Source of the DNA: Fimbriimonadaceae bacterium
GTDB lineage: Bacteria > Armatimonadota > Fimbriimonadia > Fimbriimonadales > Fimbriimonadaceae
DNA length: 64,000 nucleotides
Direction of reading: 5' to 3'
Assembly (NCBI GenBank): GCA_020847855.1
Contig: JADLBH010000038.1
Span: 1 to 64,000, forward strand
Each line of letters begins with the position of its first letter. Positions within the stretch are counted from its first letter, which is position 1. Shown here piece after piece: positions 1 to 64,000 of this stretch. The translations under genes and the position numbers were made by a program. The notes below the pieces were generated by a model, which saw only the letters and a program-made list of their open reading frames with translations, searched no databases and was not told the origin of the DNA.

Positions 1-456
1 AAATGGGATCTCGTGGAACCGCCTACCGGGGATCTTGGCAACAGCACTCCTGCGAAGAAGACGGCGACTCGAAAGGTGCAGGACGAGATCCCCGAGACGG
101 GATATGCGCCGGTTCGTTTCACCTCTGCGCTCAACGACGCGGGACTGCAAGGGGTGATGAACGCGGTCTTCAAAGCAAACGAGAACTGGCACCGGAGGAT
201 CTCGACCGGCGTCTTGAATCGAACGGTCCAGGATGCGATCTTTGAGAAGCCCCTCACGCGCAAAGGAAGGGCGTTTCGGATCTATTACTCGACGCAGCCC
301 TCTGCCTGTCCGCCGACTTTCGTGCTCTTTTGCAACGACGAGGGCCTTCTCCACTTCTCCTATCGCCGCTATCTGGAGAACACGATGCGGTCCAAGTTCG
401 ACTTTGAGGGCACTCCGATCCGGGTTGTTGCGCGAACGAGTCGGGGCCGAGACTGA
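1..456 (+). CDS. der: GTPase Der (EngA), C-terminal end only
   Basis: The reading frame is open from base 1 and starts inside the gene with K-W-D-L-V, the NKWDL-type G4 motif of the second G domain. The rest is the KH-like C-terminal domain that follows the two tandem GTPase domains in Der, including the typical segment around RISTGVLNR and, near the end, FRIYYSTQ and FVLFCND. About 151 residues are visible; the full protein is usually near 440-450, so the 5' two thirds lie outside the window. Der is a ribosome-associated GTPase needed for 50S subunit maturation. The gene ends 45 bp before grpE. Confidence 0.93.
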   Translation, partial: KWDLVEPPTGDLGNSTPAKKTATRKVQDEIPETGYAPVRFTSALNDAGLQGVMNAVFKANENWHRRISTGVLNRTVQDAIFEKPLTRKGRAFRIYYSTQPSACPPTFVLFCNDEGLLHFSYRRYLENTMRSKFDFEGTPIRVVARTSRGRD

Positions 457-501
457 CTTCCTGGGTCAGGCACGGAGTGGTCGGTACAATTCAATCCAAG
501 A

Positions 502-1041
502 ATGAACTTGGACGAGTTGACTGGGACGGAGCCGGGCGTCGAGCTTGATCCGCCCACGGCGCAGGCCGAGCCCGCTCAGGACCCACGTGACGAAGAGATC
601 GAGCGGCTCCGCTCCCAGGTGAGCGAGCTTCAGCAACAGGCTCTTCGGACCCTAGCCGAGGCCCAGACCGTTCAGCGCAGGATGCGTTCCCAGGCGGAAC
701 TAGAGCTGAAGATGGCGGTGCAACCCTTGGTCGAACGGCTCCTGCCCTTGCTCGACAACCTTTCCCGCGCCCAAGAGATGCTCTCGGGCGGTGCAAGCGT
801 AGACTCCGTGCTTGCGGGATTGGCCGGGCTCGAAAGGCAACTTCAAGCGGCCTTGGAGGCGAGCGGCGTGCAGCGAATCGAGGCCGTGGGCGAGCGCTTC
901 AACCCCGAGCTTCACGAGGCGATCGCCGTCGTTGGCGCAGGCGACGGGGAGGAGCGCGTGGCGGAGGAGGTGAGCACGGGGTATCGCTTGCACGACCGAG
1001 TGGTGCGCGCGGCGAAAGTCAAGGTATCGAGGGTCGGGTGA
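502..1041 (+). CDS. grpE: Nucleotide exchange factor GrpE
   Basis: The 179-residue protein has GrpE organisation: an acidic N-terminus, a long coiled coil (residues about 30-95, with DEEIERLRSQ and LLPLLDNLSRA), then the compact beta domain with the hallmark GERFNPELHEAI and a C-terminal GYRLHDRVVRAAKVKV. GrpE drives ADP release from DnaK in the heat-shock chaperone cycle. No dnaK or dnaJ is adjacent; the gene instead overlaps glmM by 4 bp (GTGA), which suggests translational coupling. The ATG at 502 is preferred because it gives the usual length. Confidence 0.96.
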   Translation: MNLDELTGTEPGVELDPPTAQAEPAQDPRDEEIERLRSQVSELQQQALRTLAEAQTVQRRMRSQAELELKMAVQPLVERLLPLLDNLSRAQEMLSGGASVDSVLAGLAGLERQLQAALEASGVQRIEAVGERFNPELHEAIAVVGAGDGEERVAEEVSTGYRLHDRVVRAAKVKVSRVG

Positions 1042-2414
1042 GCCTGAAGTTCGGAACGGACGGCGTCCGCGGCCTCGCGAATCGCGAGCTGACGCCCGAA
1101 TTTGCCCTTTCGCTGGGGTTGGGCGTCGGTGCCTGGATCGCCGAGCGCGGTTTGAGCCCTTTGGTCGCGATCGGTGCGGACACTCGCCGAAGCGGTCCGA
1201 TGCTAGGCATGGCGTTCTCCTCGGGCCTGAACAGTGCCGGGGTGTCCACGCTTCAACTGGGGGTCGTCCCGACCGGTTGCGTCGGGTGGGCGACCCGCCG
1301 AGCCGGATGCGGTATGGGGGCGATGATCTCGGCGAGCCACAATCCGGCCCCCGACAACGGCATCAAGCTCTTCGGCGCCGATGGTGCCAAAGCGGGCTCA
1401 GAGGTGGAAGACTTCGTTCTGGCGAACCTGACTAGCCGGGAGGATCGGCCGATCGGCAGCGGGATTGGCTTCGAGACGGACGGTTGCGAGTTTGTGGACG
1501 AGTATGTCCAGTGGCTCGTCTCCATCGTTCCCGAGAACCTACAGCGCATGAGGATCTGCATGGACTGCGCGAACGGGGCGGCGTTCAACGTCGCGCCTCG
1601 GGTTTTGCGAGAGCTCGGTGCCGAGGTCACTCTTGTAGGTGCGGAGCCGGACGGCGACAACATCAATGCCGGATATGGCGCGACCCATCCTGTGACGATC
1701 CAACGGCTCACCCAAGAAACCGGCGCAGACGTCGGGGTCAGCTTTGACGGCGATGCCGACCGGGCGGTGTTCAGCGACGGCACGGGGCGGCTCGTGAACG
1801 GCGACCGCACGATGGCGGTCTGGTCCACTCACTGGTCAAAGAGCCACAGGTTTGACCCTCACGTGATCGTAGGAACTGTGATGACGAACACTGGGTTCGA
1901 GCGCGCGATGCAGGGCCTTGGAGTCCAAGTGGAGCGCGTGGACGTGGGGGACAAGCATGTGAGCGCCAAGCTGCGCGAGCTTGCGGGCAAGATCGGGGGC
2001 GAGCAGAGCGGCCACATCGTGTTCACAGACCATGCCCCGACGGGGGATGGTCTCGTGACCGCCTTGGAACTTCTCCGTGTCTTGAAGATCTCTCGCAGAA
2101 CGATGACGGAGGCGTATGACTGCTACGAGCCGTGGCCGCAGTTGCTGGTGAACGTGCAGGTGCGAGGTGCGAAGGAAGTCGCGGCGAGCGAGGATGTTGT
2201 GGCAGCCGTGGTCGGTGCCCGCGAGGCCTTGGCCGATGAGGGCAGGGTCAACGTTCGGGCCAGTGGGACTCAGCCCATGCTCAGGGTGATGGCGGAGGGC
2301 AAGGACGAAGCGATCCGCGATCGGGCCGTGCAGGGCATCGTGGACGCAGTGGTCGCCGGACACGGAGGAGAGATCGTTGGAAGGGTCGAGCTCACCCATG
2401 CTCTGGGCGATTGA
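1038..2414 (+). CDS. glmM: Phosphoglucosamine mutase GlmM
   Basis: The 458-residue protein interconverts glucosamine-6-phosphate and glucosamine-1-phosphate, feeding UDP-GlcNAc and peptidoglycan synthesis. It begins with KFGTDGVRG, has the phosphoserine loop ISASHNP (Ser100), the Mg-binding loop DGDADR (237-242), a GEQSGH substrate loop and the C-terminal phosphate-binding RASGTQPMLRV. Length is close to the family norm (about 445). The GTG start at 1038 lies inside the end of grpE (GTGA overlap), and its own end overlaps coaX by 17 bp, so grpE-glmM-coaX looks like one transcript. Confidence 0.96.
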   Translation: MSLKFGTDGVRGLANRELTPEFALSLGLGVGAWIAERGLSPLVAIGADTRRSGPMLGMAFSSGLNSAGVSTLQLGVVPTGCVGWATRRAGCGMGAMISASHNPAPDNGIKLFGADGAKAGSEVEDFVLANLTSREDRPIGSGIGFETDGCEFVDEYVQWLVSIVPENLQRMRICMDCANGAAFNVAPRVLRELGAEVTLVGAEPDGDNINAGYGATHPVTIQRLTQETGADVGVSFDGDADRAVFSDGTGRLVNGDRTMAVWSTHWSKSHRFDPHVIVGTVMTNTGFERAMQGLGVQVERVDVGDKHVSAKLRELAGKIGGEQSGHIVFTDHAPTGDGLVTALELLRVLKISRRTMTEAYDCYEPWPQLLVNVQVRGAKEVAASEDVVAAVVGAREALADEGRVNVRASGTQPMLRVMAEGKDEAIRDRAVQGIVDAVVAGHGGEIVGRVELTHALGD

Positions 2415-3168
2415 CATTGGGAACACCGAGACCGTCCTGGGTGGGTGGGACGGGGTGTGGCGTCACGTCTGGCGCATCTCGACCCGGATCGGTCGAACTG
2501 CGGACGAATGGGCCGCAATCCTTCACTCGCGAGCGGATACAGCCGGTGCTCGGCTTGCCGATGCGTCTTCGGTGGTGGTTTGTTCGGTGGTGCCAGAGAG
2601 CGATCGGGTTTGGGGTGCGACCATGGAGACCCTGGGGATGCCCGGTCCGGTCTTCCTTCGCTCCGGCCAGCAGGTCGGGATCGAAGTCCTCTATCACCCG
2701 CCAACCGGCGTGGGCGCCGACCGGATCGCGAACGCGCTCCATGCGAAAGAGGTTGGCAAGCTACCTTGTATCGTCGTGGACATCGGAACGGCCACGACGC
2801 TAGACGCGATTGACGGTGAGGGGCGCTATCTTGGAGGTGCGATCCTCCCTGGCCCTCAACTGATGATGGGTGCTCTTGCGAGCAAGGCGGCACAGCTCTC
2901 GGCGGCCTCGTTGGACAGGCCCGCGGTGGTGATCGGCAGAGATACCGGCTCCGCCTTGCGCTCCGGGGTGGTGGTCGGGCATGCCGGGGCAGTAGATCGG
3001 TTGGTCCTTGAGTTCAAGAAGGAGCTTGGACCGGCCCACGTGGTCTCGACCGGGGGGCTGTCCGCCTTGATACTTTCCGAGTGTTCGGTGGCGATGGAGT
3101 GGGTCCCGAACTGGACGCTCGACGGTCTCAGACTAGCCGAGCCTTATCTCCGCCATTTGACTCCGTGA
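2398..3168 (+). CDS. coaX: Type III pantothenate kinase CoaX
   Basis: The 256-residue ASKHA-fold kinase catalyses the first step of CoA synthesis. The phosphate-1 motif AIDIGNTET is at the N-terminus; GVGADR and DIGTATTLDAI are the conserved substrate and phosphate-2 motifs, followed by GGAILPG and STGG. The ATG at 2398 puts the DxGNT motif at residue 5 as in the family; an in-frame TTG at 2377 would add seven residues. The 3' end overlaps the convergent gene at 3128 by 41 bp. Confidence 0.93.
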   Translation: MLWAIDIGNTETVLGGWDGVWRHVWRISTRIGRTADEWAAILHSRADTAGARLADASSVVVCSVVPESDRVWGATMETLGMPGPVFLRSGQQVGIEVLYHPPTGVGADRIANALHAKEVGKLPCIVVDIGTATTLDAIDGEGRYLGGAILPGPQLMMGALASKAAQLSAASLDRPAVVIGRDTGSALRSGVVVGHAGAVDRLVLEFKKELGPAHVVSTGGLSALILSECSVAMEWVPNWTLDGLRLAEPYLRHLTP

Positions 3169-4009
3169 GTCTCGCAAACTCTCGCTCGAACCGGTCCTCA
3201 CGGACAACGATCCGCTGGCCGAAGAAGGTGACGCCCATATCGAACCGGCTCGCAGGGGCTTTTGCGAGTCGGGTGTACTTCGCAACCTTGCCCGCGACGA
3301 TCCAGTCGGGGACGTCTTCGAGCCCAGGCTCGTTCGTAATGAGTGGCAGGATCTTGCGGAGCCAGCGATCCACGGCGAGAGTGTAGATGCGTTCCGCGGG
3401 CGAGACGAGTTCTTCGAGATCGAAAAGGACCACAGTGTCACGCACGAAGGTCGAGGCTGCCTTGGGCCCGATCCCGCGGATGTCCACGATTCGCTCGTAC
3501 TCCGGTTCCAAGACCTGGTGCTCCCGAAGCCCCTTGACGATCCATGTGGCCAGGGAGGTGCCAGGGTAGAGCCTGTGGATCTCTTGGGCGAGTTCGAGGA
3601 TCCCTTGGACGGTGCCTCGGTTTTGCTCCTCGCGCGGCTTGAGCCCGCGCTCCTCACAGACCGCGACAAACTCTGCCCAGAGCTGGGCTGCGTCCTCAGA
3701 CTCGATCAGGGTCTGTTCCCCGATACGCTCGGCGGCTCGTGCGAGGGCAGTGGTTGCGACGGACGCGACGTCTTCCCTTTCTCGCCCGCGCCTAGCGAAG
3801 GCATAGTGGCCGAAGAAGGCCCCAAGGGTCTGGAAAGGGGAATGGAGCACGCCGAGTACCGCTTCCTTTTCTGGTTCGACCTTGGCGAACCTGGAGATCG
3901 GGCCGATGAGAAAATCGCGAAGGTAGAGGTCGGCGTACCTTCCCGCGAGGGTGTGAACCGCCGCTACGTTCCGCGCAGCGTAGTCTTTCTCGTTGTTGTC
4001 GGGAGCCAA
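3128..4009 (-). CDS. Helix-hairpin-helix protein, possible DNA-glycosylase relative
   Basis: This 293-residue all-helical protein has no confident family. The clearest signal is VDIRGIGPKAASTFVRD (about residues 180-196), a helix-hairpin-helix of the HhH-GPD superfamily type used to bind DNA backbones. There is no C-terminal Cys cluster and no obvious catalytic Lys/Asp could be assigned, so a glycosylase activity is only a possibility. It begins with TTG 3 bp after the caspase-like gene ends and its last 41 bp overlap coaX on the other strand. Confidence 0.6.
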   Translation of the reverse strand: MAPDNNEKDYAARNVAAVHTLAGRYADLYLRDFLIGPISRFAKVEPEKEAVLGVLHSPFQTLGAFFGHYAFARRGREREDVASVATTALARAAERIGEQTLIESEDAAQLWAEFVAVCEERGLKPREEQNRGTVQGILELAQEIHRLYPGTSLATWIVKGLREHQVLEPEYERIVDIRGIGPKAASTFVRDTVVLFDLEELVSPAERIYTLAVDRWLRKILPLITNEPGLEDVPDWIVAGKVAKYTRLAKAPASRFDMGVTFFGQRIVVREDRFEREFARLTESNGGDKARLV

Positions 4010-4012
4010 GGG

Positions 4013-5380
4013 TTAGAACTTTGCATCGGTGGCCATGTTGAAGACCCCGGGCAAAGTCGGTGTCTGTCGGCTCTGGCCGCCGACTCCTCCAGGGGATGCA
4101 CCCCGCAAACTATTGAACACTTGCCAGCCGAACTCCATGATGGGGACGCTGTTCGATCGGAACTCGGTGAGCACGTCGTACATCGCCTTGGCGAACGAGC
4201 CGACCTCTCGGCCCGACGTGACCAGGCCGTATACCGTCCCGCCAGGGACGGTGGCGTGGCTTTGGGCGATCCTGCCAACGAGGGGGTCCTCTTGACCAAA
4301 GTAGCGGCCCTCCTTGATGGGTCGGTTGCACTCGTTGAACGCGAAGATTTTTGCGCCCTTGTTCAAGAAGATTTGATAGATAGCGCTTTTTGCCACCATC
4401 TTGGACGTATCGGTGGGTCCGGACACATCAATCCCCGCATAGTAGTCTTTGCCACCCACGTTGACGCCGGTTCCGGCGAAGTAGATGAAGATGGTCGCGT
4501 CGTCGGGCATTCTGTCCGCGAGGGCTTTCGCGGCGGCTAGGATCGCCTCCGATGTCCCGTTAAGAACCATGTCGGTGTTGGCCTCGTCGTACCCTGCGCT
4601 TTGGACGAGGGCTTCCCGTATCATTTGTGCGTTCGCTGCGGCGAAGGCAACCTTGTTGTTGGGATCGGTGGACTCTGAGTTTCCGATCAGGAAGGCGTAC
4701 TTCGTGGGGATGACGGGAACTCGCGAGGTGCTCGTGGCGGCTTCGGGCTGGGTGGTGGCGACCCGTCCCCCCGGTGTGGTCTCGGCCCCTGCGACGACGA
4801 CGTTCGGCTTGTTGCTCTTCGCCCCGGTGGCAAGGGCGATCCCCGAGGCCTCTTCGGGGGTGACGTAGCTCGTATCCACCTTCCACGGGAGCTGGCCCGA
4901 CTGCTTCATGGCGGCCTCGATCTCCCGCTGCTTGTCAATCCGGCGGAGTTCGCCGTAGGCCTGATAGAGGAAGTAGTAGGCTGCGTCGCTCCCTTGGTTC
5001 TTCGCCAAAAGGGTCTCGAATCCCGTCACGGCCTCGGTCATGAGCCCCGCCTTGTTCGGTTCAGGGGCCGCTTGCGCCAATTTATAGGTGGCATAGGCGG
5101 TGGCGAAGTTGGGAGAGTATGGGGAGCCCCCGCGCCACTTCACGGGCTCAGTGAGCGACCCTGGGAGCGTGGTCGGTTGCGACTGGTCCTCGGGACGGAG
5201 CGCGATCGCCTCCGCCATCGCGGCCTTGGCGCCGGCGTAGTCGCGAGCACCAAAGGCAGTGAGCCCGCGAGCATAGGCGTCGGCCCAGTTTTGGGCTTGG
5301 GCGAGGGTCGGTGCAACGAGGGTGGCGAGGACGATGAGTCCGGAAATTCTCTTCATGTTCATTGGGGTATGTGCCCGCAT
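4013..5380 (-). CDS. Secreted caspase-fold (C14-like) protein, catalytic His absent
   Basis: The protein has a signal peptide (MKRISGLIVLATLVAPTLAQA), a TPR-like helical region (about residues 30-165) and then a caspase-like p20 domain beginning KYAFLIGNSE. The beta-strand that normally ends SGHG reads YFAGTGV, with Thr304 at the catalytic His position; the second strand reads FAFNECNRP with Cys351 at the nucleophile position. It is therefore probably not an active peptidase by the usual dyad. The ATG at 5380 overlaps the upstream stop as TAATG; ATGs at 5362 and 5356 are alternatives that better suit a signal peptide. Confidence 0.72.
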   Translation of the reverse strand: MRAHTPMNMKRISGLIVLATLVAPTLAQAQNWADAYARGLTAFGARDYAGAKAAMAEAIALRPEDQSQPTTLPGSLTEPVKWRGGSPYSPNFATAYATYKLAQAAPEPNKAGLMTEAVTGFETLLAKNQGSDAAYYFLYQAYGELRRIDKQREIEAAMKQSGQLPWKVDTSYVTPEEASGIALATGAKSNKPNVVVAGAETTPGGRVATTQPEAATSTSRVPVIPTKYAFLIGNSESTDPNNKVAFAAANAQMIREALVQSAGYDEANTDMVLNGTSEAILAAAKALADRMPDDATIFIYFAGTGVNVGGKDYYAGIDVSGPTDTSKMVAKSAIYQIFLNKGAKIFAFNECNRPIKEGRYFGQEDPLVGRIAQSHATVPGGTVYGLVTSGREVGSFAKAMYDVLTEFRSNSVPIMEFGWQVFNSLRGASPGGVGGQSRQTPTLPGVFNMATDAKF

Positions 5381-6504
5381 TACTTGGACAGTCGGTAGGT
5401 CACTCCGAGCCCGGTGTCCATGCGCCCGCCGTTGGACGGCACCGCGAAGTTCAGGTCAAGTGCAAAGTCAGACTCTTTGGGTCTATAGCCGAAGCCGAAC
5501 GTGAATGCGTTCCGGCTGGTGAAGGCGTTGCCTCCGGAAGGCACGCTCTGGTAACCCAGCCGAACGGGGAAGCGCGCGTTCCAGCGGTGGAAGTTGTACT
5601 CGGCTCCGCCGCCCAGGGCGAGCACATCCTTGCGCGGGAGAATGCCGCCCTTGTCGCCGCCGAAGAACCAATCCGCTTGCAGCCCATAGACGAGGAAGTC
5701 GTCGCCATGTCCCAAGGTTCGCTGGGCTACGCCAAAGCTGGCCCGCCCAGGGATCGTGTCGAAGAAGCCCTTCGGGCCCCCGTTCACCTTGATCGGCGTC
5801 CGGATGCTGGCGCCCACCATGGTGTTGCCGTTCCCTGCGTTCGACTGGATGCCGATGATCGCGCCGACGCCGGTGCCGTTGCCGGCAACGTCCGTGTTCA
5901 CGTTCCCAATGTTGTTGTTCCCGGCATCGAAGATCTGATAGCTCTGCTGGTTCTTCATGTATCGGTTCGCCATCACGATGCCGACACCGAAGTTCGAGGA
6001 GCCGCTCCGCTTGCCGTAAGCGACGGTGAAGAAGTCAACTTGGGACTGGATCAGCTCCTGATAGTTGCGGATACTCGTGAGGCCGTTGATCAGGTTGTTG
6101 CCAATGCGGTCGTCCCGGATCGCGCCACCGAGCGTGTAGGAGAAGCCTAGGGTGCCGCCCTTGATCGGCATCGCATAGCCGAGGTGGCTGAGCCTCCGGG
6201 CACCGACGAACTCGTCGGTGTCCATGAGCGGGTCGTTGAAGTTCCCGCCGATTCGGCTGGAGGACTCGGGGATGTTCCGCACCGACATGGAGAACGTCGG
6301 GGACTGGACGAAGGCGAGGCCTGCCGGGTTGTGGTATGTGGAGAGGGTGTTAGCGTCGGTGACGCCGGTCGCTCCTCCCGCCCCCATGGATCGCCCTCCT
6401 GCATCGAGTGCATTGAGGAGGTCAGGGATCTGAGCAAATGCTCCGGCCCCTGCAACCGTCAAGAGCGCGAGTAGCGCTGTCCGCATCCATCCTTGGCTTG
6501 CCAT
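5380..6504 (-). CDS. Outer-membrane beta-barrel protein (PorV/OmpP1-like)
   Basis: The 374-residue protein has a signal peptide (ALLALLTVAGAGAFAQ), then a motif typical of the PorV/FadL-like group: GGRSMGAGGATGV followed by YHNPAGLAF. The remainder is alternating amphipathic strands rich in Gly and aromatic residues, with a late strand FTFGFGYRP, ending in GVTYRL plus two residues. It implies an outer membrane. The exact cargo is not evident. The next gene starts within its stop codon (TAATG), so the two are probably co-translated. Confidence 0.78.
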   Translation of the reverse strand: MASQGWMRTALLALLTVAGAGAFAQIPDLLNALDAGGRSMGAGGATGVTDANTLSTYHNPAGLAFVQSPTFSMSVRNIPESSSRIGGNFNDPLMDTDEFVGARRLSHLGYAMPIKGGTLGFSYTLGGAIRDDRIGNNLINGLTSIRNYQELIQSQVDFFTVAYGKRSGSSNFGVGIVMANRYMKNQQSYQIFDAGNNNIGNVNTDVAGNGTGVGAIIGIQSNAGNGNTMVGASIRTPIKVNGGPKGFFDTIPGRASFGVAQRTLGHGDDFLVYGLQADWFFGGDKGGILPRKDVLALGGGAEYNFHRWNARFPVRLGYQSVPSGGNAFTSRNAFTFGFGYRPKESDFALDLNFAVPSNGGRMDTGLGVTYRLSK

Positions 6505-6565
6505 TCTATGTCCTCGTAACGATCTTCGATTGCTAGGACGATTCTACCCGTGCTCCAGTCGCAGA

Positions 6566-7549
6566 CTAGCGGACCACTTTCACCCTGACTTCTTGAACCA
6601 CGGCCCGATTGCCTGCCTTGTCAATCGCTGTGACCACGATCTTGAAGTCGTTCGGGAGCGAGTCTCGCCACCGAAGCCGTCCGACCCAGCTCAAGTTGTT
6701 CCCGCTGGAGTTGGCGGACCGTCTCGCGACCCTAGTGATGAAGGTTCCGTTGAGCCTCCGGGCCACGACGTCAATCCCGGTCAGGCCGACGGAGTTCGCG
6801 AACTGGTCCGCAATCTCGATGCCTACGGGCAGGTGGGTGCCTGCCCTGAGCTGGAAGTTGTTCGTGGGAGTCAGGATCGTGCTGCTCGGCTTGACTCTGT
6901 CCAGGGTGACGGTGAGGCCCCGGCTCGCGGAGTTCCCGGCGAGGTCGTCCACGGTGATGTCAATGGCCTGGTTGCCGTCGTTCGTGATGCCGTCGGTGTC
7001 CCAGTTCACGGAGACGCTCTCGGACGATCCGCTATTGCCTGGGATGTCGCCACCGTTGATCTTGACGCGCCACTCCTCCACGTTTGCCTCGAGGAGGCTC
7101 GCAGTGATGCGGATGATGCCGCTTGCGTTGCCCTTCACGAAGGCGTTGTTGATCGGGTTGAGGGTTCGGAAGGAAGGGTCTTTGACGTCCACGGTCACGT
7201 CAATGGGATCGGGAGTGTTGTAGGTGTTCCCGGTCTCGGTCGCGGTGACCCGGATACGGTACTGGCCCTCAGGGGTGCCTTGGGCAAAGTTCAGGTTAAT
7301 GTTCCCGTTGATCTGACCATTGGAGTTCGGGGTGAACCTCTCTACCACGGTGACCGCGATCTGCTCGTTGCCGCCCGAGAGCACCCGGAACGCTTGGACC
7401 CGGACCCTCACTTCGCGGCTCGCGCCGTCAATGTTGAAGCCGACGGTGTTGGAACGGCCCAGGAAGTCGCCGTCTTGAGGCTTGGTCACGGTGATGCTTC
7501 CTGCAAGAAGCGATGACGCGAGTACGATCACGGAAGGAAATAGGATCAC
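6566..7549 (-). CDS. Secreted Ig-like/cadherin-like domain protein
   Basis: From a GTG at 7549 the protein is 327 residues with a hydrophobic leader (ILFPSVIVLASSLLAGS) and three beta-sandwich Ig-like repeats. Recurring segments such as ITVTKPQDGDF, DPSFRTLNPINNAFV and DRVKPSSTILTP introduce each domain, and the domains end in motifs like VTAIDKAGNRAVVQEV. The frame stays open upstream to 7795, but that stretch lacks a leader and runs into the divergent promoter region, so 7549 is preferred. It precedes the barrel protein and may be its surface partner; that is inference. Confidence 0.7.
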   Translation of the reverse strand: MILFPSVIVLASSLLAGSITVTKPQDGDFLGRSNTVGFNIDGASREVRVRVQAFRVLSGGNEQIAVTVVERFTPNSNGQINGNINLNFAQGTPEGQYRIRVTATETGNTYNTPDPIDVTVDVKDPSFRTLNPINNAFVKGNASGIIRITASLLEANVEEWRVKINGGDIPGNSGSSESVSVNWDTDGITNDGNQAIDITVDDLAGNSASRGLTVTLDRVKPSSTILTPTNNFQLRAGTHLPVGIEIADQFANSVGLTGIDVVARRLNGTFITRVARRSANSSGNNLSWVGRLRWRDSLPNDFKIVVTAIDKAGNRAVVQEVRVKVVR

Positions 7550-7809
7550 GGTTCTGTATAGTCCCCCTGCGAGACAGTATGCCCGACATTCCGCTTCCGA
7601 TGCTGGCCGTAGCACACCACGCGCAGGCTTTGTAAGGAGACGGTCTGCGTCCGCCGAAGATTCGGTTTGGGAGAGTCCTAGCCTCGCACCAAGCCTGCCT
7701 TCGGTTGTGATTGTCGGGCGTGTGCCGCGAAACTGGAACTCGACCTCATCCCCGTCGGTGGGCGAATTCGCCCGCCGTGAGTGCAGAAGTCGCAAATCGG
7801 AAATTGCCC
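7550..7809. promoter_or_regulatory. Divergent intergenic region with a 14-bp palindrome
   Basis: These 260 bp separate the Ig-like gene (minus) from the HDOD gene (plus) and must carry both promoters. The sequence at 7760-7773, GGGCGAATTCGCCC, is a perfect palindrome that extends to 20 bp with one mismatched pair, and sits 36 bp upstream of the HDOD ATG. It could be an operator. No convincing -35/-10 pair was identified. Confidence 0.4.
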
Positions 7810-8670
7810 ATGAACAACAACTCCAACCAGCCGTTCTCCATTCGCGCCCTGAGCCGAGCCATGGTGGACCTCCCCGCGCTCCCTACCGTTGTCTTGCAGG
7901 TCATGAAGGCTGCGGAGAACGAGAACGCGACGACTTCTGAGATCGAAGGGTATATCCTTGGCGACTCGGCGCTCTGCATCAAGCTGCTCAAGGTGGTGAA
8001 CTCGGCTTACTTCGGCCTTCCCCGCCAGGTGACCTCGATCGGACAAGCGATCGGGATCCTGGGCCTTGCCAGGGTGCGGAGCCTTGTGCTCACGGTCGGA
8101 GTCTTGAACGCGCTCAGCAACCCGAACCCAAAGACAGCCAAGCTTCGCACGGAGTTTTGGAAGTGGAGCCTGACCGCCGCAGCGGGAGGGCAAGCCTGCG
8201 CCAAGCAGATGGGGCTTGATCAGCGGAGCCAGGAGAGCGCGTTCATCGGTGCCTTGCTCTCCGATCTCGGAAGGCTCTTCCTGCTCAGCCTCTTCCCGAA
8301 GGAGTACGAAGAGACGCTCATCGAGGCGATGCGAGGGCCGCGACCGCTCTATGAGGTCGAGCAAAGGGCCTTGGGGATGGATCACGCAACCCTCGGGGAC
8401 CAACTCAGCCAAAAGTGGGGCTTCCCGGTCAAGCTGACCGAGGTCGTCCGCACTCACGAGTTTCCCGACGCCGACAACTACGTCGCCTATTGCGCCCACG
8501 CCGGAGACCGGCTTGCTGCCATGGTGACGAACCCGGACTGTGCCGAGACGGTCTGGCCGTGGGACGCAAAGGTCAAGTCTTGGCTCTCGGCAGAAGTTTA
8601 CAGCGACTCAGCCCTCGAGCAGTTGCGCAAGAAGCTCGAGGAGAGCGAGGCACTGCTCAAGGCTTCCTAG
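7810..8670 (+). CDS. HDOD-domain signalling protein
   Basis: The 286-residue protein is a single HDOD domain, a non-catalytic HD-hydrolase relative found in c-di-GMP and motility regulation. Diagnostic parts are LPALPTVVLQVM, ILGDSALCIKLLKVVNSAYFG (split across helices 3-4) and VTSIGQAIGILGLARVRSLVL. Later helices contain GALLSDLGRLFL, an eroded HD-type helix. The ATG at 7810 is chosen because the frame upstream has no family similarity. It lies 82 bp before fliD, which suggests a role in flagellar control; a second HDOD gene sits between pilB and pilT. Confidence 0.88.
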   Translation: MNNNSNQPFSIRALSRAMVDLPALPTVVLQVMKAAENENATTSEIEGYILGDSALCIKLLKVVNSAYFGLPRQVTSIGQAIGILGLARVRSLVLTVGVLNALSNPNPKTAKLRTEFWKWSLTAAAGGQACAKQMGLDQRSQESAFIGALLSDLGRLFLLSLFPKEYEETLIEAMRGPRPLYEVEQRALGMDHATLGDQLSQKWGFPVKLTEVVRTHEFPDADNYVAYCAHAGDRLAAMVTNPDCAETVWPWDAKVKSWLSAEVYSDSALEQLRKKLEESEALLKAS

Positions 8671-8682
8671 GAAGTCTGCCGG

Positions 8683-8711
8683 GTATCGGGAGCCGCGTCG
8701 GCTTCCGATAC
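8683..8711. terminator. 12-bp hairpin between HDOD gene and fliD
   Basis: GTATCGGGAGCC and GGCTTCCGATAC flank a 5-nt loop and pair over 12 bp with one G-U pair as RNA. It begins 12 bp after the HDOD stop. There is no T-tract, so it could be a terminator of unusual form, an mRNA-stabilising structure or part of the fliD leader. Confidence 0.45.
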
Positions 8712-8752
8712 TTGGGGGTACGGGCCGTGCGCCTGTAGATGAGGGGAGAAGA

Positions 8753-11002
8753 ATGAGTCTAGGGGGGAGCCTTTCGGGGGTCAGCTTTTCGGGCCTGGGG
8801 TCTGGGATTGACACCCAGTCCATCGTGAGCCAGTTGATGCAAGTGGAGTCCATCCCCTTGCGCAGGCTTCAGGCGCGTCGGCAGGAGATCGAGGCGCGCG
8901 AGCTGCTCTACAGCGGTCTTCGCGACCGGGTGAGCGCCTTTAGGGACGCTGTGAACTCCCTCCAGCAAACCTCGGTGTATCAGAAGATCAAGGCGTCCAG
9001 TTCCGATATCGCAGTCGCGACCGTGAGCGCGGACGCGACCGCCTCGGCTGGGGGCTTCACGCTCGCCGTCTCTAAGCTCGCCCAGGGCGAGAAGTTCGTC
9101 TCGACCGCGTTCGCCTCGGCCTCGGACGCGCTCGGCCTTACGGGCTCCTTCCTCGTAAATGGGAAGAAGGTGGATGTCACCGCGGACGAGAACCTGCAGC
9201 AGATCGCAGGCAAGATCAACCGCGCGGGTGCGCAAGTCTCGGCCACGGTGGTGAACGGCGGACCGAACCAAGTGGTGTTGTCCATCTCAGGCTCGCAGAC
9301 CGGTGCGGGATCCAAGGTCTCCTTCGCTCCAGTGAGCGGCTCCGTGCTCCCTTCGCTGGGTTTGTTTGGGGCGGGTTTGGAGGCGAGGCACGCTTCGGCA
9401 CCGAGCACGGCCCGCGGGCTCGGGCTCACGAGCAAGACCGCCCCTTTAGGCACGCTGATCGGTTCGAGCGCGGCAGGCAACCTGACGATATCCGGACAGG
9501 ATGTCGCAGTGGACTTCGCCGTGGACAGTCTGGAGACGATCGCGTCGAAGATCAATGCCGGCGGTACCGGAGTCACGGCGTCCGTCGTGGAGGTGACGAA
9601 CGGTTCGGCCAAGAGCTACCACCTGGAAGTCGCGGGCGCGGCGGTTCCTTCTGGCCTGACGGACGGCGACTCGCTTTGGCAGCAGCTCGGGGTGTTGCGT
9701 GCAACCCCGCTTGATATACGGCAGCAGTCCCAGGACGCCGAGTTCACGGTGGACGGAATCGCCCAACGGAGTGCGACCAACACCGTGACCGGCGTTGTCC
9801 AGGGTGTAACGCTGACGCTCCTTGCTGCCGATGTAGCCACTCCGAAGACCACCCAAATCGGCCTGGAAAGGGACACGGCGGCGGTGAAAGACGAACTCAA
9901 GAAGCTTGTGGACGCCTACAACGGGGTTACGACCTTCATACAAGAGAACAGCTCGTTCGATTCCGACACCTTTGAGAGCGGACCCCTCTTTGGGGACAGC
10001 GTCGCACGCCAGGTCGAGCAGAACCTGTTCCAAACCTTCTCGTTGCAAGGAAGCGGGGTCGGCCTGGGGAACCTTGCTTCCTTAGGTCTTTCCCTCGGGA
10101 GTTCTGGAACCATGGAACTGAACGAGGCAGCGTTGGACACCGCGCTCTCGACCGATCCCGACGCGATTCGCCGCACGATGTCGGTGGACGGGAGCACGAC
10201 GGGTGCGAACCTGAGCTTCTTGGGAGCGACCGCCCGCTCCCGCACCAGTGCGAGCGGGTATGTCGTGAACGTGACCCAGGCTGCCACGAAAGCGGCCATG
10301 CTCGCAGCCTCGCAAGCCACTCTGCCCTGGTCGGCCACGGAAAAGCTCACGTTCAGTGGGACGGTGTTCGGCAACAGCCCAATCGAGGTCACGATCGGAG
10401 CGGGGTCGAGCCTTGCCCAAGTGGTGAGTCAGCTCAACTCTGACACTCGGCTGGCCGGACGGGTGGTCGCCTCCGTGGAGGGGGGGGCGCTCCGATTGGA
10501 CTCTGCCCGGTTCGGCACGCCGGGCGATTTCACCGCAGTGAGCGACCTGGATCCTGCCGCTGACAACTCCGGGCTGGGCAAGACGGGGGGAAACTACACT
10601 GCCGCGCTCGATATTGTCGGCACCATCAACGGTGAGACCGCAGACGGCATCGGCCAGCTTTTGACCGGTAAGAAGGGGAACCTCACTACGGAAGGGGTTC
10701 AGCTCCTGTACAGTGGATCGGCGACCGGGGACGTGGGCACGGTGAGCTTCACGGTCGGCTGGGCCACGAGGGCCGTGGATGCGCTCCTCGCGCTCACCGA
10801 CCCCGTGAACGGCTTGATGGAAGCGACGGACCAGCGGCTGGAGGACCAACTCGAGGACACAGACCGGGACATCGCGAGCATGGAGGCGAGGCTGACGATT
10901 CGGCAGGAGACCTTGCGAAGGCGCTTCCTTGCGATGGAACAGGCGATGAGCGCGATGCAACGGCAGTCCGCGGGCCTGCAGCAGTTTGGGTCCCAGCCTT
11001 AG
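8753..11002 (+). CDS. fliD: Flagellar hook-associated protein 2 (filament cap) FliD
   Basis: The 749-residue protein opens with the FliD_N signature SGLGSGIDTQSIVSQLM and ESIPLRRLQARR, contains several repeated beta-rich hook_IN-type modules (for example LTISGQDVAVD and SLETIASKINAGG), and ends with the FliD_C coiled coil (about residues 680-745) carrying RLEDQLEDTDRDIASMEARL. It caps the growing flagellar filament. The ATG at 8753 has a strong Shine-Dalgarno (AGGGGAG). At about 750 residues it is longer than enterobacterial FliD (about 470) because of extra middle modules. Its last 4 bp overlap the convergent permease gene. Confidence 0.93.
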   Translation: MSLGGSLSGVSFSGLGSGIDTQSIVSQLMQVESIPLRRLQARRQEIEARELLYSGLRDRVSAFRDAVNSLQQTSVYQKIKASSSDIAVATVSADATASAGGFTLAVSKLAQGEKFVSTAFASASDALGLTGSFLVNGKKVDVTADENLQQIAGKINRAGAQVSATVVNGGPNQVVLSISGSQTGAGSKVSFAPVSGSVLPSLGLFGAGLEARHASAPSTARGLGLTSKTAPLGTLIGSSAAGNLTISGQDVAVDFAVDSLETIASKINAGGTGVTASVVEVTNGSAKSYHLEVAGAAVPSGLTDGDSLWQQLGVLRATPLDIRQQSQDAEFTVDGIAQRSATNTVTGVVQGVTLTLLAADVATPKTTQIGLERDTAAVKDELKKLVDAYNGVTTFIQENSSFDSDTFESGPLFGDSVARQVEQNLFQTFSLQGSGVGLGNLASLGLSLGSSGTMELNEAALDTALSTDPDAIRRTMSVDGSTTGANLSFLGATARSRTSASGYVVNVTQAATKAAMLAASQATLPWSATEKLTFSGTVFGNSPIEVTIGAGSSLAQVVSQLNSDTRLAGRVVASVEGGALRLDSARFGTPGDFTAVSDLDPAADNSGLGKTGGNYTAALDIVGTINGETADGIGQLLTGKKGNLTTEGVQLLYSGSATGDVGTVSFTVGWATRAVDALLALTDPVNGLMEATDQRLEDQLEDTDRDIASMEARLTIRQETLRRRFLAMEQAMSAMQRQSAGLQQFGSQP

Positions 11003-12165
11003 GACTTTCTCAAGAGGCGATCGCCTTGGAAGGACCTGGCGACCATCACGAAGAACAGCCCGGCAAGGAAAAGGTGGACCACAGTCGAGGCGATCGCCAT
11101 GCCTGTGTCCGGCCGTCCCAGCAGGGCTTGGCGAATCGAGACCGCAGCTCCCAAGACCGGGGTCCAACCGATCCAGGCCGCGGAGGAGTCGCCTAGGAAC
11201 CCGATGAACTGGCTATAGACGGCAGGCAGGATCACGCCGAAGCTGACGAGCGTGAGGTGGGTCTGCGCCTCTCGCACCGATCGCGACGTTGCCGTGACCG
11301 CCGCCGTCATCGTTGCGCAAAAGGCCGCGAAGGGGAGAAGGGCCACGAGAACGAGCGAGCCCCCGGCGAGGCTCAAGCGCGGTGGCTCTGGGAAGGCTGC
11401 CTTGATCATGGGGAGCCCGGTGTTTCCAAGAACGAGCACGGCAACGAGGGTCGAGATCGCAGCGAGCGATGAGAGCAAGAACAGTGCCGCAATCTTGCCG
11501 ATAGCCAGTTGGATGCGGCTGCCCGGCGAGGCGAGCAGGGTCTCGAGCGTCCCTCTCTCCTTTTCGCCCGTGAAGAGGTCGGTGACCGAACTCATGATGC
11601 CGTAAAAGGCCCACAGCACGATGAGGTAGGGGAGGAGCGTGCCCACGGATGAGGCGCCCAGTCCTGCGGGCCTACGGTCCTCAGTTGCCTGGAAACGATA
11701 GGGGGCGGCTTGAGCCGACACTATGCCCTGTCGGTCGAGGAGCGCGCGCATCGCTTCGCGGTTCGCGGTGTCGAACGCCCGTTCCGTCGAGCGCAGGGCG
11801 ATCTCCGAGAGCGACTCGGCGGGATCGTAGACCGCCTCGGCGTCGGCCCCCCCGCCCGGTGCGGGCCGGATCTGGAGGACAAGGTTGACCTTGCCATCGC
11901 GCAAGAGCTTCACTCCTGCCTCGCGCGACTCGACGCTCTGAAACTTGATCCGGTTCTCGGCCCCGGATTCCTCGGGGACGTGAGACGAGCCGACGAGCGC
12001 GACCAAGACCTTTCGCTCACGGACACTGCTCTCGAGCAAGGAGAACAGCGAGACGAACAGGGTGACGATGAGGATCGGGCCGACGAGGGTGCCCGTAAGG
12101 ACGCGGCGGTCGCGCGCAATCTCTCGGATCTCCTTGGTGGCGACGATCCTCCAAACGCTCCTCAC
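10999..12165 (-). CDS. ABC-2 type transporter permease (NatB-like)
   Basis: The 388-residue membrane protein has one N-terminal transmembrane helix (about residues 24-45, LVGPILIVTLFVSLFSLL), a large extracytoplasmic domain, then five or so helices with the conserved FTGEKERGTLETLLASPGSR coupling segment. This layout matches NatB/YhaP-type exporters. It pairs with the ATPase gene upstream (4-bp GTGA overlap), so the two form one exporter. The substrate cannot be told from sequence; sodium or a peptide are possibilities for this family. Confidence 0.85.
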   Translation of the reverse strand: MRSVWRIVATKEIREIARDRRVLTGTLVGPILIVTLFVSLFSLLESSVRERKVLVALVGSSHVPEESGAENRIKFQSVESREAGVKLLRDGKVNLVLQIRPAPGGGADAEAVYDPAESLSEIALRSTERAFDTANREAMRALLDRQGIVSAQAAPYRFQATEDRRPAGLGASSVGTLLPYLIVLWAFYGIMSSVTDLFTGEKERGTLETLLASPGSRIQLAIGKIAALFLLSSLAAISTLVAVLVLGNTGLPMIKAAFPEPPRLSLAGGSLVLVALLPFAAFCATMTAAVTATSRSVREAQTHLTLVSFGVILPAVYSQFIGFLGDSSAAWIGWTPVLGAAVSIRQALLGRPDTGMAIASTVVHLFLAGLFFVMVARSFQGDRLLRKS

Positions 12166-12911
12166 AGCCTTGCTCCCTTCTCATATCCGACCGCTTCCAA
12201 GAAGGCGGCCTCGAGCGACGGTGCGCCAGATTCGGCGACGAGGCTCGCCGGAGTCGAGGCAGCGCGAACCGTGCCGTCATGGATCACGACAATTTCGTCG
12301 CACAGCCTCTCGATCTCGCTCATCACGTGGCTGCTCACCAGCACGGTCTTGTCCTCGTCCCGGCACTTCTCGATGAACTCTAGTACCCCTTGTGCGGCGA
12401 CCACGTCGAGGCCAGCGGTCGGCTCGTCGAGGAAGACGACGCCCGGATCGTGGATGACGGCCCTGGCGATGTTCGCCCTTTGCTTTTGTCCCGTGGAGAG
12501 CCGGTCCCCCAGGGTGCCGAGGAAGGACTCCAGCCCGAAGCTGGCGGTCACCGACTCGATGCGAACCTGGAGGAAGCGTTCCTCGAGGCCATAGAGCCTG
12601 CCGAAGTACTGCAAGGTTTCCAGGACCGTAAGCCTGCCATAGACCGAGGTCGTCGCGCTGAGGAACCCGATCGCGCCCCGGACCGCCTCGGGCTCGCGAA
12701 CGATGTCCCGCCCCGCGATGACTGCGGTGCCTGAAGTCGGTGGAAGGATGGTGGCGAGGGTTCGGAGAAGCGTCGTCTTGCCTGCGCCGTTCGCGCCTAG
12801 GACTCCGAGCACGGTGCCGGGCCTTGCCTCGAAGCTCACGTCGTCCACGGCCTTCACCGTCCCGCGCTTCGGATCTTGGAAGTGGCGCGTGAGGCGCTGG
12901 ACGGAGACCAT
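12162..12911 (-). CDS. ABC transporter ATP-binding protein (NatA-like)
   Basis: The 249-residue ATPase contains Walker A GANGAGKTTLL, signature LSTGQKQR, Walker B VVFLDEPTAGLD and the H-loop SSHV, all in canonical order. The segment DVVAAQGVLEFIEKC after Walker B resembles NatA-type exporters. The stop codon overlaps the permease start (GTGA), so they are translated together. The gene starts 46 bp after the end of flhA on the same strand, and may be in its transcript, though function is unrelated. Confidence 0.9.
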   Translation of the reverse strand: MVSVQRLTRHFQDPKRGTVKAVDDVSFEARPGTVLGVLGANGAGKTTLLRTLATILPPTSGTAVIAGRDIVREPEAVRGAIGFLSATTSVYGRLTVLETLQYFGRLYGLEERFLQVRIESVTASFGLESFLGTLGDRLSTGQKQRANIARAVIHDPGVVFLDEPTAGLDVVAAQGVLEFIEKCRDEDKTVLVSSHVMSEIERLCDEIVVIHDGTVRAASTPASLVAESGAPSLEAAFLEAVGYEKGARL

Positions 12912-12957
12912 CGAAGGCTACGGTATCACACGAAAGGCTCCGGGCCCGGACCCCAAG

Positions 12958-15024
12958 CTACGCGGCCGATCCGAGCCTTGCTCCGATCTGGCCCAAGATT
13001 TCGACGTCGGCGGTGCTGGCGACCTCGTTGTAGGCGAGAAGCGGAAGCTTGGGCAAGTGACGGTCGAGCATCCTGCGGAGCGGCAATCGGATCGAGACCG
13101 AGCAGAGCAGAACCGGTGACTTGCCCAACGCCTTGGCCTCCTCGACGGCCTGCGTGGCGTCTTGGACGATGACGCCCACGGTCTCGGGATCGAGGGCGAG
13201 GATGGAGCCGGACGCGGACTGTTGGATGCTCTCTTGGATCGCCCTTTCGAGAGCAGGCTCGAGGGTGAGGCAGAAGAGCTTCCGGTCGCTGTCGAGATAT
13301 TGCCTTGTGACCGTTCGCCCCAAGGCGGCACGTACGAGCTCACCAAGCTGATCGGACTCTCCTACTTTAGGAGCGAAGTCCGCGACCGTCTCGAGAATCG
13401 TGGTGAGGTCGCGCACGGGGATTCGTTCTCGCAGGAGGTGTTGGAGGACCTTTTGAAGCTCCCCGAGCGAAACGATGCCGGGAACCGTATCGGTCACTGC
13501 CGCCTCGTCCGTCTGTTTGGCGTTCTCGAGCAGGTCGGCCACGTCTTGCCTGCTCAGGAGGTCGGCGGCATGACCGCGGACGACCTCGCCCAGGTGGGTG
13601 GCGATCATGGCACCTGGCTCGACTACGGTCAATCCGTTCCGCTCGGCTTGGCCGCGCATCTCGGGATCAATCCAAAGCGCGTCGAGCCCGAAGACCGGCT
13701 CCTTGGTGGGGAAGCCAGGGACAAGGTCCGGGTTCGCGGGCTCGCCGATCGCGAGGAGCCTGCTGGCCTCGATCTTGCCCTCCGCAACGCTCTCCCCTCT
13801 GAGCTTGATCACGTAGGCGTCGGTGGGGAGCACCGCATTGTCGCGAATCCTGACGCCCGGCATCACGATCCCCAACTCGAGTGCGATCTGTCTTCGAGTG
13901 GCTGAGACGCGCTGCGGGAGGTCGCCTCCGGTGCGGGCGTCCGCCAGTTTGGTCAGGCCATAGCCGATCTCGATCTCGAGCGGATCCACCGTCACGAGGG
14001 GAAGGATGGAGCCCACGGCACCGGCCGCTTGGTCTTGGGCAAGGGGGGGCTTTTTCTCGCCCGCTGGGGTGGGGGGTTTCTTGCTCGCGGATCGGCCCAA
14101 GGCGAAGATCCCCCCTCCTACCGCCAGGAAGAGCAGGGTAGGGAAGCCTGGGAGGAACCCTAGGCCAGCGAGGGCGATGCCCGTGGTGGTCAGTGCTCGC
14201 GATTGTCCCGCGAGCTGGGCGAAGACAGTCGCACCCATGCCGGTCGTTTGGCCCGCACGAGTCACCAAGAGGCCGCTCGCCGTGCTGACGAGCAGGGCTG
14301 GGATCTGGCTGACCAGGCCCTCTCCCACGCTGAGCATGGCGTAGGTTCCTAGCACGGTCGCGACGTCGCCGTCGCCCCGCATGAAGCCTAGGGCAAAGCC
14401 GCCCACGATGTTCACGACGATGATGAGGATGGCCGCGATCGCATCGCCTTTGACGAACTTCGAAGCACCGTCCATGGCGCCATAGAAGTCGGCCTCCTGC
14501 TTGACATGGAGCCTTCGGCGGCGCGCTTCCTCCTCGTCAATCAAGCCTGCGGCGAGGTCAGCGTCAATCGCCATCTGCTTGCCAGGCATCGCGTCGAGCG
14601 TAAACCTCGCCACGACCTCGGAAACCCTGGTCGCACCGTTCGTGATCACGATGAACTGCACGATCATCAGGATCAAGAATGCGACGAAGCCGACGATGAT
14701 ATTGCCGCCGAGGACGAACTCTCCGAACGTTTGGATCACCGAGCCCGCATGCCCGTGCCCGAGGATGAGCTTGGTCGCGGCCACGCTCAACGCGAGGCGG
14801 AACAGGGTTTGGACGACGAGCAGCGAGGGGAAAACGCTGAACTCGAGCGGGTCCTTCACGTTGACCGTCGTGAGCAAAATGACGATCGCCCCTGCGAACA
14901 TCACCACGAGCCCGGCGTCGAGGACGAACTCTGGCAAGGGCACGACGAGCATGCCGACCATGAGCAAGAGCCCAAGGCCGATGAGGTTGTCGGTCTGGCG
15001 GAAGATTCGAGTGAGCGAATTCAT
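12958..15024 (-). CDS. flhA: Flagellar biosynthesis protein FlhA
   Basis: The 688-residue protein is the export-gate subunit of the flagellar type III secretion system. It has the N-terminal membrane domain (about residues 15-310, eight predicted helices, with VNVKDPLEFSVFPSLL and FILMIVQFIVITNGA), the FHIPEP-region equivalent FTLDAMPGKQMAIDADL, and a C-terminal cytoplasmic domain with AYVIKLRG, GLDALWIDP and the SPVLLCSVSIR segment. Length matches the family. No flhB, fliR or flhF is adjacent, so the flagellar regulon is scattered. Confidence 0.96.
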   Translation of the reverse strand: MNSLTRIFRQTDNLIGLGLLLMVGMLVVPLPEFVLDAGLVVMFAGAIVILLTTVNVKDPLEFSVFPSLLVVQTLFRLALSVAATKLILGHGHAGSVIQTFGEFVLGGNIIVGFVAFLILMIVQFIVITNGATRVSEVVARFTLDAMPGKQMAIDADLAAGLIDEEEARRRRLHVKQEADFYGAMDGASKFVKGDAIAAILIIVVNIVGGFALGFMRGDGDVATVLGTYAMLSVGEGLVSQIPALLVSTASGLLVTRAGQTTGMGATVFAQLAGQSRALTTTGIALAGLGFLPGFPTLLFLAVGGGIFALGRSASKKPPTPAGEKKPPLAQDQAAGAVGSILPLVTVDPLEIEIGYGLTKLADARTGGDLPQRVSATRRQIALELGIVMPGVRIRDNAVLPTDAYVIKLRGESVAEGKIEASRLLAIGEPANPDLVPGFPTKEPVFGLDALWIDPEMRGQAERNGLTVVEPGAMIATHLGEVVRGHAADLLSRQDVADLLENAKQTDEAAVTDTVPGIVSLGELQKVLQHLLRERIPVRDLTTILETVADFAPKVGESDQLGELVRAALGRTVTRQYLDSDRKLFCLTLEPALERAIQESIQQSASGSILALDPETVGVIVQDATQAVEEAKALGKSPVLLCSVSIRLPLRRMLDRHLPKLPLLAYNEVASTADVEILGQIGARLGSAA

Positions 15025-15026
15025 CG

Positions 15027-15044
15027 CTTGGGAGTGGACCCAAG
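15027..15044 (-). promoter_or_regulatory. Small hairpin over the flhA ribosome-binding region
   Basis: CTTGGG and CCCAAG pair across a 6-nt loop, starting 2 nt upstream of the flhA ATG. The region where a Shine-Dalgarno would lie is inside the stem and contains no purine-rich motif. It may limit flhA translation. A 6-bp stem can arise by chance, so confidence is low. Confidence 0.3.
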
Positions 15045-15099
15045 GGAGAGATCGGTCGAATTGGTCGGTTTTCTAGGGTCGCTGGTAGCCTTGCCGAAT

Positions 15100-16005
15100 A
15101 TGATTTCCGAGCTTCGGGTCACCGTGTTGGGCTATGGCAACCAAGGCCGAGCCCACGCCTTGAACCTTCGAGAGAGCGGGGTTCGCGTCACGGTCGGCGC
15201 CCGGCAAGGCAAGGGCTTCGAGCTTGCGGTGGAGGATGGCTTTGAGCCGACCGGTCTTGGGGAGGCGGTCCGGGAGGCGAATCTTGTCGCGCTCTGCCTG
15301 CCCGACGAGGTGATGGGGGCCTTGTGGAAATCCGTGATCGAACCCAATCTTGCCGAGGATGCCGCTGTGCTATTCGCCCATGGCTTTTGCATCGTTTTCG
15401 GGCAGATCGTCCCTGGGGACTCCCATCCCGTCCTGCTGGTCTCACCAGTGGGTCCGGGCACGGCGGTGCGGGAGCGGTTCGGGTTGGGCGGCGTGCCGGC
15501 GTTCGTTTCCTCGCGGGAGCCTGGCGACCTGGAGCTGGCACACGAGTATGCGGCCGCGATCGGCTGCGAACGGAGGATCGAGACCACGTTCCTAGCGGAG
15601 ACGGTGTGCGACCTTTTTGGCGAGCAGACGGTTCTGTGCGGCGGCATGCCATGGCTCGCTCGGGCCGCTTGGGAAACTCTGGTCGAGGCGGGATATCCGG
15701 CAGAGGTCGCCTATCTTGAGTGCGTCGCGCAAGTGCGGCTGCTGGCAGAGCTGATGGAGAAGCGCGGAATCGCCGGGATGCTGGAGGCGGTCTCGGGCAC
15801 GGCCGAGTTTGGGGCTTATGAAGCGGGGCCGGACCTCGTGGACGAGCATGTCCGCTCGCGGCTTCGCCAACGGCTCCAACGGATCGAGAGTGGGGAGTTT
15901 GCGCAAGACTGGCTCCAGGATGCTTCGAGCGGGGCGACCAAGCTCCTCCGCCAGCGCCTCGAAGCGGCCTCGCACCCGGTCGAGCAGGCCAGGCACACAG
16001 GGTAG
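15100..16005 (+). CDS. Ketol-acid reductoisomerase-like protein with altered active site
   Basis: The 301-residue protein aligns along its length with class I IlvC: the NADPH-binding start VLGYGNQGRAHALNLRESG, AHGFCIVFGQI, LFGEQTVLCGG and a C-terminal knotted helical domain. Conserved residues include His94, Asp171, Glu175, Glu207 and Ser232. However the catalytic Lys of the KGPG motif is Val117 (SPVGPG), and the second C-terminal metal ligand Glu is Gln211. The usual N-terminal 15 residues are also missing. It may not catalyse the branched-chain amino-acid step. No other ilv gene is nearby. The ATG at 15100 is the only sensible start. Confidence 0.8.
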   Translation: MISELRVTVLGYGNQGRAHALNLRESGVRVTVGARQGKGFELAVEDGFEPTGLGEAVREANLVALCLPDEVMGALWKSVIEPNLAEDAAVLFAHGFCIVFGQIVPGDSHPVLLVSPVGPGTAVRERFGLGGVPAFVSSREPGDLELAHEYAAAIGCERRIETTFLAETVCDLFGEQTVLCGGMPWLARAAWETLVEAGYPAEVAYLECVAQVRLLAELMEKRGIAGMLEAVSGTAEFGAYEAGPDLVDEHVRSRLRQRLQRIESGEFAQDWLQDASSGATKLLRQRLEAASHPVEQARHTG

Positions 16006-16043
16006 GCGAAACGCAGCGCGATCCAACTCGTCCCTCTTCTGGG

Positions 16044-17438
16044 ATGAAGCGTGTCAGGAACGTGTTGATCGCGACTCTGGGTGCGGCGGCGACGGTGTCG
16101 GTCGTGGCTGCCCAGGATAAGTTCGCAGGCTTCGTTGACGTTGGGTCGAACTTCCGTTTCGAAGAGGTTGTGCGCCGCTGTGCAGACATGGTTAGTGCCT
16201 CGGACGCCCAACGATATGTACAACGAAGCGGCCTCAACTTGATGAATCTCACGTGGGAGGACACAGGTCGGTACAAAGGGTCCTCGGTAGGGCCCAACAT
16301 CAGCGACATGACGATCCAAGTGCGGGTCGCAGGGGGGCGCTCCCCACGCACGTATCTCATGCCCGTGATCCGGCACCCGAACTTCTCCGACTTGACGGGC
16401 GACGTGGACCCTCGTTCCCTGGGAATCTTGGTGGGCAACGAGCACGGCGAGCCCCTCAAGCGAGTCTCGTTGACCGCCTTCCTCGCCGATCCCGGCCGGT
16501 ACATGTCGGACCCTGCGAGTTGGAAGGGCAGGCCAAGATCTCTTCTCGCCGAGCGGGACAGTAAGGTCCTCGTGAGCGCGCAAGCTTGCTTCCTGCCGGT
16601 CCCGGGTGGGGAGAAGGCCGAGTTCAACCCGGTACTCTTCAACTATCAATCGCAACCCGGCGATCCGGCAGTGCTGACCATCTTGGCAACCCGAGAGGGA
16701 ACGAGCATGACCGTCATTGACAATCAGCGGGACACGGTGGACACGGGTTGGAACTGGGGCCAGCGCCTCTTCTTCAACGATGATGGGAAGCGGGCAAGTC
16801 TCACCGGAGAACGACTGTCCGATTACAAGGCTCGCGGAGGCGACCCGATCCGAGAAGGTGGTGTTGCCGTCCCGGAGGCGCAGTTGAACATGGTGATGCT
16901 CATCCAAGTCCCGCTCAAGCAACGGAGCACGTTTCGGTACTCCGCCGCAACCCCCGCTGCAGAAGCGGCCGACGCCGCTTCCGCGAAGATGAAGGGGGGA
17001 GCCGGGGGAAGGGCCAATGAGAACGCGGTCATCGGGCACGGAGAGTGGGAGGGCCCGTTTGTGGAGATGGCCGGGAACGAGATCGAGCGCGACCCGCGCT
17101 TCCCCATCCGCGTAACGGTGCAGTTCTATAAGGCGACTGAGACTGGACAGGTATCTCCTGGTGAAGTTGCACAGATCAAGAAGGACATTGATCTGGTCTA
17201 CGCCTCAGCGAGCGCGGTGGGAAGCCTGGTCACCGGGGGGCGGACGGGCCGCGTCACCGAGTATGACGGCATCAAAGTGCAACCGGCGGAGTGGTGGAGC
17301 GACTTCTGGGGGCGATATGAGTTGTATAGTGGCACCCAGCGAGACGTGGCCGTGAACCGATTGCGCAAGCTCATCGGTACGAACTACATGGATCGGCCGG
17401 TCTGCGAGCTCTACCTCCGCGATCTGTTGCGCCCGTAG
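16044..17438 (+). CDS. Secreted protein of unknown function
   Basis: The 464-residue protein has a clear signal peptide (VLIATLGAAATVSVVAAQ). The body is mixed alpha/beta without a motif I recognise; it contains an Ala/Gly-rich low-complexity linker (about residues 302-325, PAAEAADAASAKMKGG) and a C-terminal region with NRLRKLIGTNYMDR. No membrane helix follows the leader. It starts 38 bp after the IlvC-like gene and is followed 32 bp later by an M28 peptidase, which also begins with a hydrophobic leader. Confidence 0.65.
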   Translation: MKRVRNVLIATLGAAATVSVVAAQDKFAGFVDVGSNFRFEEVVRRCADMVSASDAQRYVQRSGLNLMNLTWEDTGRYKGSSVGPNISDMTIQVRVAGGRSPRTYLMPVIRHPNFSDLTGDVDPRSLGILVGNEHGEPLKRVSLTAFLADPGRYMSDPASWKGRPRSLLAERDSKVLVSAQACFLPVPGGEKAEFNPVLFNYQSQPGDPAVLTILATREGTSMTVIDNQRDTVDTGWNWGQRLFFNDDGKRASLTGERLSDYKARGGDPIREGGVAVPEAQLNMVMLIQVPLKQRSTFRYSAATPAAEAADAASAKMKGGAGGRANENAVIGHGEWEGPFVEMAGNEIERDPRFPIRVTVQFYKATETGQVSPGEVAQIKKDIDLVYASASAVGSLVTGGRTGRVTEYDGIKVQPAEWWSDFWGRYELYSGTQRDVAVNRLRKLIGTNYMDRPVCELYLRDLLRP

Positions 17439-17470
17439 CCCTGAGAGGGCCGAGTGGTGTAGGCTGAGGC

Positions 17471-18595
17471 ATGTTCCTCGCAGCCGCCATGATCGCCTCC
17501 CAGCTTTCGTCGCCCTCGGCCGATCGGCTCCTTGCCACGGTCGAGAAGCTCGCGTCGTTTCCTACGCGAAACTCGCTGAGCTCCGGTCTTGCGGACGCCT
17601 GCGAGTGGATCGCGACCGAGTACAACGCGATTCCAGGGGTCAAGGCCGAACTTATGAAGTTCACCTTCCCGCGAGGGCGGCGGATTCCAGAGGACACTCC
17701 TGCCGTGCAAGTGGTAGCGGTGCTACCTGGGGAGGCGGACGCCAGGGTCATCGTGGGAGGGCACATTGATTCGCTCAACTTGGCCGCTGACGCGAAGACT
17801 GGCAGGGCACCGGGTGCGAACGACGATGCCAGCGGCGTCGCGGTCGCCCTGGAGTGTGCCCGCCTGCTTGCGGGAAAGAAGCACCGGAACACGCTGGTCT
17901 TCGTCGCGTTCAGTGGCGAAGAGCAAGGGCTCTTGGGCTCTCGGGCCCTCGCGGCTCGGGCCAAGGAGTCCGGATGGAAGGTCCTCGGGGTGCTCAACAA
18001 CGATACGGTGGGCTCTAGCATGAACTTGGAGGGCCAATCCGACAAGTCGAGGGTGCGGGTCTTCAGCGAGGAGGGAGAGCATGGAAGCCGGGATCTGGCC
18101 CGTTATGTCGAGTGGCTGAATGCGCAGGACGACAACGGGTTTGGGATCAAGCTCGTTTTTCGTCGGGATCGGTTCGGTCGGGGCGGGGACCACACGCCGT
18201 TCGTGGAGGCCGGTTTCCCTGGGGTCCGTTTCGTCGAGGTACTCGAGGAGTACAGCAGGCAACACACTCAGGAGGATCTGCCCCAGTTCGTGGACAAGGA
18301 CTATCTTGCGCACGTGTGCCGGGCAAACCTGCTCGTGCTGGAGGCGTTGGCAATGGCCGGGCCCGCTCCGACCAACGTTCGGATCGTACGGGATCAGGCC
18401 CATTCTACTACCGTGCAATGGGATGGCGACCCTGGCGAGTCCTACGGCGTATATTGGCGCGAGACGACCTCACCGACTTGGCAAGGGATGGAAACGGCCG
18501 AGGGCGCGGGCAAGCACACGGTCCAAGGCGTGAACAAGGACGACCACGTCTTCGCGGTCGGTTGCCTTCCGGGTGTGCCGGTCGAGGCGAGGTAG
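17471..18595 (+). CDS. M28-family zinc aminopeptidase with C-terminal Fn3-like domain
   Basis: The 374-residue protein contains the M28 zinc ligands in order: GGHIDS (His/Asp), ANDDASG (bridging Asp), FVAFSGEEQGLLGS (Glu-Glu) and LNNDTVG (Asp), with a late His in EYSRQHTQED. The last 80 residues resemble a fibronectin-III-like sandwich (NVRIVRDQAHSTTVQWDGD). It should remove N-terminal residues from peptides in the periplasm. A short hydrophobic N-terminus (MFLAAAMIASQ) may be the leader. It ends 5 bp from the convergent rpsT. Confidence 0.85.
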   Translation: MFLAAAMIASQLSSPSADRLLATVEKLASFPTRNSLSSGLADACEWIATEYNAIPGVKAELMKFTFPRGRRIPEDTPAVQVVAVLPGEADARVIVGGHIDSLNLAADAKTGRAPGANDDASGVAVALECARLLAGKKHRNTLVFVAFSGEEQGLLGSRALAARAKESGWKVLGVLNNDTVGSSMNLEGQSDKSRVRVFSEEGEHGSRDLARYVEWLNAQDDNGFGIKLVFRRDRFGRGGDHTPFVEAGFPGVRFVEVLEEYSRQHTQEDLPQFVDKDYLAHVCRANLLVLEALAMAGPAPTNVRIVRDQAHSTTVQWDGDPGESYGVYWRETTSPTWQGMETAEGAGKHTVQGVNKDDHVFAVGCLPGVPVEAR

Positions 18596-18600
18596 GAGGC

Positions 18601-18864
18601 TTACTCCATCGAGGCGACGGCCCGCGCTAGCGACGACTTGCGCGAAGCTGAGCGATTCTTGTGGATCACGCCGTTTTGTGCCGCCTTGTCGAACTGCTTC
18701 TGAGCCACGACCATAGCGGCCTCAGCGGCTGCCTTGTCGCCTTCCTCCACCGCTTTGCGAACCTTTTTGGCGTATGTCTTCAGGGACGTCTTGACGCTCT
18801 GGTTCCTCGCCCGCTTCACGGAGCTTCTTCGCAGGTCTTTCGTGGACGACTTCAGGTTGGCCAT
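18601..18864 (-). CDS. rpsT: 30S ribosomal protein S20
   Basis: The 87-residue, Lys/Arg-rich helical protein starts MANLKSSTKDLRRS and has the S20 hallmarks KTYAKKVRKAV, KAAQNGVIHKNRSASRKSSLAR. It binds 16S rRNA early in 30S assembly. Length equals the family norm. It stands alone, 50 bp downstream of the unknown winged-helix gene on the same strand. Confidence 0.96.
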   Translation of the reverse strand: MANLKSSTKDLRRSSVKRARNQSVKTSLKTYAKKVRKAVEEGDKAAAEAAMVVAQKQFDKAAQNGVIHKNRSASRKSSLARAVASME

Positions 18865-18914
18865 GGTGGTTCGCGAGGGGGGATTCTACCTTGGGTTCGA
18901 GACCGTGTGGACTC

Positions 18915-20735
18915 TTAGTCCTTCTTGACGAACTTCCGCTTCGTCTTGTCGAAGCCCTGGTCCACCTTCTTGTGGTCATAGTGCCAGACTGGGGAGCCGC
19001 TCCTTTGATAGAAGCACACATAGCCGCTCAGCAAGCTCGCGAGCATCCGCCGGCTGGACCTGCGGACGACGTTCACCTCCCAGAGTAGGGTGAGGAAGTC
19101 CACTCCCTTGGGCCAGTGTGCGATGACCTCGCGGACGATTTGGTAGGTGGACTTTCCTTCGGACTCACCCGCGATCTCGCGCAGTTCCTCCATGCGCTGG
19201 CTACTGATGTAGACCACTGGGTCGTTCTGCCCCAACCATGCAAAGTCGAAGACGTTCGGCTTCTCGGTGCGGCTCAGCGTGAAGACGGCGCCGGACTCGA
19301 CGGGCTGGTCGAGCCAGAGGTCGATGAGACCGAAGATGAGGCGCCTCTCGTTGTTGAGCCAGAAGGAGTGTTCCTCGCCTTCGTCGGTGCGCCAGACGAG
19401 CTCCTGGATCTTGGGCTCGCCTTGGAACCAATCCGTGGGGAACTGAGAAAGCGGGAACGTGCCCAACTCTCGGTGGATGGGCTTGAGGACGAGCCTCATC
19501 GAGTCCGGCTGGTTCTTCGGCGCGGCGTGGTAGTCCTCATCGTTCACATCTGTGGCGAGCGGGTGCTCGATGAGCTTCCTCAAGGACGTGCTGAGACCGT
19601 CGTCCGTGAGCTCCACGTCCACCATTTCACCCTCCTCGTCAAGGAGGTCGGAGTTGGCGAACAGGAAGGGCGCGGGCAAGTCTTCGATCCCCTCGGCGGC
19701 CGTTCCCGCCTTTCGGAACCGGTCGCCTCCCACCCAGAGCAGCCCGGACTCGGCCCGGAGGGCTGCGATGACGGTCGCCAGGTCGTCGGGGAAGGTCTTC
19801 ACGGACGGGGTGATCTCGAATTCGTTCTCCAAGATGCTGGTCGCCGCCACGGACTCGTTGCTTGCGAGGATCTGCTTGACCATTTTCTCCACGTTGGCCT
19901 TCTTGAGCTCGAGCGGTGCCGCGTCCTCGATCTCGATCACTGCCTTCGCCTTTTCCGCGACCTTGGCCGCCTTTGCGAGCCAATCCTTCACGGTCGTTTC
20001 GGGATAGATGGTCCCGTCGGCGCCGTAGACAAACCCTGGGACGCTGAGGAGCTCTGCGTTGAACGCGCGCCAGTCGAAGTGGTGCTCGCTTTGCGGATCC
20101 TCAGGATTGAGGGCGCACCAAGCCACGGCCCCAAGCACTTTCGCGCTTACGGGCGCAGCCTTGTCGAGTGCGCTCACGATCGCGTCTCCGTTGAGCCAGT
20201 CGAGCTTCGCGAGCACTTTCGCGACCCTCTCGACCTCATCGGCTTCGACCTGGTTCAGGGCCAGGGCGCGGTCGCGGCTCTCGTCGCCGGCGGTGAAGAC
20301 CATGCCGGAGGTCGCCACGCGACCGTCCTTGGTCAGGAGCAAGGTGTCGTCGCTCGAGGCGATGCGAGCGACGATCCTTTCTGCAACCTCGGTGTCCAGG
20401 CCATAGACGCGAGAAACCTCGAGCGCGAGGAGGGGCGCGGGCATCGGGCCACCGAAACGCTCGGCGGCAAGTCGGATCGCCTCGGCGATCGGGAGCCCAA
20501 CGCCAGCGACGCGGGCGGCGGGCACCCATCGCCGCTCGTGATAAGCGAACTTTTCTGGGTTCGAGGAGAGTAGGGATCGGACCGTGCCGAGCCCGATCCC
20601 TCGGTCTTTGAGCCGGTCAGAAATCTCGCCGGGCTTGACCGCTTCGTGGAGCTCGGTGAGTTGCTCGAGCACGATTCGGTCGGCGTATTCCCTGGCGACG
20701 TGCTCGGGGGTGGTGGTGGGTGCTGCGTTGGCCAA
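18915..20735 (-). CDS. Large protein with winged-helix repeats, unknown function
   Basis: The 606-residue protein starts at TTG with GAGG upstream. I do not recognise a named family. The first 330 residues hold three segments shaped like winged helices (HEAVKPGEISDRLKDRGIG with FAYHERRWVPA; LEVSRVYGLDTEVAERIVARI; SILENEFEITPSVKTFPDDL with GLLWVGGDRFRKAG), comparable to HARE-type or RpoE-delta HTH modules. An acidic middle and a basic C-terminus ending KTKRKFVKKD follow. It could bind nucleic acid. It is transcribed away from the capsid cassette. Confidence 0.55.
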   Translation of the reverse strand: MANAAPTTTPEHVAREYADRIVLEQLTELHEAVKPGEISDRLKDRGIGLGTVRSLLSSNPEKFAYHERRWVPAARVAGVGLPIAEAIRLAAERFGGPMPAPLLALEVSRVYGLDTEVAERIVARIASSDDTLLLTKDGRVATSGMVFTAGDESRDRALALNQVEADEVERVAKVLAKLDWLNGDAIVSALDKAAPVSAKVLGAVAWCALNPEDPQSEHHFDWRAFNAELLSVPGFVYGADGTIYPETTVKDWLAKAAKVAEKAKAVIEIEDAAPLELKKANVEKMVKQILASNESVAATSILENEFEITPSVKTFPDDLATVIAALRAESGLLWVGGDRFRKAGTAAEGIEDLPAPFLFANSDLLDEEGEMVDVELTDDGLSTSLRKLIEHPLATDVNDEDYHAAPKNQPDSMRLVLKPIHRELGTFPLSQFPTDWFQGEPKIQELVWRTDEGEEHSFWLNNERRLIFGLIDLWLDQPVESGAVFTLSRTEKPNVFDFAWLGQNDPVVYISSQRMEELREIAGESEGKSTYQIVREVIAHWPKGVDFLTLLWEVNVVRRSSRRMLASLLSGYVCFYQRSGSPVWHYDHKKVDQGFDKTKRKFVKKD

Positions 20736-20888
20736 AGCGGGATCCTCGGACGGTTGAACACCGTCCGGCGAACCTTCAATGTAGCACTTTTCGTGGTGCC
20801 CTTGAGTCGAGAGTCCCCCATGGGTTGGGCCCTTCCGGAATCGCTGGTTGACGTTCTCGGGTCGGGGTGCCCTCCCCTACGAACCGAC
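20736..20888. promoter_or_regulatory. Divergent leader region with 8-bp hairpin
   Basis: This 153-bp gap lies between the winged-helix gene (minus) and the capsid cassette (plus). At 20747-20767 an 8-bp inverted repeat, CGGACGGT and ACCGTCCG with a 5-nt loop, lies 12 bp upstream of the winged-helix TTG start. An ATG at 20820 is in frame with the protease and is an alternative start. No clear promoter hexamers were seen. Confidence 0.35.
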
Positions 20889-21794
20889 ATGAACGACACC
20901 ATCGAATCCAAGGTTCCCGAGGCCATCGAGGGGCTCCGACGTGCAGCGTCTTGGGGGCCAGGTTACCTGGGGACGCGAGAGCCTGCGTCCGACTCGGAAC
21001 GCACGCAACTCGCCGAGCAGCTCGCGATCGCGGGCGAGGAAGTACCTACGTACCTCAAGGCAAGCCCGATCTGGGTGGACCGACGAGCGAAGCTCTTCGA
21101 GGTCGGCGAATACCCGGACAAGGGCGTGACCGTGCTCCCGTCCCACCTTGAGCAGCTTGCAGCGAACTTCGACCTGCCCGTGCCCGTTCTCATCGAGCAT
21201 GCCAAGTCGCCGCTCGAGATTGGATACCTAACCTCGCTCGAAGCCGAGGGCGACGAGCTCTTTGGCACGATCGCCCTGACGGAGCAAGCCCACGGCCTCA
21301 TTGAGAGCTCGGGTGCGCGGTCCTTGTCCTTGGGCCTCGACAGCGACCTCACGCAGGTTCGCGAGGTCAGCCTTGTCCGCTCACCCAGAATCGCCTCGGC
21401 CCGCCTTTTCTCCTCCCCGGTCGAGTTCGCCCATGTGTGGCAGACCGACTGGCAGTCCGAGCGAAGCCAGTACTTGGCCTCCAAGAACGAAGAGTGGCTC
21501 GAAGGCCTAGTCGCGAAGGGAAGGGCACTGCCCGCCCAACTGCCCCATGCCCGTGCCCTCCTTGCTTGTGAGGAGGGCGTGAGCTTCGACGGGGGCAAAG
21601 TGCCGGTCTCCCGTCTCGCCCGGGCCCTGCTCGAGTCCGGGCCGGTTCACGCCTTGTTCACCAGGACCGTGCCCGAGAAGGGTCCGGCAGTCTCCGCGCT
21701 TCCGCCCGAGGAAGCCGACTTCTATCGCCGCCACTTTCCCGGCGTGAGCTTGGAAGAGATCGCGCTTCGCAGGAAGGACGACCCGGCGGCGTAG
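20889..21794 (+). CDS. Phage-type head maturation protease (Mu gpI-like)
   Basis: The 301-residue protein has the fold signature of Mu-like prophage I proteases: LKASPIWVDRR, then LFEVGEYPDKGVTVLPSHLEQLA, PVLIEHAKSP (His of the catalytic pair), GARSLSLGLD (Ser) and VREVSLVRSPRIASARLFS. The C-terminal part is a scaffold-like acidic/basic region. In phages this protease clips scaffold and capsid during assembly. The start at 20889 is chosen over an in-frame ATG at 20820 because similarity to the family begins later. It opens the capsid cassette, 20 bp before the next gene. Confidence 0.75.
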   Translation: MNDTIESKVPEAIEGLRRAASWGPGYLGTREPASDSERTQLAEQLAIAGEEVPTYLKASPIWVDRRAKLFEVGEYPDKGVTVLPSHLEQLAANFDLPVPVLIEHAKSPLEIGYLTSLEAEGDELFGTIALTEQAHGLIESSGARSLSLGLDSDLTQVREVSLVRSPRIASARLFSSPVEFAHVWQTDWQSERSQYLASKNEEWLEGLVAKGRALPAQLPHARALLACEEGVSFDGGKVPVSRLARALLESGPVHALFTRTVPEKGPAVSALPPEEADFYRRHFPGVSLEEIALRRKDDPAA

Positions 21795-21814
21795 CCGCCC
21801 ACACAACAAACCTC

Positions 21815-22252
21815 ATGGCTCTAAGCAAATCATTCGAGACGTACGAGCGGCCAGGACTGGTCGTGTCGTACAAAGTCAACAACGTCAAGGTCTTCAAGGG
21901 CGCCCTAGTGGGCGTCAACGCCGCGGGTATGGCGGTGCCGATGTCCCATGCGACGGCGGGGCTCAAGCTCGTCGGCGTGGCGAACGAGACCGTGGACAAC
22001 ACCCCGGGCGCCGCGGGCGCGAAGAGCGTCAACGCGACCAAGGCCGGTGCCTTCGTCTTCAAGGCCGCTTCGGGCTACACGCCTGTGCAGTCCGACCTCG
22101 GCAAGGAGGTCTATTGCACGACCGATTGGGAAGTTCAGGTCTCCACGGTCGGTCTCACGAACCAGTACAAGGTCGGAACGATCGTCGCCGTGGAGGCGGC
22201 ATCGACGGGCCAGGCGGGCGTACGCGTCCGCATTGACAACTACAACGTTTAG
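21815..22252 (+). CDS. Capsid decoration-like protein (DUF2190-type)
   Basis: The 145-residue, Ala/Val/Gly-rich protein looks like the small beta-rich proteins placed between protease and major capsid in Mu-like phages: residues 1-40 contain RPGLVVSYKVNNVKVFKGALVG and VGVANETVDN, and the end GVRVRIDNYNV. Assignment rests on size, composition and position, and a few motifs, so it is tentative. It is 15 bp from the major capsid gene. Confidence 0.6.
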   Translation: MALSKSFETYERPGLVVSYKVNNVKVFKGALVGVNAAGMAVPMSHATAGLKLVGVANETVDNTPGAAGAKSVNATKAGAFVFKAASGYTPVQSDLGKEVYCTTDWEVQVSTVGLTNQYKVGTIVAVEAASTGQAGVRVRIDNYNV

Positions 22253-22267
22253 TACAAGGATCAAACT

Positions 22268-23209
22268 ATGGCACTTACCAAATCCGACATTCCTGACCTC
22301 TTGCTCCCCGGCCTCAAGACCGAGTTCGAACTGGCCTACCGGGCCCAGGTCGAGGACAGCATCGCCAACACGATCGCAACGGTCGTGAGCACGACCCAAC
22401 CGGTGCAGAAGTACGCCTGGCTGGGTGCATCCCCGCCGATGCGCGAGTTCGTGGACGAGCGCAGGCCCCAAGGCATGGCTTCATACTCCGTGACGATCGA
22501 GGACAAGGTCTTCGAGAGCACGATCGCGGTGGATCGGCGCGCCATCGAGGACGACCAGATTGACCTGATCCGGCTCCGGGTTCAGGACCTCGCGACCCGT
22601 GTAAGCCAGCACCGGCACCAGATCGTGGTCGAGTCGCTCCTCGCGGGTGGAGCCGGCATCGGCTATGACGGCTTGCCCTTCTTCAGCACGTCGCACCCGA
22701 CCTTCGGTGCCGCGACCGAGAGCAACACGACAACGGCCCAGCTTAGCGGGACGAGCCTGGCCGACGCGATGTCCGCGATGATGCGGTACCGTGACGACAG
22801 TGGCACCCCCATTGGGGTCGTCCCCGACACGTTGGTGGTCGGCCCGAAGAAGATGTGGGAGGCGATCGAGCTCGTCGAGAGTCCGGTCGTGGTCTATAAG
22901 GGCACGGGTACGGCAGGTACTTCGCCCACCGACTACGTGAACGCCTTCCGCGGGAGGCTTCGGCTCGTCGTCTCGCCCTACGTCACGGGTAGCCAAGAGG
23001 ACGCGTGGTTCCTTCTCGACACGACACGGCCGATCAAGGGCATCGTCTTGCAGCAGCGCTCCGACGTCCCGGTGGAGTTCACCGCGCTAGAGTCCAACTC
23101 GGGCAGTGAGTCTGCATTCATGCGCGACCGCTATTTCTACGGGATCCGGGCCCGGTACAACGTCGGCTACGGCCTCTGGCAGGCGGCATTCGGTGGAAAA
23201 CTGGCTTAG
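22268..23209 (+). CDS. Phage major capsid protein (Mu gpT-like)
   Basis: The 313-residue protein matches Mu-type major head subunits: the N-terminus LTKSDIPDLLLPGLKTEF, then KYAWLGASPPMREFVDERR, TIEDKVFESTIAVDRRAIEDD and FFSTSHPTFG, followed by the MRYRDDSGTPIGVVPDTLVVGP segment, and finally the ESAFMRDRYFYGIRARYNVGYGLWQAAFGG end. HK97-fold shells of phages are built from this family. The frame is intact and uninterrupted. The small membrane protein gene begins inside its last 17 bp. Confidence 0.85.
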   Translation: MALTKSDIPDLLLPGLKTEFELAYRAQVEDSIANTIATVVSTTQPVQKYAWLGASPPMREFVDERRPQGMASYSVTIEDKVFESTIAVDRRAIEDDQIDLIRLRVQDLATRVSQHRHQIVVESLLAGGAGIGYDGLPFFSTSHPTFGAATESNTTTAQLSGTSLADAMSAMMRYRDDSGTPIGVVPDTLVVGPKKMWEAIELVESPVVVYKGTGTAGTSPTDYVNAFRGRLRLVVSPYVTGSQEDAWFLLDTTRPIKGIVLQQRSDVPVEFTALESNSGSESAFMRDRYFYGIRARYNVGYGLWQAAFGGKLA

Positions 23210-23438
23210 CCTGGCCACCGCACTGGGCTTGGGGGGGAGCCTCGGCGCCCTCCTCGCCTTTCTCGTCGCAGGCCGGAAGTTCGCCGGAAGATTGAGGTCC
23301 CTCATCTCCTCCCTCGAAAAGGCGCTGCTGGACATGAGGCGGGCCGACCTCAACGCGCTGCGAGACGAGATGGTCCTGGTCGAGCAGGAGGCCCGTCGGC
23401 TCTTCGGCCTGTTGAGCGGGCTCTTGAAGGGACGTTGA
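23193..23438 (+). CDS. Small membrane-anchored coiled-coil protein in capsid cassette
   Basis: The 81-residue protein starts at GTG inside the end of the major capsid gene. It has one N-terminal transmembrane helix (LGLGGSLGALLAFLVAG) followed by an amphipathic helix with heptads (LISSLEKALLDMRRADLNAL). No family is recognised. A holin is possible by size and single-helix layout, but no endolysin is nearby. Confidence 0.5.
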   Translation: MENWLSLATALGLGGSLGALLAFLVAGRKFAGRLRSLISSLEKALLDMRRADLNALRDEMVLVEQEARRLFGLLSGLLKGR

Positions 23439-23473
23439 CACCAGGGGGCCCCACGGCCCCCACCCCACATTCT

Positions 23474-23725
23474 ATGCAGAACTTGACTGAGCTACTCGCC
23501 GTCTTGGCGACATTCGTCGGTGCGTCGTTCACGTTGGTGCGAATGACGCTCGCCCAGCAGCAACGCTCCACCGAGCGCTTCGTGGCCTTTCTGGAATCGT
23601 CGCTCGTGCGGCAAGAGGCGACGATCGGTTCGTTCCGAGGCTCCTTGGACAATCTCTCGGAAGCGATTGCCGAGCATAACGCCCTCCTTCGCCGTGTGAC
23701 GGAGACTGCGGGAGGCCGTTCGTGA
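23474..23725 (+). CDS. Second small membrane-anchored coiled-coil protein
   Basis: The 83-residue protein has a hydrophobic N-terminal helix (LTELLAVLATFVGASFTLV) and a long charged helix with heptad spacing (RSTERFVAFLESSL, LDNLSEAIAEHNALLRRV). Its architecture repeats that of the previous gene, though the sequences are not clearly homologous. It overlaps the following gene by 4 bp (GTGA). Function unknown. Confidence 0.5.
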   Translation: MQNLTELLAVLATFVGASFTLVRMTLAQQQRSTERFVAFLESSLVRQEATIGSFRGSLDNLSEAIAEHNALLRRVTETAGGRS

Positions 23726-24138
23726 GCCTCGTCGTCACCGTAACTGCGGTGAAGGAGAAGACGCGGGTCACCGATTCTTCTCTCGACTCCCTGGTGGCAA
23801 ACCTCATTGCGCAATGGGTGCCGATGCTGGAGTTCGCCATTCGGAGCGAGCCCTTGGCCGACACCGGCAACACTGGCCTGCAGGCCACGTTGAATCTTGG
23901 AGCGATCGAGGCCGTGGGCGGCGAGCTCCTCTCGCAGCTCGCCCGCGAGCCTGGCGCGGTCGAGTCCTTCAGCTTCGGGTTCTTCGAGCTCGGGCCAGCA
24001 GGCGGGGCGGCAATTGACCCCAGCGGGCTCAAGGCCCAAGGATATGCACGCTTGCGACCGTTCCTTAAGTCGCCTGAGTTCCTTGCCGGCACCCTTGGCG
24101 TCGCTGCCGGAGGATCCCGCACGGGTGAGGACGAGTGA
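23722..24138 (+). CDS. Probable phage head-tail connector-like protein
   Basis: The 138-residue protein begins with a segment like gp6-type connectors: VTDSSLDSLVANLIAQWVPMLEFAI, a helical bundle start with alternating Leu/Ile, and is followed by SGLKAQGYARLRPFL. Assignment is mainly by position directly after the capsid gene set. It starts at GTG overlapping the previous stop and overlaps the next gene (GTGA) by 4 bp, so the three are tightly coupled. Confidence 0.45.
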   Translation: MSLVVTVTAVKEKTRVTDSSLDSLVANLIAQWVPMLEFAIRSEPLADTGNTGLQATLNLGAIEAVGGELLSQLAREPGAVESFSFGFFELGPAGGAAIDPSGLKAQGYARLRPFLKSPEFLAGTLGVAAGGSRTGEDE

Positions 24139-24437
24139 CCGCGCTCCAGCGGCGGGTTCAGGGCCATGTCGCGAGGAACGGAGACGCCTTCACACTGGCG
24201 GGCCAGCCTGCCAAGGGAGTCTTCTCCCACGCTCCCTTCGGCACGATGCGCCTCTACCTTCCGGTATCGGTCGTGGACACCTTGGTGCCCCCTTATGTCC
24301 TATGCCTGGTGAACCAGGCCACGACCGCGGTGGAAGGCGACTCGGTGTCGTGGAACGGGCGGTCTCTCGTGGTGAAGCGGGTGGTCGAGGCCCGCTGGGG
24401 CGGGGCGGTCGCAGGTCGGTTGCTTGTGCTTGGCTAG
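24135..24437 (+). CDS. Probable phage neck/head-closure-like protein
   Basis: The 100-residue beta-rich protein (MRLYLPVSVVDTLVPPYVLCLVN, then VEGDSVSWNGRSLVVKRVVEARWGG) has the size and pattern of head-closure or minor tail adaptor proteins that follow connectors. In known phages the pattern V-x-W-x-G-x-x-L-x-V-x-x-V is common in this class. The assignment is tentative. It is the last gene of the cassette; no tail gene follows. Confidence 0.45.
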   Translation: MTALQRRVQGHVARNGDAFTLAGQPAKGVFSHAPFGTMRLYLPVSVVDTLVPPYVLCLVNQATTAVEGDSVSWNGRSLVVKRVVEARWGGAVAGRLLVLG

Positions 24438-24448
24438 GTCCGCTCGCA

Positions 24449-24462
24449 GGGACGAATCCCTA
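24449..24462 (+). terminator. Weak hairpin after the capsid cassette
   Basis: AGGGA and TCCCT pair across a CGAA loop, 12 bp after the last cassette gene. The stem is only 5 bp and has no T-tract. The rest of the 152-bp gap before the RRM gene has no clear feature and probably holds its promoter and leader. Confidence 0.25.
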
Positions 24463-24589
24463 TCGCGCACGATTTTCCATCCGTACCTGTCAGAATGGCG
24501 CAGACACGCAGAAAGGTGCGCGAACAACCGGCACAGGTGCAGACCTGGAACCAGACTTCCCAGCCCCGAACGCGTTCAAGGATCAAGGA

Positions 24590-24895
24590 ATGGCAAAGTC
24601 ATTGTTCGTAGGCAACCTCTCGTACGGCACGTCGGAAGCGGCGTTGCGGGAGGCGTTCGCACCCTATGGCGCTTCTCAGGCCCGCATCGTCGAGGGTCGT
24701 GGGTTCGGGTTTGTGGACGTTGAGGACGACCAGGTCGCAGCTGCGATCGAAGGAATGAACGAGGTCGTTCTGGATGGCCGGAAGATTTTCGTGAACGAGG
24801 CAAAGCCCCGCGAGCCCCGCAGCGGCGGTGGTGGCGGGGGATATGGCGGCGGTGGCCGCGGCGGTCGCGGCGGTGGTCGCGGCAGCGACTGGTAG
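24590..24895 (+). CDS. Glycine-rich RNA-binding protein (RRM)
   Basis: The 101-residue protein is one RRM domain plus a Gly/Arg-rich tail. RNP2 is LFVGNLSYG (residues 5-13), RNP1 is GRGFGFVDV (about 36-44), and the end is a GGGG/RGG repeat tail (from about residue 80). Such cold-inducible RNA chaperones occur in cyanobacteria and several other phyla. The ATG at 24590 is preceded by AAGGA at suitable spacing. A terminator hairpin lies 24 bp downstream, so it is probably a single-gene transcript with a long leader. Confidence 0.92.
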   Translation: MAKSLFVGNLSYGTSEAALREAFAPYGASQARIVEGRGFGFVDVEDDQVAAAIEGMNEVVLDGRKIFVNEAKPREPRSGGGGGGYGGGGRGGRGGGRGSDW

Positions 24896-24918
24896 TCCCC
24901 AGTTTCAGGGAGGCAAAT

Positions 24919-24950
24919 GGGGCCGGGCGCCGCGAGCGTCCGGCCCCTTT
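24919..24950 (+). terminator. Rho-independent-type terminator after RRM gene
   Basis: GGGGCCGG and CCGGCCCC pair around a 13-nt GC-rich loop and are followed by TTT, then CCTG. The stem is strong and the T-run short. It lies 24 bp after the RRM stop codon and 45 bp before the carB start. Confidence 0.7.
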
Positions 24951-24994
24951 CCTGTTTGGGCCGCGGGGATGCTGCGTGCAACAATCAAAGCTGA

Positions 24995-26500
24995 GTGAAG
25001 ATTCTCGTCATCGGGAGCGGGCCGATCGTGATCGGGCAGGCTGCGGAATTCGACTACGCCGGGACCCAGGCATGCCGGGCGCTCCGGGAGGAAGGCTGCG
25101 AGGTCGTCCTGATCAACAGCAACCCGGCCACGATCATGACCGATCCCGAGACTGCGGACGCCGTCTACATCGAGCCCTTGACCGTGGACTTTTGCGAGAG
25201 GGTCATTGCCAAGGAGCGGCCCGAAGGGCTCCTTGCGACCTTGGGGGGCCAGACCGGGCTCAACCTCGCTTCCCAACTCGCGGCCGCCGGCGTTTTTGAG
25301 AAGTACGGGGTGCGGCTGCTCGGCACGAAGCTCGAGTCCATCCAGATGGCCGAGGATCGAGAGCTCTTCCGGGCTCTGATGCGCGAGATCGGCGAGCCCG
25401 TACCCGAGAGTTGGATCGTGGAGTCCGAATCCGACCTGGAGGCACTGCTCGACACCGTTCCCTACCCCTGCATCGTCCGGCCCGCGTACACCTTGGGGGG
25501 CACAGGAGGGGGCGTAGCCTACGACCGTGAGGCCCTTTGGGAGATCGGCCGAAAGGGCCTCAAGCTCTCGATGCGGTCGCAGCTCATGGTGGAGCGATCG
25601 CTGTTGGGGTGGAAGGAAGTCGAGTACGAGGTCATGCGCGACTCCGCGGGAACGTGCATCACGGTCTGCAACATGGAGAACCTCGACCCTATGGGGGTCC
25701 ACACCGGTGACTCCATCGTCGTCGCCCCCTCGCAGACCTTGACCGACATCGAGTACCACATGCTCCGCACGGCCTCTCTCAAGATCATTCGAGCCTTGGG
25801 GATCGAGGGCGGGTGCAACGTCCAACTCGCCGTGAATCCGGACAGCTTCGACTACTACATCATCGAAGTGAACCCGCGAGTGTCGCGGTCCTCGGCGCTC
25901 GCCTCCAAGGCGACCGGTTACCCGATCGCGCGGGTGGCCGCCAAGATCGCCCTCGGGATGCGCTTGGACGAGATCCCGAACAGCATCACGGGCACCACGA
26001 AAGCGTCGTTCGAGCCCAGCTTGGACTATTGCGTGGTCAAGATTCCCCGCTGGCCGTTCGACAAGTTCGTGAGCGGCGACCGGACGCTCGGCACCCAGAT
26101 GAAGGCCACTGGAGAGGTCATGGCGATTGACCGGACCTTCGAAGGAGCGCTCGTGAAAGCGGTAGCGGGTTTGGAAGTTCGGAACAAGGACCTCGACGAT
26201 CTCGGTTACCGCAAGGCCACCGAGGAAGAATTGGCGGAGTTCGTACGGGTTCCGACCGACGGTCGGCTTTGGGCCTTGGCCGAGGCCCTACGTCGAGGGT
26301 GGACGATCGCCGAGGTGAACCGTCTTTCCAAAGTGGACCCCTGGTTCCTCGAAAAGATCAAGGGAGCGGTCCAGAGTCCTCCCCCCAACCCCATTGCCTA
26401 CAAGATGGTGGACACTTGCGCAGGGGAGTTCGACTCTCGCACCCCGTACTACTACGCCACCTGCGAAGCCGAGAGCGACATGGTGGCCGATCCCTCGTGA
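24995..26500 (+). CDS. carB: Carbamoyl-phosphate synthase large chain, N-terminal half only
   Basis: The 501-residue protein covers only the first half of CarB: the carboxyphosphate domain ([73 protein letters not shown]) and the oligomerisation domain, ending just before where the second synthetase domain would begin ([16 protein letters not shown]). Normal CarB is about 1070 residues. The stop overlaps the next gene's GTG by 4 bp and no second half follows, so this is a split CarB like those of some archaea and Aquifex, or a truncation. It begins at GTG directly on the nucleotide-binding strand. Confidence 0.88.
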
Positions 26501-28983
26501 TCTGGGCTATGGCGCTCCTGGCGAGTCCTCCGAGCTTGGCCCTCGACTACGCTACTTTCACGGGTCTGAGCGTGAGCGTGATGGACATTCCCGTCGTGAT
26601 GGGCTCGTCGTTCCAGCTTTTCGACGCGGAGAGTGGGAAGGGGCTCTATAGCTCTCGCTGGGCCCCACAGACGGTGGAGCTCCATGGCGATGGCAAGACG
26701 AGCATCCGGTTCCTGGCCCTCGACGGTAGGTTCACCGGAACCCATTCGCTTCAGCGAACCCTCGAGGGTTTTGAGGTTCGGTACCGGTTCACCTGGAAGG
26801 GCGAGAGGGCCGCTCGATTGGAGAACAGCTTGGGGCTGCTCTGGAGCTCGTGCTTCGCCGATGGGAGCGCCAGGGTGGACGGCGGGACCCCGTGGCCCCT
26901 GGATCGCCCGATGGTCGGTTCGCGCCGCGCGCGTCGGGTCGGATCCGCCGGCGAGGAGGTGCACCTCGATGGCGGCGTGATCGCGGTGAGCGTTGCCACC
27001 GAACCACCCACGAAGTTAAGCCTCTTGGATGGCCGGGGCTCGACGGACTCGTGGGCGCTGGGCCGGGGGGCCTTCTGGGTGGGGCAAGAAGCGATCAAGA
27101 TCGCTCCTAACCAAACGGTGGAGTTCACCGCAAGGTGGGAACTGGATGCGCCAGGCCGAGTCCGGGCGTCACCCTTGGAGCGGGTCGCCAGCGAGTCTCC
27201 CTTCTCCGAAGCCGTGGAGCCCGCAGCGCCGCTCCCCCTCCTGCCCGCTCCAAGGGAGCGCCGGGAAAGGCGAGGATGGCTCCCGATGGGCTCGGGGCTG
27301 GTGGGCAAAAGTTCTGGGATCCCCATGGCTTTCTTGAGGTCGCGATGGCTCCTGGATGGCCAGTTTGGCCCTCCTGCGAAGCTCTCTACCCGCGTAGGGA
27401 ACCTGGGCTTGCCCGCGGAGGGATATCAGGTTTCGATCGGGGAAGAGGGGATCGAGGTCATAGGCCAAGACGAGGCAGGGCTCGCGAACGGCCTCGCGTG
27501 CCTCTCCGGCCTGGCAGTCGCCCAGGCTGGTGTCCTTGGCTGGAAGCACCAAACGGTCAAGGACTGGCCCAACGTCCGCTGGCGCGGCGTCCACCTCTTC
27601 CAAGGTGACCCCTCGTGGCACAAGAAGCTCGCGCTGGGAGTGCTGGGGCCGCTACGGTTCAACCATGTGGTGGTGCAATGTGAAAGGACGCAGTGGGAGA
27701 GCCTGCCCCCAGGGCCCGCCACCGATATGGGGAAGGACGACCTCGCCAAGCTCTTCCAGCAGTACCAAGATTCCGGGATCGAGCCCATCCCACTCATCCA
27801 GAGCCTGGGCCATATGGAGTGGCTCTTCGCGAACGGGAGGCTCAAGCACCTGGCGGTCAACCCGGACGTGCCGTACACGCTCGATGCACGCCGGGCGGAG
27901 GCGCGGGAGGTCATGGGCAGGGTGTGGGACGAGGCCGTGGCGCTGCTCCGTCCCAAGGCGGTGCACTTTGGCCTGGACGAGTTTGGCAACCGAGGTTTGC
28001 CCGACGATCCGGGCTTGGAGACCCGGCTGTGGACGGCGATGGTGCCCAGCCTGGAAGCCGTCGCCCGACGCAACCGCGTGGAGGCGATGGCTTGGGGGGA
28101 TGTGATGCTCGCGCCGAGCGAGGCCCTGGACGCCGCCCACGCCCCGAGCGAGGCGGAGGCGGCAAAGCGGAGGGCGGTCCTCCCTCGTTCGTGGCGGGTT
28201 GCGGATTGGCACTATGCGCCCGAGGACAACCCAGCAAAGTACGTGAGCCTGCCGCTCTGGACGGCCCGGGGTCACCGCGCCGTGGCCGCGAGTTGGGACA
28301 AACCCGAGAACATTCAAGGCACCGCCCTCGCGGCCTCGATGTTTGGGACCGGCTTCCTGCAAACGACCTGGGCAGGGTACACGACCGACGAAGGTTCCGC
28401 CTATCGCGAGGCGGGGCAGTTCGCAGCCTACGCGGAGGCAGCTTCGTGGGCCTGGTCGGGCAAGGCCCCGCCCGCCTCGGCCAAGGGCTACGTCCAGCGT
28501 GCACTGTTCGAGGCTCCCCTCGAGCCCGCTGGCCGTTCTGGTACCGCCCTCTCGCTGGGTGCTTTTGACCGCGAAGTCAAGCTCGGGCGGATCGGGTTCT
28601 TCTCGATCGCGCCCATCCAATTGCTCACGCCGGTCTCTAGGGCGGGTCGGGACGGCTTCTCGCCGGTCACCCTTCGCGTCAGCGTTGCGGCGAGCCAGCT
28701 CGCCCTGCTGGTGGACTGCTTGGCCTGGCTGGGCGAAGGTCACGAGCTCGCAACCGTCACCGCCGAGTTCGAGGACGGGAGCACGGAGTCCGGGATCGTT
28801 CGGTATGGAGCCCATGCCCGCTCGCCCGAGGACCGTCGCCCCACGACGACCCTGGCTTCGAAGGACGGAAAGGGACTCTTCCGAATGCGTCTCCACGGCA
28901 AGTCGAAGGTGGTGGCGATCACCCTCGACGCCAAGGACTCCATGGGTGGCCTACGCGTCCACGGTGCCACACTCGTGCGATGA
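26497..28983 (+). CDS. GH20-like glycoside hydrolase (putative beta-N-acetylhexosaminidase)
   Basis: The 828-residue protein starts at a GTG overlapping the carB stop, with a leader [16 protein letters not shown]. The middle (about residues 300-630) resembles GH20: a GH20b-like entry ([26 protein letters not shown]), then [20 protein letters not shown] and HFGLDEFGN, where the Asp-Glu pair corresponds to the GGDE catalytic pair. N- and C-terminal beta domains flank it. It probably cleaves terminal amino sugars from chitin- or murein-derived glycans outside the cytoplasm. The gene overlaps the next by 4 bp. Confidence 0.7.
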
Positions 28984-30029
28984 AGGTCCAGGAGATTCTG
29001 GAGCAGGCAGTGCGCGAACGGAAGGCTCCAGGGGTCGTCGCAGCGTGGGGCACAGCCACGCAAGCGCGGTTTGCCTCCGCGGGCCGGCTGACGTTCGCCG
29101 AGGACTCGGACCCGGTCAGTGATCGCACCGACTTCGATCTCGCTAGCCTCACGAAGCCGATCGCGGTGGCGTCCGTCTGCATGGTCCTGGAAGGTCTGGG
29201 CGAGTTTTCTTCCGAGGAGCCGGTGAGCGGCACTCTGCCTGAGTTGAAAGGGCCGGGAACCACCTATGGGCATCTGCTCCGGCACGATTCGGGCGCAGCA
29301 GCCTATTGCAACCTCGAAGGCGCAGGGTTGGAAGGCGACCGTGCCCTGGATGCGCTGTTGACGCTGGAGGATCCTTCTCCCGTCGGTGGCTCGCCCGTCT
29401 ACTCTTGCGTAGGTTATATCCGGCTCGCCGAGGCCCTCCGCCGTCGGACAGGCAAGCCGATTGACGCGCTCTTCGAGGAACGGGTGAACCGGCCTCTGGG
29501 GACTCGCTTCCGGTACAACCCAGGCATTCCCGGTGTTGCCCCGACGGTGGCCTGGGAGCCTTGGCGAGAACGGTGCTTGGAGCGAGCGGGGCGGTCTGCC
29601 CCCTTGCCCTGGGTTACCGGGGAGCCCCACGATCCGCTCGCCTGGCTCTTGGGCGGGGTGAGCGGGAACGCAGGGCTCTTCGGCTCGGCTCGTGACCTGG
29701 CGGAGTACGCCCAAGCGGTCCTTGCAGACCGCGCACCCTTCCCCGGGAAGGTGTGGCAACGTTACACCGATGCACGGACCGCGAATGCGGACCGCGTCCT
29801 GGGCTGGCACTTGAAGTCGGACTCGGGTAGCTCGGCGGGCCCCTCGTGGGGCCGGAGCTCAGTGGGCCACACCGGATTCACCGGCACCATGTTGTGGATC
29901 GAGCCGGAACGGCAGTGCTTTGCTGCCTTGCTCGCATCCGCCGTACATCCTCAAGGCGACCCTGTCCCGTTTCGGAGCGTCCGGCCCAGGTTCAGCGAAG
30001 CTGCGATCCAGAGCTTGCCGAAGGGCTAG
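28980..30029 (+). CDS. Beta-lactamase-fold serine hydrolase
   Basis: The 349-residue protein is a class C/PBP-like hydrolase. Ser56-x-x-Lys59 (DLASLTKP) is the nucleophile motif, PVYSCVGY holds the catalytic Tyr where the family usually has YSN, and GHTGFTG is the third (HxG) motif. No signal peptide is visible, unlike many relatives. It overlaps the GH20-like gene (ATGA), which suggests joint action on muropeptides or similar substrates. The Cys in place of Asn is unusual. Confidence 0.85.
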   Translation: MKVQEILEQAVRERKAPGVVAAWGTATQARFASAGRLTFAEDSDPVSDRTDFDLASLTKPIAVASVCMVLEGLGEFSSEEPVSGTLPELKGPGTTYGHLLRHDSGAAAYCNLEGAGLEGDRALDALLTLEDPSPVGGSPVYSCVGYIRLAEALRRRTGKPIDALFEERVNRPLGTRFRYNPGIPGVAPTVAWEPWRERCLERAGRSAPLPWVTGEPHDPLAWLLGGVSGNAGLFGSARDLAEYAQAVLADRAPFPGKVWQRYTDARTANADRVLGWHLKSDSGSSAGPSWGRSSVGHTGFTGTMLWIEPERQCFAALLASAVHPQGDPVPFRSVRPRFSEAAIQSLPKG

Positions 30030-30045
30030 TCCTAGAAATCTAGGA
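30030..30045. terminator. Short hairpin after the hydrolase gene
   Basis: TCCTAG and CTAGGA pair across an AAAT loop immediately after the stop codon. The stem is 6 bp and there is no T-run. It may contribute to termination between the convergent hydrolase and etfA genes. The other 75 bp of the gap show nothing recognisable. Confidence 0.3.
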
Positions 30046-30118
30046 CAAGAGGGCGGTATAAGCGCACTGAGCCGCGGGAGCGTGATTGCTCTCCCCTTCG
30101 CGATTTCCCGTCGGCTCC

Positions 30119-31015
30119 TTACTCCTTGGGCCCCAGCTTCGCGACAATCTCCGGGATTGCCTCGAAGAGGTCGGCTACCAACCCCAGGTCAGCGGTCTCG
30201 AAGATCGGCGCGTCGGGATCCTTGTTGATCGCTACGATCGCCTTGCTGTCCTTGATCCCCGCGACGTGCTGGGTGGAACCGCTCACTCCCGCGGCAATGT
30301 AGAGGTCTGGCGCGACGATCTTGCCCGTTTGCCCAACCTGAAGCTCGTTCGGGGCGATTCCGCTGTCCACGGCGGCGCGGGTGGCGCCCACGGCGGCACC
30401 GAGGCGATCGGCCAAGCCCCCGATCACTCGCTCGAAGGTTTCGGCATCCTGGAGCGGCCTCCCGCCCGTCACGACGCACTTTGCCTGGGCGAGGTCGGGC
30501 CTGGAGCCTCCCCGGACGGTGGTTGCGACCCTGGTCGCGAGCTCGGGGCCGAGTGGCGGGGCAGCGGCCACAGCGACCGCACTCCCGGCCTCGGCTGGCA
30601 CGATTCCCGCGGCACGGAACGTCAAGAAGACCGGCTCGACCAGCGTTTCCACCGTGGCGAGGACGCTTCCCGCGAGAATGGGCCGGACGAACCGGTTGGG
30701 CGCCTCGAAGCGCACCACGTCAGTGACCATGGCGGCCCCCACGAGCCCTGCCGCCCGTGCCATGAGGTCCTTCGTCGCCATCGAGGAGACGGCGACGACA
30801 TGGCTGTAACCCACGGCGGCGGCCGCGACGCACGGCGCAAGCACATCGGCCGTGGGTGCCTCTGTCGCCCCGAGTGTCATGACCTGCGCGGCTCCGTAGC
30901 CTGCCCCGGCGCTCCCGTGGACGAGCAGGACGTCGAACTCCGCCCCGAGCGAAGCCGCGAGGCCGCCGCAGACCGGGAGCTCGGCCTCGGAGAAGGCGAC
31001 ACAGAGCAGCTTCAT
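30119..31015 (-). CDS. etfA: Electron transfer flavoprotein subunit alpha
   Basis: The 298-residue protein has the C-terminal FAD-binding segment in canonical order: VTGGRPLQDAETFERVIGGLADRLGAAVGATRAAVDSG (split), QVGQTGKIVAPDLYIAAGVSGSTQH and AIVAINKDPDAPIFETADLGLVAD. With EtfB it passes electrons from acyl-CoA and other dehydrogenases to the quinone pool. Length is close to the family norm. Its ATG overlaps the etfB stop (ATGA), so etfB-etfA is one translation unit. Confidence 0.96.
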   Translation of the reverse strand: MKLLCVAFSEAELPVCGGLAASLGAEFDVLLVHGSAGAGYGAAQVMTLGATEAPTADVLAPCVAAAAVGYSHVVAVSSMATKDLMARAAGLVGAAMVTDVVRFEAPNRFVRPILAGSVLATVETLVEPVFLTFRAAGIVPAEAGSAVAVAAAPPLGPELATRVATTVRGGSRPDLAQAKCVVTGGRPLQDAETFERVIGGLADRLGAAVGATRAAVDSGIAPNELQVGQTGKIVAPDLYIAAGVSGSTQHVAGIKDSKAIVAINKDPDAPIFETADLGLVADLFEAIPEIVAKLGPKE

Positions 31016-31749
31016 ACCAGCCCTCGCGACTTCAGCTCGGTGAGCAACTCGTCTACGCTCGCCACCTTTCTGCCTGGTGGCCTCGGTGGAAGAGCGGCCA
31101 GGTGCGTCAGCCTAACCCGAGGGCTGGCCGAGGTGCCCCTCCCTCGCTTGGCGAGCGGCTTGCTGCGCGCCTTGATGATTCCTGGAAGGGCGATGTACCG
31201 AGGCTGGTTCATGCGGAGGTCGGTCGTCACGACGCACGGCGTCTTCATCCTCAGGGACTCCTCCCCGGAGTCCGTTTCGCGGTCCACCGTGACCTCGCCG
31301 ACCCCTGGGGTCAGCTTGCAAGCGAACGTAGCCTGAGGCCAGCCCAGCATGGCCGCCATCATTTGGCCCACCTGGTTGGAATCGTCGTCTGTGGACTGCT
31401 TACCCATGAGGACAATGTCGGGCGCGACCTCTTGGACGAAGGCGACCAGTTCCGCGGCGATCACGCTCGCGTCGAGTCCGTCGGTGGTCTCAATGAGGAC
31501 TGCCTCGTCCGCCCCGATCGCCAGGGCCTTCCGGAGCTGCTCCTCGCACTCGGGGCCACCGATACTCACGGCGACCGTGTATGTGGAGGGATCGCGCTCT
31601 TTGATCCGCACCGCTTCCTCCATCGCGATCTCGTCAAATGGGTTGATCTCGAATTTGACACCGGCCACGTCGAGCCCGGTGCCGTCGGCCAACGGTTTGA
31701 CCTTCGCATAAGGGTCTACCACCCGCTTGATCGGAACGACGATCTTCAT
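31012..31749 (-). CDS. etfB: Electron transfer flavoprotein subunit beta
   Basis: The 245-residue subunit begins MKIVVPIKRVVDPYAKVK and contains KFEINPFDEIAMEEAVRIKE, VLMGKQSTDDDSNQVGQMMAAMLGWPQATF (split) and VTTDLRMNQPRYIALPGIIKAR, all diagnostic for EtfB. The C-terminus is slightly extended. It is first in the etfBA operon. The 85-bp divergent gap to the M61 gene must contain promoters for both. Confidence 0.96.
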   Translation of the reverse strand: MKIVVPIKRVVDPYAKVKPLADGTGLDVAGVKFEINPFDEIAMEEAVRIKERDPSTYTVAVSIGGPECEEQLRKALAIGADEAVLIETTDGLDASVIAAELVAFVQEVAPDIVLMGKQSTDDDSNQVGQMMAAMLGWPQATFACKLTPGVGEVTVDRETDSGEESLRMKTPCVVTTDLRMNQPRYIALPGIIKARSKPLAKRGRGTSASPRVRLTHLAALPPRPPGRKVASVDELLTELKSRGLV

Positions 31750-31834
31750 CCTCGATTCAATGTACCAATGAGATCGTCACGGCTCGGGCCTTTCTCGGGT
31801 GCAAACCTCGGTCAGGATTCGGTATTACTCCCGT

Positions 31835-33592
31835 ATGGCACGCGGACGCATGGTTCTGCTCTCCTTCTCCCTGCTTGCGGCGATCTCCCACGCGAAGGCA
31901 ACGTACGAAGTCACGGTGGACGGTACGACGGGTGGGTTGACGATCGCCATCACGACCCCGGCGCAAGGAGGGAAGGTGGAATTCCAGATCCCCAACTGGG
32001 CCCCTGGATCGTACCGATTGGCGAACCACTACAAGTCGGTGAGCGAGGTCAAGGCCTGGGTGGGAGGAGCCGATGCCGTCCCTGACCATCCTTCCGACAC
32101 CCTGTGGTCGGTTTCGGCCGGCGACGGTAAAGAAGTTCGGTTCCAGTACCAAGTGCCAGGCCGGATCAACTCCGGAACGGTCCATTTCTCCGGCCCTAGC
32201 ACATATATGTACATGGTCGGCCGGCTCAAGGAGCCGATCCTGCTCCGACTCAATCTCCCCGAGACCTGGGCTTCGGCGTGTGGGTTGGACTCAACCGCCA
32301 AGAACGAGTACTCGGCACCGGGCTACGACGTCCTGGCCGACAACCCGGTCACGGTGGGCAACTTCGTCTCCGACACCTATACCGTGAACGGGGTGCCGCA
32401 CCAGATCGTCTACCACAGTGGCGATGCCTCCGGCGTGGATCGCAAGAAGGTGATTGACTTCTGCACCTATGTGACAAAGTCGCAGGCCGACTTTTGGGGC
32501 GGGCTACCTTTCAAGAAGTACGTCTGGCACTTCTCCCCCTTCAATGCGCAGGACGGTGGATGGGGGCTCGAGCACCTGAGCAGCACGCAGATCGGCCTGG
32601 CCACAGGGCTCGGCCAAGGCACGATCAGCGTCTGCTCGCACGAGTACTTCCACGCCTGGAACGTGAAGCGGGTTCGTAGCTCCGTCCTTGGACCCTTCGA
32701 CTATCAAGTCCTCCCCAAGACCGGTGCTCTCTGGTGGCTCGAGGGTGTCACCGACTACTACGCCGACGTCCTACTCCACCGATACGGCTACTTCGGGGAT
32801 GACTACTTCATGGAGAACATCCTGAGCAACGTCAACCGGACGCGGTCGAACCAGCAGCGGTTCGAGGTGAGCCCGTATGATGCCAGCTACCGCGTGGGAG
32901 AGGCTGCCAACGGGCAAGGGAACAGCTCCGGCTTCGGGGTCAACTATTACAACACGGGCTGGCTGCTCGGGCTTTGCCTCGACATCGAGCTCCGGACCCA
33001 AACCGCGGGCCGTCGCTCGCTGGACGATGTAGCGCGGGGGCTCTACGAGGTCTGCAAGGACGGGAAGCCCGGTTTTGCGGAAGACGAGATCCGGAAGCAA
33101 CTCGTGAAGTTCGGTGGGGATGCTCTGGGCACCGCGTACGACAACTGGGTGATGAAGCCAGGAGAGCTCCCCGTGGAAGAGCAGCTAGCCAAGATGGGAC
33201 TCGTGATGACCATTGCAGAGCGAGAGCTACCCAGCTTGGGCATTGCGGGCAACTTTGACCGCACGAAGAACGTCTTGCTGGTCGGTGCGGCGAGCGGAAA
33301 CGCGGAGCAGCTCTTCGAGCCGGACGACGTGATCGTGAGCATCGCAGGCAAGGAGATCACGGCTGCGAACGGGAACCCCACCCGGGCCCTGAGGGCAGCG
33401 GAAGCAGGGCTGAAGATCGGTAGCACCGTGGACGTGGTGATCCGACGGGGAAGCGACACCAAGACGGTCTCGCTCCAGGTCGGTGCCCGCACCGTCTCGC
33501 AACCCAAGATCGAGGCAGGCCCCACTCACGGGGCCACTAAGAAGCTTCGGGACGGCTGGTACTTCGCGGCGAAGCCTCGTCTGGTGCCGTGA
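31835..33592 (+). CDS. M61-family aminopeptidase with PDZ domain
   Basis: The 585-residue secreted peptidase has a leader (MVLLSFSLLAAISHAKA), the M61 N-terminal beta domain, the zinc site CSHEYFHAWNVKR with downstream Glu in WWLEGVTDYYAD, and a C-terminal PDZ domain (about residues 470-560, LVGAASGNAEQLFEPDDVIVSIAGKEI split). It should remove N-terminal Gly/Ala. The ATG at 31835 starts with positive residues before the leader; an earlier in-frame ATG exists at 31799. Its 3' end overlaps the convergent nuclease gene by 56 bp. Confidence 0.9.
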   Translation: MARGRMVLLSFSLLAAISHAKATYEVTVDGTTGGLTIAITTPAQGGKVEFQIPNWAPGSYRLANHYKSVSEVKAWVGGADAVPDHPSDTLWSVSAGDGKEVRFQYQVPGRINSGTVHFSGPSTYMYMVGRLKEPILLRLNLPETWASACGLDSTAKNEYSAPGYDVLADNPVTVGNFVSDTYTVNGVPHQIVYHSGDASGVDRKKVIDFCTYVTKSQADFWGGLPFKKYVWHFSPFNAQDGGWGLEHLSSTQIGLATGLGQGTISVCSHEYFHAWNVKRVRSSVLGPFDYQVLPKTGALWWLEGVTDYYADVLLHRYGYFGDDYFMENILSNVNRTRSNQQRFEVSPYDASYRVGEAANGQGNSSGFGVNYYNTGWLLGLCLDIELRTQTAGRRSLDDVARGLYEVCKDGKPGFAEDEIRKQLVKFGGDALGTAYDNWVMKPGELPVEEQLAKMGLVMTIAERELPSLGIAGNFDRTKNVLLVGAASGNAEQLFEPDDVIVSIAGKEITAANGNPTRALRAAEAGLKIGSTVDVVIRRGSDTKTVSLQVGARTVSQPKIEAGPTHGATKKLRDGWYFAAKPRLVP

Positions 33593-34358
33593 AGCCAGGC
33601 GAGCGGCGACAGAGCGGCAAGAAGTCGCAGCCCGAGCAAAGCGCCTTGCCCACGGGCTCGTGCCCTTGCCAGTCCCGGTCGAGGATCTCGTTGCCCAAGG
33701 TGACGAGATCCTCCCGCAACTGAGCCAAGGAGGTCTCGTCCAGCTCACTGCTCGCCTTGGCCCCCGAGCGGACTGCGACGATCGTTGCGATCACGCGGTG
33801 GCCGGGCACCGCTTCCTTGAGAAGCAACTGGTAACAGGACATCGCCAGGTTCCCGGCGACGTCCTCGGCCTCGACCGACTCCCGCCCAGTCTTGTAGTCA
33901 ATGACTTCCAAAGTGCCGTCCTCGTGCTCGTCCACCCGGTCCACTCTCCCGCGTAGGACGAACCGGCCAAGGTCGAGCGTGAGGGTCTTCTCTACGTAGA
34001 GCGTTGCCTGGGTGGGTGCCTCCGCCCAGTGCCGCTCGATGTGTCGCTCGAGGATCTGCTTGCCCTCGGCGAGATCCTGTAGCATCTCGTCCTGGCTGGA
34101 ATACCCCGCCTCGACCCAGTTCTCCTCCAGGGCGGCCACAGCCTGGTCCACGGTCTGGATCCCGATGTCGTTCGTGTCGTGGAACCGTTGAAGGGCATGG
34201 TGCAGGCTGGTCCCGAAGGAGAAGTTCCGCCTCGCCCGGCGGTACCAGTTGCCGCGGCTGTCCACGTAAGTCCAGAGGTACATGGTCGGGCATGCCAGGT
34301 ATGTGGTCAGCTTCGATGGGCTTAGGGTCGGCCTGCGCACGGGTTCATTGTAGTGCAC
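33537..34358 (-). CDS. PD-(D/E)XK nuclease with probable Fe-S cysteines (Cas4/AddB-like)
   Basis: The 273-residue protein has RecB-type nuclease motifs: RGRVDRVDEHEDG followed by EVIDYKTG (Asp...Glu-x-Lys core) and a QLLL helix. One Cys near the start (Cys23 in LACPTMY) and three at the end (CSGCDFLPLC) match the four-Cys arrangement that holds a 4Fe-4S cluster in AddB and Cas4. The protein is as short as Cas4, but no cas genes or CRISPR repeats are present. It likely acts on DNA ends. The upstream gene gatB is divergent, 20 bp away. Confidence 0.82.
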   Translation of the reverse strand: MHYNEPVRRPTLSPSKLTTYLACPTMYLWTYVDSRGNWYRRARRNFSFGTSLHHALQRFHDTNDIGIQTVDQAVAALEENWVEAGYSSQDEMLQDLAEGKQILERHIERHWAEAPTQATLYVEKTLTLDLGRFVLRGRVDRVDEHEDGTLEVIDYKTGRESVEAEDVAGNLAMSCYQLLLKEAVPGHRVIATIVAVRSGAKASSELDETSLAQLREDLVTLGNEILDRDWQGHEPVGKALCSGCDFLPLCRRSPGFTAPDEASPRSTSRPEAS

Positions 34359-34378
34359 AAGGGTACGCTCTTCCCCGC

Positions 34379-35842
34379 ATGGCGCGGTACCGGACGAGCG
34401 TGGGCATCGAGGTCCATGCCGAGCTTTCGACGCGAAGCAAGATGTTCTGCCGCTGCCCGGTGGAGTTTGGAGGCGAGCCTAACTCCCGCGTGTGCCCCGT
34501 GTGCCTCGGCCTACCGGGGGCCCTGCCCGTACCGAACCGTTCCGCGGTGGACTTGGCGGTTCGCGCCGCGCTTGCTCTGGACTGTACGATCGCCCGCGAG
34601 TCGGTCTTCCATCGCAAGAGCTACTTCTATCCCGACCTGCCGAAGGGCTACCAGACCACGCAGTTTGGCGAGACCAACCCGATCGGTTACGGGGGCGGGA
34701 TGGAAATCGAAGCGGACGAGGGAGGGGTCAAGCGTATTCGCATTCGACGAGTCCACCTCGAGGAGGACACGGGGAAACTCATCCACGGCATCGAGGGCGG
34801 GACAGGGATTGACTACAACCGTGCGGGCGTACCGTTGCTCGAGATCGTCACCGACTTTCCCCCAGACATCACATCCGCCACCGAAGCACGACGGTATGTA
34901 CAAAAGCTCCGGGACTTACTTGTATGGATCGGTGTAACACACGGAAAGATGGAACAGGGTGGCTTGCGCTGCGAGCCCAACGTCTCCATTCGACCGGAGG
35001 GCAACGACAGCCTGGGAACGAAGACCGAGTTGAAGAACCTGAACAGCACGAGGAGCCTCCAGGTCGGCATCGAGTTTGAGGTCGCTCGCCAAGCGCGGCT
35101 CCTCGAATCGGGCCGCCCGGTGGTCCAGGAGACCCGCGGGTGGGACGAGCAAACGGAGAGCAGCTACGCTATGCGAGCGAAGGAGGACGAGGACGACTAT
35201 CGCTATTTCGTCTGCCCTGACCTTTCACCGATGCAGTTTGACGACGCATACCTCGAACACGTTCGAGCCACGCTCCCGAAACTGCCCGACACCGTGCGTG
35301 AGAGGTTCGTGAATGAATATGGGCTCGCGGAACGGGATGCGGACAGGATGATCGCGGATCGAGCGTGGGCGGTGTGGTTCGACGCGTGCGTGGCCCTGAG
35401 CGGAAGCCCCAAGGCCGTCTTGAACTGGATGATCTCCGACTTCGCGAAGCTCCTGAACGAGTCTGGCCAGGCAGTGCCCGGTGGCGAGGGCGAGCCCACC
35501 TTGGTCACACCGGAGCACCTCGTCGAGCTGACTCGGCTGATCGCCGACGAGAAGCTGGGGGGCAAGGCTGCCAAGTCGGTGTTCGCCGAGACGTTTCGCA
35601 CGGGAGAGCCGCCCGGAGAGGTGGTGACACGCCTCGGCTTGGCCCAGGTCTCCGATCCAGAAGAGATCGCTTCGCTCGTCCAGGCGATCTTGGGCGAGAA
35701 TCGGCCGCTCGTAGAGGAGTTTCGGGCGGGCAAGAGCCAGGTCCTAGGATTCTTGGTTGGCCTGGCAATGCAAAGGACAAACGGCCGCGTACATGCGTCC
35801 TTATTCCAGGAGGAACTGCTACGACGCCTTACCGAAGATTAG
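34379..35842 (+). CDS. gatB: Asp-tRNA(Asn)/Glu-tRNA(Gln) amidotransferase subunit B
   Basis: The 487-residue protein starts MARYRTSVGIEVHAELST and has the GatB zinc cysteines (MFCRCPVEF, VCPVCLGLPGALP), the kinase site SYFYPDLPKGYQTTQ, and the C-terminal YqeY/helical domain (DEKLGGKAAKSVFAE). It acts with GatA and GatC to make Gln-tRNA(Gln) or Asn-tRNA(Asn). The tRNA-Gln present in this window would fit that route if GlnRS is absent, which cannot be seen here. No gatA/gatC neighbour. Confidence 0.95.
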   Translation: MARYRTSVGIEVHAELSTRSKMFCRCPVEFGGEPNSRVCPVCLGLPGALPVPNRSAVDLAVRAALALDCTIARESVFHRKSYFYPDLPKGYQTTQFGETNPIGYGGGMEIEADEGGVKRIRIRRVHLEEDTGKLIHGIEGGTGIDYNRAGVPLLEIVTDFPPDITSATEARRYVQKLRDLLVWIGVTHGKMEQGGLRCEPNVSIRPEGNDSLGTKTELKNLNSTRSLQVGIEFEVARQARLLESGRPVVQETRGWDEQTESSYAMRAKEDEDDYRYFVCPDLSPMQFDDAYLEHVRATLPKLPDTVRERFVNEYGLAERDADRMIADRAWAVWFDACVALSGSPKAVLNWMISDFAKLLNESGQAVPGGEGEPTLVTPEHLVELTRLIADEKLGGKAAKSVFAETFRTGEPPGEVVTRLGLAQVSDPEEIASLVQAILGENRPLVEEFRAGKSQVLGFLVGLAMQRTNGRVHASLFQEELLRRLTED

Positions 35843-35850
35843 CCACACTG

Positions 35851-36477
35851 GTGGGCGGCCTTCTTGCCGCGCTCTCTGGGGCGCAGCCCGAGGGAGCCTC
35901 CGGAAGCTCGATGTCCGAGCTTTCGCGCGCTTCCGTCCAGGCAAAGACAAGCTTGAAGTCCGAGCAAGATAGCTCGAATGTACAACTTTCGAGCTTGTTC
36001 CTATACGCAAGGGCACGATTGCAGTCGGAACAGGACGTGGCCTTCGACCAAGGCGACTATCCGCGCGTGATCGCCAGCCTGCGCCTGCTCGCAGAGGCAA
36101 GGCCGCGGGACGAGGAAGTCTGGAGCAACCTCTTCTGGATGCTGGGCAACATCGAGGAGACCGGCGAGGCCTGGGCGATGATGAGGGTCTTCGAAAGGAA
36201 CAACCCCAACTACACGGACGCCACGTACCACGAGGCGCAACTGATGTATCAAAGGCGGGCATGGGCCAAGGTCGTGCCGCTCCTGGAACCTGCGATCCAG
36301 GCAAAGCGGCCCCCGCGCGACTCGGTGAGCTACCGAATTCTCGCGCAGAGCTACTTCCGGCTTGGATACTATGAGGACTCGATCCGAGTCTCGCGGGCGC
36401 TCCTCGAGCGGTGGCCCAACGACGAGACCGCCAAAGCGAACATTCGCAAGAGCGAGGACAAGATCGCGGGCGGCTGA
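35851..36477 (+). CDS. TPR-repeat protein, probably secreted
   Basis: The 208-residue protein (from GTG) carries three to four TPR-like helical pairs in its C-terminal 150 residues (DQGDYPRVIASLRLLAEARP, TGEAWAMMRVFERNNPNY, FRLGYYEDSIRVSRALLERWP). Start choice is uncertain: the GTG at 35851 yields a leader without positive charges. An ACG at 35821, 7 nt after AGGAGG at 35808, would add a run with YRRL in front of the hydrophobic stretch and make a complete signal peptide. The gene follows gatB by 8 bp or overlaps it. Confidence 0.65.
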   Translation: MGGLLAALSGAQPEGASGSSMSELSRASVQAKTSLKSEQDSSNVQLSSLFLYARARLQSEQDVAFDQGDYPRVIASLRLLAEARPRDEEVWSNLFWMLGNIEETGEAWAMMRVFERNNPNYTDATYHEAQLMYQRRAWAKVVPLLEPAIQAKRPPRDSVSYRILAQSYFRLGYYEDSIRVSRALLERWPNDETAKANIRKSEDKIAGG

Positions 36478-36517
36478 ACAGGACTAGACCCGTTCGGGAT
36501 TAGGTAAGTTCTCTGGC

Positions 36518-39500
36518 GTGATCACCGCACTCTGTCTTGCCAGCCTTGCAAACGCCGAGCCCGCCCGGTTTCTGCGATATCCGGACATCCACGGTAGCAA
36601 AGTAGTCTTCACGTCCGAGAGCGACCTTTGGCTGGGTGACACGACGAGCGGGGAAGCGCGTCGGCTCACAGCGGATGCTGGGATCGAGCGGAACGCAGAG
36701 TTCTCCCCTGACGGGGCCACGATCGCCTTCGAGGGCGAGTACGACGGCTTGCGCGAGGCCTATGTCATGCCTGCTTCCGGGGGGGCTCCGAAGCGGCTGA
36801 CCCTGAGCGACATGTTTCGGGCGGTCACGGGATGGACGCCCGACGGCCAGAGCGTGGTGTTTCGTAAGGTTGGCTACCCAACGAACTATGCCTACTACAC
36901 CGTTCCTGCAAAAGGCGGTGCGCCGCAACCCATGCCTTTGGAGTTTGCCTCCCATGTGAGCTTCGCACCGTCCGGTAACCGGTACACGTTCACGAGATTC
37001 AATCGGTGGTATGCCGCATGGTGGCGCTATATAGGCGGAATGCAGAATCAGATATGGGTTTATAACGGCACATCGTTCCAACAGATAACGCAAGAAAAGG
37101 GGACGTGCGAGTATCCCGTTTGGTGCGGTAGCCATATCTATTACGCTTTGGAGCACGAAGGACAGTTCTTGTTGCGGCGCGTACCTGCGACCGGGGGTAG
37201 GCCCGAGACCGTGGCCGGGCCGTTTCGAGAGGAGGTACGGGAGCTGGGCGGTGACGGCCAACGGGTGGTTTTCGAGGTTGGAGTGGGTGCCCGCGTCTAC
37301 GACACGGCAACGGGAAGGGTCTCTACGCTTGAGTTCAAGATGCTGACAGACGATGCCCGCACGAGGCCCTACCTCGTGTCCGCCGGGACTTTCTCGTCCG
37401 GCGCGAGCATCACGCCCACCGGAAAGAGGATCATGGCTGACCCCCGTGGCCAGATCGTGGACGCGCCCTTCGGCGAGGGTGAGGCGAGAGTGTGGAAGTC
37501 CGCACCCGGTGCCCGGCTGCGACTACCTGTCATGTCTCCAGATGCCAAGCATGTCGCTTACGTCAGCGATGAAGGGGGGGAACAGCAGATTTGGATCGCA
37601 AACTCGGATGGGAGCGGCGCGAAGAAGGTCACGAGCGGGAGTCGCCGTCAAATCATGACGATCGGTTGGTCGCCGGACGGCAAATGGATTGACTATTACT
37701 CCAGTGCCATGGAACTTCGGATCGTCTCGATCGCGGACGGCTCTGAGAAGAAGGTCACAGAGATGCCGTTCTCTTGGTTCGGTGTCCCTCACGAGTGGTC
37801 ACCCGACTCGAAGTGGATCGTACACCAAGGCCTGAACCTGGGCACGGACCAGAACCAAGTCGGTCTTTTCGAAGTGTCCAGCGGAACGAGCACGGTGCTC
37901 TCAGACGGGCTGGGTTCCGACCTCGCCCCCGCGTTCAGTGACGATGGCAAGTACGTCGCCTTCCTTTCCCAAAGGAGCCTGGGTGTGAGCGGCGATCCCA
38001 TGCTCAACCAGCTCAACTTGGGCCAGACCGTTGTGGCCTATATCGCACCGGTCTCCGAAAAGACGACGAGCCCGTTCTTGACCAAGGACGAAACCGAGGC
38101 CCCGAAAGACGCCAAGCCGACCGAGGAGAAGCCAAAGGAGGACAAGCCAAAGGAGGATCCGGGGGTTGAGATCGAGGTCTCGGGGCTCTTCGCTCGCAGA
38201 ATCCAGGTGCCGGTGCCCGCCGGGGAGTACAGCCAGATCGAGATGGTGGGAAACCGCGTCATCTTGGCAGGGGGCGGGCAGATCACGTACTACGACGTCT
38301 CCAAGAAGGCAGGTGGAACGATCACGCCAGGCGGGAGTTTCCAAGTGAGTGGCGATCAGAAGAAGCTTCTCGTGGACGGTCGCCGCGCGGTGGACGTTGG
38401 TGGGGACGGGGTGCCCGCCACCTCGGGACTACCCAAGACTGGTGCCCTAATGCTGAGTGTCGAGCCCGTCAAGGAGTGGGCCCAGATGTACTGGGACGCC
38501 TGGCGGCTTCTCCGCGACTTCTTTTATGTCGAGAACATGCACGGCTTGGACTGGAAGGCGGTCGGCGACAAATACGCCCAATATCTGCCTTCCGTCCGAT
38601 CGAGGGACGAGCTGGACGAGCTGATCCGCTGGATGCAGTGCGAACTAGGCTCGTCGCACCAGTACCTTACTACCGGCGACGCTCGCGATATCAAGACCCG
38701 GCTGACCGCCGGATACCTGGGAATTGACCTTGTGCCGGCCGAAAATGGAAGCTACAAGATCGGCCATATCTGCCGGGGCGATGGGTTCCTCACCACCGAG
38801 CGTTCGCCGCTCGCCGAGCCCAGCCTCAACGTGAAGGAGGGGATGTACGTCATCGAGATCGCCGGTATCCCCACGCAGGTCGGCAACGATATCTTCGGCG
38901 GGCTGGTGGGGCGCGTGGGCCAGGTGGTTGGGGTTCGCGTCAACGACAAGCCGGGCAGGGAAGGATCCCGTGTGGTCTATGTGAAGCCCGTGGCCTCGGA
39001 GACGCGCATGCGTAGCCTCGATTGGGTCGCGGCGAACCGGGAGTACGTGACGAAGCGGAGCGAGGGCAAGGTTGGATACATCTACCTGGACGCCATGGGA
39101 ACCGAGGACATGAGCGACTTCGTCAAGCAGTACTTCCCCCAGCGGGGCAAGGACGCCTTGCTCGTGGACGTGCGCTTCAACAACGGTGGCTTCGTACAAG
39201 ACTACATCATAAGGATCCTCTCGCAGAAGCTCTCCGGGTTCTTCAATATGCGCGAGAGCCCTGGCTCCTGGACTCGGCAACAGGACTACTTCTCGGGCCC
39301 CTTGGCCTGCCTCATCAACGAGTTCTCGATCTCTTGCGGGGAGGAGTTCCCTTACCACTTCAAGGATGCAAAGCTCGGCCCGCTGATCGGTCGCCGGACG
39401 ATGGGCGGGGAAGTAGGGTCGAGCCCCGGCTGGCCCCTCATGGACGGAGGGGTCGTGAACGTTCCCAACTATGGGATGTGGGTGCCTGGAAAGGGATGGG

Positions 39501-39679
39501 TGATCGAGGGGGAAGGGGTGAAGCCCGACATAGATGTGCCGAGCGACCCGAACCAATACGTGAAGGGGACCGATCCACAACTCGACGCAGGAGTGGATTG
39601 GCTCCTCGAGGAAGCGCGGAAGCGACCGCCGGTCAAGCGCATCCCGCCGCCAGATCGAGACCGGGTGGGCAAAGGCTAA
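36518..39679 (+). CDS. Tricorn protease homologue (S41)
   Basis: The 1053-residue protein follows tricorn order: two N-terminal beta-propellers (repeats such as GTPDG-, SPDGK-type turns), an acidic linker (about 530-550), a PDZ domain and an S41 core. Residues corresponding to the tetrad are Ser713-His714 (ELGSSHQY), Ser939 (FSISCGEE) and a Glu in GWVIEGEGV. The residue after the nucleophile is Cys940 rather than Asp. A leader (CLASLANAEP) suggests export, unlike cytosolic archaeal tricorn. It degrades oligopeptides. Confidence 0.88.
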   Translation: MITALCLASLANAEPARFLRYPDIHGSKVVFTSESDLWLGDTTSGEARRLTADAGIERNAEFSPDGATIAFEGEYDGLREAYVMPASGGAPKRLTLSDMFRAVTGWTPDGQSVVFRKVGYPTNYAYYTVPAKGGAPQPMPLEFASHVSFAPSGNRYTFTRFNRWYAAWWRYIGGMQNQIWVYNGTSFQQITQEKGTCEYPVWCGSHIYYALEHEGQFLLRRVPATGGRPETVAGPFREEVRELGGDGQRVVFEVGVGARVYDTATGRVSTLEFKMLTDDARTRPYLVSAGTFSSGASITPTGKRIMADPRGQIVDAPFGEGEARVWKSAPGARLRLPVMSPDAKHVAYVSDEGGEQQIWIANSDGSGAKKVTSGSRRQIMTIGWSPDGKWIDYYSSAMELRIVSIADGSEKKVTEMPFSWFGVPHEWSPDSKWIVHQGLNLGTDQNQVGLFEVSSGTSTVLSDGLGSDLAPAFSDDGKYVAFLSQRSLGVSGDPMLNQLNLGQTVVAYIAPVSEKTTSPFLTKDETEAPKDAKPTEEKPKEDKPKEDPGVEIEVSGLFARRIQVPVPAGEYSQIEMVGNRVILAGGGQITYYDVSKKAGGTITPGGSFQVSGDQKKLLVDGRRAVDVGGDGVPATSGLPKTGALMLSVEPVKEWAQMYWDAWRLLRDFFYVENMHGLDWKAVGDKYAQYLPSVRSRDELDELIRWMQCELGSSHQYLTTGDARDIKTRLTAGYLGIDLVPAENGSYKIGHICRGDGFLTTERSPLAEPSLNVKEGMYVIEIAGIPTQVGNDIFGGLVGRVGQVVGVRVNDKPGREGSRVVYVKPVASETRMRSLDWVAANREYVTKRSEGKVGYIYLDAMGTEDMSDFVKQYFPQRGKDALLVDVRFNNGGFVQDYIIRILSQKLSGFFNMRESPGSWTRQQDYFSGPLACLINEFSISCGEEFPYHFKDAKLGPLIGRRTMGGEVGSSPGWPLMDGGVVNVPNYGMWVPGKGWVIEGEGVKPDIDVPSDPNQYVKGTDPQLDAGVDWLLEEARKRPPVKRIPPPDRDRVGKG

Positions 39680-39686
39680 GGCGAAG

Positions 39687-41063
39687 GTGAGGAGGTGGCT
39701 CCCTTGGCTGGCCGTGCCTGCCATCGTCTCGGCCTTCCTCCTCGCTGGGCGGGCGACGGGCCCCGAACTGCTTCAAGACACCGACACCCGAGTGCTCCTC
39801 GCAAAACTCTCGGAGCGCGGTGCCCCCCTCTCGTGGTTTGTGAGCGACTGGCCGCTCGAAAACCACTTCTACCGTCCCGTCTCTACGCTCTTCTTCGAGA
39901 TGGACGCCAAGCTGTACGGCTCGCACTCGGCAGGGTACGGCCTCACGAACGCTCTCTTGGCTGTGGCCCTGGTGTGGGCATCGTTTTGGCTTTTTCGCGA
40001 GCTGACTTCCGTGCCGTGGGTCGCGGGGGCGTCGGTCGGGCTCCTCGGCCTCTGGATGCTGGGGACGGGGTTGCCAGAGTTGTTGTCGAGCGGGGCCCGA
40101 TGGCTCGGTTTCTTGGTCTGGATCGGCCTGCTCCGGGGGGGGCTCCGAAAGCTCGGCGCTGTTGCTTTGGCCTCGGGGGGGCTCTTCTTCCTCTCGTGGT
40201 CATTGCCCGCGCTGGCGCCGCTCGGCGGACGCATTCTGGGCTGGTTGCCGGGGCGAACGGCGAGCGTGATGGCGGTGTTCCTCGTGCTCGGTCTTGCCGC
40301 AATGGCACGCTGGGTCCGACTGTTCGCGAAGCCGCTGCCCGACCCCACGCCCGACTCGATGACCGTGCCCGCGACCAAGGGCACGGAAGTCGTACCGCGG
40401 GTGGGGCTCCACGGGTGGGTGTGGTGGCCGTTGGCGGGCTTGGGCTTCCTTCTTGCGTTGGGGAGCTATGAGCAGGCGGTGGTCCTTCCCGGTTTGGTCG
40501 TCGTGCTGACGGTCGTCTTCGCAACGGCCCGCAGGCGGTGGGCGGGCTGGGGGTGGCTTGGCCTCTCCATGTCCGCGCTTGCCCTGTACGTCCTCGTGAG
40601 GGTCCTGGTCGTTCCGAGCGACCCGTCTGGCTACCAGGCTCAGCAGTTCCGGACCGGCCCGGGCGTCTGGCTCTCGCTCTTCGACTACAGCCTGCCCGGC
40701 CTTTCCGGCGTGTTCGGGTTTTCGTCATACCTGGAGGCGGGCGCGAGCGCTTTCTTCATCTCAGACTTCTGGTCGCGGATCGGTCTAGCGTTTGGGACCG
40801 TTGCCGTCGCCGTGTTACTCTTGGGCCGGTTGGGCCGGCCTTACGGCGTGTGGCCATGGCTGGCCGCCCTCGTGGCCTATCTGCCGATGGCGTGGTTGAA
40901 GTACTTCGAGCATTACCACCTGCTCCCGGCGGTCTTCCGGGCTTGGGCGGTCGTGACGGTTGGGGCGGTGGTCCTTCGGGCCGTTGCTATCGCAGTCTCG
41001 CCCCCAGCCCTTGTAGCGCCTCCACGATCCCATCCCGCGCCCGGTTCGCTTCCTCGTCCGTGA
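39687..41063 (+). CDS. Multi-pass membrane protein
   Basis: The 458-residue protein starts at GTG 8 bp after the tricorn gene and has about ten hydrophobic segments, with polar loops containing DTDTRVLLAKL and DWPLENHFYRPVS near the start. That N-terminal periplasmic loop resembles those of GT-C-type glycosyltransferases, but no catalytic motif can be certified. Its last 25 residues (Pro/Ser/Ala-rich) are encoded antisense to the end of pheT, a 77-bp overlap. Confidence 0.6.
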   Translation: MRRWLPWLAVPAIVSAFLLAGRATGPELLQDTDTRVLLAKLSERGAPLSWFVSDWPLENHFYRPVSTLFFEMDAKLYGSHSAGYGLTNALLAVALVWASFWLFRELTSVPWVAGASVGLLGLWMLGTGLPELLSSGARWLGFLVWIGLLRGGLRKLGAVALASGGLFFLSWSLPALAPLGGRILGWLPGRTASVMAVFLVLGLAAMARWVRLFAKPLPDPTPDSMTVPATKGTEVVPRVGLHGWVWWPLAGLGFLLALGSYEQAVVLPGLVVVLTVVFATARRRWAGWGWLGLSMSALALYVLVRVLVVPSDPSGYQAQQFRTGPGVWLSLFDYSLPGLSGVFGFSSYLEAGASAFFISDFWSRIGLAFGTVAVAVLLLGRLGRPYGVWPWLAALVAYLPMAWLKYFEHYHLLPAVFRAWAVVTVGAVVLRAVAIAVSPPALVAPPRSHPAPGSLPRP

Positions 41064-42930
41064 AGTTTCCATCCTTGCGGAAGAGAAGGGCAATCGCTAA
41101 GCTGTGAGCCCCTTCGGAGACGCCGGGGCCCTCATAGACGTCGAAGAGCCAGTGTGCTTCGAGGTCATGCCCGCCAGCCTGGACGACCGTAGCCTCGATG
41201 TCGCGATAGGGGACTGACTTGAGGACCTCGATCGCGATATCCCTCCGCACCGCCGGGTGACGCGAGAGCGGCCGGAACCGCTCACCGTGCTCCGCCGTCG
41301 TCAACCAAGCGTCCAGGTCGAACTCTGCAAGGAACGTGGTCGGCGCCAGGTCGCACTGCTCAGCCACGAGCGGGTGGATCTGTCCGAAGAGCCCGAGACC
41401 CGCAACGCCTGCCTGCCGCGTCGGGTGGAACCGCGGGTCCGAAGTTCCCGTCCATTCCTGGGTGCCCAGCGCGGTCTCCACAACCCCCTTCATCGTGAAG
41501 AAGTCCGCCTCGCTGGTACCGTCGGTGCAACCTGTGAGCAGCACGGCAAGGGAGACGCGCTCGGCCGGTGCGAACACGCGGCCGAACTCGAAGAGCCCGA
41601 GGTTCCTTCCCCCGTTCTTCATGGCCGCCTCGGCCAGGCACGGGAGAAGGCTGTTGCGGAGGAGCGCGGTCTCGGGGGAGTGCGGGGTTCGCACTCGCAC
41701 CCGGTCGCCCTCTGCGTCCAGGGCGTGAGCGTCCCGCAGGGTGTGCGACATCGTCTGGATCAGGCCGCACCGGACAAGGCGAGCCAAGAGGCGGTCCGTT
41801 CGCAAAGAGCCCCCGTGGGTCCCTCCGACCGGGGTGCTGCCGATCGGTGCCTCCGTTCGGATGTGCTCGTAGCCGTGAACCCGGCCGACCTCCTCGATCA
41901 AGTCCTCTTCCCCGTGGACATCGTTCCGCCAGCTCGGGACGGAGCAACGAAGGGAGTCGCCCTCGGCTTCGGGTGAGAATCCAAGCCGCTCCAGATAGTC
42001 CGAGCACTCGCGAGGCGTGACCTCACAGCCGAGAAGCAGACTCGCGCGAACGGGCCGTACGGACACATGCAAATCGGGTCGGCGGTGGGGGTAAATGTCG
42101 AACTGGGTGCGGGGCTCGGTTCCGAGGAGCCTCGCAAAGAGCGACATCGCACGGAACGTTCCTTGCGGGTCCACCCACCTCTCGAAGCGGTAACTCGCCT
42201 CGGTGTGCATACCAAGCCTCGTGCGTGTCGCGCGCACCGCTTGGTTGTCGAAATGGGCTGATTCCAGCAGGCACCGGGTCGTTGCGGGCCCCACCTCGGT
42301 GTCCTGACCGCCCATCACCCCTGCGAGTGCGATAGGTCGGTGGCCGTCCGTGATCACAACGTCCCCCGTGGCGAGCTCTCGCTCGATACCGTCCAGGGTA
42401 ACGAGCTTCTCTCCGGGCAGGGCGCTGCGCACCACGATCCGCTCCCCCGGAAGCTTGTCCAAGTCAAAGGCGTGCATGGGCTGGCCGGTCATGAGCATCA
42501 CATAGTTCGTGAGGTCAACGAGGAAGGAGATCGGTCGCTGGCCCAGTGCGGTGAGGCACTCCTGGAGCCAGTTCGGGCTGGGCTCGTTTCGCACGCCATC
42601 GAAGAGCATCGCCGAGTACCTTGTGCAGCCGTCGGCCTCGATCGAGATCGTGCCTGCGGCGAGGCCCTCGGGATCGTGCCAGGAGACGAGGTCGGCCATG
42701 GACTGGGTCGGCTTGGAGGCGGGGTGCTTGGCGATGAGCTCGCGTGCCAAGCCGAGAACGGATGCAGCGTCTCCACGGTTCGCCATGATCGCGATATCGA
42801 AGACGGTGGCCCCCCCCGTATCGTGAATCTCCTCGAGCTCGAATCCGGTCATTGTGAGAGCGTCGCCGATCTCTTGGGCAGAGAGGGGCGAGTCCACAAA
42901 CTCGCGGAGCATGGCCTCGGTGAACTTCAC
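40987..42930 (-). CDS. pheT: Phenylalanyl-tRNA synthetase beta subunit, lacking tRNA-bind domain
   Basis: The 647-residue protein (usual about 800) begins normally (FTEAMLREFVD, MTGFELEEI), but residue 36 onward jumps straight to TVFDIAIMANRGD. The roughly 110-residue OB-fold tRNA_bind insertion found in most bacterial PheT is missing. B3/B4 (DLTNYVML, MHAFDLDKL), B5 (GCEVTPRECSDYL), the inactive class II core and a C-terminal FDX-ACB domain (RHPAVRRDIAIEVL) remain. It pairs with PheS; the genes are 27 bp apart. Confidence 0.93.
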   Translation of the reverse strand: MKFTEAMLREFVDSPLSAQEIGDALTMTGFELEEIHDTGGATVFDIAIMANRGDAASVLGLARELIAKHPASKPTQSMADLVSWHDPEGLAAGTISIEADGCTRYSAMLFDGVRNEPSPNWLQECLTALGQRPISFLVDLTNYVMLMTGQPMHAFDLDKLPGERIVVRSALPGEKLVTLDGIERELATGDVVITDGHRPIALAGVMGGQDTEVGPATTRCLLESAHFDNQAVRATRTRLGMHTEASYRFERWVDPQGTFRAMSLFARLLGTEPRTQFDIYPHRRPDLHVSVRPVRASLLLGCEVTPRECSDYLERLGFSPEAEGDSLRCSVPSWRNDVHGEEDLIEEVGRVHGYEHIRTEAPIGSTPVGGTHGGSLRTDRLLARLVRCGLIQTMSHTLRDAHALDAEGDRVRVRTPHSPETALLRNSLLPCLAEAAMKNGGRNLGLFEFGRVFAPAERVSLAVLLTGCTDGTSEADFFTMKGVVETALGTQEWTGTSDPRFHPTRQAGVAGLGLFGQIHPLVAEQCDLAPTTFLAEFDLDAWLTTAEHGERFRPLSRHPAVRRDIAIEVLKSVPYRDIEATVVQAGGHDLEAHWLFDVYEGPGVSEGAHSLAIALLFRKDGNFTDEEANRARDGIVEALQGLGARLR

Positions 42931-42957
42931 GGGAACAGCAAGTCTACCGTCCGACCC

Positions 42958-43953
42958 TCAGGCGAACTGGCGAAGGAACCGTAGGTCGTTCTCGAAGAAG
43001 TAGCGCAAGTCGTCCACCCCGTGTTTCATCATGGGCATTCGCTCCACGCCCAGGCCGAACGCAAAGCCGGAGTAGCGCTCGGTATCAATCCCGTAACGGC
43101 GCAGGATGTTGTTGTGGATCAGCCCGGCGCCCCCTAGCTCCACCCATCTGCCGTCGAAGAGCCGAGGCGAGGAAATGGCATAGTCCACGCCTGGCTCGAC
43201 GAAGGGGAAGAAGTCGGGCCGGAACCTCACGGTCACCTCGTCACCGAGCATGCCTCTCACGAACGCCGCCAAGGTGCCCTTGAGGTGGGCCATCGAGATC
43301 CCTTCGTCCACCATGAAGGCGTCCACTTGATAGAACGTATGGCCGTGGGTGCGGTCCACGGCCTCGTTGCGAAACGTCCGGCCCACAGTGAAGACCCGGA
43401 ACGGCGGCTTCCGTTGCTCGAAGACTCGTCCCTGCAGGGCCGTACACTGCGTTCGGAGCAAGACTTCGTCCGAGATATAGAACGTGTCCTGCTCGTCCAT
43501 CGCGGGATGGTTCGGCGGATAGTTCAGGGCATCGAAGTTGTACCGGAACTCCTCGAGTTCGGGGCTCTCGTGATACTCGAATCCCATGCCCCCCATGATC
43601 CGCTTGATCTCGTCTATCGTCTGCTGAAGGACATGGACGAGTCCCGCGTTGGGGGCTCGGCCCGGCATCGTCACATCGAGGGCCTCGTTCGCGAACTGCG
43701 CCTGGAGCTCGCCTTCGCGCAGGGCACGGCGACGGGAAACCAGCGCTGTCTCGACCTCGATCCTGGCTTGGTTCACCGCCTCTCCGAAGCCTTTGCGCTC
43801 CTCGGCTGGCAAGGCACCGATCCCTCGCATGAGGCCCGAGATGGAGCCGCTCTTCCCGAGGAACTCCAGTTCGACCTCGCGCAGTCGCGCCGTGTCCTTC
43901 GCTTCCGCGACCGCGGCCAAGGCTAGGCTCGTGAGTCGAACGACCTCTTCCAT
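42958..43953 (-). CDS. pheS: Phenylalanyl-tRNA synthetase alpha subunit
   Basis: The 331-residue catalytic subunit has an N-terminal coiled coil (LAAVAEAKDTARLREVELE), motif 1 region GFEYHESPE, motif 2 FRNEAVDRTHGHTFYQVD and motif 3 FGLGVERMPMMKHG. The ATG at 43953 gives the usual start; an upstream in-frame TTG exists at 43986. It is followed by pheT in an operon. The 211-bp gap upstream contains a long nested hairpin (44086-44160) that may belong to the upstream transporter transcript or to the pheS leader. Confidence 0.95.
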   Translation of the reverse strand: MEEVVRLTSLALAAVAEAKDTARLREVELEFLGKSGSISGLMRGIGALPAEERKGFGEAVNQARIEVETALVSRRRALREGELQAQFANEALDVTMPGRAPNAGLVHVLQQTIDEIKRIMGGMGFEYHESPELEEFRYNFDALNYPPNHPAMDEQDTFYISDEVLLRTQCTALQGRVFEQRKPPFRVFTVGRTFRNEAVDRTHGHTFYQVDAFMVDEGISMAHLKGTLAAFVRGMLGDEVTVRFRPDFFPFVEPGVDYAISSPRLFDGRWVELGGAGLIHNNILRRYGIDTERYSGFAFGLGVERMPMMKHGVDDLRYFFENDLRFLRQFA

Positions 43954-44085
43954 GCAGAAGAGATTTTGGCACGTGATCCAGTGCAAGTCCAGGAAGCGGA
44001 CGGGTAGGTGTCCTCCGCGACGGACAGAAGCGACTGGACTCCCGGCTCCATCGGCCGAAATCTGCGAGAGTGCGTCGTCGCCTCT

Positions 44086-44160
44086 ACGGGGGGCTTCGCC
44101 GAGCTGATTCCGGGAACGAGGATCGCCGCGAGCGACTCGTTCAGCGCGAAGCCCCTCCGT
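44086..44160. ncRNA. Long nested hairpin between sugar-binding gene and pheS
   Basis: Arms ACGGGGGGCTTCGC (44086-44099) and GCGAAGCCCCTCCGT (44146-44160) pair with one bulge. Inside, TCAGC/GCTGA, ACGAG/CTCGT and TCGC/GCGA pairs continue the stem to a small apical loop, so nearly the whole 75 nt fold into one rod. It starts 4 bp after the stop of the transporter gene. No T-tract follows on either strand. It could end or protect the transporter mRNA, or be a pheS leader element or small RNA; which one is not known. Confidence 0.5.
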
Positions 44161-44164
44161 GGGC

Positions 44165-45163
44165 TCAATAGACGGAGTCCGGGAAGTAGAAGTCCTTGGC
44201 GTTGTCCGGAGTGATGAGCTCGACGTCGAGCTTCATGTGCCTAGGCATGAACTGCTTGATGTCGTCCTTTTTGCCGTCCCGAAGGTTCGAGACTGCCAGA
44301 TGAATGCCCGTCGCGATCATCGAAGGCGGGTACGTGATGTTGGCTGGGAAGACGGGATCCTTGTCCATGACCCGCTTGACGATGTCCTTCATCCCGGCGC
44401 CACCGAGGATCCAAACGTTCTGCCGCCCGGCCTCCTTGAGGGCCTGTTCGGCACCCAGGGCCATGTCATCGTCCGAGGCCCAGATCGCATCCACTTGGGG
44501 ATGCTTCAAGAGCATGGCCTGGGTCACTTCCAGGGCCTTCTGCCGGTTCCACATCCCGCTCTGGCTCTCCAGCACGGTCACACCAGGGTTCGCTTGAAAG
44601 ACCTTGTTGGCACCGTTCACCCTGTCCGTGTTCACCGTGCTCGGGATTCCTTCCAGGACGAGGATCTTGCCCTTGCCGCCGAGCTTCTGCACGACGAACT
44701 CGGCAGACTTGCGGCCGAACGCCTCGTTGTCCCCTTCGATGAACACATCGGCCACCGGTTCGAGGAACCCGCGGTCCACGTTCACGATATAGATTCCGCG
44801 CTCGTGCGCCGCCTTAGCGACCGGGGTGAGGGGCGCGCTCTCCGTTGCAAGCACGACGAGACCGTCCAACTCGCCGGTCATCATCGTCTCGATGTCCGCG
44901 ATTTGGGTCTCGGGCTTGTCCGCGGTCTTATAGACCCACTCAACGTCGGGATACATCGCCATCGCCTTCTCGGCCCAGTAGCCGACGCCCGCGGTCCAGC
45001 CGTGGTCCGCCGAGGGCACGGAAACGCCGATCTTGATCTTTTTGCCGGGGGTTGTGCTCGCGCTGCCCCCTGCCGATCCGGTTCCCGAGGAAGTGCCGCA
45101 ACCCGAAACGGACCAGAGCGCCGTGAGGACAAGAAGGCTCGTTGACAGTGACCGTAGGTTCAT
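44165..45163 (-). CDS. Sugar ABC transporter substrate-binding lipoprotein (RbsB-like)
   Basis: The 332-residue protein has a lipoprotein signal (LWSVSGC, Cys22) and a Ser/Gly/Thr linker, then a type I periplasmic-binding fold: KIKIGVSVPSADHGWTAGVGYWA, DGLVVLATESAP, YIVNVDRG, EGIPSTVNTDRVNGAN and ASDDDMALGA. These match the ribose/autoinducer-2/xylose binding-protein family. Its start overlaps the permease stop (ATGA). No ATPase gene accompanies them. Confidence 0.93.
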   Translation of the reverse strand: MNLRSLSTSLLVLTALWSVSGCGTSSGTGSAGGSASTTPGKKIKIGVSVPSADHGWTAGVGYWAEKAMAMYPDVEWVYKTADKPETQIADIETMMTGELDGLVVLATESAPLTPVAKAAHERGIYIVNVDRGFLEPVADVFIEGDNEAFGRKSAEFVVQKLGGKGKILVLEGIPSTVNTDRVNGANKVFQANPGVTVLESQSGMWNRQKALEVTQAMLLKHPQVDAIWASDDDMALGAEQALKEAGRQNVWILGGAGMKDIVKRVMDKDPVFPANITYPPSMIATGIHLAVSNLRDGKKDDIKQFMPRHMKLDVELITPDNAKDFYFPDSVY

Positions 45164-46152
45164 TCGCTATTCCGGCCGCGCTGCAAGAGCACGGCAAAGA
45201 GGATAATGGCACCTTTCACGGCTCCGTGCAAATACTGGCTCACCTCCAGCGTCACGAGCATGTTTTGGATCACCGAGAGCACGAGCACGCCGACCACGGT
45301 TCGGGTCACGCTCCCGACACCGCCGGAAAGGCTCGCACCCCCAATCGCCACGGCGGCGATGGCGTCCAACTCGTAGAGCGTGCCTACTTGTGCCGTCGAG
45401 ACCGAGTTCATCCGCGCCGCCTGCAGGAAGCCACCAATGCCGCAAAGCAGGCCCGTCAGGACGTAGGCCACGGTCTTGACGCGCTCCGTGCGGACTCCGG
45501 CGAGGCGGGCCGCGGTCTCGTTCCCTCCGACCGCGACCATGTTCCTGCCCAGCGTCGTCCTTTCGAGGATCAGCCACCCGAGCACCGCGGCCACGATGAG
45601 GACCAGGATGTTCCAAGTCACCATCGGCTGGCCGTTCCCGACGAGGGGCCAGGGAAGCCCGCCCTGCCCGATGCCGGGATAGATGTCCAGGCTCGACGAC
45701 CGAACCTCGCCCGCCTTGGCTGGCGTGAGCGCGAAGGACCGAAAGGCGACCAGCCCGCAGAGCGTCGCGATGAAGGGAGCCAGCTTGGCCCGTGCGACGA
45801 GCACTCCCATGGTCCACCCGCAAAGGGCTCCCACGACGGCACCCGTCCCCAGCGCGACGAGCACAGCGACCGGTTCGGAGGCTCCCTTTGCGAGTTGGGC
45901 GTTCATCGCGTACAGCCCCATGGTCGCGCTGAGCACCACCGTGCTGCCCACCGAGAGGTCAATACCTCCTGTCACCACCACCAGGGTCATGCCGATCGCG
46001 ACCAAGCCGATCACCGCCTGTTGGTTCACGATGTTCCTCAGGTTCTCGGGATTGAGAAACGTGGGCGACATCACGGCGCTGAATGCGACGAGGATCACGA
46101 GCGCGAGGTAGATCCCGTACTTATCGAGAAGATGGGAAGCCTTGGGATTCAT
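45160..46152 (-). CDS. Sugar ABC transporter permease (RbsC-like)
   Basis: The 330-residue permease has eight to ten hydrophobic helices and the RbsC-type motifs GIDLSVGS, TLCGLVAFRSFAL, LERTTLGRNMVAVGGNETAARLAGV (split, coupling helix) and AAVAIGGASLSGGVGSV. It forms the membrane channel for the lipoprotein encoded just downstream. A cytoplasmic RbsA-type ATPase would be needed for transport but none lies in the window; upstream is a tRNA gene. Confidence 0.93.
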   Translation of the reverse strand: MNPKASHLLDKYGIYLALVILVAFSAVMSPTFLNPENLRNIVNQQAVIGLVAIGMTLVVVTGGIDLSVGSTVVLSATMGLYAMNAQLAKGASEPVAVLVALGTGAVVGALCGWTMGVLVARAKLAPFIATLCGLVAFRSFALTPAKAGEVRSSSLDIYPGIGQGGLPWPLVGNGQPMVTWNILVLIVAAVLGWLILERTTLGRNMVAVGGNETAARLAGVRTERVKTVAYVLTGLLCGIGGFLQAARMNSVSTAQVGTLYELDAIAAVAIGGASLSGGVGSVTRTVVGVLVLSVIQNMLVTLEVSQYLHGAVKGAIILFAVLLQRGRNSE

Positions 46153-46254
46153 CCGTCCGGGACATTTTGACGAAAAGAGCGATCGGATCGCGCCCAGAAT
46201 CCTTCGAACCGGTGAGTGCCCAGGTGAAAACCCGCCAAAAACACCACGAAGGCT

Positions 46255-46328
46255 TGGCTGCCCGACAGGGACTCGAACCCCAACTCACAGAACCAGAATC
46301 TGTTGTCCTACCATTAGACGATCGGGCA
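46255..46328 (-). tRNA. tRNA-Gln (CUG anticodon)
   Basis: Reading the minus strand gives a cloverleaf with acceptor stem TGCCCGA/TCGGGCA, D arm containing AATGGTAGGA, anticodon stem ACAGA/TCTGT with loop TTCTGGT (anticodon CTG), and T arm GGGGTTCGAGTCCC. Discriminator G is followed by an encoded CCA (46257-46255). Confidence 0.95.
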
Positions 46329-46404
46329 GTAGCGTAGGGATTATAGCAGTGATGAGCCCACGGGGGTTGACCACCGGCCCTTGTGCCGCCTTGGGTCGGC
46401 AGCG

Positions 46405-47574
46405 ATGAGACCCGCACAGCCCTACCTACCGACTTCGGCCCTGCCTCAAAGCCGAAGCGTTGCGAGCGTCCTTATGGAGAAGTTGGACGTCCGCGGCCAC
46501 CTTCGCGTCATGTTCGCTGGCGACTCCATCATGGCCGGCATCAACGATACGGGTGGCCTCCGCCTCCCGATCATGCTCGGCCTCCAGGCGATGGGAGTGC
46601 CCGCAAGGACCGTGGGCGAGATAGACGACGGATCCTCGGCCCATCGGGTCATGTACGACCTCTGCGCAGGGAACTCTCAGCACCAATCCATAGGAGGCTT
46701 GACCACAGCGCAGCTCGTCTCGGGGGGGAACTACGGCGGAAAGACGATCTCCCCGATCGAGACCGCGATCGCGAACCTCGCGCCTGACGTCGTCTTCCTT
46801 GCCGTGGGCTCGAACGACGCCGGAACCGAGCAAGAACGGTCGGATGGGTTCGTCTCGCTCTACACCGCGATCGCAAGGGCTCGCCCTGGCACCGCGATCG
46901 TCCACGTACCGCCCTTTGCAAGCAACAACGTCGCCAACGACTTCTTCAACCTCGATACGAACCGCGAGACCACAGCCAGGGCCGCCCGCAAGGCGATGGA
47001 GACGATGGCGGAAGACGGACTCCCCGGCGTCGTCGTGGACGCACACTTGCACCTGGCGGCAAGCGTTCGGCGGCCCGGTGCCGCCTTCAACTCGGCCACG
47101 GCGCATGCGAATGCCGTGTTCATGGATTCGGCCCACCTCCATCCCGAGGGCTCGGCCCCGATCGGTTGCGCCGCTGTGGCCATTGCCCTAGGGATGGAGT
47201 GCGCGGTGGTGCAGGCAGCGATCCAAAGCAGGTCGCCTCATGCCCCAGTACCTTGGAACGCTTCCGCAACGATCGCAACGGCGGGCCAGACTACCTTGGT
47301 CGCGAGCGGGCCGAGAAAGCACCGCCTCGGCTTGCTTCGACTCAGGAACGGGGGCGCGTCTGCCGCAACCGTCTTGTTACAAACCCTTCGGAACCCAGGC
47401 GCGGCCGCCACGAACGTTTTCACATTCACACTAGGTGCGGGTGAGGTCGCGAGCCTAGCCTGGTCAAGGACCGAAGCACCCGTCGCATGGGTGAACGAAG
47501 CTTGGCGCCTCGATGTCTCCGGCTCGGGGCTCAACGTGGAGGTCAACGCCTCGGGATCATCGTTCTGGGCCTAG
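46405..47574 (+). CDS. SGNH/GDSL-type hydrolase, secreted or surface
   Basis: The 389-residue protein has SGNH blocks: FAGDSIMAG (nucleophile Ser), a Gly block GGLTTAQ, AVGSNDAG (Asn) and MDSAHLHPEG (Asp/His). The last 120 residues form a beta-rich domain (LLRLRNGGASAATVLLQT). No obvious leader is present at this ATG. Such enzymes de-esterify acetylated glycans or lipids. It ends 15 bp from the convergent PH-domain gene. Confidence 0.82.
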   Translation: MRPAQPYLPTSALPQSRSVASVLMEKLDVRGHLRVMFAGDSIMAGINDTGGLRLPIMLGLQAMGVPARTVGEIDDGSSAHRVMYDLCAGNSQHQSIGGLTTAQLVSGGNYGGKTISPIETAIANLAPDVVFLAVGSNDAGTEQERSDGFVSLYTAIARARPGTAIVHVPPFASNNVANDFFNLDTNRETTARAARKAMETMAEDGLPGVVVDAHLHLAASVRRPGAAFNSATAHANAVFMDSAHLHPEGSAPIGCAAVAIALGMECAVVQAAIQSRSPHAPVPWNASATIATAGQTTLVASGPRKHRLGLLRLRNGGASAATVLLQTLRNPGAAATNVFTFTLGAGEVASLAWSRTEAPVAWVNEAWRLDVSGSGLNVEVNASGSSFWA

Positions 47575-47589
47575 GCCCAGCCCGGAACC

Positions 47590-49086
47590 CTAGATCCCGT
47601 GCTGAGGATCGGCTCGGCGGGCGGCGAGCGCGAAGTCTCGAATCTCGGCCGCGCCTTCGGGGCTGACATCGGTCACACTGCACTCCGAGGCGGCGACGCG
47701 GACGCTCACCGTACACAACCGAAACCACCGTTGAAGCGGGGACTGCTCGACCGCCACCATCTGGGTCCGGTTCGCCGGTACGGCCTGCCAGGCGCGCCAG
47801 AGTCTTCCTGACCTTCGCGCGAACTGTCTTCCCGATGACCGGTGCCGAACGAGCAAAGCAGTGAGCGCAGCACCTGCAACCCCGATCCCCGTCAGGCTCG
47901 CCAAGGCGACGGAGGCGTACTTCCGAACCCCAACGAGCACCGATGAGATCGTCTTACCGAGGTCGAGCCACCGGTCGAGGGACAGCAGTACCGCGACAAC
48001 CGCGATGAGCAATGCCCAACCGAGAAGGGCCGAGATCGCAGCGGCGGGGATCGCCCGGCTCGGTAACCGGAGCCAGGGGCCTTGGTCGAGAGGCTCCATG
48101 CCTGGCATCGCGAGCTCGCAAAGTACGGGAACCTCGGTGGCGATAGCAGCCGGGGAGAGATATCCGGAACCGCTGGCCTCGTTCCTTGCGAAGGTGACAC
48201 CTGCCGACCTCGCGCGGACCGCGTAAAGTCCAAACAAGCGGAACATGACTCCTTGCACGACCGTCAACTCTTGGATCCGCTCCGTACGCATGACTCGTTG
48301 CGTTCGGTTGCCCAGGCCGTAGACGACCTGGAACCCCTTCGGATGCCGCTCAATGCGGAACCCGGCGAAGTTCCAGATCCCGAGGCAGCCACTGAAGAGC
48401 CAGCCCGCCAAGTAGACCGAGACCGCGATCCCCACCCACCTCAGCGGTTCGATGCTCCTTCCGAGGCCCGCGACGAACGGGACGATCCGGTTGATGATGT
48501 CCTCATCCTCGACGAAGGGCATCACGACTCCAAGGGCCCCGACGAGGAGCAGGAGCGCCCGGTTCTCCAACATGGAGGCGAGGATGATTCGGCCCGTCGA
48601 GACCTCATATGGATGGGGCTCGGGGCGCTGGTAGAACTGTGGGCCCCTCGCACCTGTCAGCTCGTTTCGGAGTTCTTCTGCGCGTTCCCGGCCCAGGGAG
48701 TCAAGCACGATCTCAGCCTCTCCTCCTGCCGCGCTCTCCACTTTGACCTGGGTGAGCCCGAGTGCCCGTTGGAGCAGGTTTTGGGTGAGGTGGACCTCTT
48801 GGACGCGCTCTCGGGGGATCACCCGGCGACGCTTCCAGACGAGTCCCGTGTTGAACAAGACATCGGTCGGGGTGACCTTGTACGTAGTGCTGGCATAGCG
48901 GACGAGCGCACTGGCGACCGTGAGCACGAGGGGCACGGCAATGGACAGCGCAAGAAACAGGCTCGCCCGACCGATTCTCTCGCCACCTCGGGCGAGCTGC
49001 GATACGATCACGACGAGAACCACGCTGCCGAACTGGCGAAGCGCGACGAAGAACCCCGTGAAGATCGAGAGCGGATGGAGTCTCAT
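47590..49086 (-). CDS. Membrane protein with three bacterial PH domains (YdbT-like)
   Basis: The 498-residue protein has paired N-terminal helices (VVLVVIVSQLA and ALSIAVPLVLTVASALV) and three DUF304/bPH2 segments: TTYKVTPTDVLFNTGLVWKRRRVIPRERVQEV, FRIERHPKGFQVVYGLGNRTQRVMRTERIQEL and VPANRTQMVAVEQSPLQRWFRL (each shown in part). This matches YdbT. It starts within the stop of the smaller PH protein (ATGA overlap), as with the ydbS-ydbT pair. Function in other bacteria is linked to envelope stress and small-molecule resistance. Confidence 0.85.
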   Translation of the reverse strand: MRLHPLSIFTGFFVALRQFGSVVLVVIVSQLARGGERIGRASLFLALSIAVPLVLTVASALVRYASTTYKVTPTDVLFNTGLVWKRRRVIPRERVQEVHLTQNLLQRALGLTQVKVESAAGGEAEIVLDSLGRERAEELRNELTGARGPQFYQRPEPHPYEVSTGRIILASMLENRALLLLVGALGVVMPFVEDEDIINRIVPFVAGLGRSIEPLRWVGIAVSVYLAGWLFSGCLGIWNFAGFRIERHPKGFQVVYGLGNRTQRVMRTERIQELTVVQGVMFRLFGLYAVRARSAGVTFARNEASGSGYLSPAAIATEVPVLCELAMPGMEPLDQGPWLRLPSRAIPAAAISALLGWALLIAVVAVLLSLDRWLDLGKTISSVLVGVRKYASVALASLTGIGVAGAALTALLVRHRSSGRQFARRSGRLWRAWQAVPANRTQMVAVEQSPLQRWFRLCTVSVRVAASECSVTDVSPEGAAEIRDFALAARRADPQHGI

Positions 49087-49598
49087 TCTGCCGCGGGCTC
49101 GGTCGGGATCATGCGGTCGCGAAGCTGTTGTGCTTCCTCGAGGGTAAGGCCCGGTATCGTGACCACCGCCCCGACCCCAGCCGTGTGGACGACGACCTGT
49201 GCGAGCCGGTTCCACCGATCCACCGGCCCTTGGTTGATGTCTACGTGCTGGATGGACTCGCGAGGTATGTACTTTGCGACCCGCCACCAAACCCCGTACC
49301 GCACGATCAGTTCGTTGTCGGTGAGCAGGTACCCCCACGCCTTGAACTGGCGGTCCACGAACAGGACGGAGCGCACCAGCAAGAGCACGACGAGCCCGAC
49401 CAGGATCCAGACAACGTTGATCGGCGCCTTGTCCAGTTGCGATTGCAGCAAGAACGCAAAAGGTACGAGCACCGCGAGGATACCGAGCGAGCTCGCGCAC
49501 GATGAAAGGAGCCAGACCTTTCGAATGGCGGGATGGATAGGCCGGAGTTGGCCGGGCTCGGGAATGGCCGGCAGGCGGGTACTGGCTGGCTCTGTCAC
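49083..49598 (-). CDS. Bacterial PH-domain membrane protein (YdbS-like)
   Basis: The 171-residue protein starts at a GTG at 49598, with two hydrophobic helices (SLGILAVLVPFAFLLQ, VVWILVGLVVLLLV) and one bPH2 domain (LTDNELIVRYGVWWRVAKYIPRESIQHVD). It overlaps the larger PH protein by 4 bp, forming a YdbS/YdbT-like pair. The frame stays open far upstream through the tRNA gene, so an upstream start is excluded. Confidence 0.82.
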   Translation of the reverse strand: MTEPASTRLPAIPEPGQLRPIHPAIRKVWLLSSCASSLGILAVLVPFAFLLQSQLDKAPINVVWILVGLVVLLLVRSVLFVDRQFKAWGYLLTDNELIVRYGVWWRVAKYIPRESIQHVDINQGPVDRWNRLAQVVVHTAGVGAVVTIPGLTLEEAQQLRDRMIPTEPAAE

Positions 49599-49646
49599 AA
49601 GTTTCGGCGAGGATACCGGCACCGTCGGACGGGTTTCGGAGGAACT

Positions 49647-49733
49647 TGGTGCCCAGGAAAGGACTCGAACCTTCACCCCCTTTCGAGGACTAGTACCTGA
49701 AACTAGCGCGTCTACCAATTTCGCCACCTGGGC
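49647..49733 (-). tRNA. tRNA-Leu (CAG anticodon)
   Basis: On the minus strand a class II tRNA is visible: acceptor GCCCAGG/CCTGGGC, D arm AATTGGTAGAC, anticodon arm CTAGT-TTCAGGT-ACTAG (anticodon CAG), a variable arm, T arm AAGGTTCGAGTCCTT, and encoded CCA at the 3' end (49649-49647). It lies 48 bp upstream of the ydbS-like start. Confidence 0.95.
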
Positions 49734-49806
49734 AGGTAGGCTCAAGAAGGATACCTCGGTCGGTCGCGACCCGCGACGGGCCCAAATTGGAAGGTTGGAT
49801 GCTCCT

Positions 49807-51459
49807 ATGTTGACAAGAACCCTATCGCTCCTCACGTTCTCGATTGCCGCCGCGCTCGCCACCGCCCAGATCCGTGTGATGGTGAACAACGAGCCCGTTT
49901 CGTTCCCCGGCCAAGGCCCGGCGATGATGAACGGCCGCATCCTCGTCCCGCTCAGGGGCGTCATGGAGAAGATTGGCGCGAGCGTGAAATGGGAGGCGGC
50001 GACCTCGACCGTTGTGGCGATAGCAGGGAACCGGGACGTGCGGCTGCGCATCGGCGACGAGTTCGCGATGGTCGCGGGCCAAGCCGTCAAGCTCGACCAG
50101 CCTGCCGTGGTCGTGCGAGGCACCACGATGGTCCCGTTGCGCTTCATGGGCGAGGCACTCGGGGCCGAAGTGAAATGGGACGGTGCCACGAGCACCGTGT
50201 ACATGACGACAGGGAGCAGCGGGAACACCGGCAACACGGGCAACGCTGGCAACACGGGTACCAACGCGATCTCGTCCATCGAGTTCCAGCCGCGCGGATG
50301 GAGCACGGTCGGGGGACAGATCCAAGTCACCCTTCGCGCACCCTCGGGCGGTCGCTCGTTCTTCAGCATGCCAGGGGTCGTCGAGGAGTTCGCGATGTCC
50401 GAGGTCTCCGCAGGCGTCTATCGCGGCACGTATTCCGTCCCTGAGCCGAGCTTGAAGACGCTCCAGGTGGACGGCGTGCCCGTGATCGGAGTGTTCAGGC
50501 TAGACGGCAAGGAGCACGTCCGGCAGGCGGACCAAGGCGCGAGAATTGACAACGTCAAGCCGAGCGTCACCTCTCCGACGCCGGCCGACAAGGCGACGAT
50601 CAACGACCCTCGCCCGTCCGTTTCCGCGCTGGTCAACGACCTTTCGGGAAGCGGGATCAACACGGCGGGCCTCAAAGTTACTCTCGATGCCAAGGACGTC
50701 TCGGCCGATGCCACCGTGACCAAGGACTTCGTCGCACTTCGGCCTGCCCAGCCGCTCGCGGCCGGGAAGCACAACGTCACGGTGACCGCCCGTGACGTCG
50801 CGGGCAACGTCCAGTCGCTCACATGGAGCTTCACCATCTCCTCGGCCCCGAGCCTGGTCAAGAGCCTGAGCCACAACGGGATCCGCGCCCTAAAGCCAGG
50901 CGACGTCGTCCAGTTCAATCTGGAGGCCCAAGCCAAGGGCCAGGCCGTGGTGACCCTCGTCAAGAACAAGCGTACGGTGCCGATGCGGGAGGTCACGCCA
51001 GGGCGCTACCAAGGCGAGTACACGGTAAGGCGTGACGACGACTTCGCCGACGAGACCGCGATCGCGACCTTCACCGCGGCGAACGGGCAGAAGCTCGATT
51101 TCGAGGCACCGCGCAAGGTCGGATCCACTGCCTCGACCACCTTGGGTGAACCACAGGTCACGAGCCCCAAGGCGGGGGCGACCGTCACGTCGCCGCTCAC
51201 GATCACCGGCACCGCACCCGGCGCAGCCCAGGTGAAGATCAAAGTCACGTACCGAACCGTCCTGGCGGGGAACTTCCCCCTCGGCGGGACCTTGTACCAG
51301 CAGGCACTGAAGACCGATGCGAACGGCGGCTTCGAGGCGAAGGACATTGACGTCAGCCTGAGGATCAAGGGATCCGACACGACCTACACCATCGAGGTCG
51401 TTGGGGTCACGTCGGCGGGCAAGGAATCCAAGGCCACAACCGTCGTCGTGAAAGGCTAG
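49807..51459 (+). CDS. Secreted protein with copper-amine-oxidase-N-like and Ig-like domains
   Basis: The 550-residue protein has a leader (TLSLLTFSIAAALATAQ), then the Cu_amine_oxidN1 pattern: VMVNNEPVSFPGQGPAMMNGRILVPLRGV and a repeat with MVPLRFMGEALGAEVKW (each partial). A Gly-Asn-Thr linker (NTGNTGNAGNTGTN) joins several Ig-like domains that include DVAGNVQSL and VTSPKAGATVTSPLTITG. It is a surface or exoprotein. It is first in the pilB cluster, 34 bp upstream of pilB. Confidence 0.85.
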   Translation: MLTRTLSLLTFSIAAALATAQIRVMVNNEPVSFPGQGPAMMNGRILVPLRGVMEKIGASVKWEAATSTVVAIAGNRDVRLRIGDEFAMVAGQAVKLDQPAVVVRGTTMVPLRFMGEALGAEVKWDGATSTVYMTTGSSGNTGNTGNAGNTGTNAISSIEFQPRGWSTVGGQIQVTLRAPSGGRSFFSMPGVVEEFAMSEVSAGVYRGTYSVPEPSLKTLQVDGVPVIGVFRLDGKEHVRQADQGARIDNVKPSVTSPTPADKATINDPRPSVSALVNDLSGSGINTAGLKVTLDAKDVSADATVTKDFVALRPAQPLAAGKHNVTVTARDVAGNVQSLTWSFTISSAPSLVKSLSHNGIRALKPGDVVQFNLEAQAKGQAVVTLVKNKRTVPMREVTPGRYQGEYTVRRDDDFADETAIATFTAANGQKLDFEAPRKVGSTASTTLGEPQVTSPKAGATVTSPLTITGTAPGAAQVKIKVTYRTVLAGNFPLGGTLYQQALKTDANGGFEAKDIDVSLRIKGSDTTYTIEVVGVTSAGKESKATTVVVKG

Positions 51460-51493
51460 GCCCGTCAGAGTTACCAGGAGGAGTCGCCACGGG

Positions 51494-53233
51494 TTGTGGA
51501 ACGACTCCCCTGGGATGCTCACGGGCGACATCTTTGTGGCTGAGGGCCTTGTTACGTCCGACCAACTTCAGTTGGCGATGACGAAACAGGCCGAACTGGG
51601 TGGCAACGAGCCGATTGCCAAGGTGATGGTCGAACTCGGCCTGATCACCGAGCGCGATCGCGTGAAGTGCATGGGCAAGGTCTGGGGCATCCCCTTCATT
51701 GATATTTCGGAGGGTCACCCCAAAGAGGTCGCCCTCAAGCTCATTTCCCCACAGTTCGCACGACGCTTCAAGGTCCTGCCGCTGGATACCCACAAGGGCA
51801 GGCTCATGGTCGCAATGGCCGACCCCCTGGACGTCTTCGTCGTGGACGAGCTCAGGCTCACGACCGGAATGGACGTCGAGCCGCTCATCGCCCTCGAGGA
51901 GGACCTCATGGCCGCGATCGCCGAGCACTACCGCGTGGACGTGAGCGCGAACGAGGCCCTCGCCGGGGTCCTTCAGGATTTCGACGAGGACATTGACGTC
52001 ACCAGCAACGAGGAAGAGGAACTCAGTGCCGAGGCCCTGGCGAAAATGGGCGAGGACGCCCCGATCGTCCGACTCGCGAACATGATCGTCGCCCAGGCCG
52101 TGGCCGACCGAGCGAGCGACATCCACGTCGAGCCCAGGAAGTCTGGCCTCTCGGTCCGGTACAGGATTGACGGCGTCATGGTGGACGCGATGAACCTTCC
52201 CAAGAACGTCATCGCTCCGCTCACGAGCCGTTTCAAGATCGTTGCGAACATGGACATCGCCGAGAAACGGGCCCCGCAGGACAACCGAATCAGCGTCCGG
52301 CTCGCAGGCAAGGACTACGACCTCCGCGTCTCCACGCTGCCCGTTGTGAACGGGGAGAAGATCGTCATGCGCGTCCTGGACAAGGAGGGGATCAACGTCG
52401 GCTTGACCAAGCTGGGGTTCTTGGACCACAACCTCCGTGCCCTCGAGGACATGGCCGCGAGGAGCTATGGGATCGTCCTCGTCACCGGGCCGACCGGGTC
52501 AGGAAAGTCCACAACGCTCTATTCGCTCATCAACCAGTCCAACGACGGCCTGAAGAACATCATCACGATCGAGGACCCGGTCGAGTACGAGCTCGAGTCC
52601 ATCAACCAGTGCAACGTGAACGTCAAGGCGGGCATGACCTTCGCGGCGGGCCTCCGTTCCATGCTGCGACAAGACCCCGACGTCATCATGGTCGGTGAAA
52701 TGCGCGACCATGAGACTGCTACGATCGCCATGGAAGCGGCGCTCACGGGTCACCTCGTCTTCAGTACCCTCCATACGAACGATGCGTCGAGCGCACCTTC
52801 GCGACTCATGGACATGGGGGTCGAGCCCTTCTTGATCTCGTCCTCGATCATCGGCGTTCTCGCCCAGCGCCTGGTTCGGCAGCTTTGCCCTCAGTGCAAG
52901 GAGCCCTACACCGTGACCCGCGAGAGCCTTCTCCGCTTCGGGTTCCCGGTGCCCGAGGACGTCGGGTCCGAGACGAACGGCGAGATCACCTTGTTCCGCG
53001 CCATCGGGTGCGACGTGTGCCGCGGCGCGGGCTACAAGGGTCGCTCGGGAGTTCACGAGCTCCTCTCGATGTCCGACCGGATTCGCGACGAGGTCTTGCG
53101 CAAGTCACCGAGCCACATCCTGCGCAAGCTGGCCTCCGAGGAAGGCATGCGAACCCTTCACATGGACGCGTTCCAAAAGATCCTCCTCGGGGTGACCTCC
53201 GTGGACGAAGTGCTCCGCGTGATCTACGCCTAG
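51494..53233 (+). CDS. pilB: Type IV pilus/T2SS assembly ATPase PilB (GspE)
   Basis: The 579-residue hexameric ATPase powers pilus extension. A GspE_N domain (residues 8-150) is followed by the ATPase core: GPTGSGKSTTLYSLI (Walker A), Asp box TIEDPVEYELES, EMRDHETATIAMEAALTGHL and FSTLHTND, plus the zinc-binding CPQC/CDVC pair typical of PilB. The TTG at 51494 has AGGAGGAG upstream; an in-frame ATG lies at 51515. Confidence 0.93.
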   Translation: MWNDSPGMLTGDIFVAEGLVTSDQLQLAMTKQAELGGNEPIAKVMVELGLITERDRVKCMGKVWGIPFIDISEGHPKEVALKLISPQFARRFKVLPLDTHKGRLMVAMADPLDVFVVDELRLTTGMDVEPLIALEEDLMAAIAEHYRVDVSANEALAGVLQDFDEDIDVTSNEEEELSAEALAKMGEDAPIVRLANMIVAQAVADRASDIHVEPRKSGLSVRYRIDGVMVDAMNLPKNVIAPLTSRFKIVANMDIAEKRAPQDNRISVRLAGKDYDLRVSTLPVVNGEKIVMRVLDKEGINVGLTKLGFLDHNLRALEDMAARSYGIVLVTGPTGSGKSTTLYSLINQSNDGLKNIITIEDPVEYELESINQCNVNVKAGMTFAAGLRSMLRQDPDVIMVGEMRDHETATIAMEAALTGHLVFSTLHTNDASSAPSRLMDMGVEPFLISSSIIGVLAQRLVRQLCPQCKEPYTVTRESLLRFGFPVPEDVGSETNGEITLFRAIGCDVCRGAGYKGRSGVHELLSMSDRIRDEVLRKSPSHILRKLASEEGMRTLHMDAFQKILLGVTSVDEVLRVIYA

Positions 53234-53270
53234 CGGCAGTCAAGCACCGAAAACAAGAAGGGGAGAAACA

Positions 53271-54143
53271 TTGGGAGAAGCAGCACGCAAACTCGTACCT
53301 GAGCCGGACCCGATCGCGGCGAAGATCGCGCGGTCCACGCAGGTCGCGGTCCTGCCCCAGGTCGTGTGCCGGATTGCCGAAATCGCGGGAAGCAGCGATG
53401 CCTCGGTCTCCATCCTGGAGCGAGCTATCCTCATTGACCCCGGCCTGAGCGCGAAGATCCTCACCCAGTCCAACTCGGCTGCATACTGCCTCCCTAGGAG
53501 CGTGACCTCGATCCGAGATGCGGTCATCCTCATGGGATTTCGTGAGGTGCGACAAGTCGCGTTGGCGGCTGGGGTGTTCGATCTGTTCGTCGGCCGTTCC
53601 GACAAGGAGTCCTTGCGTCGCCGGGCCTGGTGGCGAACGTCCCTGGATTCGGCCGTGTGCGCCCACGCCTTGACCCGCCGCTGGCCCTTGATCGGCTCGG
53701 ACGAGGCCTACACTTGCGGCCTTCTCCACCTCATCGGCAAGACTCTGTTGGACCGCAGTGACAGTCGAAAGTACACCCGAATTCAGGAGGTCGTGGAGAA
53801 GGGGGTGCCCGACATCCTCGCTGAACGTGCAATCTTCAAGACCGATCACGTCGCGACTGCAATCGAGGCGGCAAAGTTCTGGGGCTTGAGCGACCGGCTC
53901 TCGGCTGGGCTCGACTATATCACGCCCAACCTGGACCACGAGGATGCGGACCTCTGCGCCCTGGTCGCGGTAAGCCATCGAGTCTCGGAACTCGCCCTCA
54001 CCGGAAGGCCGGCCGATGTGGACCCAGATACCCTTTTGCCCATGTGGGCTTGCAAATCGTTACAGATCCGGCCGCAAGACGTGGAACAAGTAATCCAGGT
54101 AGGCATACAGGCGATTGCCAGTGCCGCCAATAAACATTTGTAG
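53271..54143 (+). CDS. HDOD-domain signalling protein between pilB and pilT
   Basis: The 290-residue HDOD protein contains VAVLPQVVCRIAEIA, ILIDPGLSAKILTQSNSAAYCLPR (split) and VTSIRDAVILMGFREVRQVAL, the same helices as the HDOD gene before fliD, and CGLLHLIGKTLL as the eroded HD helix. It starts at TTG with GGGGAG upstream. Placement between the extension and retraction ATPases suggests a role in pilus or twitching control. Confidence 0.88.
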   Translation: MGEAARKLVPEPDPIAAKIARSTQVAVLPQVVCRIAEIAGSSDASVSILERAILIDPGLSAKILTQSNSAAYCLPRSVTSIRDAVILMGFREVRQVALAAGVFDLFVGRSDKESLRRRAWWRTSLDSAVCAHALTRRWPLIGSDEAYTCGLLHLIGKTLLDRSDSRKYTRIQEVVEKGVPDILAERAIFKTDHVATAIEAAKFWGLSDRLSAGLDYITPNLDHEDADLCALVAVSHRVSELALTGRPADVDPDTLLPMWACKSLQIRPQDVEQVIQVGIQAIASAANKHL

Positions 54144-54156
54144 GAGCGCGGCACGG

Positions 54157-57015
54157 ATGTCCAGTGGTTACGATTGGGAAAGGGTTTTAGGTCAGTCTGG
54201 AGAGCAGGAAAAGGCGGAGGAGGCTCCCGCCGAGAAAGGGAAGAATTGGTGGCCCTTCGCTCGAAAGCATCACGAAGAGCAGGGTCCTGAGGAATCGGCC
54301 TCCCAGCAGGCTATCTCGGACGAGTCCGTCGTCGCGTCCGTGGATCCACCGAGCACCGATGCCTCGAAGGCTGGGACTCTCGCCGAAGTAGCGGCAGAGG
54401 CAGCGGCACCGAGCACCGCTCTGAGCGAGGCTCCCGTAACCGAAGACCTTGCACCGGTGGAAGTCCAGCCGGCCGTCACGAAGGCAGAAGGTGCGTCTGA
54501 GATCGAGGAATCGGTTCAGGCCGAAACGCCCGCCGCGCCGGAATCCATTTCCGAGGTGCCGTCCACGACCGGCAAGGGTGAGGACGCCGCCCCCGAGCCG
54601 GCCAGCCCCGTGAAGGACGCGGCGGTGTCTACACCGCAACACGTTCCCGCCGAAGCGAGCACCCCGCTCGGTTCGAACGAAAGCACGGTCGAGGCCGAGG
54701 CGACTGAGGATTCTGGCGCGAAGGCAGAGACCGCGGCTTCCGAAGCCGCGGCGGAGGCGCCGGTCCCTGAAGTTGCCGTGGAACCCGAACCGATCTCTGC
54801 CGAGGCCGAAGAGGCGGTCGCAGAAGTACCCGACGAACCCGAGCCGGTCTCCACCGAGGCCGAAGTGGCGGTCGCAGAAGTAGCCGACGAACCCGAGCCG
54901 GTCTCCGCCGAGACCGAAGAGGCGGTCGCAGAAGTACCCGACGAACCCGAACCGGTCTCTGCCGAGGCCGAAGAGGCGGTCGCAGAAGCACCCGCCGAAC
55001 CCGAGCCGGTCTCCGCTGAAGCCGAAGAGGCGGTCGCAGAAGTAGCCGATGAACCCGAGCCGGTCTCCGCCGAGGCCGAAGAGGCGGTCGCAGAAGTACC
55101 CGACGAACCCGAGCCGGTCTCCGCCGAGGCCGAAGATGCGGTCGCGGAAGTAGCCGACGAACCCGAACCGGTTTCTGCCGAGGCCGAAGAGGCGGTCGCA
55201 GAAGTAGCCGACGGACCCGAGCCGGTCTCTGCCGAGGCTGAAGAGGCGGTCGCAGAAGCCCCCGACGCACCCGAACCAATCTCTGCCGTGGTCCAGGAGG
55301 AAGTCGCAGAAGGTCCTGACGCGCCCGAGGCGGTCTCCGCTGAGGCCGAGGAGGTTGCCGAAGTCGCGGAGGAGCTAGAGCCGGTCTCCGCTGCGGACGA
55401 AGCGATAGTCGCAGAAGTACCCGACGAACCCGAACCGGTCTCCGCCGAGGCCGAGGAGGCCGACGAAGTGTCCACGGAGATGGAGACACCAGAGCCAACC
55501 GCTGAGAACGAGACCGAAGAGCCCGACGTTCCCGTCGTGCTCGAAGCAACCGAGGAGGAAACAGTGAGTTTCAACTATGAAGAGATCGAAGAGGCCGGGC
55601 GAGCTTGGTCCTCCACCGTGGAGACGAGTTCTGAACCGCTCGACGAGAACGAGGCCGGAGCCACCGAGTTCCAGCTCTATACGAATTCGGGCAAAGGAAA
55701 CATCCCGTCGGTCTTTGATAAAGCGATCGAGGACACCCCGCACCTTCCTGCCCACGTGCCCGCCGATCTTGTGAATGCGAGCACTCGGGAAGAGAAGTTC
55801 AAGGCGTTCGAGGACGAGGACGAGGAGTACGTGCCCGCCGCGCTGAGAACCTCTGCCAAGAAGCAGGGCACCAAGGAAAGCAAGTACTTCGTTGGAGACG
55901 ATCTCCAGGAGCCGAGGTTCGAAGCCTCCGACCCCGAGAGCCGACCGCTGCGCGAGGTTCATATTGACGACATCCTGCGGGAGGCCGTCGAGCGAAGGGC
56001 GAGCGACATCCACCTCACGACGGGCCTGCCCCCTATGATCCGTGTGGACGGCGAGGTCATGCCTCTCGACTACGAGATCGTCGCTCCGGACCAGTCGCAA
56101 AGGTTGATGTACGAGATCCTCACCGACGACAACCTGGAGAAGTTCGAGCAGACCCACGAACTCGACTTCGGCTACACCGTAAAGGGCCTTGCCAGGTTCC
56201 GTGTCAACGTCTACATGCAGCGCGGGTCGGTAGCGGCCGCCCTCCGAATGATCCCGAACCGGATCCCGTCCTACGACGACCTCCGGCTGCCCCAGGTGGT
56301 TCGGGAGATCGCGCAGAGGTCGTCCGGCCTTATCCTGGTGACCGGCCCGACCGGCTCAGGCAAGTCCACGACCATCGAGGCGATGATTGACGACATCAAC
56401 GCGACCCGCTCGGCGCACATCCTTACGATCGAGGACCCGATCGAGTACTTGCACCGGCACAAGAAGTGCATGGTGAACCAGCGGGAGATGCACTCGGACA
56501 CATACTCGTTCCACAACTCCCTGCGGGCCGTGCTCCGCGAGGACCCGGACATCATCCTGGTCGGCGAGCTGCGGGACTTGGAGACGATCGAGGCCGCCCT
56601 CACATTGGCTGAGACTGGCCACCTCGTCTTCGGCACCCTGCACACTCGGAACGCCCCGGCCACGATTGATCGCGTTGTGGACGTGTTCCCAGCGGACCAG
56701 CAGGACCAGATCCGCGTGCTGCTCGCGAACACAATCGAGGGCATCGTCTCGCAACAGCTCCTGCCCAAGCTCGGTGGCGGGCGAACCGCGGCCTTGGAGA
56801 TCATGACCGGGGTCGCCGCCGTGAAGAACCTCATTCGGGAGGGCAAGACCCACCAGATGTACTCGGTGATCGAGACCTCGAAGAACGTGGGGATGAAGAC
56901 CATGGACTCTTCCCTCGCGGAGTTGTTCCGGAGCGGCTATGTGAGCTACGAGGAGTGCCTGCTCCGCGCCGTGGACAAGGACTCCTTCGCAAGGCTGGCC
57001 AAGAACGCGGCGTAG
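54157..57015 (+). CDS. pilT: Pilus retraction ATPase PilT with a long acidic repeat region
   Basis: The 952-residue protein ends with a full PilT (about residues 600-952): REVHIDDILREAVERRASDIHLT, GPTGSGKSTTIEAMI (Walker A), TIEDPIEYLH, VGELRDLETIEAAL (Walker B/AIRNLRE region) and FGTLHTRNAP. In front lies some 600 residues of Glu/Pro/Ala/Val-rich low-complexity sequence, including about thirteen 18-residue repeats (54778-55470). Typical PilT is about 350 residues. The extension is probably disordered and strongly acidic. ATG at 54157 has GGAG upstream. Confidence 0.9.
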   Translation: MSSGYDWERVLGQSGEQEKAEEAPAEKGKNWWPFARKHHEEQGPEESASQQAISDESVVASVDPPSTDASKAGTLAEVAAEAAAPSTALSEAPVTEDLAPVEVQPAVTKAEGASEIEESVQAETPAAPESISEVPSTTGKGEDAAPEPASPVKDAAVSTPQHVPAEASTPLGSNESTVEAEATEDSGAKAETAASEAAAEAPVPEVAVEPEPISAEAEEAVAEVPDEPEPVSTEAEVAVAEVADEPEPVSAETEEAVAEVPDEPEPVSAEAEEAVAEAPAEPEPVSAEAEEAVAEVADEPEPVSAEAEEAVAEVPDEPEPVSAEAEDAVAEVADEPEPVSAEAEEAVAEVADGPEPVSAEAEEAVAEAPDAPEPISAVVQEEVAEGPDAPEAVSAEAEEVAEVAEELEPVSAADEAIVAEVPDEPEPVSAEAEEADEVSTEMETPEPTAENETEEPDVPVVLEATEEETVSFNYEEIEEAGRAWSSTVETSSEPLDENEAGATEFQLYTNSGKGNIPSVFDKAIEDTPHLPAHVPADLVNASTREEKFKAFEDEDEEYVPAALRTSAKKQGTKESKYFVGDDLQEPRFEASDPESRPLREVHIDDILREAVERRASDIHLTTGLPPMIRVDGEVMPLDYEIVAPDQSQRLMYEILTDDNLEKFEQTHELDFGYTVKGLARFRVNVYMQRGSVAAALRMIPNRIPSYDDLRLPQVVREIAQRSSGLILVTGPTGSGKSTTIEAMIDDINATRSAHILTIEDPIEYLHRHKKCMVNQREMHSDTYSFHNSLRAVLREDPDIILVGELRDLETIEAALTLAETGHLVFGTLHTRNAPATIDRVVDVFPADQQDQIRVLLANTIEGIVSQQLLPKLGGGRTAALEIMTGVAAVKNLIREGKTHQMYSVIETSKNVGMKTMDSSLAELFRSGYVSYEECLLRAVDKDSFARLAKNAA
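54778..55470 (+). repeat. Tandem 54-bp repeat coding for an acidic 18-residue unit
   Basis: About thirteen copies encode variants of DEPEPVSAEAEEAVAEVP within the pilT gene. Central copies are nearly identical, outer copies more diverged (for example DAPEPISAVVQEEVAEGP). One unit is a residue shorter. Copies alternate between endings VP and VA. This is a coding tandem repeat able to vary in copy number, not a CRISPR array (no spacers). Confidence 0.95.
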
Positions 57016-57026
57016 CGCTGCCCCTT

Positions 57027-57062
57027 CCCCGGCCATCGAAGCCAAAGGCTCAATGGCCGGGG
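57027..57062. terminator. Strong hairpin between pilT and the convergent operon
   Basis: CCCCGGCCAT and ATGGCCGGGG form a perfect 10-bp stem; inside, AGCC/GGCT with an AAA loop makes a second stem. It lies 11 bp after the pilT stop and 18 bp before the end of the opposite operon. There is no T-tract on either side. It likely serves as a bidirectional end point. Confidence 0.6.
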
Positions 57063-57080
57063 AGGTCTGGGGCTGAGACT

Positions 57081-58316
57081 CTACTCTGCCCTGCTCTTGC
57101 GCGCCCCATACGGCACTTCCGCTTCACGCGCCCTGCGTCGTAGGGCGAGGGCGCCAGGGCCGGATACGGAGTACCACTGGGTGCCGCCGCCGTGGCGAAC
57201 CCGGAAGAGTCGGATGAACCCATCATATTCTCCGCTGACGAGGGTGTCGCCATTGCGGACCGTCACGGGCCGCCCAACGAACTCGAACCTCGGGTGTGGC
57301 AACGATGGACGAAGCGTTACCGAGATTGCTGGCCCCGATCCCGTCGGGTCTTGGACAGTCGTCCAGTCGGCAATGGGCGGGGACGGCCGCTCGGCGGGCA
57401 AGTTCATCGTAAACAAGCCCCCGGAACTGTCCGAGATGGCGATGGCTCGGCCTGTCCGACCGTCCACGTAGACGAACTGTGACAGGGCGTGGACGCGATG
57501 CGCGGGCAGGTACGACGAGGGGTCGAAGAAGGCGGGGATCGCAATGTTCGCCAGGCCAAGCTCCATGAGTTCGTCCGTGAACTCGCGGGGTTGAAAGAAT
57601 CGCGGTGCCGAAACTCCGAGTCCAGTGCCTTTGAGTTCGGTCCAAGCGAACGGCTTGTACCGCAAATAAGCGTCAATGGCGGCCTCGCGGGCGACCGAGA
57701 CTTCGACGACTGGAGCGTCGGCGAACCGTAGGTCGGGCGCGTACCCCATGTACGCGGAGACGACGACCCCACGGTGTCGGCTAACCTCGAAGATGCACTC
57801 GCCTTGTTGCCAGAGCATCCTGGGACCCACGTCGGGCTGGGCCCACAAGTTGAAACGGTCTCGGGACTCATGAACTTCTGTGAACTTGAGCCGGAACCTG
57901 TCGTCGTTGATGTGGTACAGCTCCGTGCAAATCCGCTTGGCTTCGTCGAGTGTGATGGGGGGCTCGAGGCTTGCTTCCCGCCGTGGCTTCACGTCCACGT
58001 TCTCTCCACATCCGAATTGGCGCATCCGGTGCGACTTGCTGTCAAAGATCGCGCTTGAGACCGCGATCGAGAGCGAATAGGTGTCGCGCTGGATGGGCCC
58101 GTCGAACCCTCGCCGGTTGCCGAACTGGGTGCCCAAGAACGGAGTAAACCCTCGGTCGAGGCTCTCCATGAGCTGGATCGCCGCGAAGAATCGTTGCTTT
58201 CCGAGGCTCTTGGGATCTTCTTCCTGGGCGCTGGCGACGGCGGTCGAGAGAAGCACCAAGGCGACGTACGTGAGCGAAAAGAGGTGCTCGAGGTGTCGGT
58301 TAGGGTTCGCGGTCAT
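57081..58316 (-). CDS. Secreted protein of unknown function (third gene of operon)
   Basis: The 411-residue protein has a leader (YVALVLLSTAVASAQEE) and no recognised domain. It includes a Cys-containing central region (MRQFGCGENVDVK, KRICTELYH, QQGECIFEV), a segment RFADAPVVEVSVAREAAIDAYLR and a basic C-terminus. A PepSY-like fold is possible from the pattern of short strand-helix units with EAKRI and AREAAIDA, but this is a guess. It is 3 bp downstream of the gene at 58320. Confidence 0.55.
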   Translation of the reverse strand: MTANPNRHLEHLFSLTYVALVLLSTAVASAQEEDPKSLGKQRFFAAIQLMESLDRGFTPFLGTQFGNRRGFDGPIQRDTYSLSIAVSSAIFDSKSHRMRQFGCGENVDVKPRREASLEPPITLDEAKRICTELYHINDDRFRLKFTEVHESRDRFNLWAQPDVGPRMLWQQGECIFEVSRHRGVVVSAYMGYAPDLRFADAPVVEVSVAREAAIDAYLRYKPFAWTELKGTGLGVSAPRFFQPREFTDELMELGLANIAIPAFFDPSSYLPAHRVHALSQFVYVDGRTGRAIAISDSSGGLFTMNLPAERPSPPIADWTTVQDPTGSGPAISVTLRPSLPHPRFEFVGRPVTVRNGDTLVSGEYDGFIRLFRVRHGGGTQWYSVSGPGALALRRRAREAEVPYGARKSRAE

Positions 58317-58319
58317 GGT

Positions 58320-59222
58320 TCAGTCGCTCCAAACGTAGTACCAGAAGGTAGCCTCGTCCGCTACTTTGGTGGCACTTTGCTCCGCTTCAGTCAGGTAGAC
58401 GCGGCGTAGGGTCGTTCTCCGGTCGCCGCGGAACACCATCGGTACCGCTTTCTTCTTGAAACCGCTCGGGAACGCTGGATCCGCCACAGGCATGCCTCGC
58501 GGCATCATTTCCGCGTTTGCGAATGCGAGCGACTCTTCGACGATCCGCTCCTTCCCGTTCGTATCGGGGTCTCCGGCCCAGTGCGCAAAGAGCTTTCGAG
58601 CATGCTCGCTGAGCCGGGTCGTAGCGGTCTGGAGGTCTACCCACTCGTTTGTGTTTCCGGGCGCAAGCAAGCTGTTCACAACGTCTTGGAACCCGCAGTA
58701 CACACTGTCCCGCGGCTCGCCGTCAAGGTCCTGCATATTGAACTCGGGATAGGGGTTCGGAGAGTTCTCGAGAAGGGTCTTGCACGAGTACAGCACCGCA
58801 TAGCGGAACTTAGGGACGCCGTTACCGTCCCGAGGCGCGAGTGGCGCTTCGATATCCGATCCGAAGGCCAAGCAGTTCGCGGGCAGCTGTTGCCATCCCG
58901 CCGAGTCGTTCACCCCGCCGAGGTCACCGTGCGCGACCGCGAAGTAGGAGGTCACGTCCGCAAGCGACGCCACGATCGCAAGTTTTCCAACGTTCAACGT
59001 GTTGCCTGCCGGCGTAACTGTGTGGCCGTAGGTGCCGAGTCTGGAAGCCGCCTCGTCCGTAGCCTCCATCGAAACAAGCGAGGTGACAAAGTCCGCATTG
59101 CCGTAGAGGTTCTTCGTCGTACCGTAGACGACCGCCTTGTTCCAAGGGTCGAAGGGAAGCTCGACAACGACCGTTTCAGTGTCGTCAATGCCGTGTGCCG
59201 AGCACTGAAGTCTTGCGGTCAC
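58320..59222 (-). CDS. Protein of unknown function (second gene of operon)
   Basis: The 300-residue protein starts at GTG overlapping the upstream stop (GTGA). The sequence has a Rossmann-like rhythm (KLAIVASLADVTSYFAVAHGD, VLYSCKTLLEN) and a C-terminal domain with FANAEMMPRGMPVADPAFPSG. The AVAHGD and LYSC segments recall caspase-like or CHAT strands (His then Cys), but the assignment is weak and untested. No signal peptide seen. Confidence 0.5.
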   Translation of the reverse strand: MTARLQCSAHGIDDTETVVVELPFDPWNKAVVYGTTKNLYGNADFVTSLVSMEATDEAASRLGTYGHTVTPAGNTLNVGKLAIVASLADVTSYFAVAHGDLGGVNDSAGWQQLPANCLAFGSDIEAPLAPRDGNGVPKFRYAVLYSCKTLLENSPNPYPEFNMQDLDGEPRDSVYCGFQDVVNSLLAPGNTNEWVDLQTATTRLSEHARKLFAHWAGDPDTNGKERIVEESLAFANAEMMPRGMPVADPAFPSGFKKKAVPMVFRGDRRTTLRRVYLTEAEQSATKVADEATFWYYVWSD

Positions 59223-59617
59223 TTGCCACTTAAGCTTCGGGACGCTCGCTGAAGTGTCCGGGAAATGGGTTGGGAGTAGCGGACGTGGCCTCCGTCGAAA
59301 CCGACCGGCACGGCGATCGTCTCCCTTCCGATCCAGACCTTTGAGTCCAAGATTGTGTGCGGCGCGGGATCGTGGATCTGTGCGAGAGTGCTCACGTCAA
59401 AGTTGGCATCCGTGCCACTCACTCGGACGATCCCCGCTCCAGGGGCCTGGGCGAAGGGTGGTTGAAACTCGATCGTCAACGTGAGGTGGCCGTCCCCGAT
59501 CGCAACGGAGTTGGTTGCGGAGGTCTGCGCCAGCGCGAAGTAGGCTATGCACGCGCAGATGCGCCGATCCCTCGGTCCATAACTCTCAGGTTGCCCCTCA
59601 GGTGTGGCCCGTGTCAA
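59219..59617 (-). CDS. Small probable exported protein (first gene of operon)
   Basis: From TTG at 59617 the protein is 132 residues, with a short hydrophobic run CACIAYFALAQTSA after two Arg that could be a leader, then a beta-rich body (LTLTIEFQPP, GAGIVRVSG, HVRYSQPISR). No family recognised. The start lies 17 bp from the divergent cmk ATG, so promoters of both must overlap coding or start regions. Confidence 0.45.
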   Translation of the reverse strand: MTRATPEGQPESYGPRDRRICACIAYFALAQTSATNSVAIGDGHLTLTIEFQPPFAQAPGAGIVRVSGTDANFDVSTLAQIHDPAPHTILDSKVWIGRETIAVPVGFDGGHVRYSQPISRTLQRASRSLSGK

Positions 59618-59634
59618 GATAGAGCCCTTCCGCG

Positions 59635-60306
59635 ATGCCCAATGCGAGAGTGTCCCGGTTCGTGATCGCGATGGACGGGCCCTCGGGGGCAGGGAAGTCC
59701 ACCGTCGCCGCCTTGGTCGCCGCCCGGCTTGGCCTCCGTGTTCTCGACACCGGGGCCATGTATCGAGCCACGGCCTGGCTGGCGCACCGTGAGGGAGCGG
59801 AGGGCGAACAAGCCCTTGCCGCGCTCGCCTTGGCGCACCCGGTCAGCTTCCAAGGTTCGCGAGTGGTGATCGCCGACACAGACGTTTCCGAGGCGATCCG
59901 GACCCTCGAGGTGGGCCAGGCCGCCAGCCTTGCCAGCACGTTCCCTTCGCTCCGCAGGGCGCTCGTCGGCCAGCAGCGGGCTGTCGTCGCCCAGGGAGGG
60001 TGGATCCTCGAAGGGCGGGACACGACGACCGTGGTCGTGCCCGACGCCGACTTGAAGGTCTTCCTCACCGCCAGCATCGAGGAGCGCGGGCGGCGCAGAT
60101 GGGTCCAGCTCCGCGACGAGTCTCCCAGCCTCACGTTGCAAACCGTCGTGCGCGAGGTTGTGGAGCGCGACCATCGTGACTACACCCGGGCCGACTCCCC
60201 GCTCGAGCTTGCCGAGGACGCCGAGATCGTCGAGACGTTCGGAATGAGCGCGGAGGGCGTTGCGGATCGGATTGTCGCGCTCGCTCGCGGGATCAACGCA
60301 AGCTAA
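59635..60306 (+). CDS. cmk: Cytidylate kinase
   Basis: The 223-residue P-loop kinase phosphorylates CMP/dCMP. Walker A is DGPSGAGKST, followed by LGLRVLDTGAMYRA, the NMP-binding region with VSEAIRTLEVGQAAS, GWILEGRDTTTVVVPDADLKVFLTAS (split) and RDHRDYTRADSPL, all conserved. The last 14 bp overlap the convergent PLP-enzyme gene. Confidence 0.96.
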   Translation: MPNARVSRFVIAMDGPSGAGKSTVAALVAARLGLRVLDTGAMYRATAWLAHREGAEGEQALAALALAHPVSFQGSRVVIADTDVSEAIRTLEVGQAASLASTFPSLRRALVGQQRAVVAQGGWILEGRDTTTVVVPDADLKVFLTASIEERGRRRWVQLRDESPSLTLQTVVREVVERDHRDYTRADSPLELAEDAEIVETFGMSAEGVADRIVALARGINAS

Positions 60307-61462
60307 CGGCCGCGTCAAAGCCCTGGGCCAGGTCCGCGGTGTGGTCCTCCCCTGCTTCGAGGCCGCAATAGAGCCGGATCAGCCATCGCGGTGACGGCCA
60401 GTCCATCGCTTGATACTCCAACGGAACGACGAGGCTTTCGTGCCCGCCCCAACTCACCCCGAGTTGGAAGAGCCGGAGTGACTCCGTGAACGACTTGCAC
60501 CATTCCCGGGTGTTCGTAGAAGGCTCGAACGTCACGAGTCCTCCCCATCCGCCCATTTGTCGGTCGCGAAGCTCGGCTTGGGGATAGCCCGGCGAACCGA
60601 CGTAAAAGACGCGCTCGACCTCGGGCCGGCTCGCCAACCATTCCGCCACCCTGCGGGCCGACTCCTGCACCGCACGCATCCGGAGCCCCAAGGTCCGCAT
60701 CGAGCGGTTCACGAGCCAGGCGTTGAATGGTGACATCGCCGACCCGAGCAGTTCATATTCGAACTTGCGGATCGGGGCCATCCGCTCGTTCGAGCCGCAG
60801 AGCACCCCCCCCACGACGTCGCTGTGCCCACCGAGATACTTGGATACCGTGTGCGCGACCAGGTCAATCCCCAGGCGGTGGGGCTGCTGGAAGATCGGTG
60901 AGGAATAGCTGTTGTCAATGAGCGTCGCAATTCCACGGCTTCGCGCACGCTTCGACACCTCCGCGAGGTCTTGCAGGCGGAACACGATGCTCGTAGGCGA
61001 TTCGAGCACCCAAAGGGACGTCTCGGGCACGCTCGCGCGAACGAAGTCTTCCGGGTTCTCGCCGACCACGTACGTGGTCGTCACGCCGAACTTTGCCAAG
61101 TACTCGGTCAGGAACATGCGAGTCGGGCCATAGATGGAGTCCACACAGACCACGTGCGACCCGGCTCGCACGTTCCCCATGATCCCCGCCGAGATCGCGG
61201 CCATCCCGCTGGAGAAGAGGCGCGCATCCTCGGTTCCTTCCAGCGCTGCGATCTTGCGCTCCGCCACTTCCAAAGTCGGGTTCGAGACACGACTGTAGTG
61301 ATACGGCCCCCCCACCGGGAACCCGACCGCAGATTCGAAGTTCTCCCAGGCCTCGTGGACGAAGAGCGTGTTCTGAAAGATCGGGGGAACGACGGCTCCG
61401 AGGAGCTTTCTCGCCTCTCCTTCGTGCTGACAAATGGTTGCGGGGTGGGCGAAGTCGCTCAC
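60293..61462 (-). CDS. Cys/Met-metabolism PLP-dependent enzyme (MetB/MetC family)
   Basis: The 389-residue enzyme belongs to the trans-sulfuration family (cystathionine gamma-synthase/lyase or O-acylhomoserine sulfhydrylase). Visible marks are YSRVSNPT, ALEGTEDARLFSSGMAAIS, DSIYGPTR, LESPTS, DNSYSSP and the PLP lysine in HTVSKYLGGHSDVVGG. Which reaction it performs cannot be decided by eye. It is preceded on the same strand by an unknown gene 12 bp away. Confidence 0.9.
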   Translation of the reverse strand: MSDFAHPATICQHEGEARKLLGAVVPPIFQNTLFVHEAWENFESAVGFPVGGPYHYSRVSNPTLEVAERKIAALEGTEDARLFSSGMAAISAGIMGNVRAGSHVVCVDSIYGPTRMFLTEYLAKFGVTTTYVVGENPEDFVRASVPETSLWVLESPTSIVFRLQDLAEVSKRARSRGIATLIDNSYSSPIFQQPHRLGIDLVAHTVSKYLGGHSDVVGGVLCGSNERMAPIRKFEYELLGSAMSPFNAWLVNRSMRTLGLRMRAVQESARRVAEWLASRPEVERVFYVGSPGYPQAELRDRQMGGWGGLVTFEPSTNTREWCKSFTESLRLFQLGVSWGGHESLVVPLEYQAMDWPSPRWLIRLYCGLEAGEDHTADLAQGFDAAVSLR

Positions 61463-61474
61463 AGGGCCTGGATT

Positions 61475-62728
61475 CTACTGCTTCGAGGCAGGCACCTTGG
61501 ATGCGAGGCTCGTGAGCAGTTCGGCCAGGCCGTTCTCGTACCAGCTCTTCGCCTTGCGAGGCGGAGGTGCGTAGGTCGGCCCAAGGTAGGTCTGGAGCAC
61601 GGTCTCGTCCAGGGGGAACGATTGGGCGATCTTTGCGTAGTCGGACTGGACCTGTGGGCTGCCCAAGAACGACCACCAGCCGAGCAAGAAGGTTCCGGAG
61701 AGTTGGTAGGGGCCGTACCCCTTGCCCTCTCCCACCGCCGCGTTCGAGCTAAAGCGATAGACCCCGTTCCATCCGTTCATGTAGTTCGTCAAACGGAAGC
61801 CATGGAAGGCATCGTCCGGGGGGACGAGCACGACTTGGAGCAGCTGTGTCGCCAGCCCCGTACGTGCGTCTTCGAAGAGCCTCTTGTCGCTCCCCACGGA
61901 GGCGTCTGCGAGGGACTTGAAGAAGAGGGCGAACCGGTGGAAGTGCGAGCTGTCCATCGTGACGTCGTCCTTCGAACCCTTCGCCATCCCCGGCAGAATC
62001 TCGGTCTGGGCCGAAAAGTTGTTGTCAGGGTGGTCCCGCCAGACCCCGACTTGATAGAGCCACCCGCCCTCGCGACTCCGCTGGCCGTCCAGCCTTACCG
62101 TCCTTGCCGCATAGGAGACCATCTCGCGGAGCGTCGCATCCTCGGCGCCACGGATCCCCTTGCTTTGCCGGAACCGGAGCATGTCGGCAGCCTCGGCAAA
62201 GAGGAAGAACTCCTCGTCGGTCACGGCGCGAAAGTACGACTTCTTTGGGCTCAGCAGCGACATCTTGTAGTCGAGTCGCGCCCGTACTCCGACGAAGGGG
62301 GCGTGCTCCCACATGATCGCCTCGTCGCTCGTCCACTGGGAAACGAGCTCACGGGTGAGGAGCGGCTCCAGTTTATCGGCGATGGGGCTCTGATACTCGA
62401 GCTCGGCGCACAGGGCGAGGTAGCGGGTGGCGAGGTAGAGGTACTGGGCCCGCGAGAGGGGGTTCTTGCACCAAGTGTCCGGGTTGGAGGCGACGAGCCG
62501 CGTGAACTGGGCCTCGAACCGGTCGCGCCAATCCTTGTCCTTGCTGTACATGGCCGCGTGGAGCGGCACCATGAGGAAGTGTCCGTGCAAGTAGGCGAGG
62601 GACTCTGTCCAACTGTCCCTCTGAAGGTAGAGGCCCGCGGTCTTTTCAAAGAGCCCGCGCTCGTGCGGCGATATTTCGCGGCTGTTCGCCGCCAAGATTG
62701 CCAAACCGATGAGGACCGCGCTTGTCAT
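61475..62728 (-). CDS. Unknown protein, probably exported, alpha-rich
   Basis: From ATG at 62728 the protein has 417 residues with a hydrophobic N-terminus (AVLIGLAILAANSREIS). It is mostly helical with many aromatic residues (WTESLAYLHGHFLM, AQYLYLATRYLALCAELEY, WWSFLGSPQ), suggestive of an alpha/alpha-barrel such as those of some glycan-active enzymes, but no catalytic motif was identified. An in-frame extension to 62785 is unlikely. Function unknown. Confidence 0.5.
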   Translation of the reverse strand: MTSAVLIGLAILAANSREISPHERGLFEKTAGLYLQRDSWTESLAYLHGHFLMVPLHAAMYSKDKDWRDRFEAQFTRLVASNPDTWCKNPLSRAQYLYLATRYLALCAELEYQSPIADKLEPLLTRELVSQWTSDEAIMWEHAPFVGVRARLDYKMSLLSPKKSYFRAVTDEEFFLFAEAADMLRFRQSKGIRGAEDATLREMVSYAARTVRLDGQRSREGGWLYQVGVWRDHPDNNFSAQTEILPGMAKGSKDDVTMDSSHFHRFALFFKSLADASVGSDKRLFEDARTGLATQLLQVVLVPPDDAFHGFRLTNYMNGWNGVYRFSSNAAVGEGKGYGPYQLSGTFLLGWWSFLGSPQVQSDYAKIAQSFPLDETVLQTYLGPTYAPPPRKAKSWYENGLAELLTSLASKVPASKQ

Positions 62729-62791
62729 CGCACTATTGTATTGGACGGGGCCAGTCTGGCTTCGTTCCTGCCAGATAGGGCACACGCAGTC

Positions 62792-63187
62792 TCACTCATC
62801 ATGAACCGCCAGCCTCGCAGAGCCGATCACGTTGCCGGACTGGATCACATCGAAGCGGTAGAGACCTGGAGCGGGGATCGGTGCATCCAAGAATAGGGTC
62901 TGGCAGACGAACGCATAGTTCGGGAGCCCGTCCGGACGTGCAGCGAAGTGGACGCTCACCTCGTCGTCCGTGATGATGGACCCGTCTGCATCAATGAGCA
63001 CGAACTGGAGGATCGTCTCGTGCCCGATGTCCCACGGCTCTGCCTCGAGTTCCAAGACCACTGTGAACGGCGGTAGGGGAGAAGGGAACCGCTCGAGCCG
63101 AGTCTCACGGAAGATCCCAAAGATCACGGGCGAACCGGTCGTCAACTGGCCCGCGGATTGGCAGAGCACGAACATGTTCACCGTCAC
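62792..63187 (-). CDS. Small protein of unknown function (DUF6941-like)
   Basis: The 131-residue beta-rich protein (MFVLCQSAGQL, IFGIFRETRLERFPSPLPPF, FVLIDADGS, GLYRFDVIQSGNVIGSARLAV) resembles small immunoglobulin-like conserved proteins of the DUF6941 group. The assignment is from general pattern recognition only. It starts with ATG 50 bp from the divergent dapA. Confidence 0.5.
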   Translation of the reverse strand: MTVNMFVLCQSAGQLTTGSPVIFGIFRETRLERFPSPLPPFTVVLELEAEPWDIGHETILQFVLIDADGSIITDDEVSVHFAARPDGLPNYAFVCQTLFLDAPIPAPGLYRFDVIQSGNVIGSARLAVHDE

Positions 63188-63237
63188 AGTGGGGAGAGGT
63201 TAGCACCCTGGCCCAGCGACACCGGTAAGATGCACCT

Positions 63238-64000
63238 ATGGGTTCATTCTCGGGGCCGAAGGACTGGGGCCGTCTCCTCACCGCCATGCTGACCCCGTTC
63301 GCGAGCGATGGGAGCGTAGACTTGAAAGGGGTCCGACAGGTCGCTCGACACCTGGTCGGCCCGATGCGGAACGATGGCATCGTGGTCTGCGGGACGACCG
63401 GCGAGTCTCCCACCCTCAGCCATGACGAGAAGCTGGCGATCTTGGACGCCACCCTGGACGAAGTGGGCGGGGAGGTCGCGATCGTATTCGGCGCAGGAAC
63501 ATACGACACCCGAGAATCCATCGAGTACGCCAAAGCAGCCGAACGAGCGGGCGCGCACGGCGTTATGGCGGTCAACCCTTACTACAACAAGCCGGGCCAG
63601 GAGGGGCTCTACGCGCACTTCTCCGCAATTGCCGAGTCCACGAGCCTCCCCGTGATGCTGTACAACATCCAGCCCCGTAGCTCGATCAACCTCGAGACCG
63701 CCACGCTGAAGCGTCTCGCCGAGGAGCATCCCAACGTTGCTGCGGTCAAAGAGGCGAGCGGAAACGCCGGGCAGATCGCGGAGGTGTGCGCCACCGTGCC
63801 AAAAGGCTTCCGGGTCTATAGCGGTGACGACGCATTGACCCTGCCGGTGCTGAGCCTGGGCGGGCACGGGCTCGTGAGCGTTGCCGCCCATATCATCGGC
63901 GACCGGCTCAAGGCGATGATCGAGACGTTTCCTTCGGATCCGGCCAGGGCCGCGGCCGCTGCCCGAGAGCTCAACCCAGTGATTCGCGCCGTCTTCTCCG
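63238..64000 (+). CDS. dapA: 4-hydroxy-tetrahydrodipicolinate synthase, 3' end cut by window
   Basis: The frame is open to the last base and shows 254 residues of an expected 290. It is a class I aldolase TIM barrel: AMLTPF, GTTGESPTLSHDEK, GTYDTRESIEYAKAA, YYNKPGQEGLYAHF, MLYNIQPRSSI (Tyr), AAVKEASGN (Schiff-base Lys) and YSGDDALTLP. It condenses pyruvate and aspartate semialdehyde for lysine and diaminopimelate. The ATG at 63238 gives a 14-residue lead into the first strand. Confidence 0.95.
   Translation, partial: MGSFSGPKDWGRLLTAMLTPFASDGSVDLKGVRQVARHLVGPMRNDGIVVCGTTGESPTLSHDEKLAILDATLDEVGGEVAIVFGAGTYDTRESIEYAKAAERAGAHGVMAVNPYYNKPGQEGLYAHFSAIAESTSLPVMLYNIQPRSSINLETATLKRLAEEHPNVAAVKEASGNAGQIAEVCATVPKGFRVYSGDDALTLPVLSLGGHGLVSVAAHIIGDRLKAMIETFPSDPARAAAAARELNPVIRAVFS

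Follow-up and report, generated by a model that had tools for sequence, protein, structure and literature searches.

Gene content of the head cassette

The window analysed here comprises positions 1 to 64,000 of contig JADLBH010000038.1 from a Fimbriimonadaceae bacterium, whose genome assembly (2.53 Mb) is 97% complete. Between positions 20889 and 24437 it contains a head cassette of seven intact open reading frames, all on the plus strand and close-packed, several of them overlapping by 4–17 nucleotides. A promoter-like GGTTGAC element (20846–20852, plus strand) is located upstream of the cassette; the same motif is present before the terminase gene at another locus. The first gene (20889–21794) encodes a head maturation protease-like protein of 301 amino acids, which matches phrog_976 (E 6.3e-9) and has an orthologue in 38 of 40 loci. 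Its ATG start is at 20889, with an alternative, longer GTG start at 20646. This is followed by a decoration-like virion structural protein of 145 amino acids (21815–22252; phrog_1731, E 5.9e-22; orthologue in 39 of 40 loci) and by the major capsid protein of 313 amino acids (22268–23209), which is Mu gpT-like and of the HK97 type (PF10124, E 3.6e-58; phrog_371, E 4.9e-62).

Two small proteins are encoded downstream of the capsid gene. One (about 23193–23438) has a single predicted membrane segment, with a hydropathy of 1.98 over 19 residues, and a related reading frame is found in 36 of 40 loci; it may be called holin-like by position and shape only. The other (about 23474–23725) is a membrane and coiled-coil protein (hydropathy 1.88) with a weak match to the holin family phrog_9316 (E 0.13), so that holin-like is again an inference. 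Its orthologues adjoin the capsid gene in another family (loci L241 and L255).

The last two genes encode proteins of 138 (23722–24138) and 100 amino acids (24135–24437) without a direct family match. Searches of PHROGs, Pfam and PDB sequences gave little, the nearest being Phage_connect_1 matches in two of 27 orthologues of the first protein (best E 0.0032), and structure prediction was therefore needed to label them. The AlphaFold model of the 100-residue protein (pLDDT 92) superposes on the stopper of phage T1 with a Z-score of 10.2, on the neck of phage lambda with Z-scores of 9.0–9.5 and on the RcGTA particle (PDB entry 6tba) with a Z-score of 8.2, and the predicted fold is clearly that of a head-tail stopper of the lambda/T1 type. 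The model of the 138-residue protein matches the Bxb1 connector (Z 7.7) and the SaPI1 neck (Z 5.5); it is assigned less firmly as a head-tail connector of the adaptor type, the fold being helical and the match hence weak. Both assignments rest on predicted models.

The cassette is flanked by host genes, named from sequence as rpsT, a gene for a conserved protein of 606 residues, an RRM protein gene and carB. Its GC content of 0.64–0.65 is that of its neighbours, and no tRNA was found near it. A preliminary description of this DNA had proposed seven intact, tightly packed genes, undisturbed by stop codons or frameshifts, among ordinary host genes of similar composition, and all of this holds. 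Its labels for the protease, decoration and capsid proteins correspond to family matches far above chance, and the two connector-like proteins that it listed are backed by the predicted structures, the stopper well and the adaptor less so.

Terminase and portal genes at a second locus

The remaining head genes are present elsewhere in the same genome. At the end of contig C1 there is a Mu-type portal gene (PF06074, E 1.8e-65), and contig C3 starts with a gene for the terminase large subunit (TerL). Since the carboxy-terminal part of TerL is found on the end of C1, terminase and portal most likely form one two-gene locus interrupted by a gap between contigs. Next to it are a SurA-like and an fpg-like gene, named from sequence. 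The system is thus divided between at least two loci, the window cassette and the terminase-portal pair, which are on different contigs. The statement that terminase and portal are lacking is correct for the surroundings of the cassette but not for the genome, as the search of the whole genome that had been proposed recovered both.

Dispersal is also seen in closed genomes. In one (G007) the capsid gene is at 1.247 Mb and the terminase-portal pair at 0.491 Mb, while in another (G041) capsid, portal and terminase genes are at 1.41, 1.23 and 2.27 Mb, respectively; in G015 all three are together at a single locus (L042). In family f2 they are mostly found at three unlinked places, with host neighbours that differ even within one genus, and all three persist despite these changing neighbours. 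In 40 TerL sequences, the Walker A motif (GRRWGK), the Walker B motif (DEAA) and the nuclease aspartates are invariant or nearly so wherever they are covered. With these ATPase and nuclease residues conserved, DNA packaging is the likely activity of TerL, as inferred from sequence.

Conservation and inheritance

Capsid, portal and terminase are single-copy orthologues across the order, usually unlinked. Strong matches to both capsid and portal are present in 41 of 61 related genomes, capsid alone in none, portal alone in four and neither in 16; for portal and terminase the corresponding numbers are 44 with both, one with portal only, none with terminase only and 16 with neither. All Fisher p-values are below 1e-9, but they ignore relatedness; the statistics were not corrected for phylogeny and the presence counts depend on incomplete genomes. 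Some lineages do not have the system, one genome (G016) has portal and terminase without capsid, and in two (G043 and G130) the capsid gene is split. Nearly all of about 40 loci have the cassette genes in one and the same order; in some genomes of family f2 only protease, decoration and capsid genes remain together.

Within one genus, dN/dS is 0.02–0.07 for the capsid and 0.07–0.15 for the terminase (two pairs); both are under strong purifying selection. Distances between capsids and between the mostly unlinked portals are correlated (Mantel r 0.85, p ≤ 0.001). Their correlation with the host marker carB is only moderate (0.41 for the capsid and 0.55 for the portal); carB, the sole marker tried, is a weak yardstick, being split in many genomes, and no full host tree was made. 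In the trees of capsid and portal, most taxonomic families form monophyletic groups. Family f5 nests inside f1 in the capsid tree, and f1 is monophyletic in the portal tree only. On such sequence evidence, with a single host marker, the system appears to be mostly vertically inherited and to co-diversify with its hosts.

The comparison across relatives that the preliminary description had suggested thus reveals a cassette that is conserved in order, single-copy in family, order and phylum, and under purifying selection. Occurrence in one strain only, which would have refuted the description, is not seen. Its proposal of a domesticated shell, perhaps part of a gene transfer agent (GTA), gains support from the conserved order, the single copy and the low dN/dS of the capsid.

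Distribution across the phylum and united operons

At a threshold of E ≤ 1e-30 the capsid is detected in 118 of 291 Armatimonadota genomes from more than a dozen families, almost always as one copy. In deep-branching families the genes form a united or nearly united operon, in the order TerS-like, TerL, portal, protease, decoration, capsid, adaptor and stopper, then small membrane proteins. In two genomes (G222 and G232) this operon ends with a holin-like protein and an M15-type endolysin, the latter read by eye in G232; lysis genes within the operon suggest release by lysis. No tail genes are located between the stopper and the host genes in united operons. Variable, beta-rich reading frames between capsid and adaptor, of 1005 residues at locus L253 and 352 residues at L255, could be head fibres, which is a guess. 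A second type, in families f11 and f13, has a different terminase and portal and, in G105, a GH25 endolysin. As this variant groups with free phages, the capsid matches need not all belong to one element.

Search for tail and mobile-element genes

Pfam profiles for tape measure (PF10145), sheath (PF04984) and tip (PF13550) proteins detected nothing in the source genome, and no conserved tail gene is found among the neighbours of about 60 head and terminase loci. PF10145 exceeds its cut-off in only four of 51 genomes, in one of which (G005) the match is close to a prophage portal. Absence of a tail is likely but unproven, tube and baseplate families being outside the search. No integrase or replication genes were seen next to the cassette, in the window or in relatives, where the neighbours are host genes; transposition, replication or tail modules do not adjoin the head genes in any of about 40 loci. 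Neither tail nor integrase genes were thus found, as originally reported. By contrast, a Mu-like element in G038 has its head, terminase and lysis genes together on a single contig. Genes for a decarboxylase, an M50 peptidase, a tRNA synthetase, PEP-CTERM proteins, prepilin-like proteins and L28, which are conserved near the cassette or the terminase in some genomes, were set aside as host genes.

The window capsid on its own had no match in IMG/VR, and an alignment of capsids from the whole order retrieved only distant phages, with capsids up to 44% identical. Identity between the window capsid and those of the listed INPHARED phages does not exceed about 36%.

A promoter motif shared between loci

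The GGTTGAC motif is present upstream of 19 of 41 protease and TerL genes (46%), versus four of 279 control genes with an upstream gap (1.4%; p 9e-16). It is usually found 30–60 nucleotides before the start, ahead of protease and TerL at both loci. The extended form GTTGAC-N16-19-CTA is found in 12 of the 41 protease and TerL upstream regions and in none of the 279 controls; the window site at 20846 does not have the CTA part at this spacing. As GGTTGAC resembles a -35 box, it may simply mark a strong promoter and not a dedicated operator. Joint activation of the loci from these promoters is probable, and a motif common to separate loci could guide a search for the regulator and for whatever parts are missing.

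Interpretation

We consider it probable that these genes constitute a multi-locus, vertically inherited, GTA-like system for DNA packaging and lysis, apparently tail-less or with a tail encoded elsewhere. This reading is built on the observed gene content, conservation, purifying selection, co-occurrence, correlated divergence, motor residues and promoter motif, and on the head-to-lysis operon of the deep branches. The definition of GTAs in PMC9662315 has six features, of which the three that can be tested on sequence are all met: the proteins derive from tailed phages (gpT capsid, Mu portal, TerL and stopper fold); the genes are fully endogenised, often at multiple loci (unlinked in closed genomes, three loci in family f2, host flanks); and inheritance is mostly vertical (mostly monophyletic families, co-divergence of unlinked genes and co-occurrence, with carB correlations of only 0.41–0.55). 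The other three features of that definition, mostly random host DNA as cargo, a head too small for its own whole genome and delivery to other cells, need experiments. The conserved TerL is compatible with packaging of random host DNA, and genes at unlinked loci could not be packaged jointly in one piece.

A tailed-phage head would have been domesticated early in the Armatimonadota and passed on vertically as host genes. The window cassette would supply shell, maturation protease, decoration protein, neck and small membrane proteins, and the second locus terminase and portal. What results would be a small capsid, filled by the terminase with DNA that it also cuts; this DNA would be mostly chromosomal, because the system has no replication or integration genes of its own. 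Stopper and adaptor would seal the head, and holin and endolysin, encoded in the same operon in deep branches, would release it by lysis. How DNA might enter a recipient is left open, because no tail genes were found. A more specific version is tentative, and we would sooner doubt it than rely on it: a tail-less, phylum-wide GTA kept since early in the phylum, with DNA-filled heads that adaptor and stopper close, that lysis sets free and that deliver DNA without a tail, for example by a head fibre and the DNA uptake of the recipient. That particles form, contain random host DNA, are released and deliver it to other cells is in each case inferred; no particle, DNA cargo or transfer has been demonstrated, which weighs against the GTA-like reading.

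Alternatively, the head could be completed with tails borrowed from phages that reside in or infect the cell, in the manner of a capsid-forming PICI satellite that has become fixed in the chromosome. TerS, TerL, portal, protease, capsid, adaptor and stopper without a tail are what such a satellite needs, adaptor and stopper are the parts where a tail docks, and prophage-like elements are present in related genomes (G005, G041 and G038). We regard tail borrowing as improbable, while not excluding it: no adjacent integrase or replication genes were seen, host genes lie on both sides, dispersed loci and vertical inheritance are unlike satellites, and in most carriers PF10145 detects no tail gene that could be stolen from. 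A decaying prophage, or scattered remnants of one or more integrations, would account for phage-derived genes without integrase, replication or tail genes, and for the few split or partial sets (the capsids in pieces and the genome without capsid mentioned above). This is largely refuted by the intact frames, constant gene order, single copy and dN/dS of 0.02–0.15, and by mostly unlinked genes that co-occur, share a promoter motif and retain the catalytic residues of TerL.

A compartment had been among the readings first offered. In favour of an empty or protein-filled, encapsulin-like nanocompartment made from a phage shell, co-option of HK97-type shells as compartments is known, and the window cassette taken by itself is without a packaging motor. 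This reading is now disfavoured and very unlikely: an encapsulin-type system would consist of a shell and a cargo enzyme without a motor, while here the same genomes also conserve portal, stopper, adaptor and a terminase whose ATPase and nuclease residues are retained, and no cargo enzyme is consistently linked, the neighbours being different. Satellites use head proteins against helper phages, and capsid, terminase or neck proteins might likewise disturb phage assembly as a defence device, the lysis genes of the deep-branch operon being an abortive response, but we give this hardly any credence, as a full set with a conserved catalytic motor and neck exceeds what interference needs and the conserved neighbours showed no defence genes (padloc was not used).

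Comparison with known systems

Mu-like phages (Mu, SfMu and D108) and IMG/VR contigs L214–L220 share the gpT capsid, the Mu-type portal and the decoration-capsid order with the Armatimonadota system, but phage contigs L215 and L218 have tail-type genes (tail completion, tape measure) downstream. The transposition, replication and tail modules expected beside the head genes of a Mu-like prophage are not there. Capsid-forming PICIs have heads of their own and no tails of their own, and are nearest in head-only content. According to the title of the work cited for them, they steal only tails (Alqurainy 2023, cited in PMC11389934). The Armatimonadota loci resemble them in that genes for head and packaging are not accompanied by tail genes, the united operons extending from TerS through stopper to lysis; capsid-forming PICIs, however, are mobile islands using helper tails, whereas these loci are host-flanked, vertically inherited and dispersed, with lysis genes in deep branches, and integrase and replication genes in a mobile island are not found in the window or relatives (no integrase among the reading frames).

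RcGTA, BaGTA and BhGTA/VSH-1 (PMC9662315) are likewise sets of tailed-phage-derived genes fixed in the chromosome, spread over several loci and vertically inherited, BhGTA with a single terL outside its structural cluster (PMC9662315). They carry tails, while the Armatimonadota system has none that was found, a head of the Mu gpT type and a phylum-wide range; the only tested link to RcGTA is the stopper fold (Z 8.2). Nearest in organisation is FpGTA of Faecalibacterium (PMC12946183), in which TerS, TerL, portal and capsid genes form a short operon and a second locus follows at a distance of about 125 kb; it also has lysis genes, and its particles, of about 40 nm, lack identifiable tails. It differs in its genes, which are probably podovirus-like and include a scaffold protein, in a second operon encoding baseplate, fibre and receptor-binding proteins (PMC12946183), and in its range, having been described from a single genus and not from a phylum.

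The literature searched, which did not include most subscription papers, contained no description of such a system in Armatimonadota, so that priority cannot be taken as certain. The groups of GTAs distinguished in PMC9662315 belong to a few lineages, and none of them extends beyond an order. If the GTA-like reading is true, we know of no domestication of this kind as wide as the present system, which is found in 118 of 291 sampled genomes and across a whole, poorly cultured phylum. It would also be a natural test of what a minimal GTA needs, with head, motor, neck and lysis genes present and tail genes not detectable.

Genes and promoter elements near the cassette

The phage-head cassette is adjoined by a gene on the reverse strand (window 18915–20735) encoding a 606-residue protein, which is without a Pfam match and is kept near the cassette in about ten loci. 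Also near the cassette lies a half-length CarB gene (window 24995–26500, 501 amino acids), and a second CarB-like piece of the same genome is located on contig C2. Many genomes of this family have CarB in separate halves, while in families f2 and f5 it is a single open frame of about 1,050–1,180 amino acids.

Several promoters contain an inverted repeat resembling AGAC-N4-GTCT, placed between the GGTTGAC element and the downstream CTA element. The repeat is found upstream of the protease gene at loci L034, L045 and L046, and less clearly at L047 and L056; it is possibly a repressor site.

Possible capsid loss and related head-gene sets

In a few Armatimonadota genomes the capsid gene is split or missing (G043, contig C66; G130, contigs C11 and C4; and G016, which retains portal and terminase), possibly reflecting local loss of the system.

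A second type of head-gene set, with a different terminase and portal and an SppA-like protease, is present at L237/L238 (G105), L249 (G111), L254 (G106) and L256 (G086). These loci likewise contain no obvious tail genes, and those of G105 and G106 include a GH25-type endolysin. Their capsids cluster with those of the IMG/VR phage contigs L218 and L220.

Genome G038 contains a Mu-like element (L144/L145) with a related head, 37–40% identical, combining head, Mu-type terminase and amidase-type endolysin on one contig; it is probably a real prophage relative.
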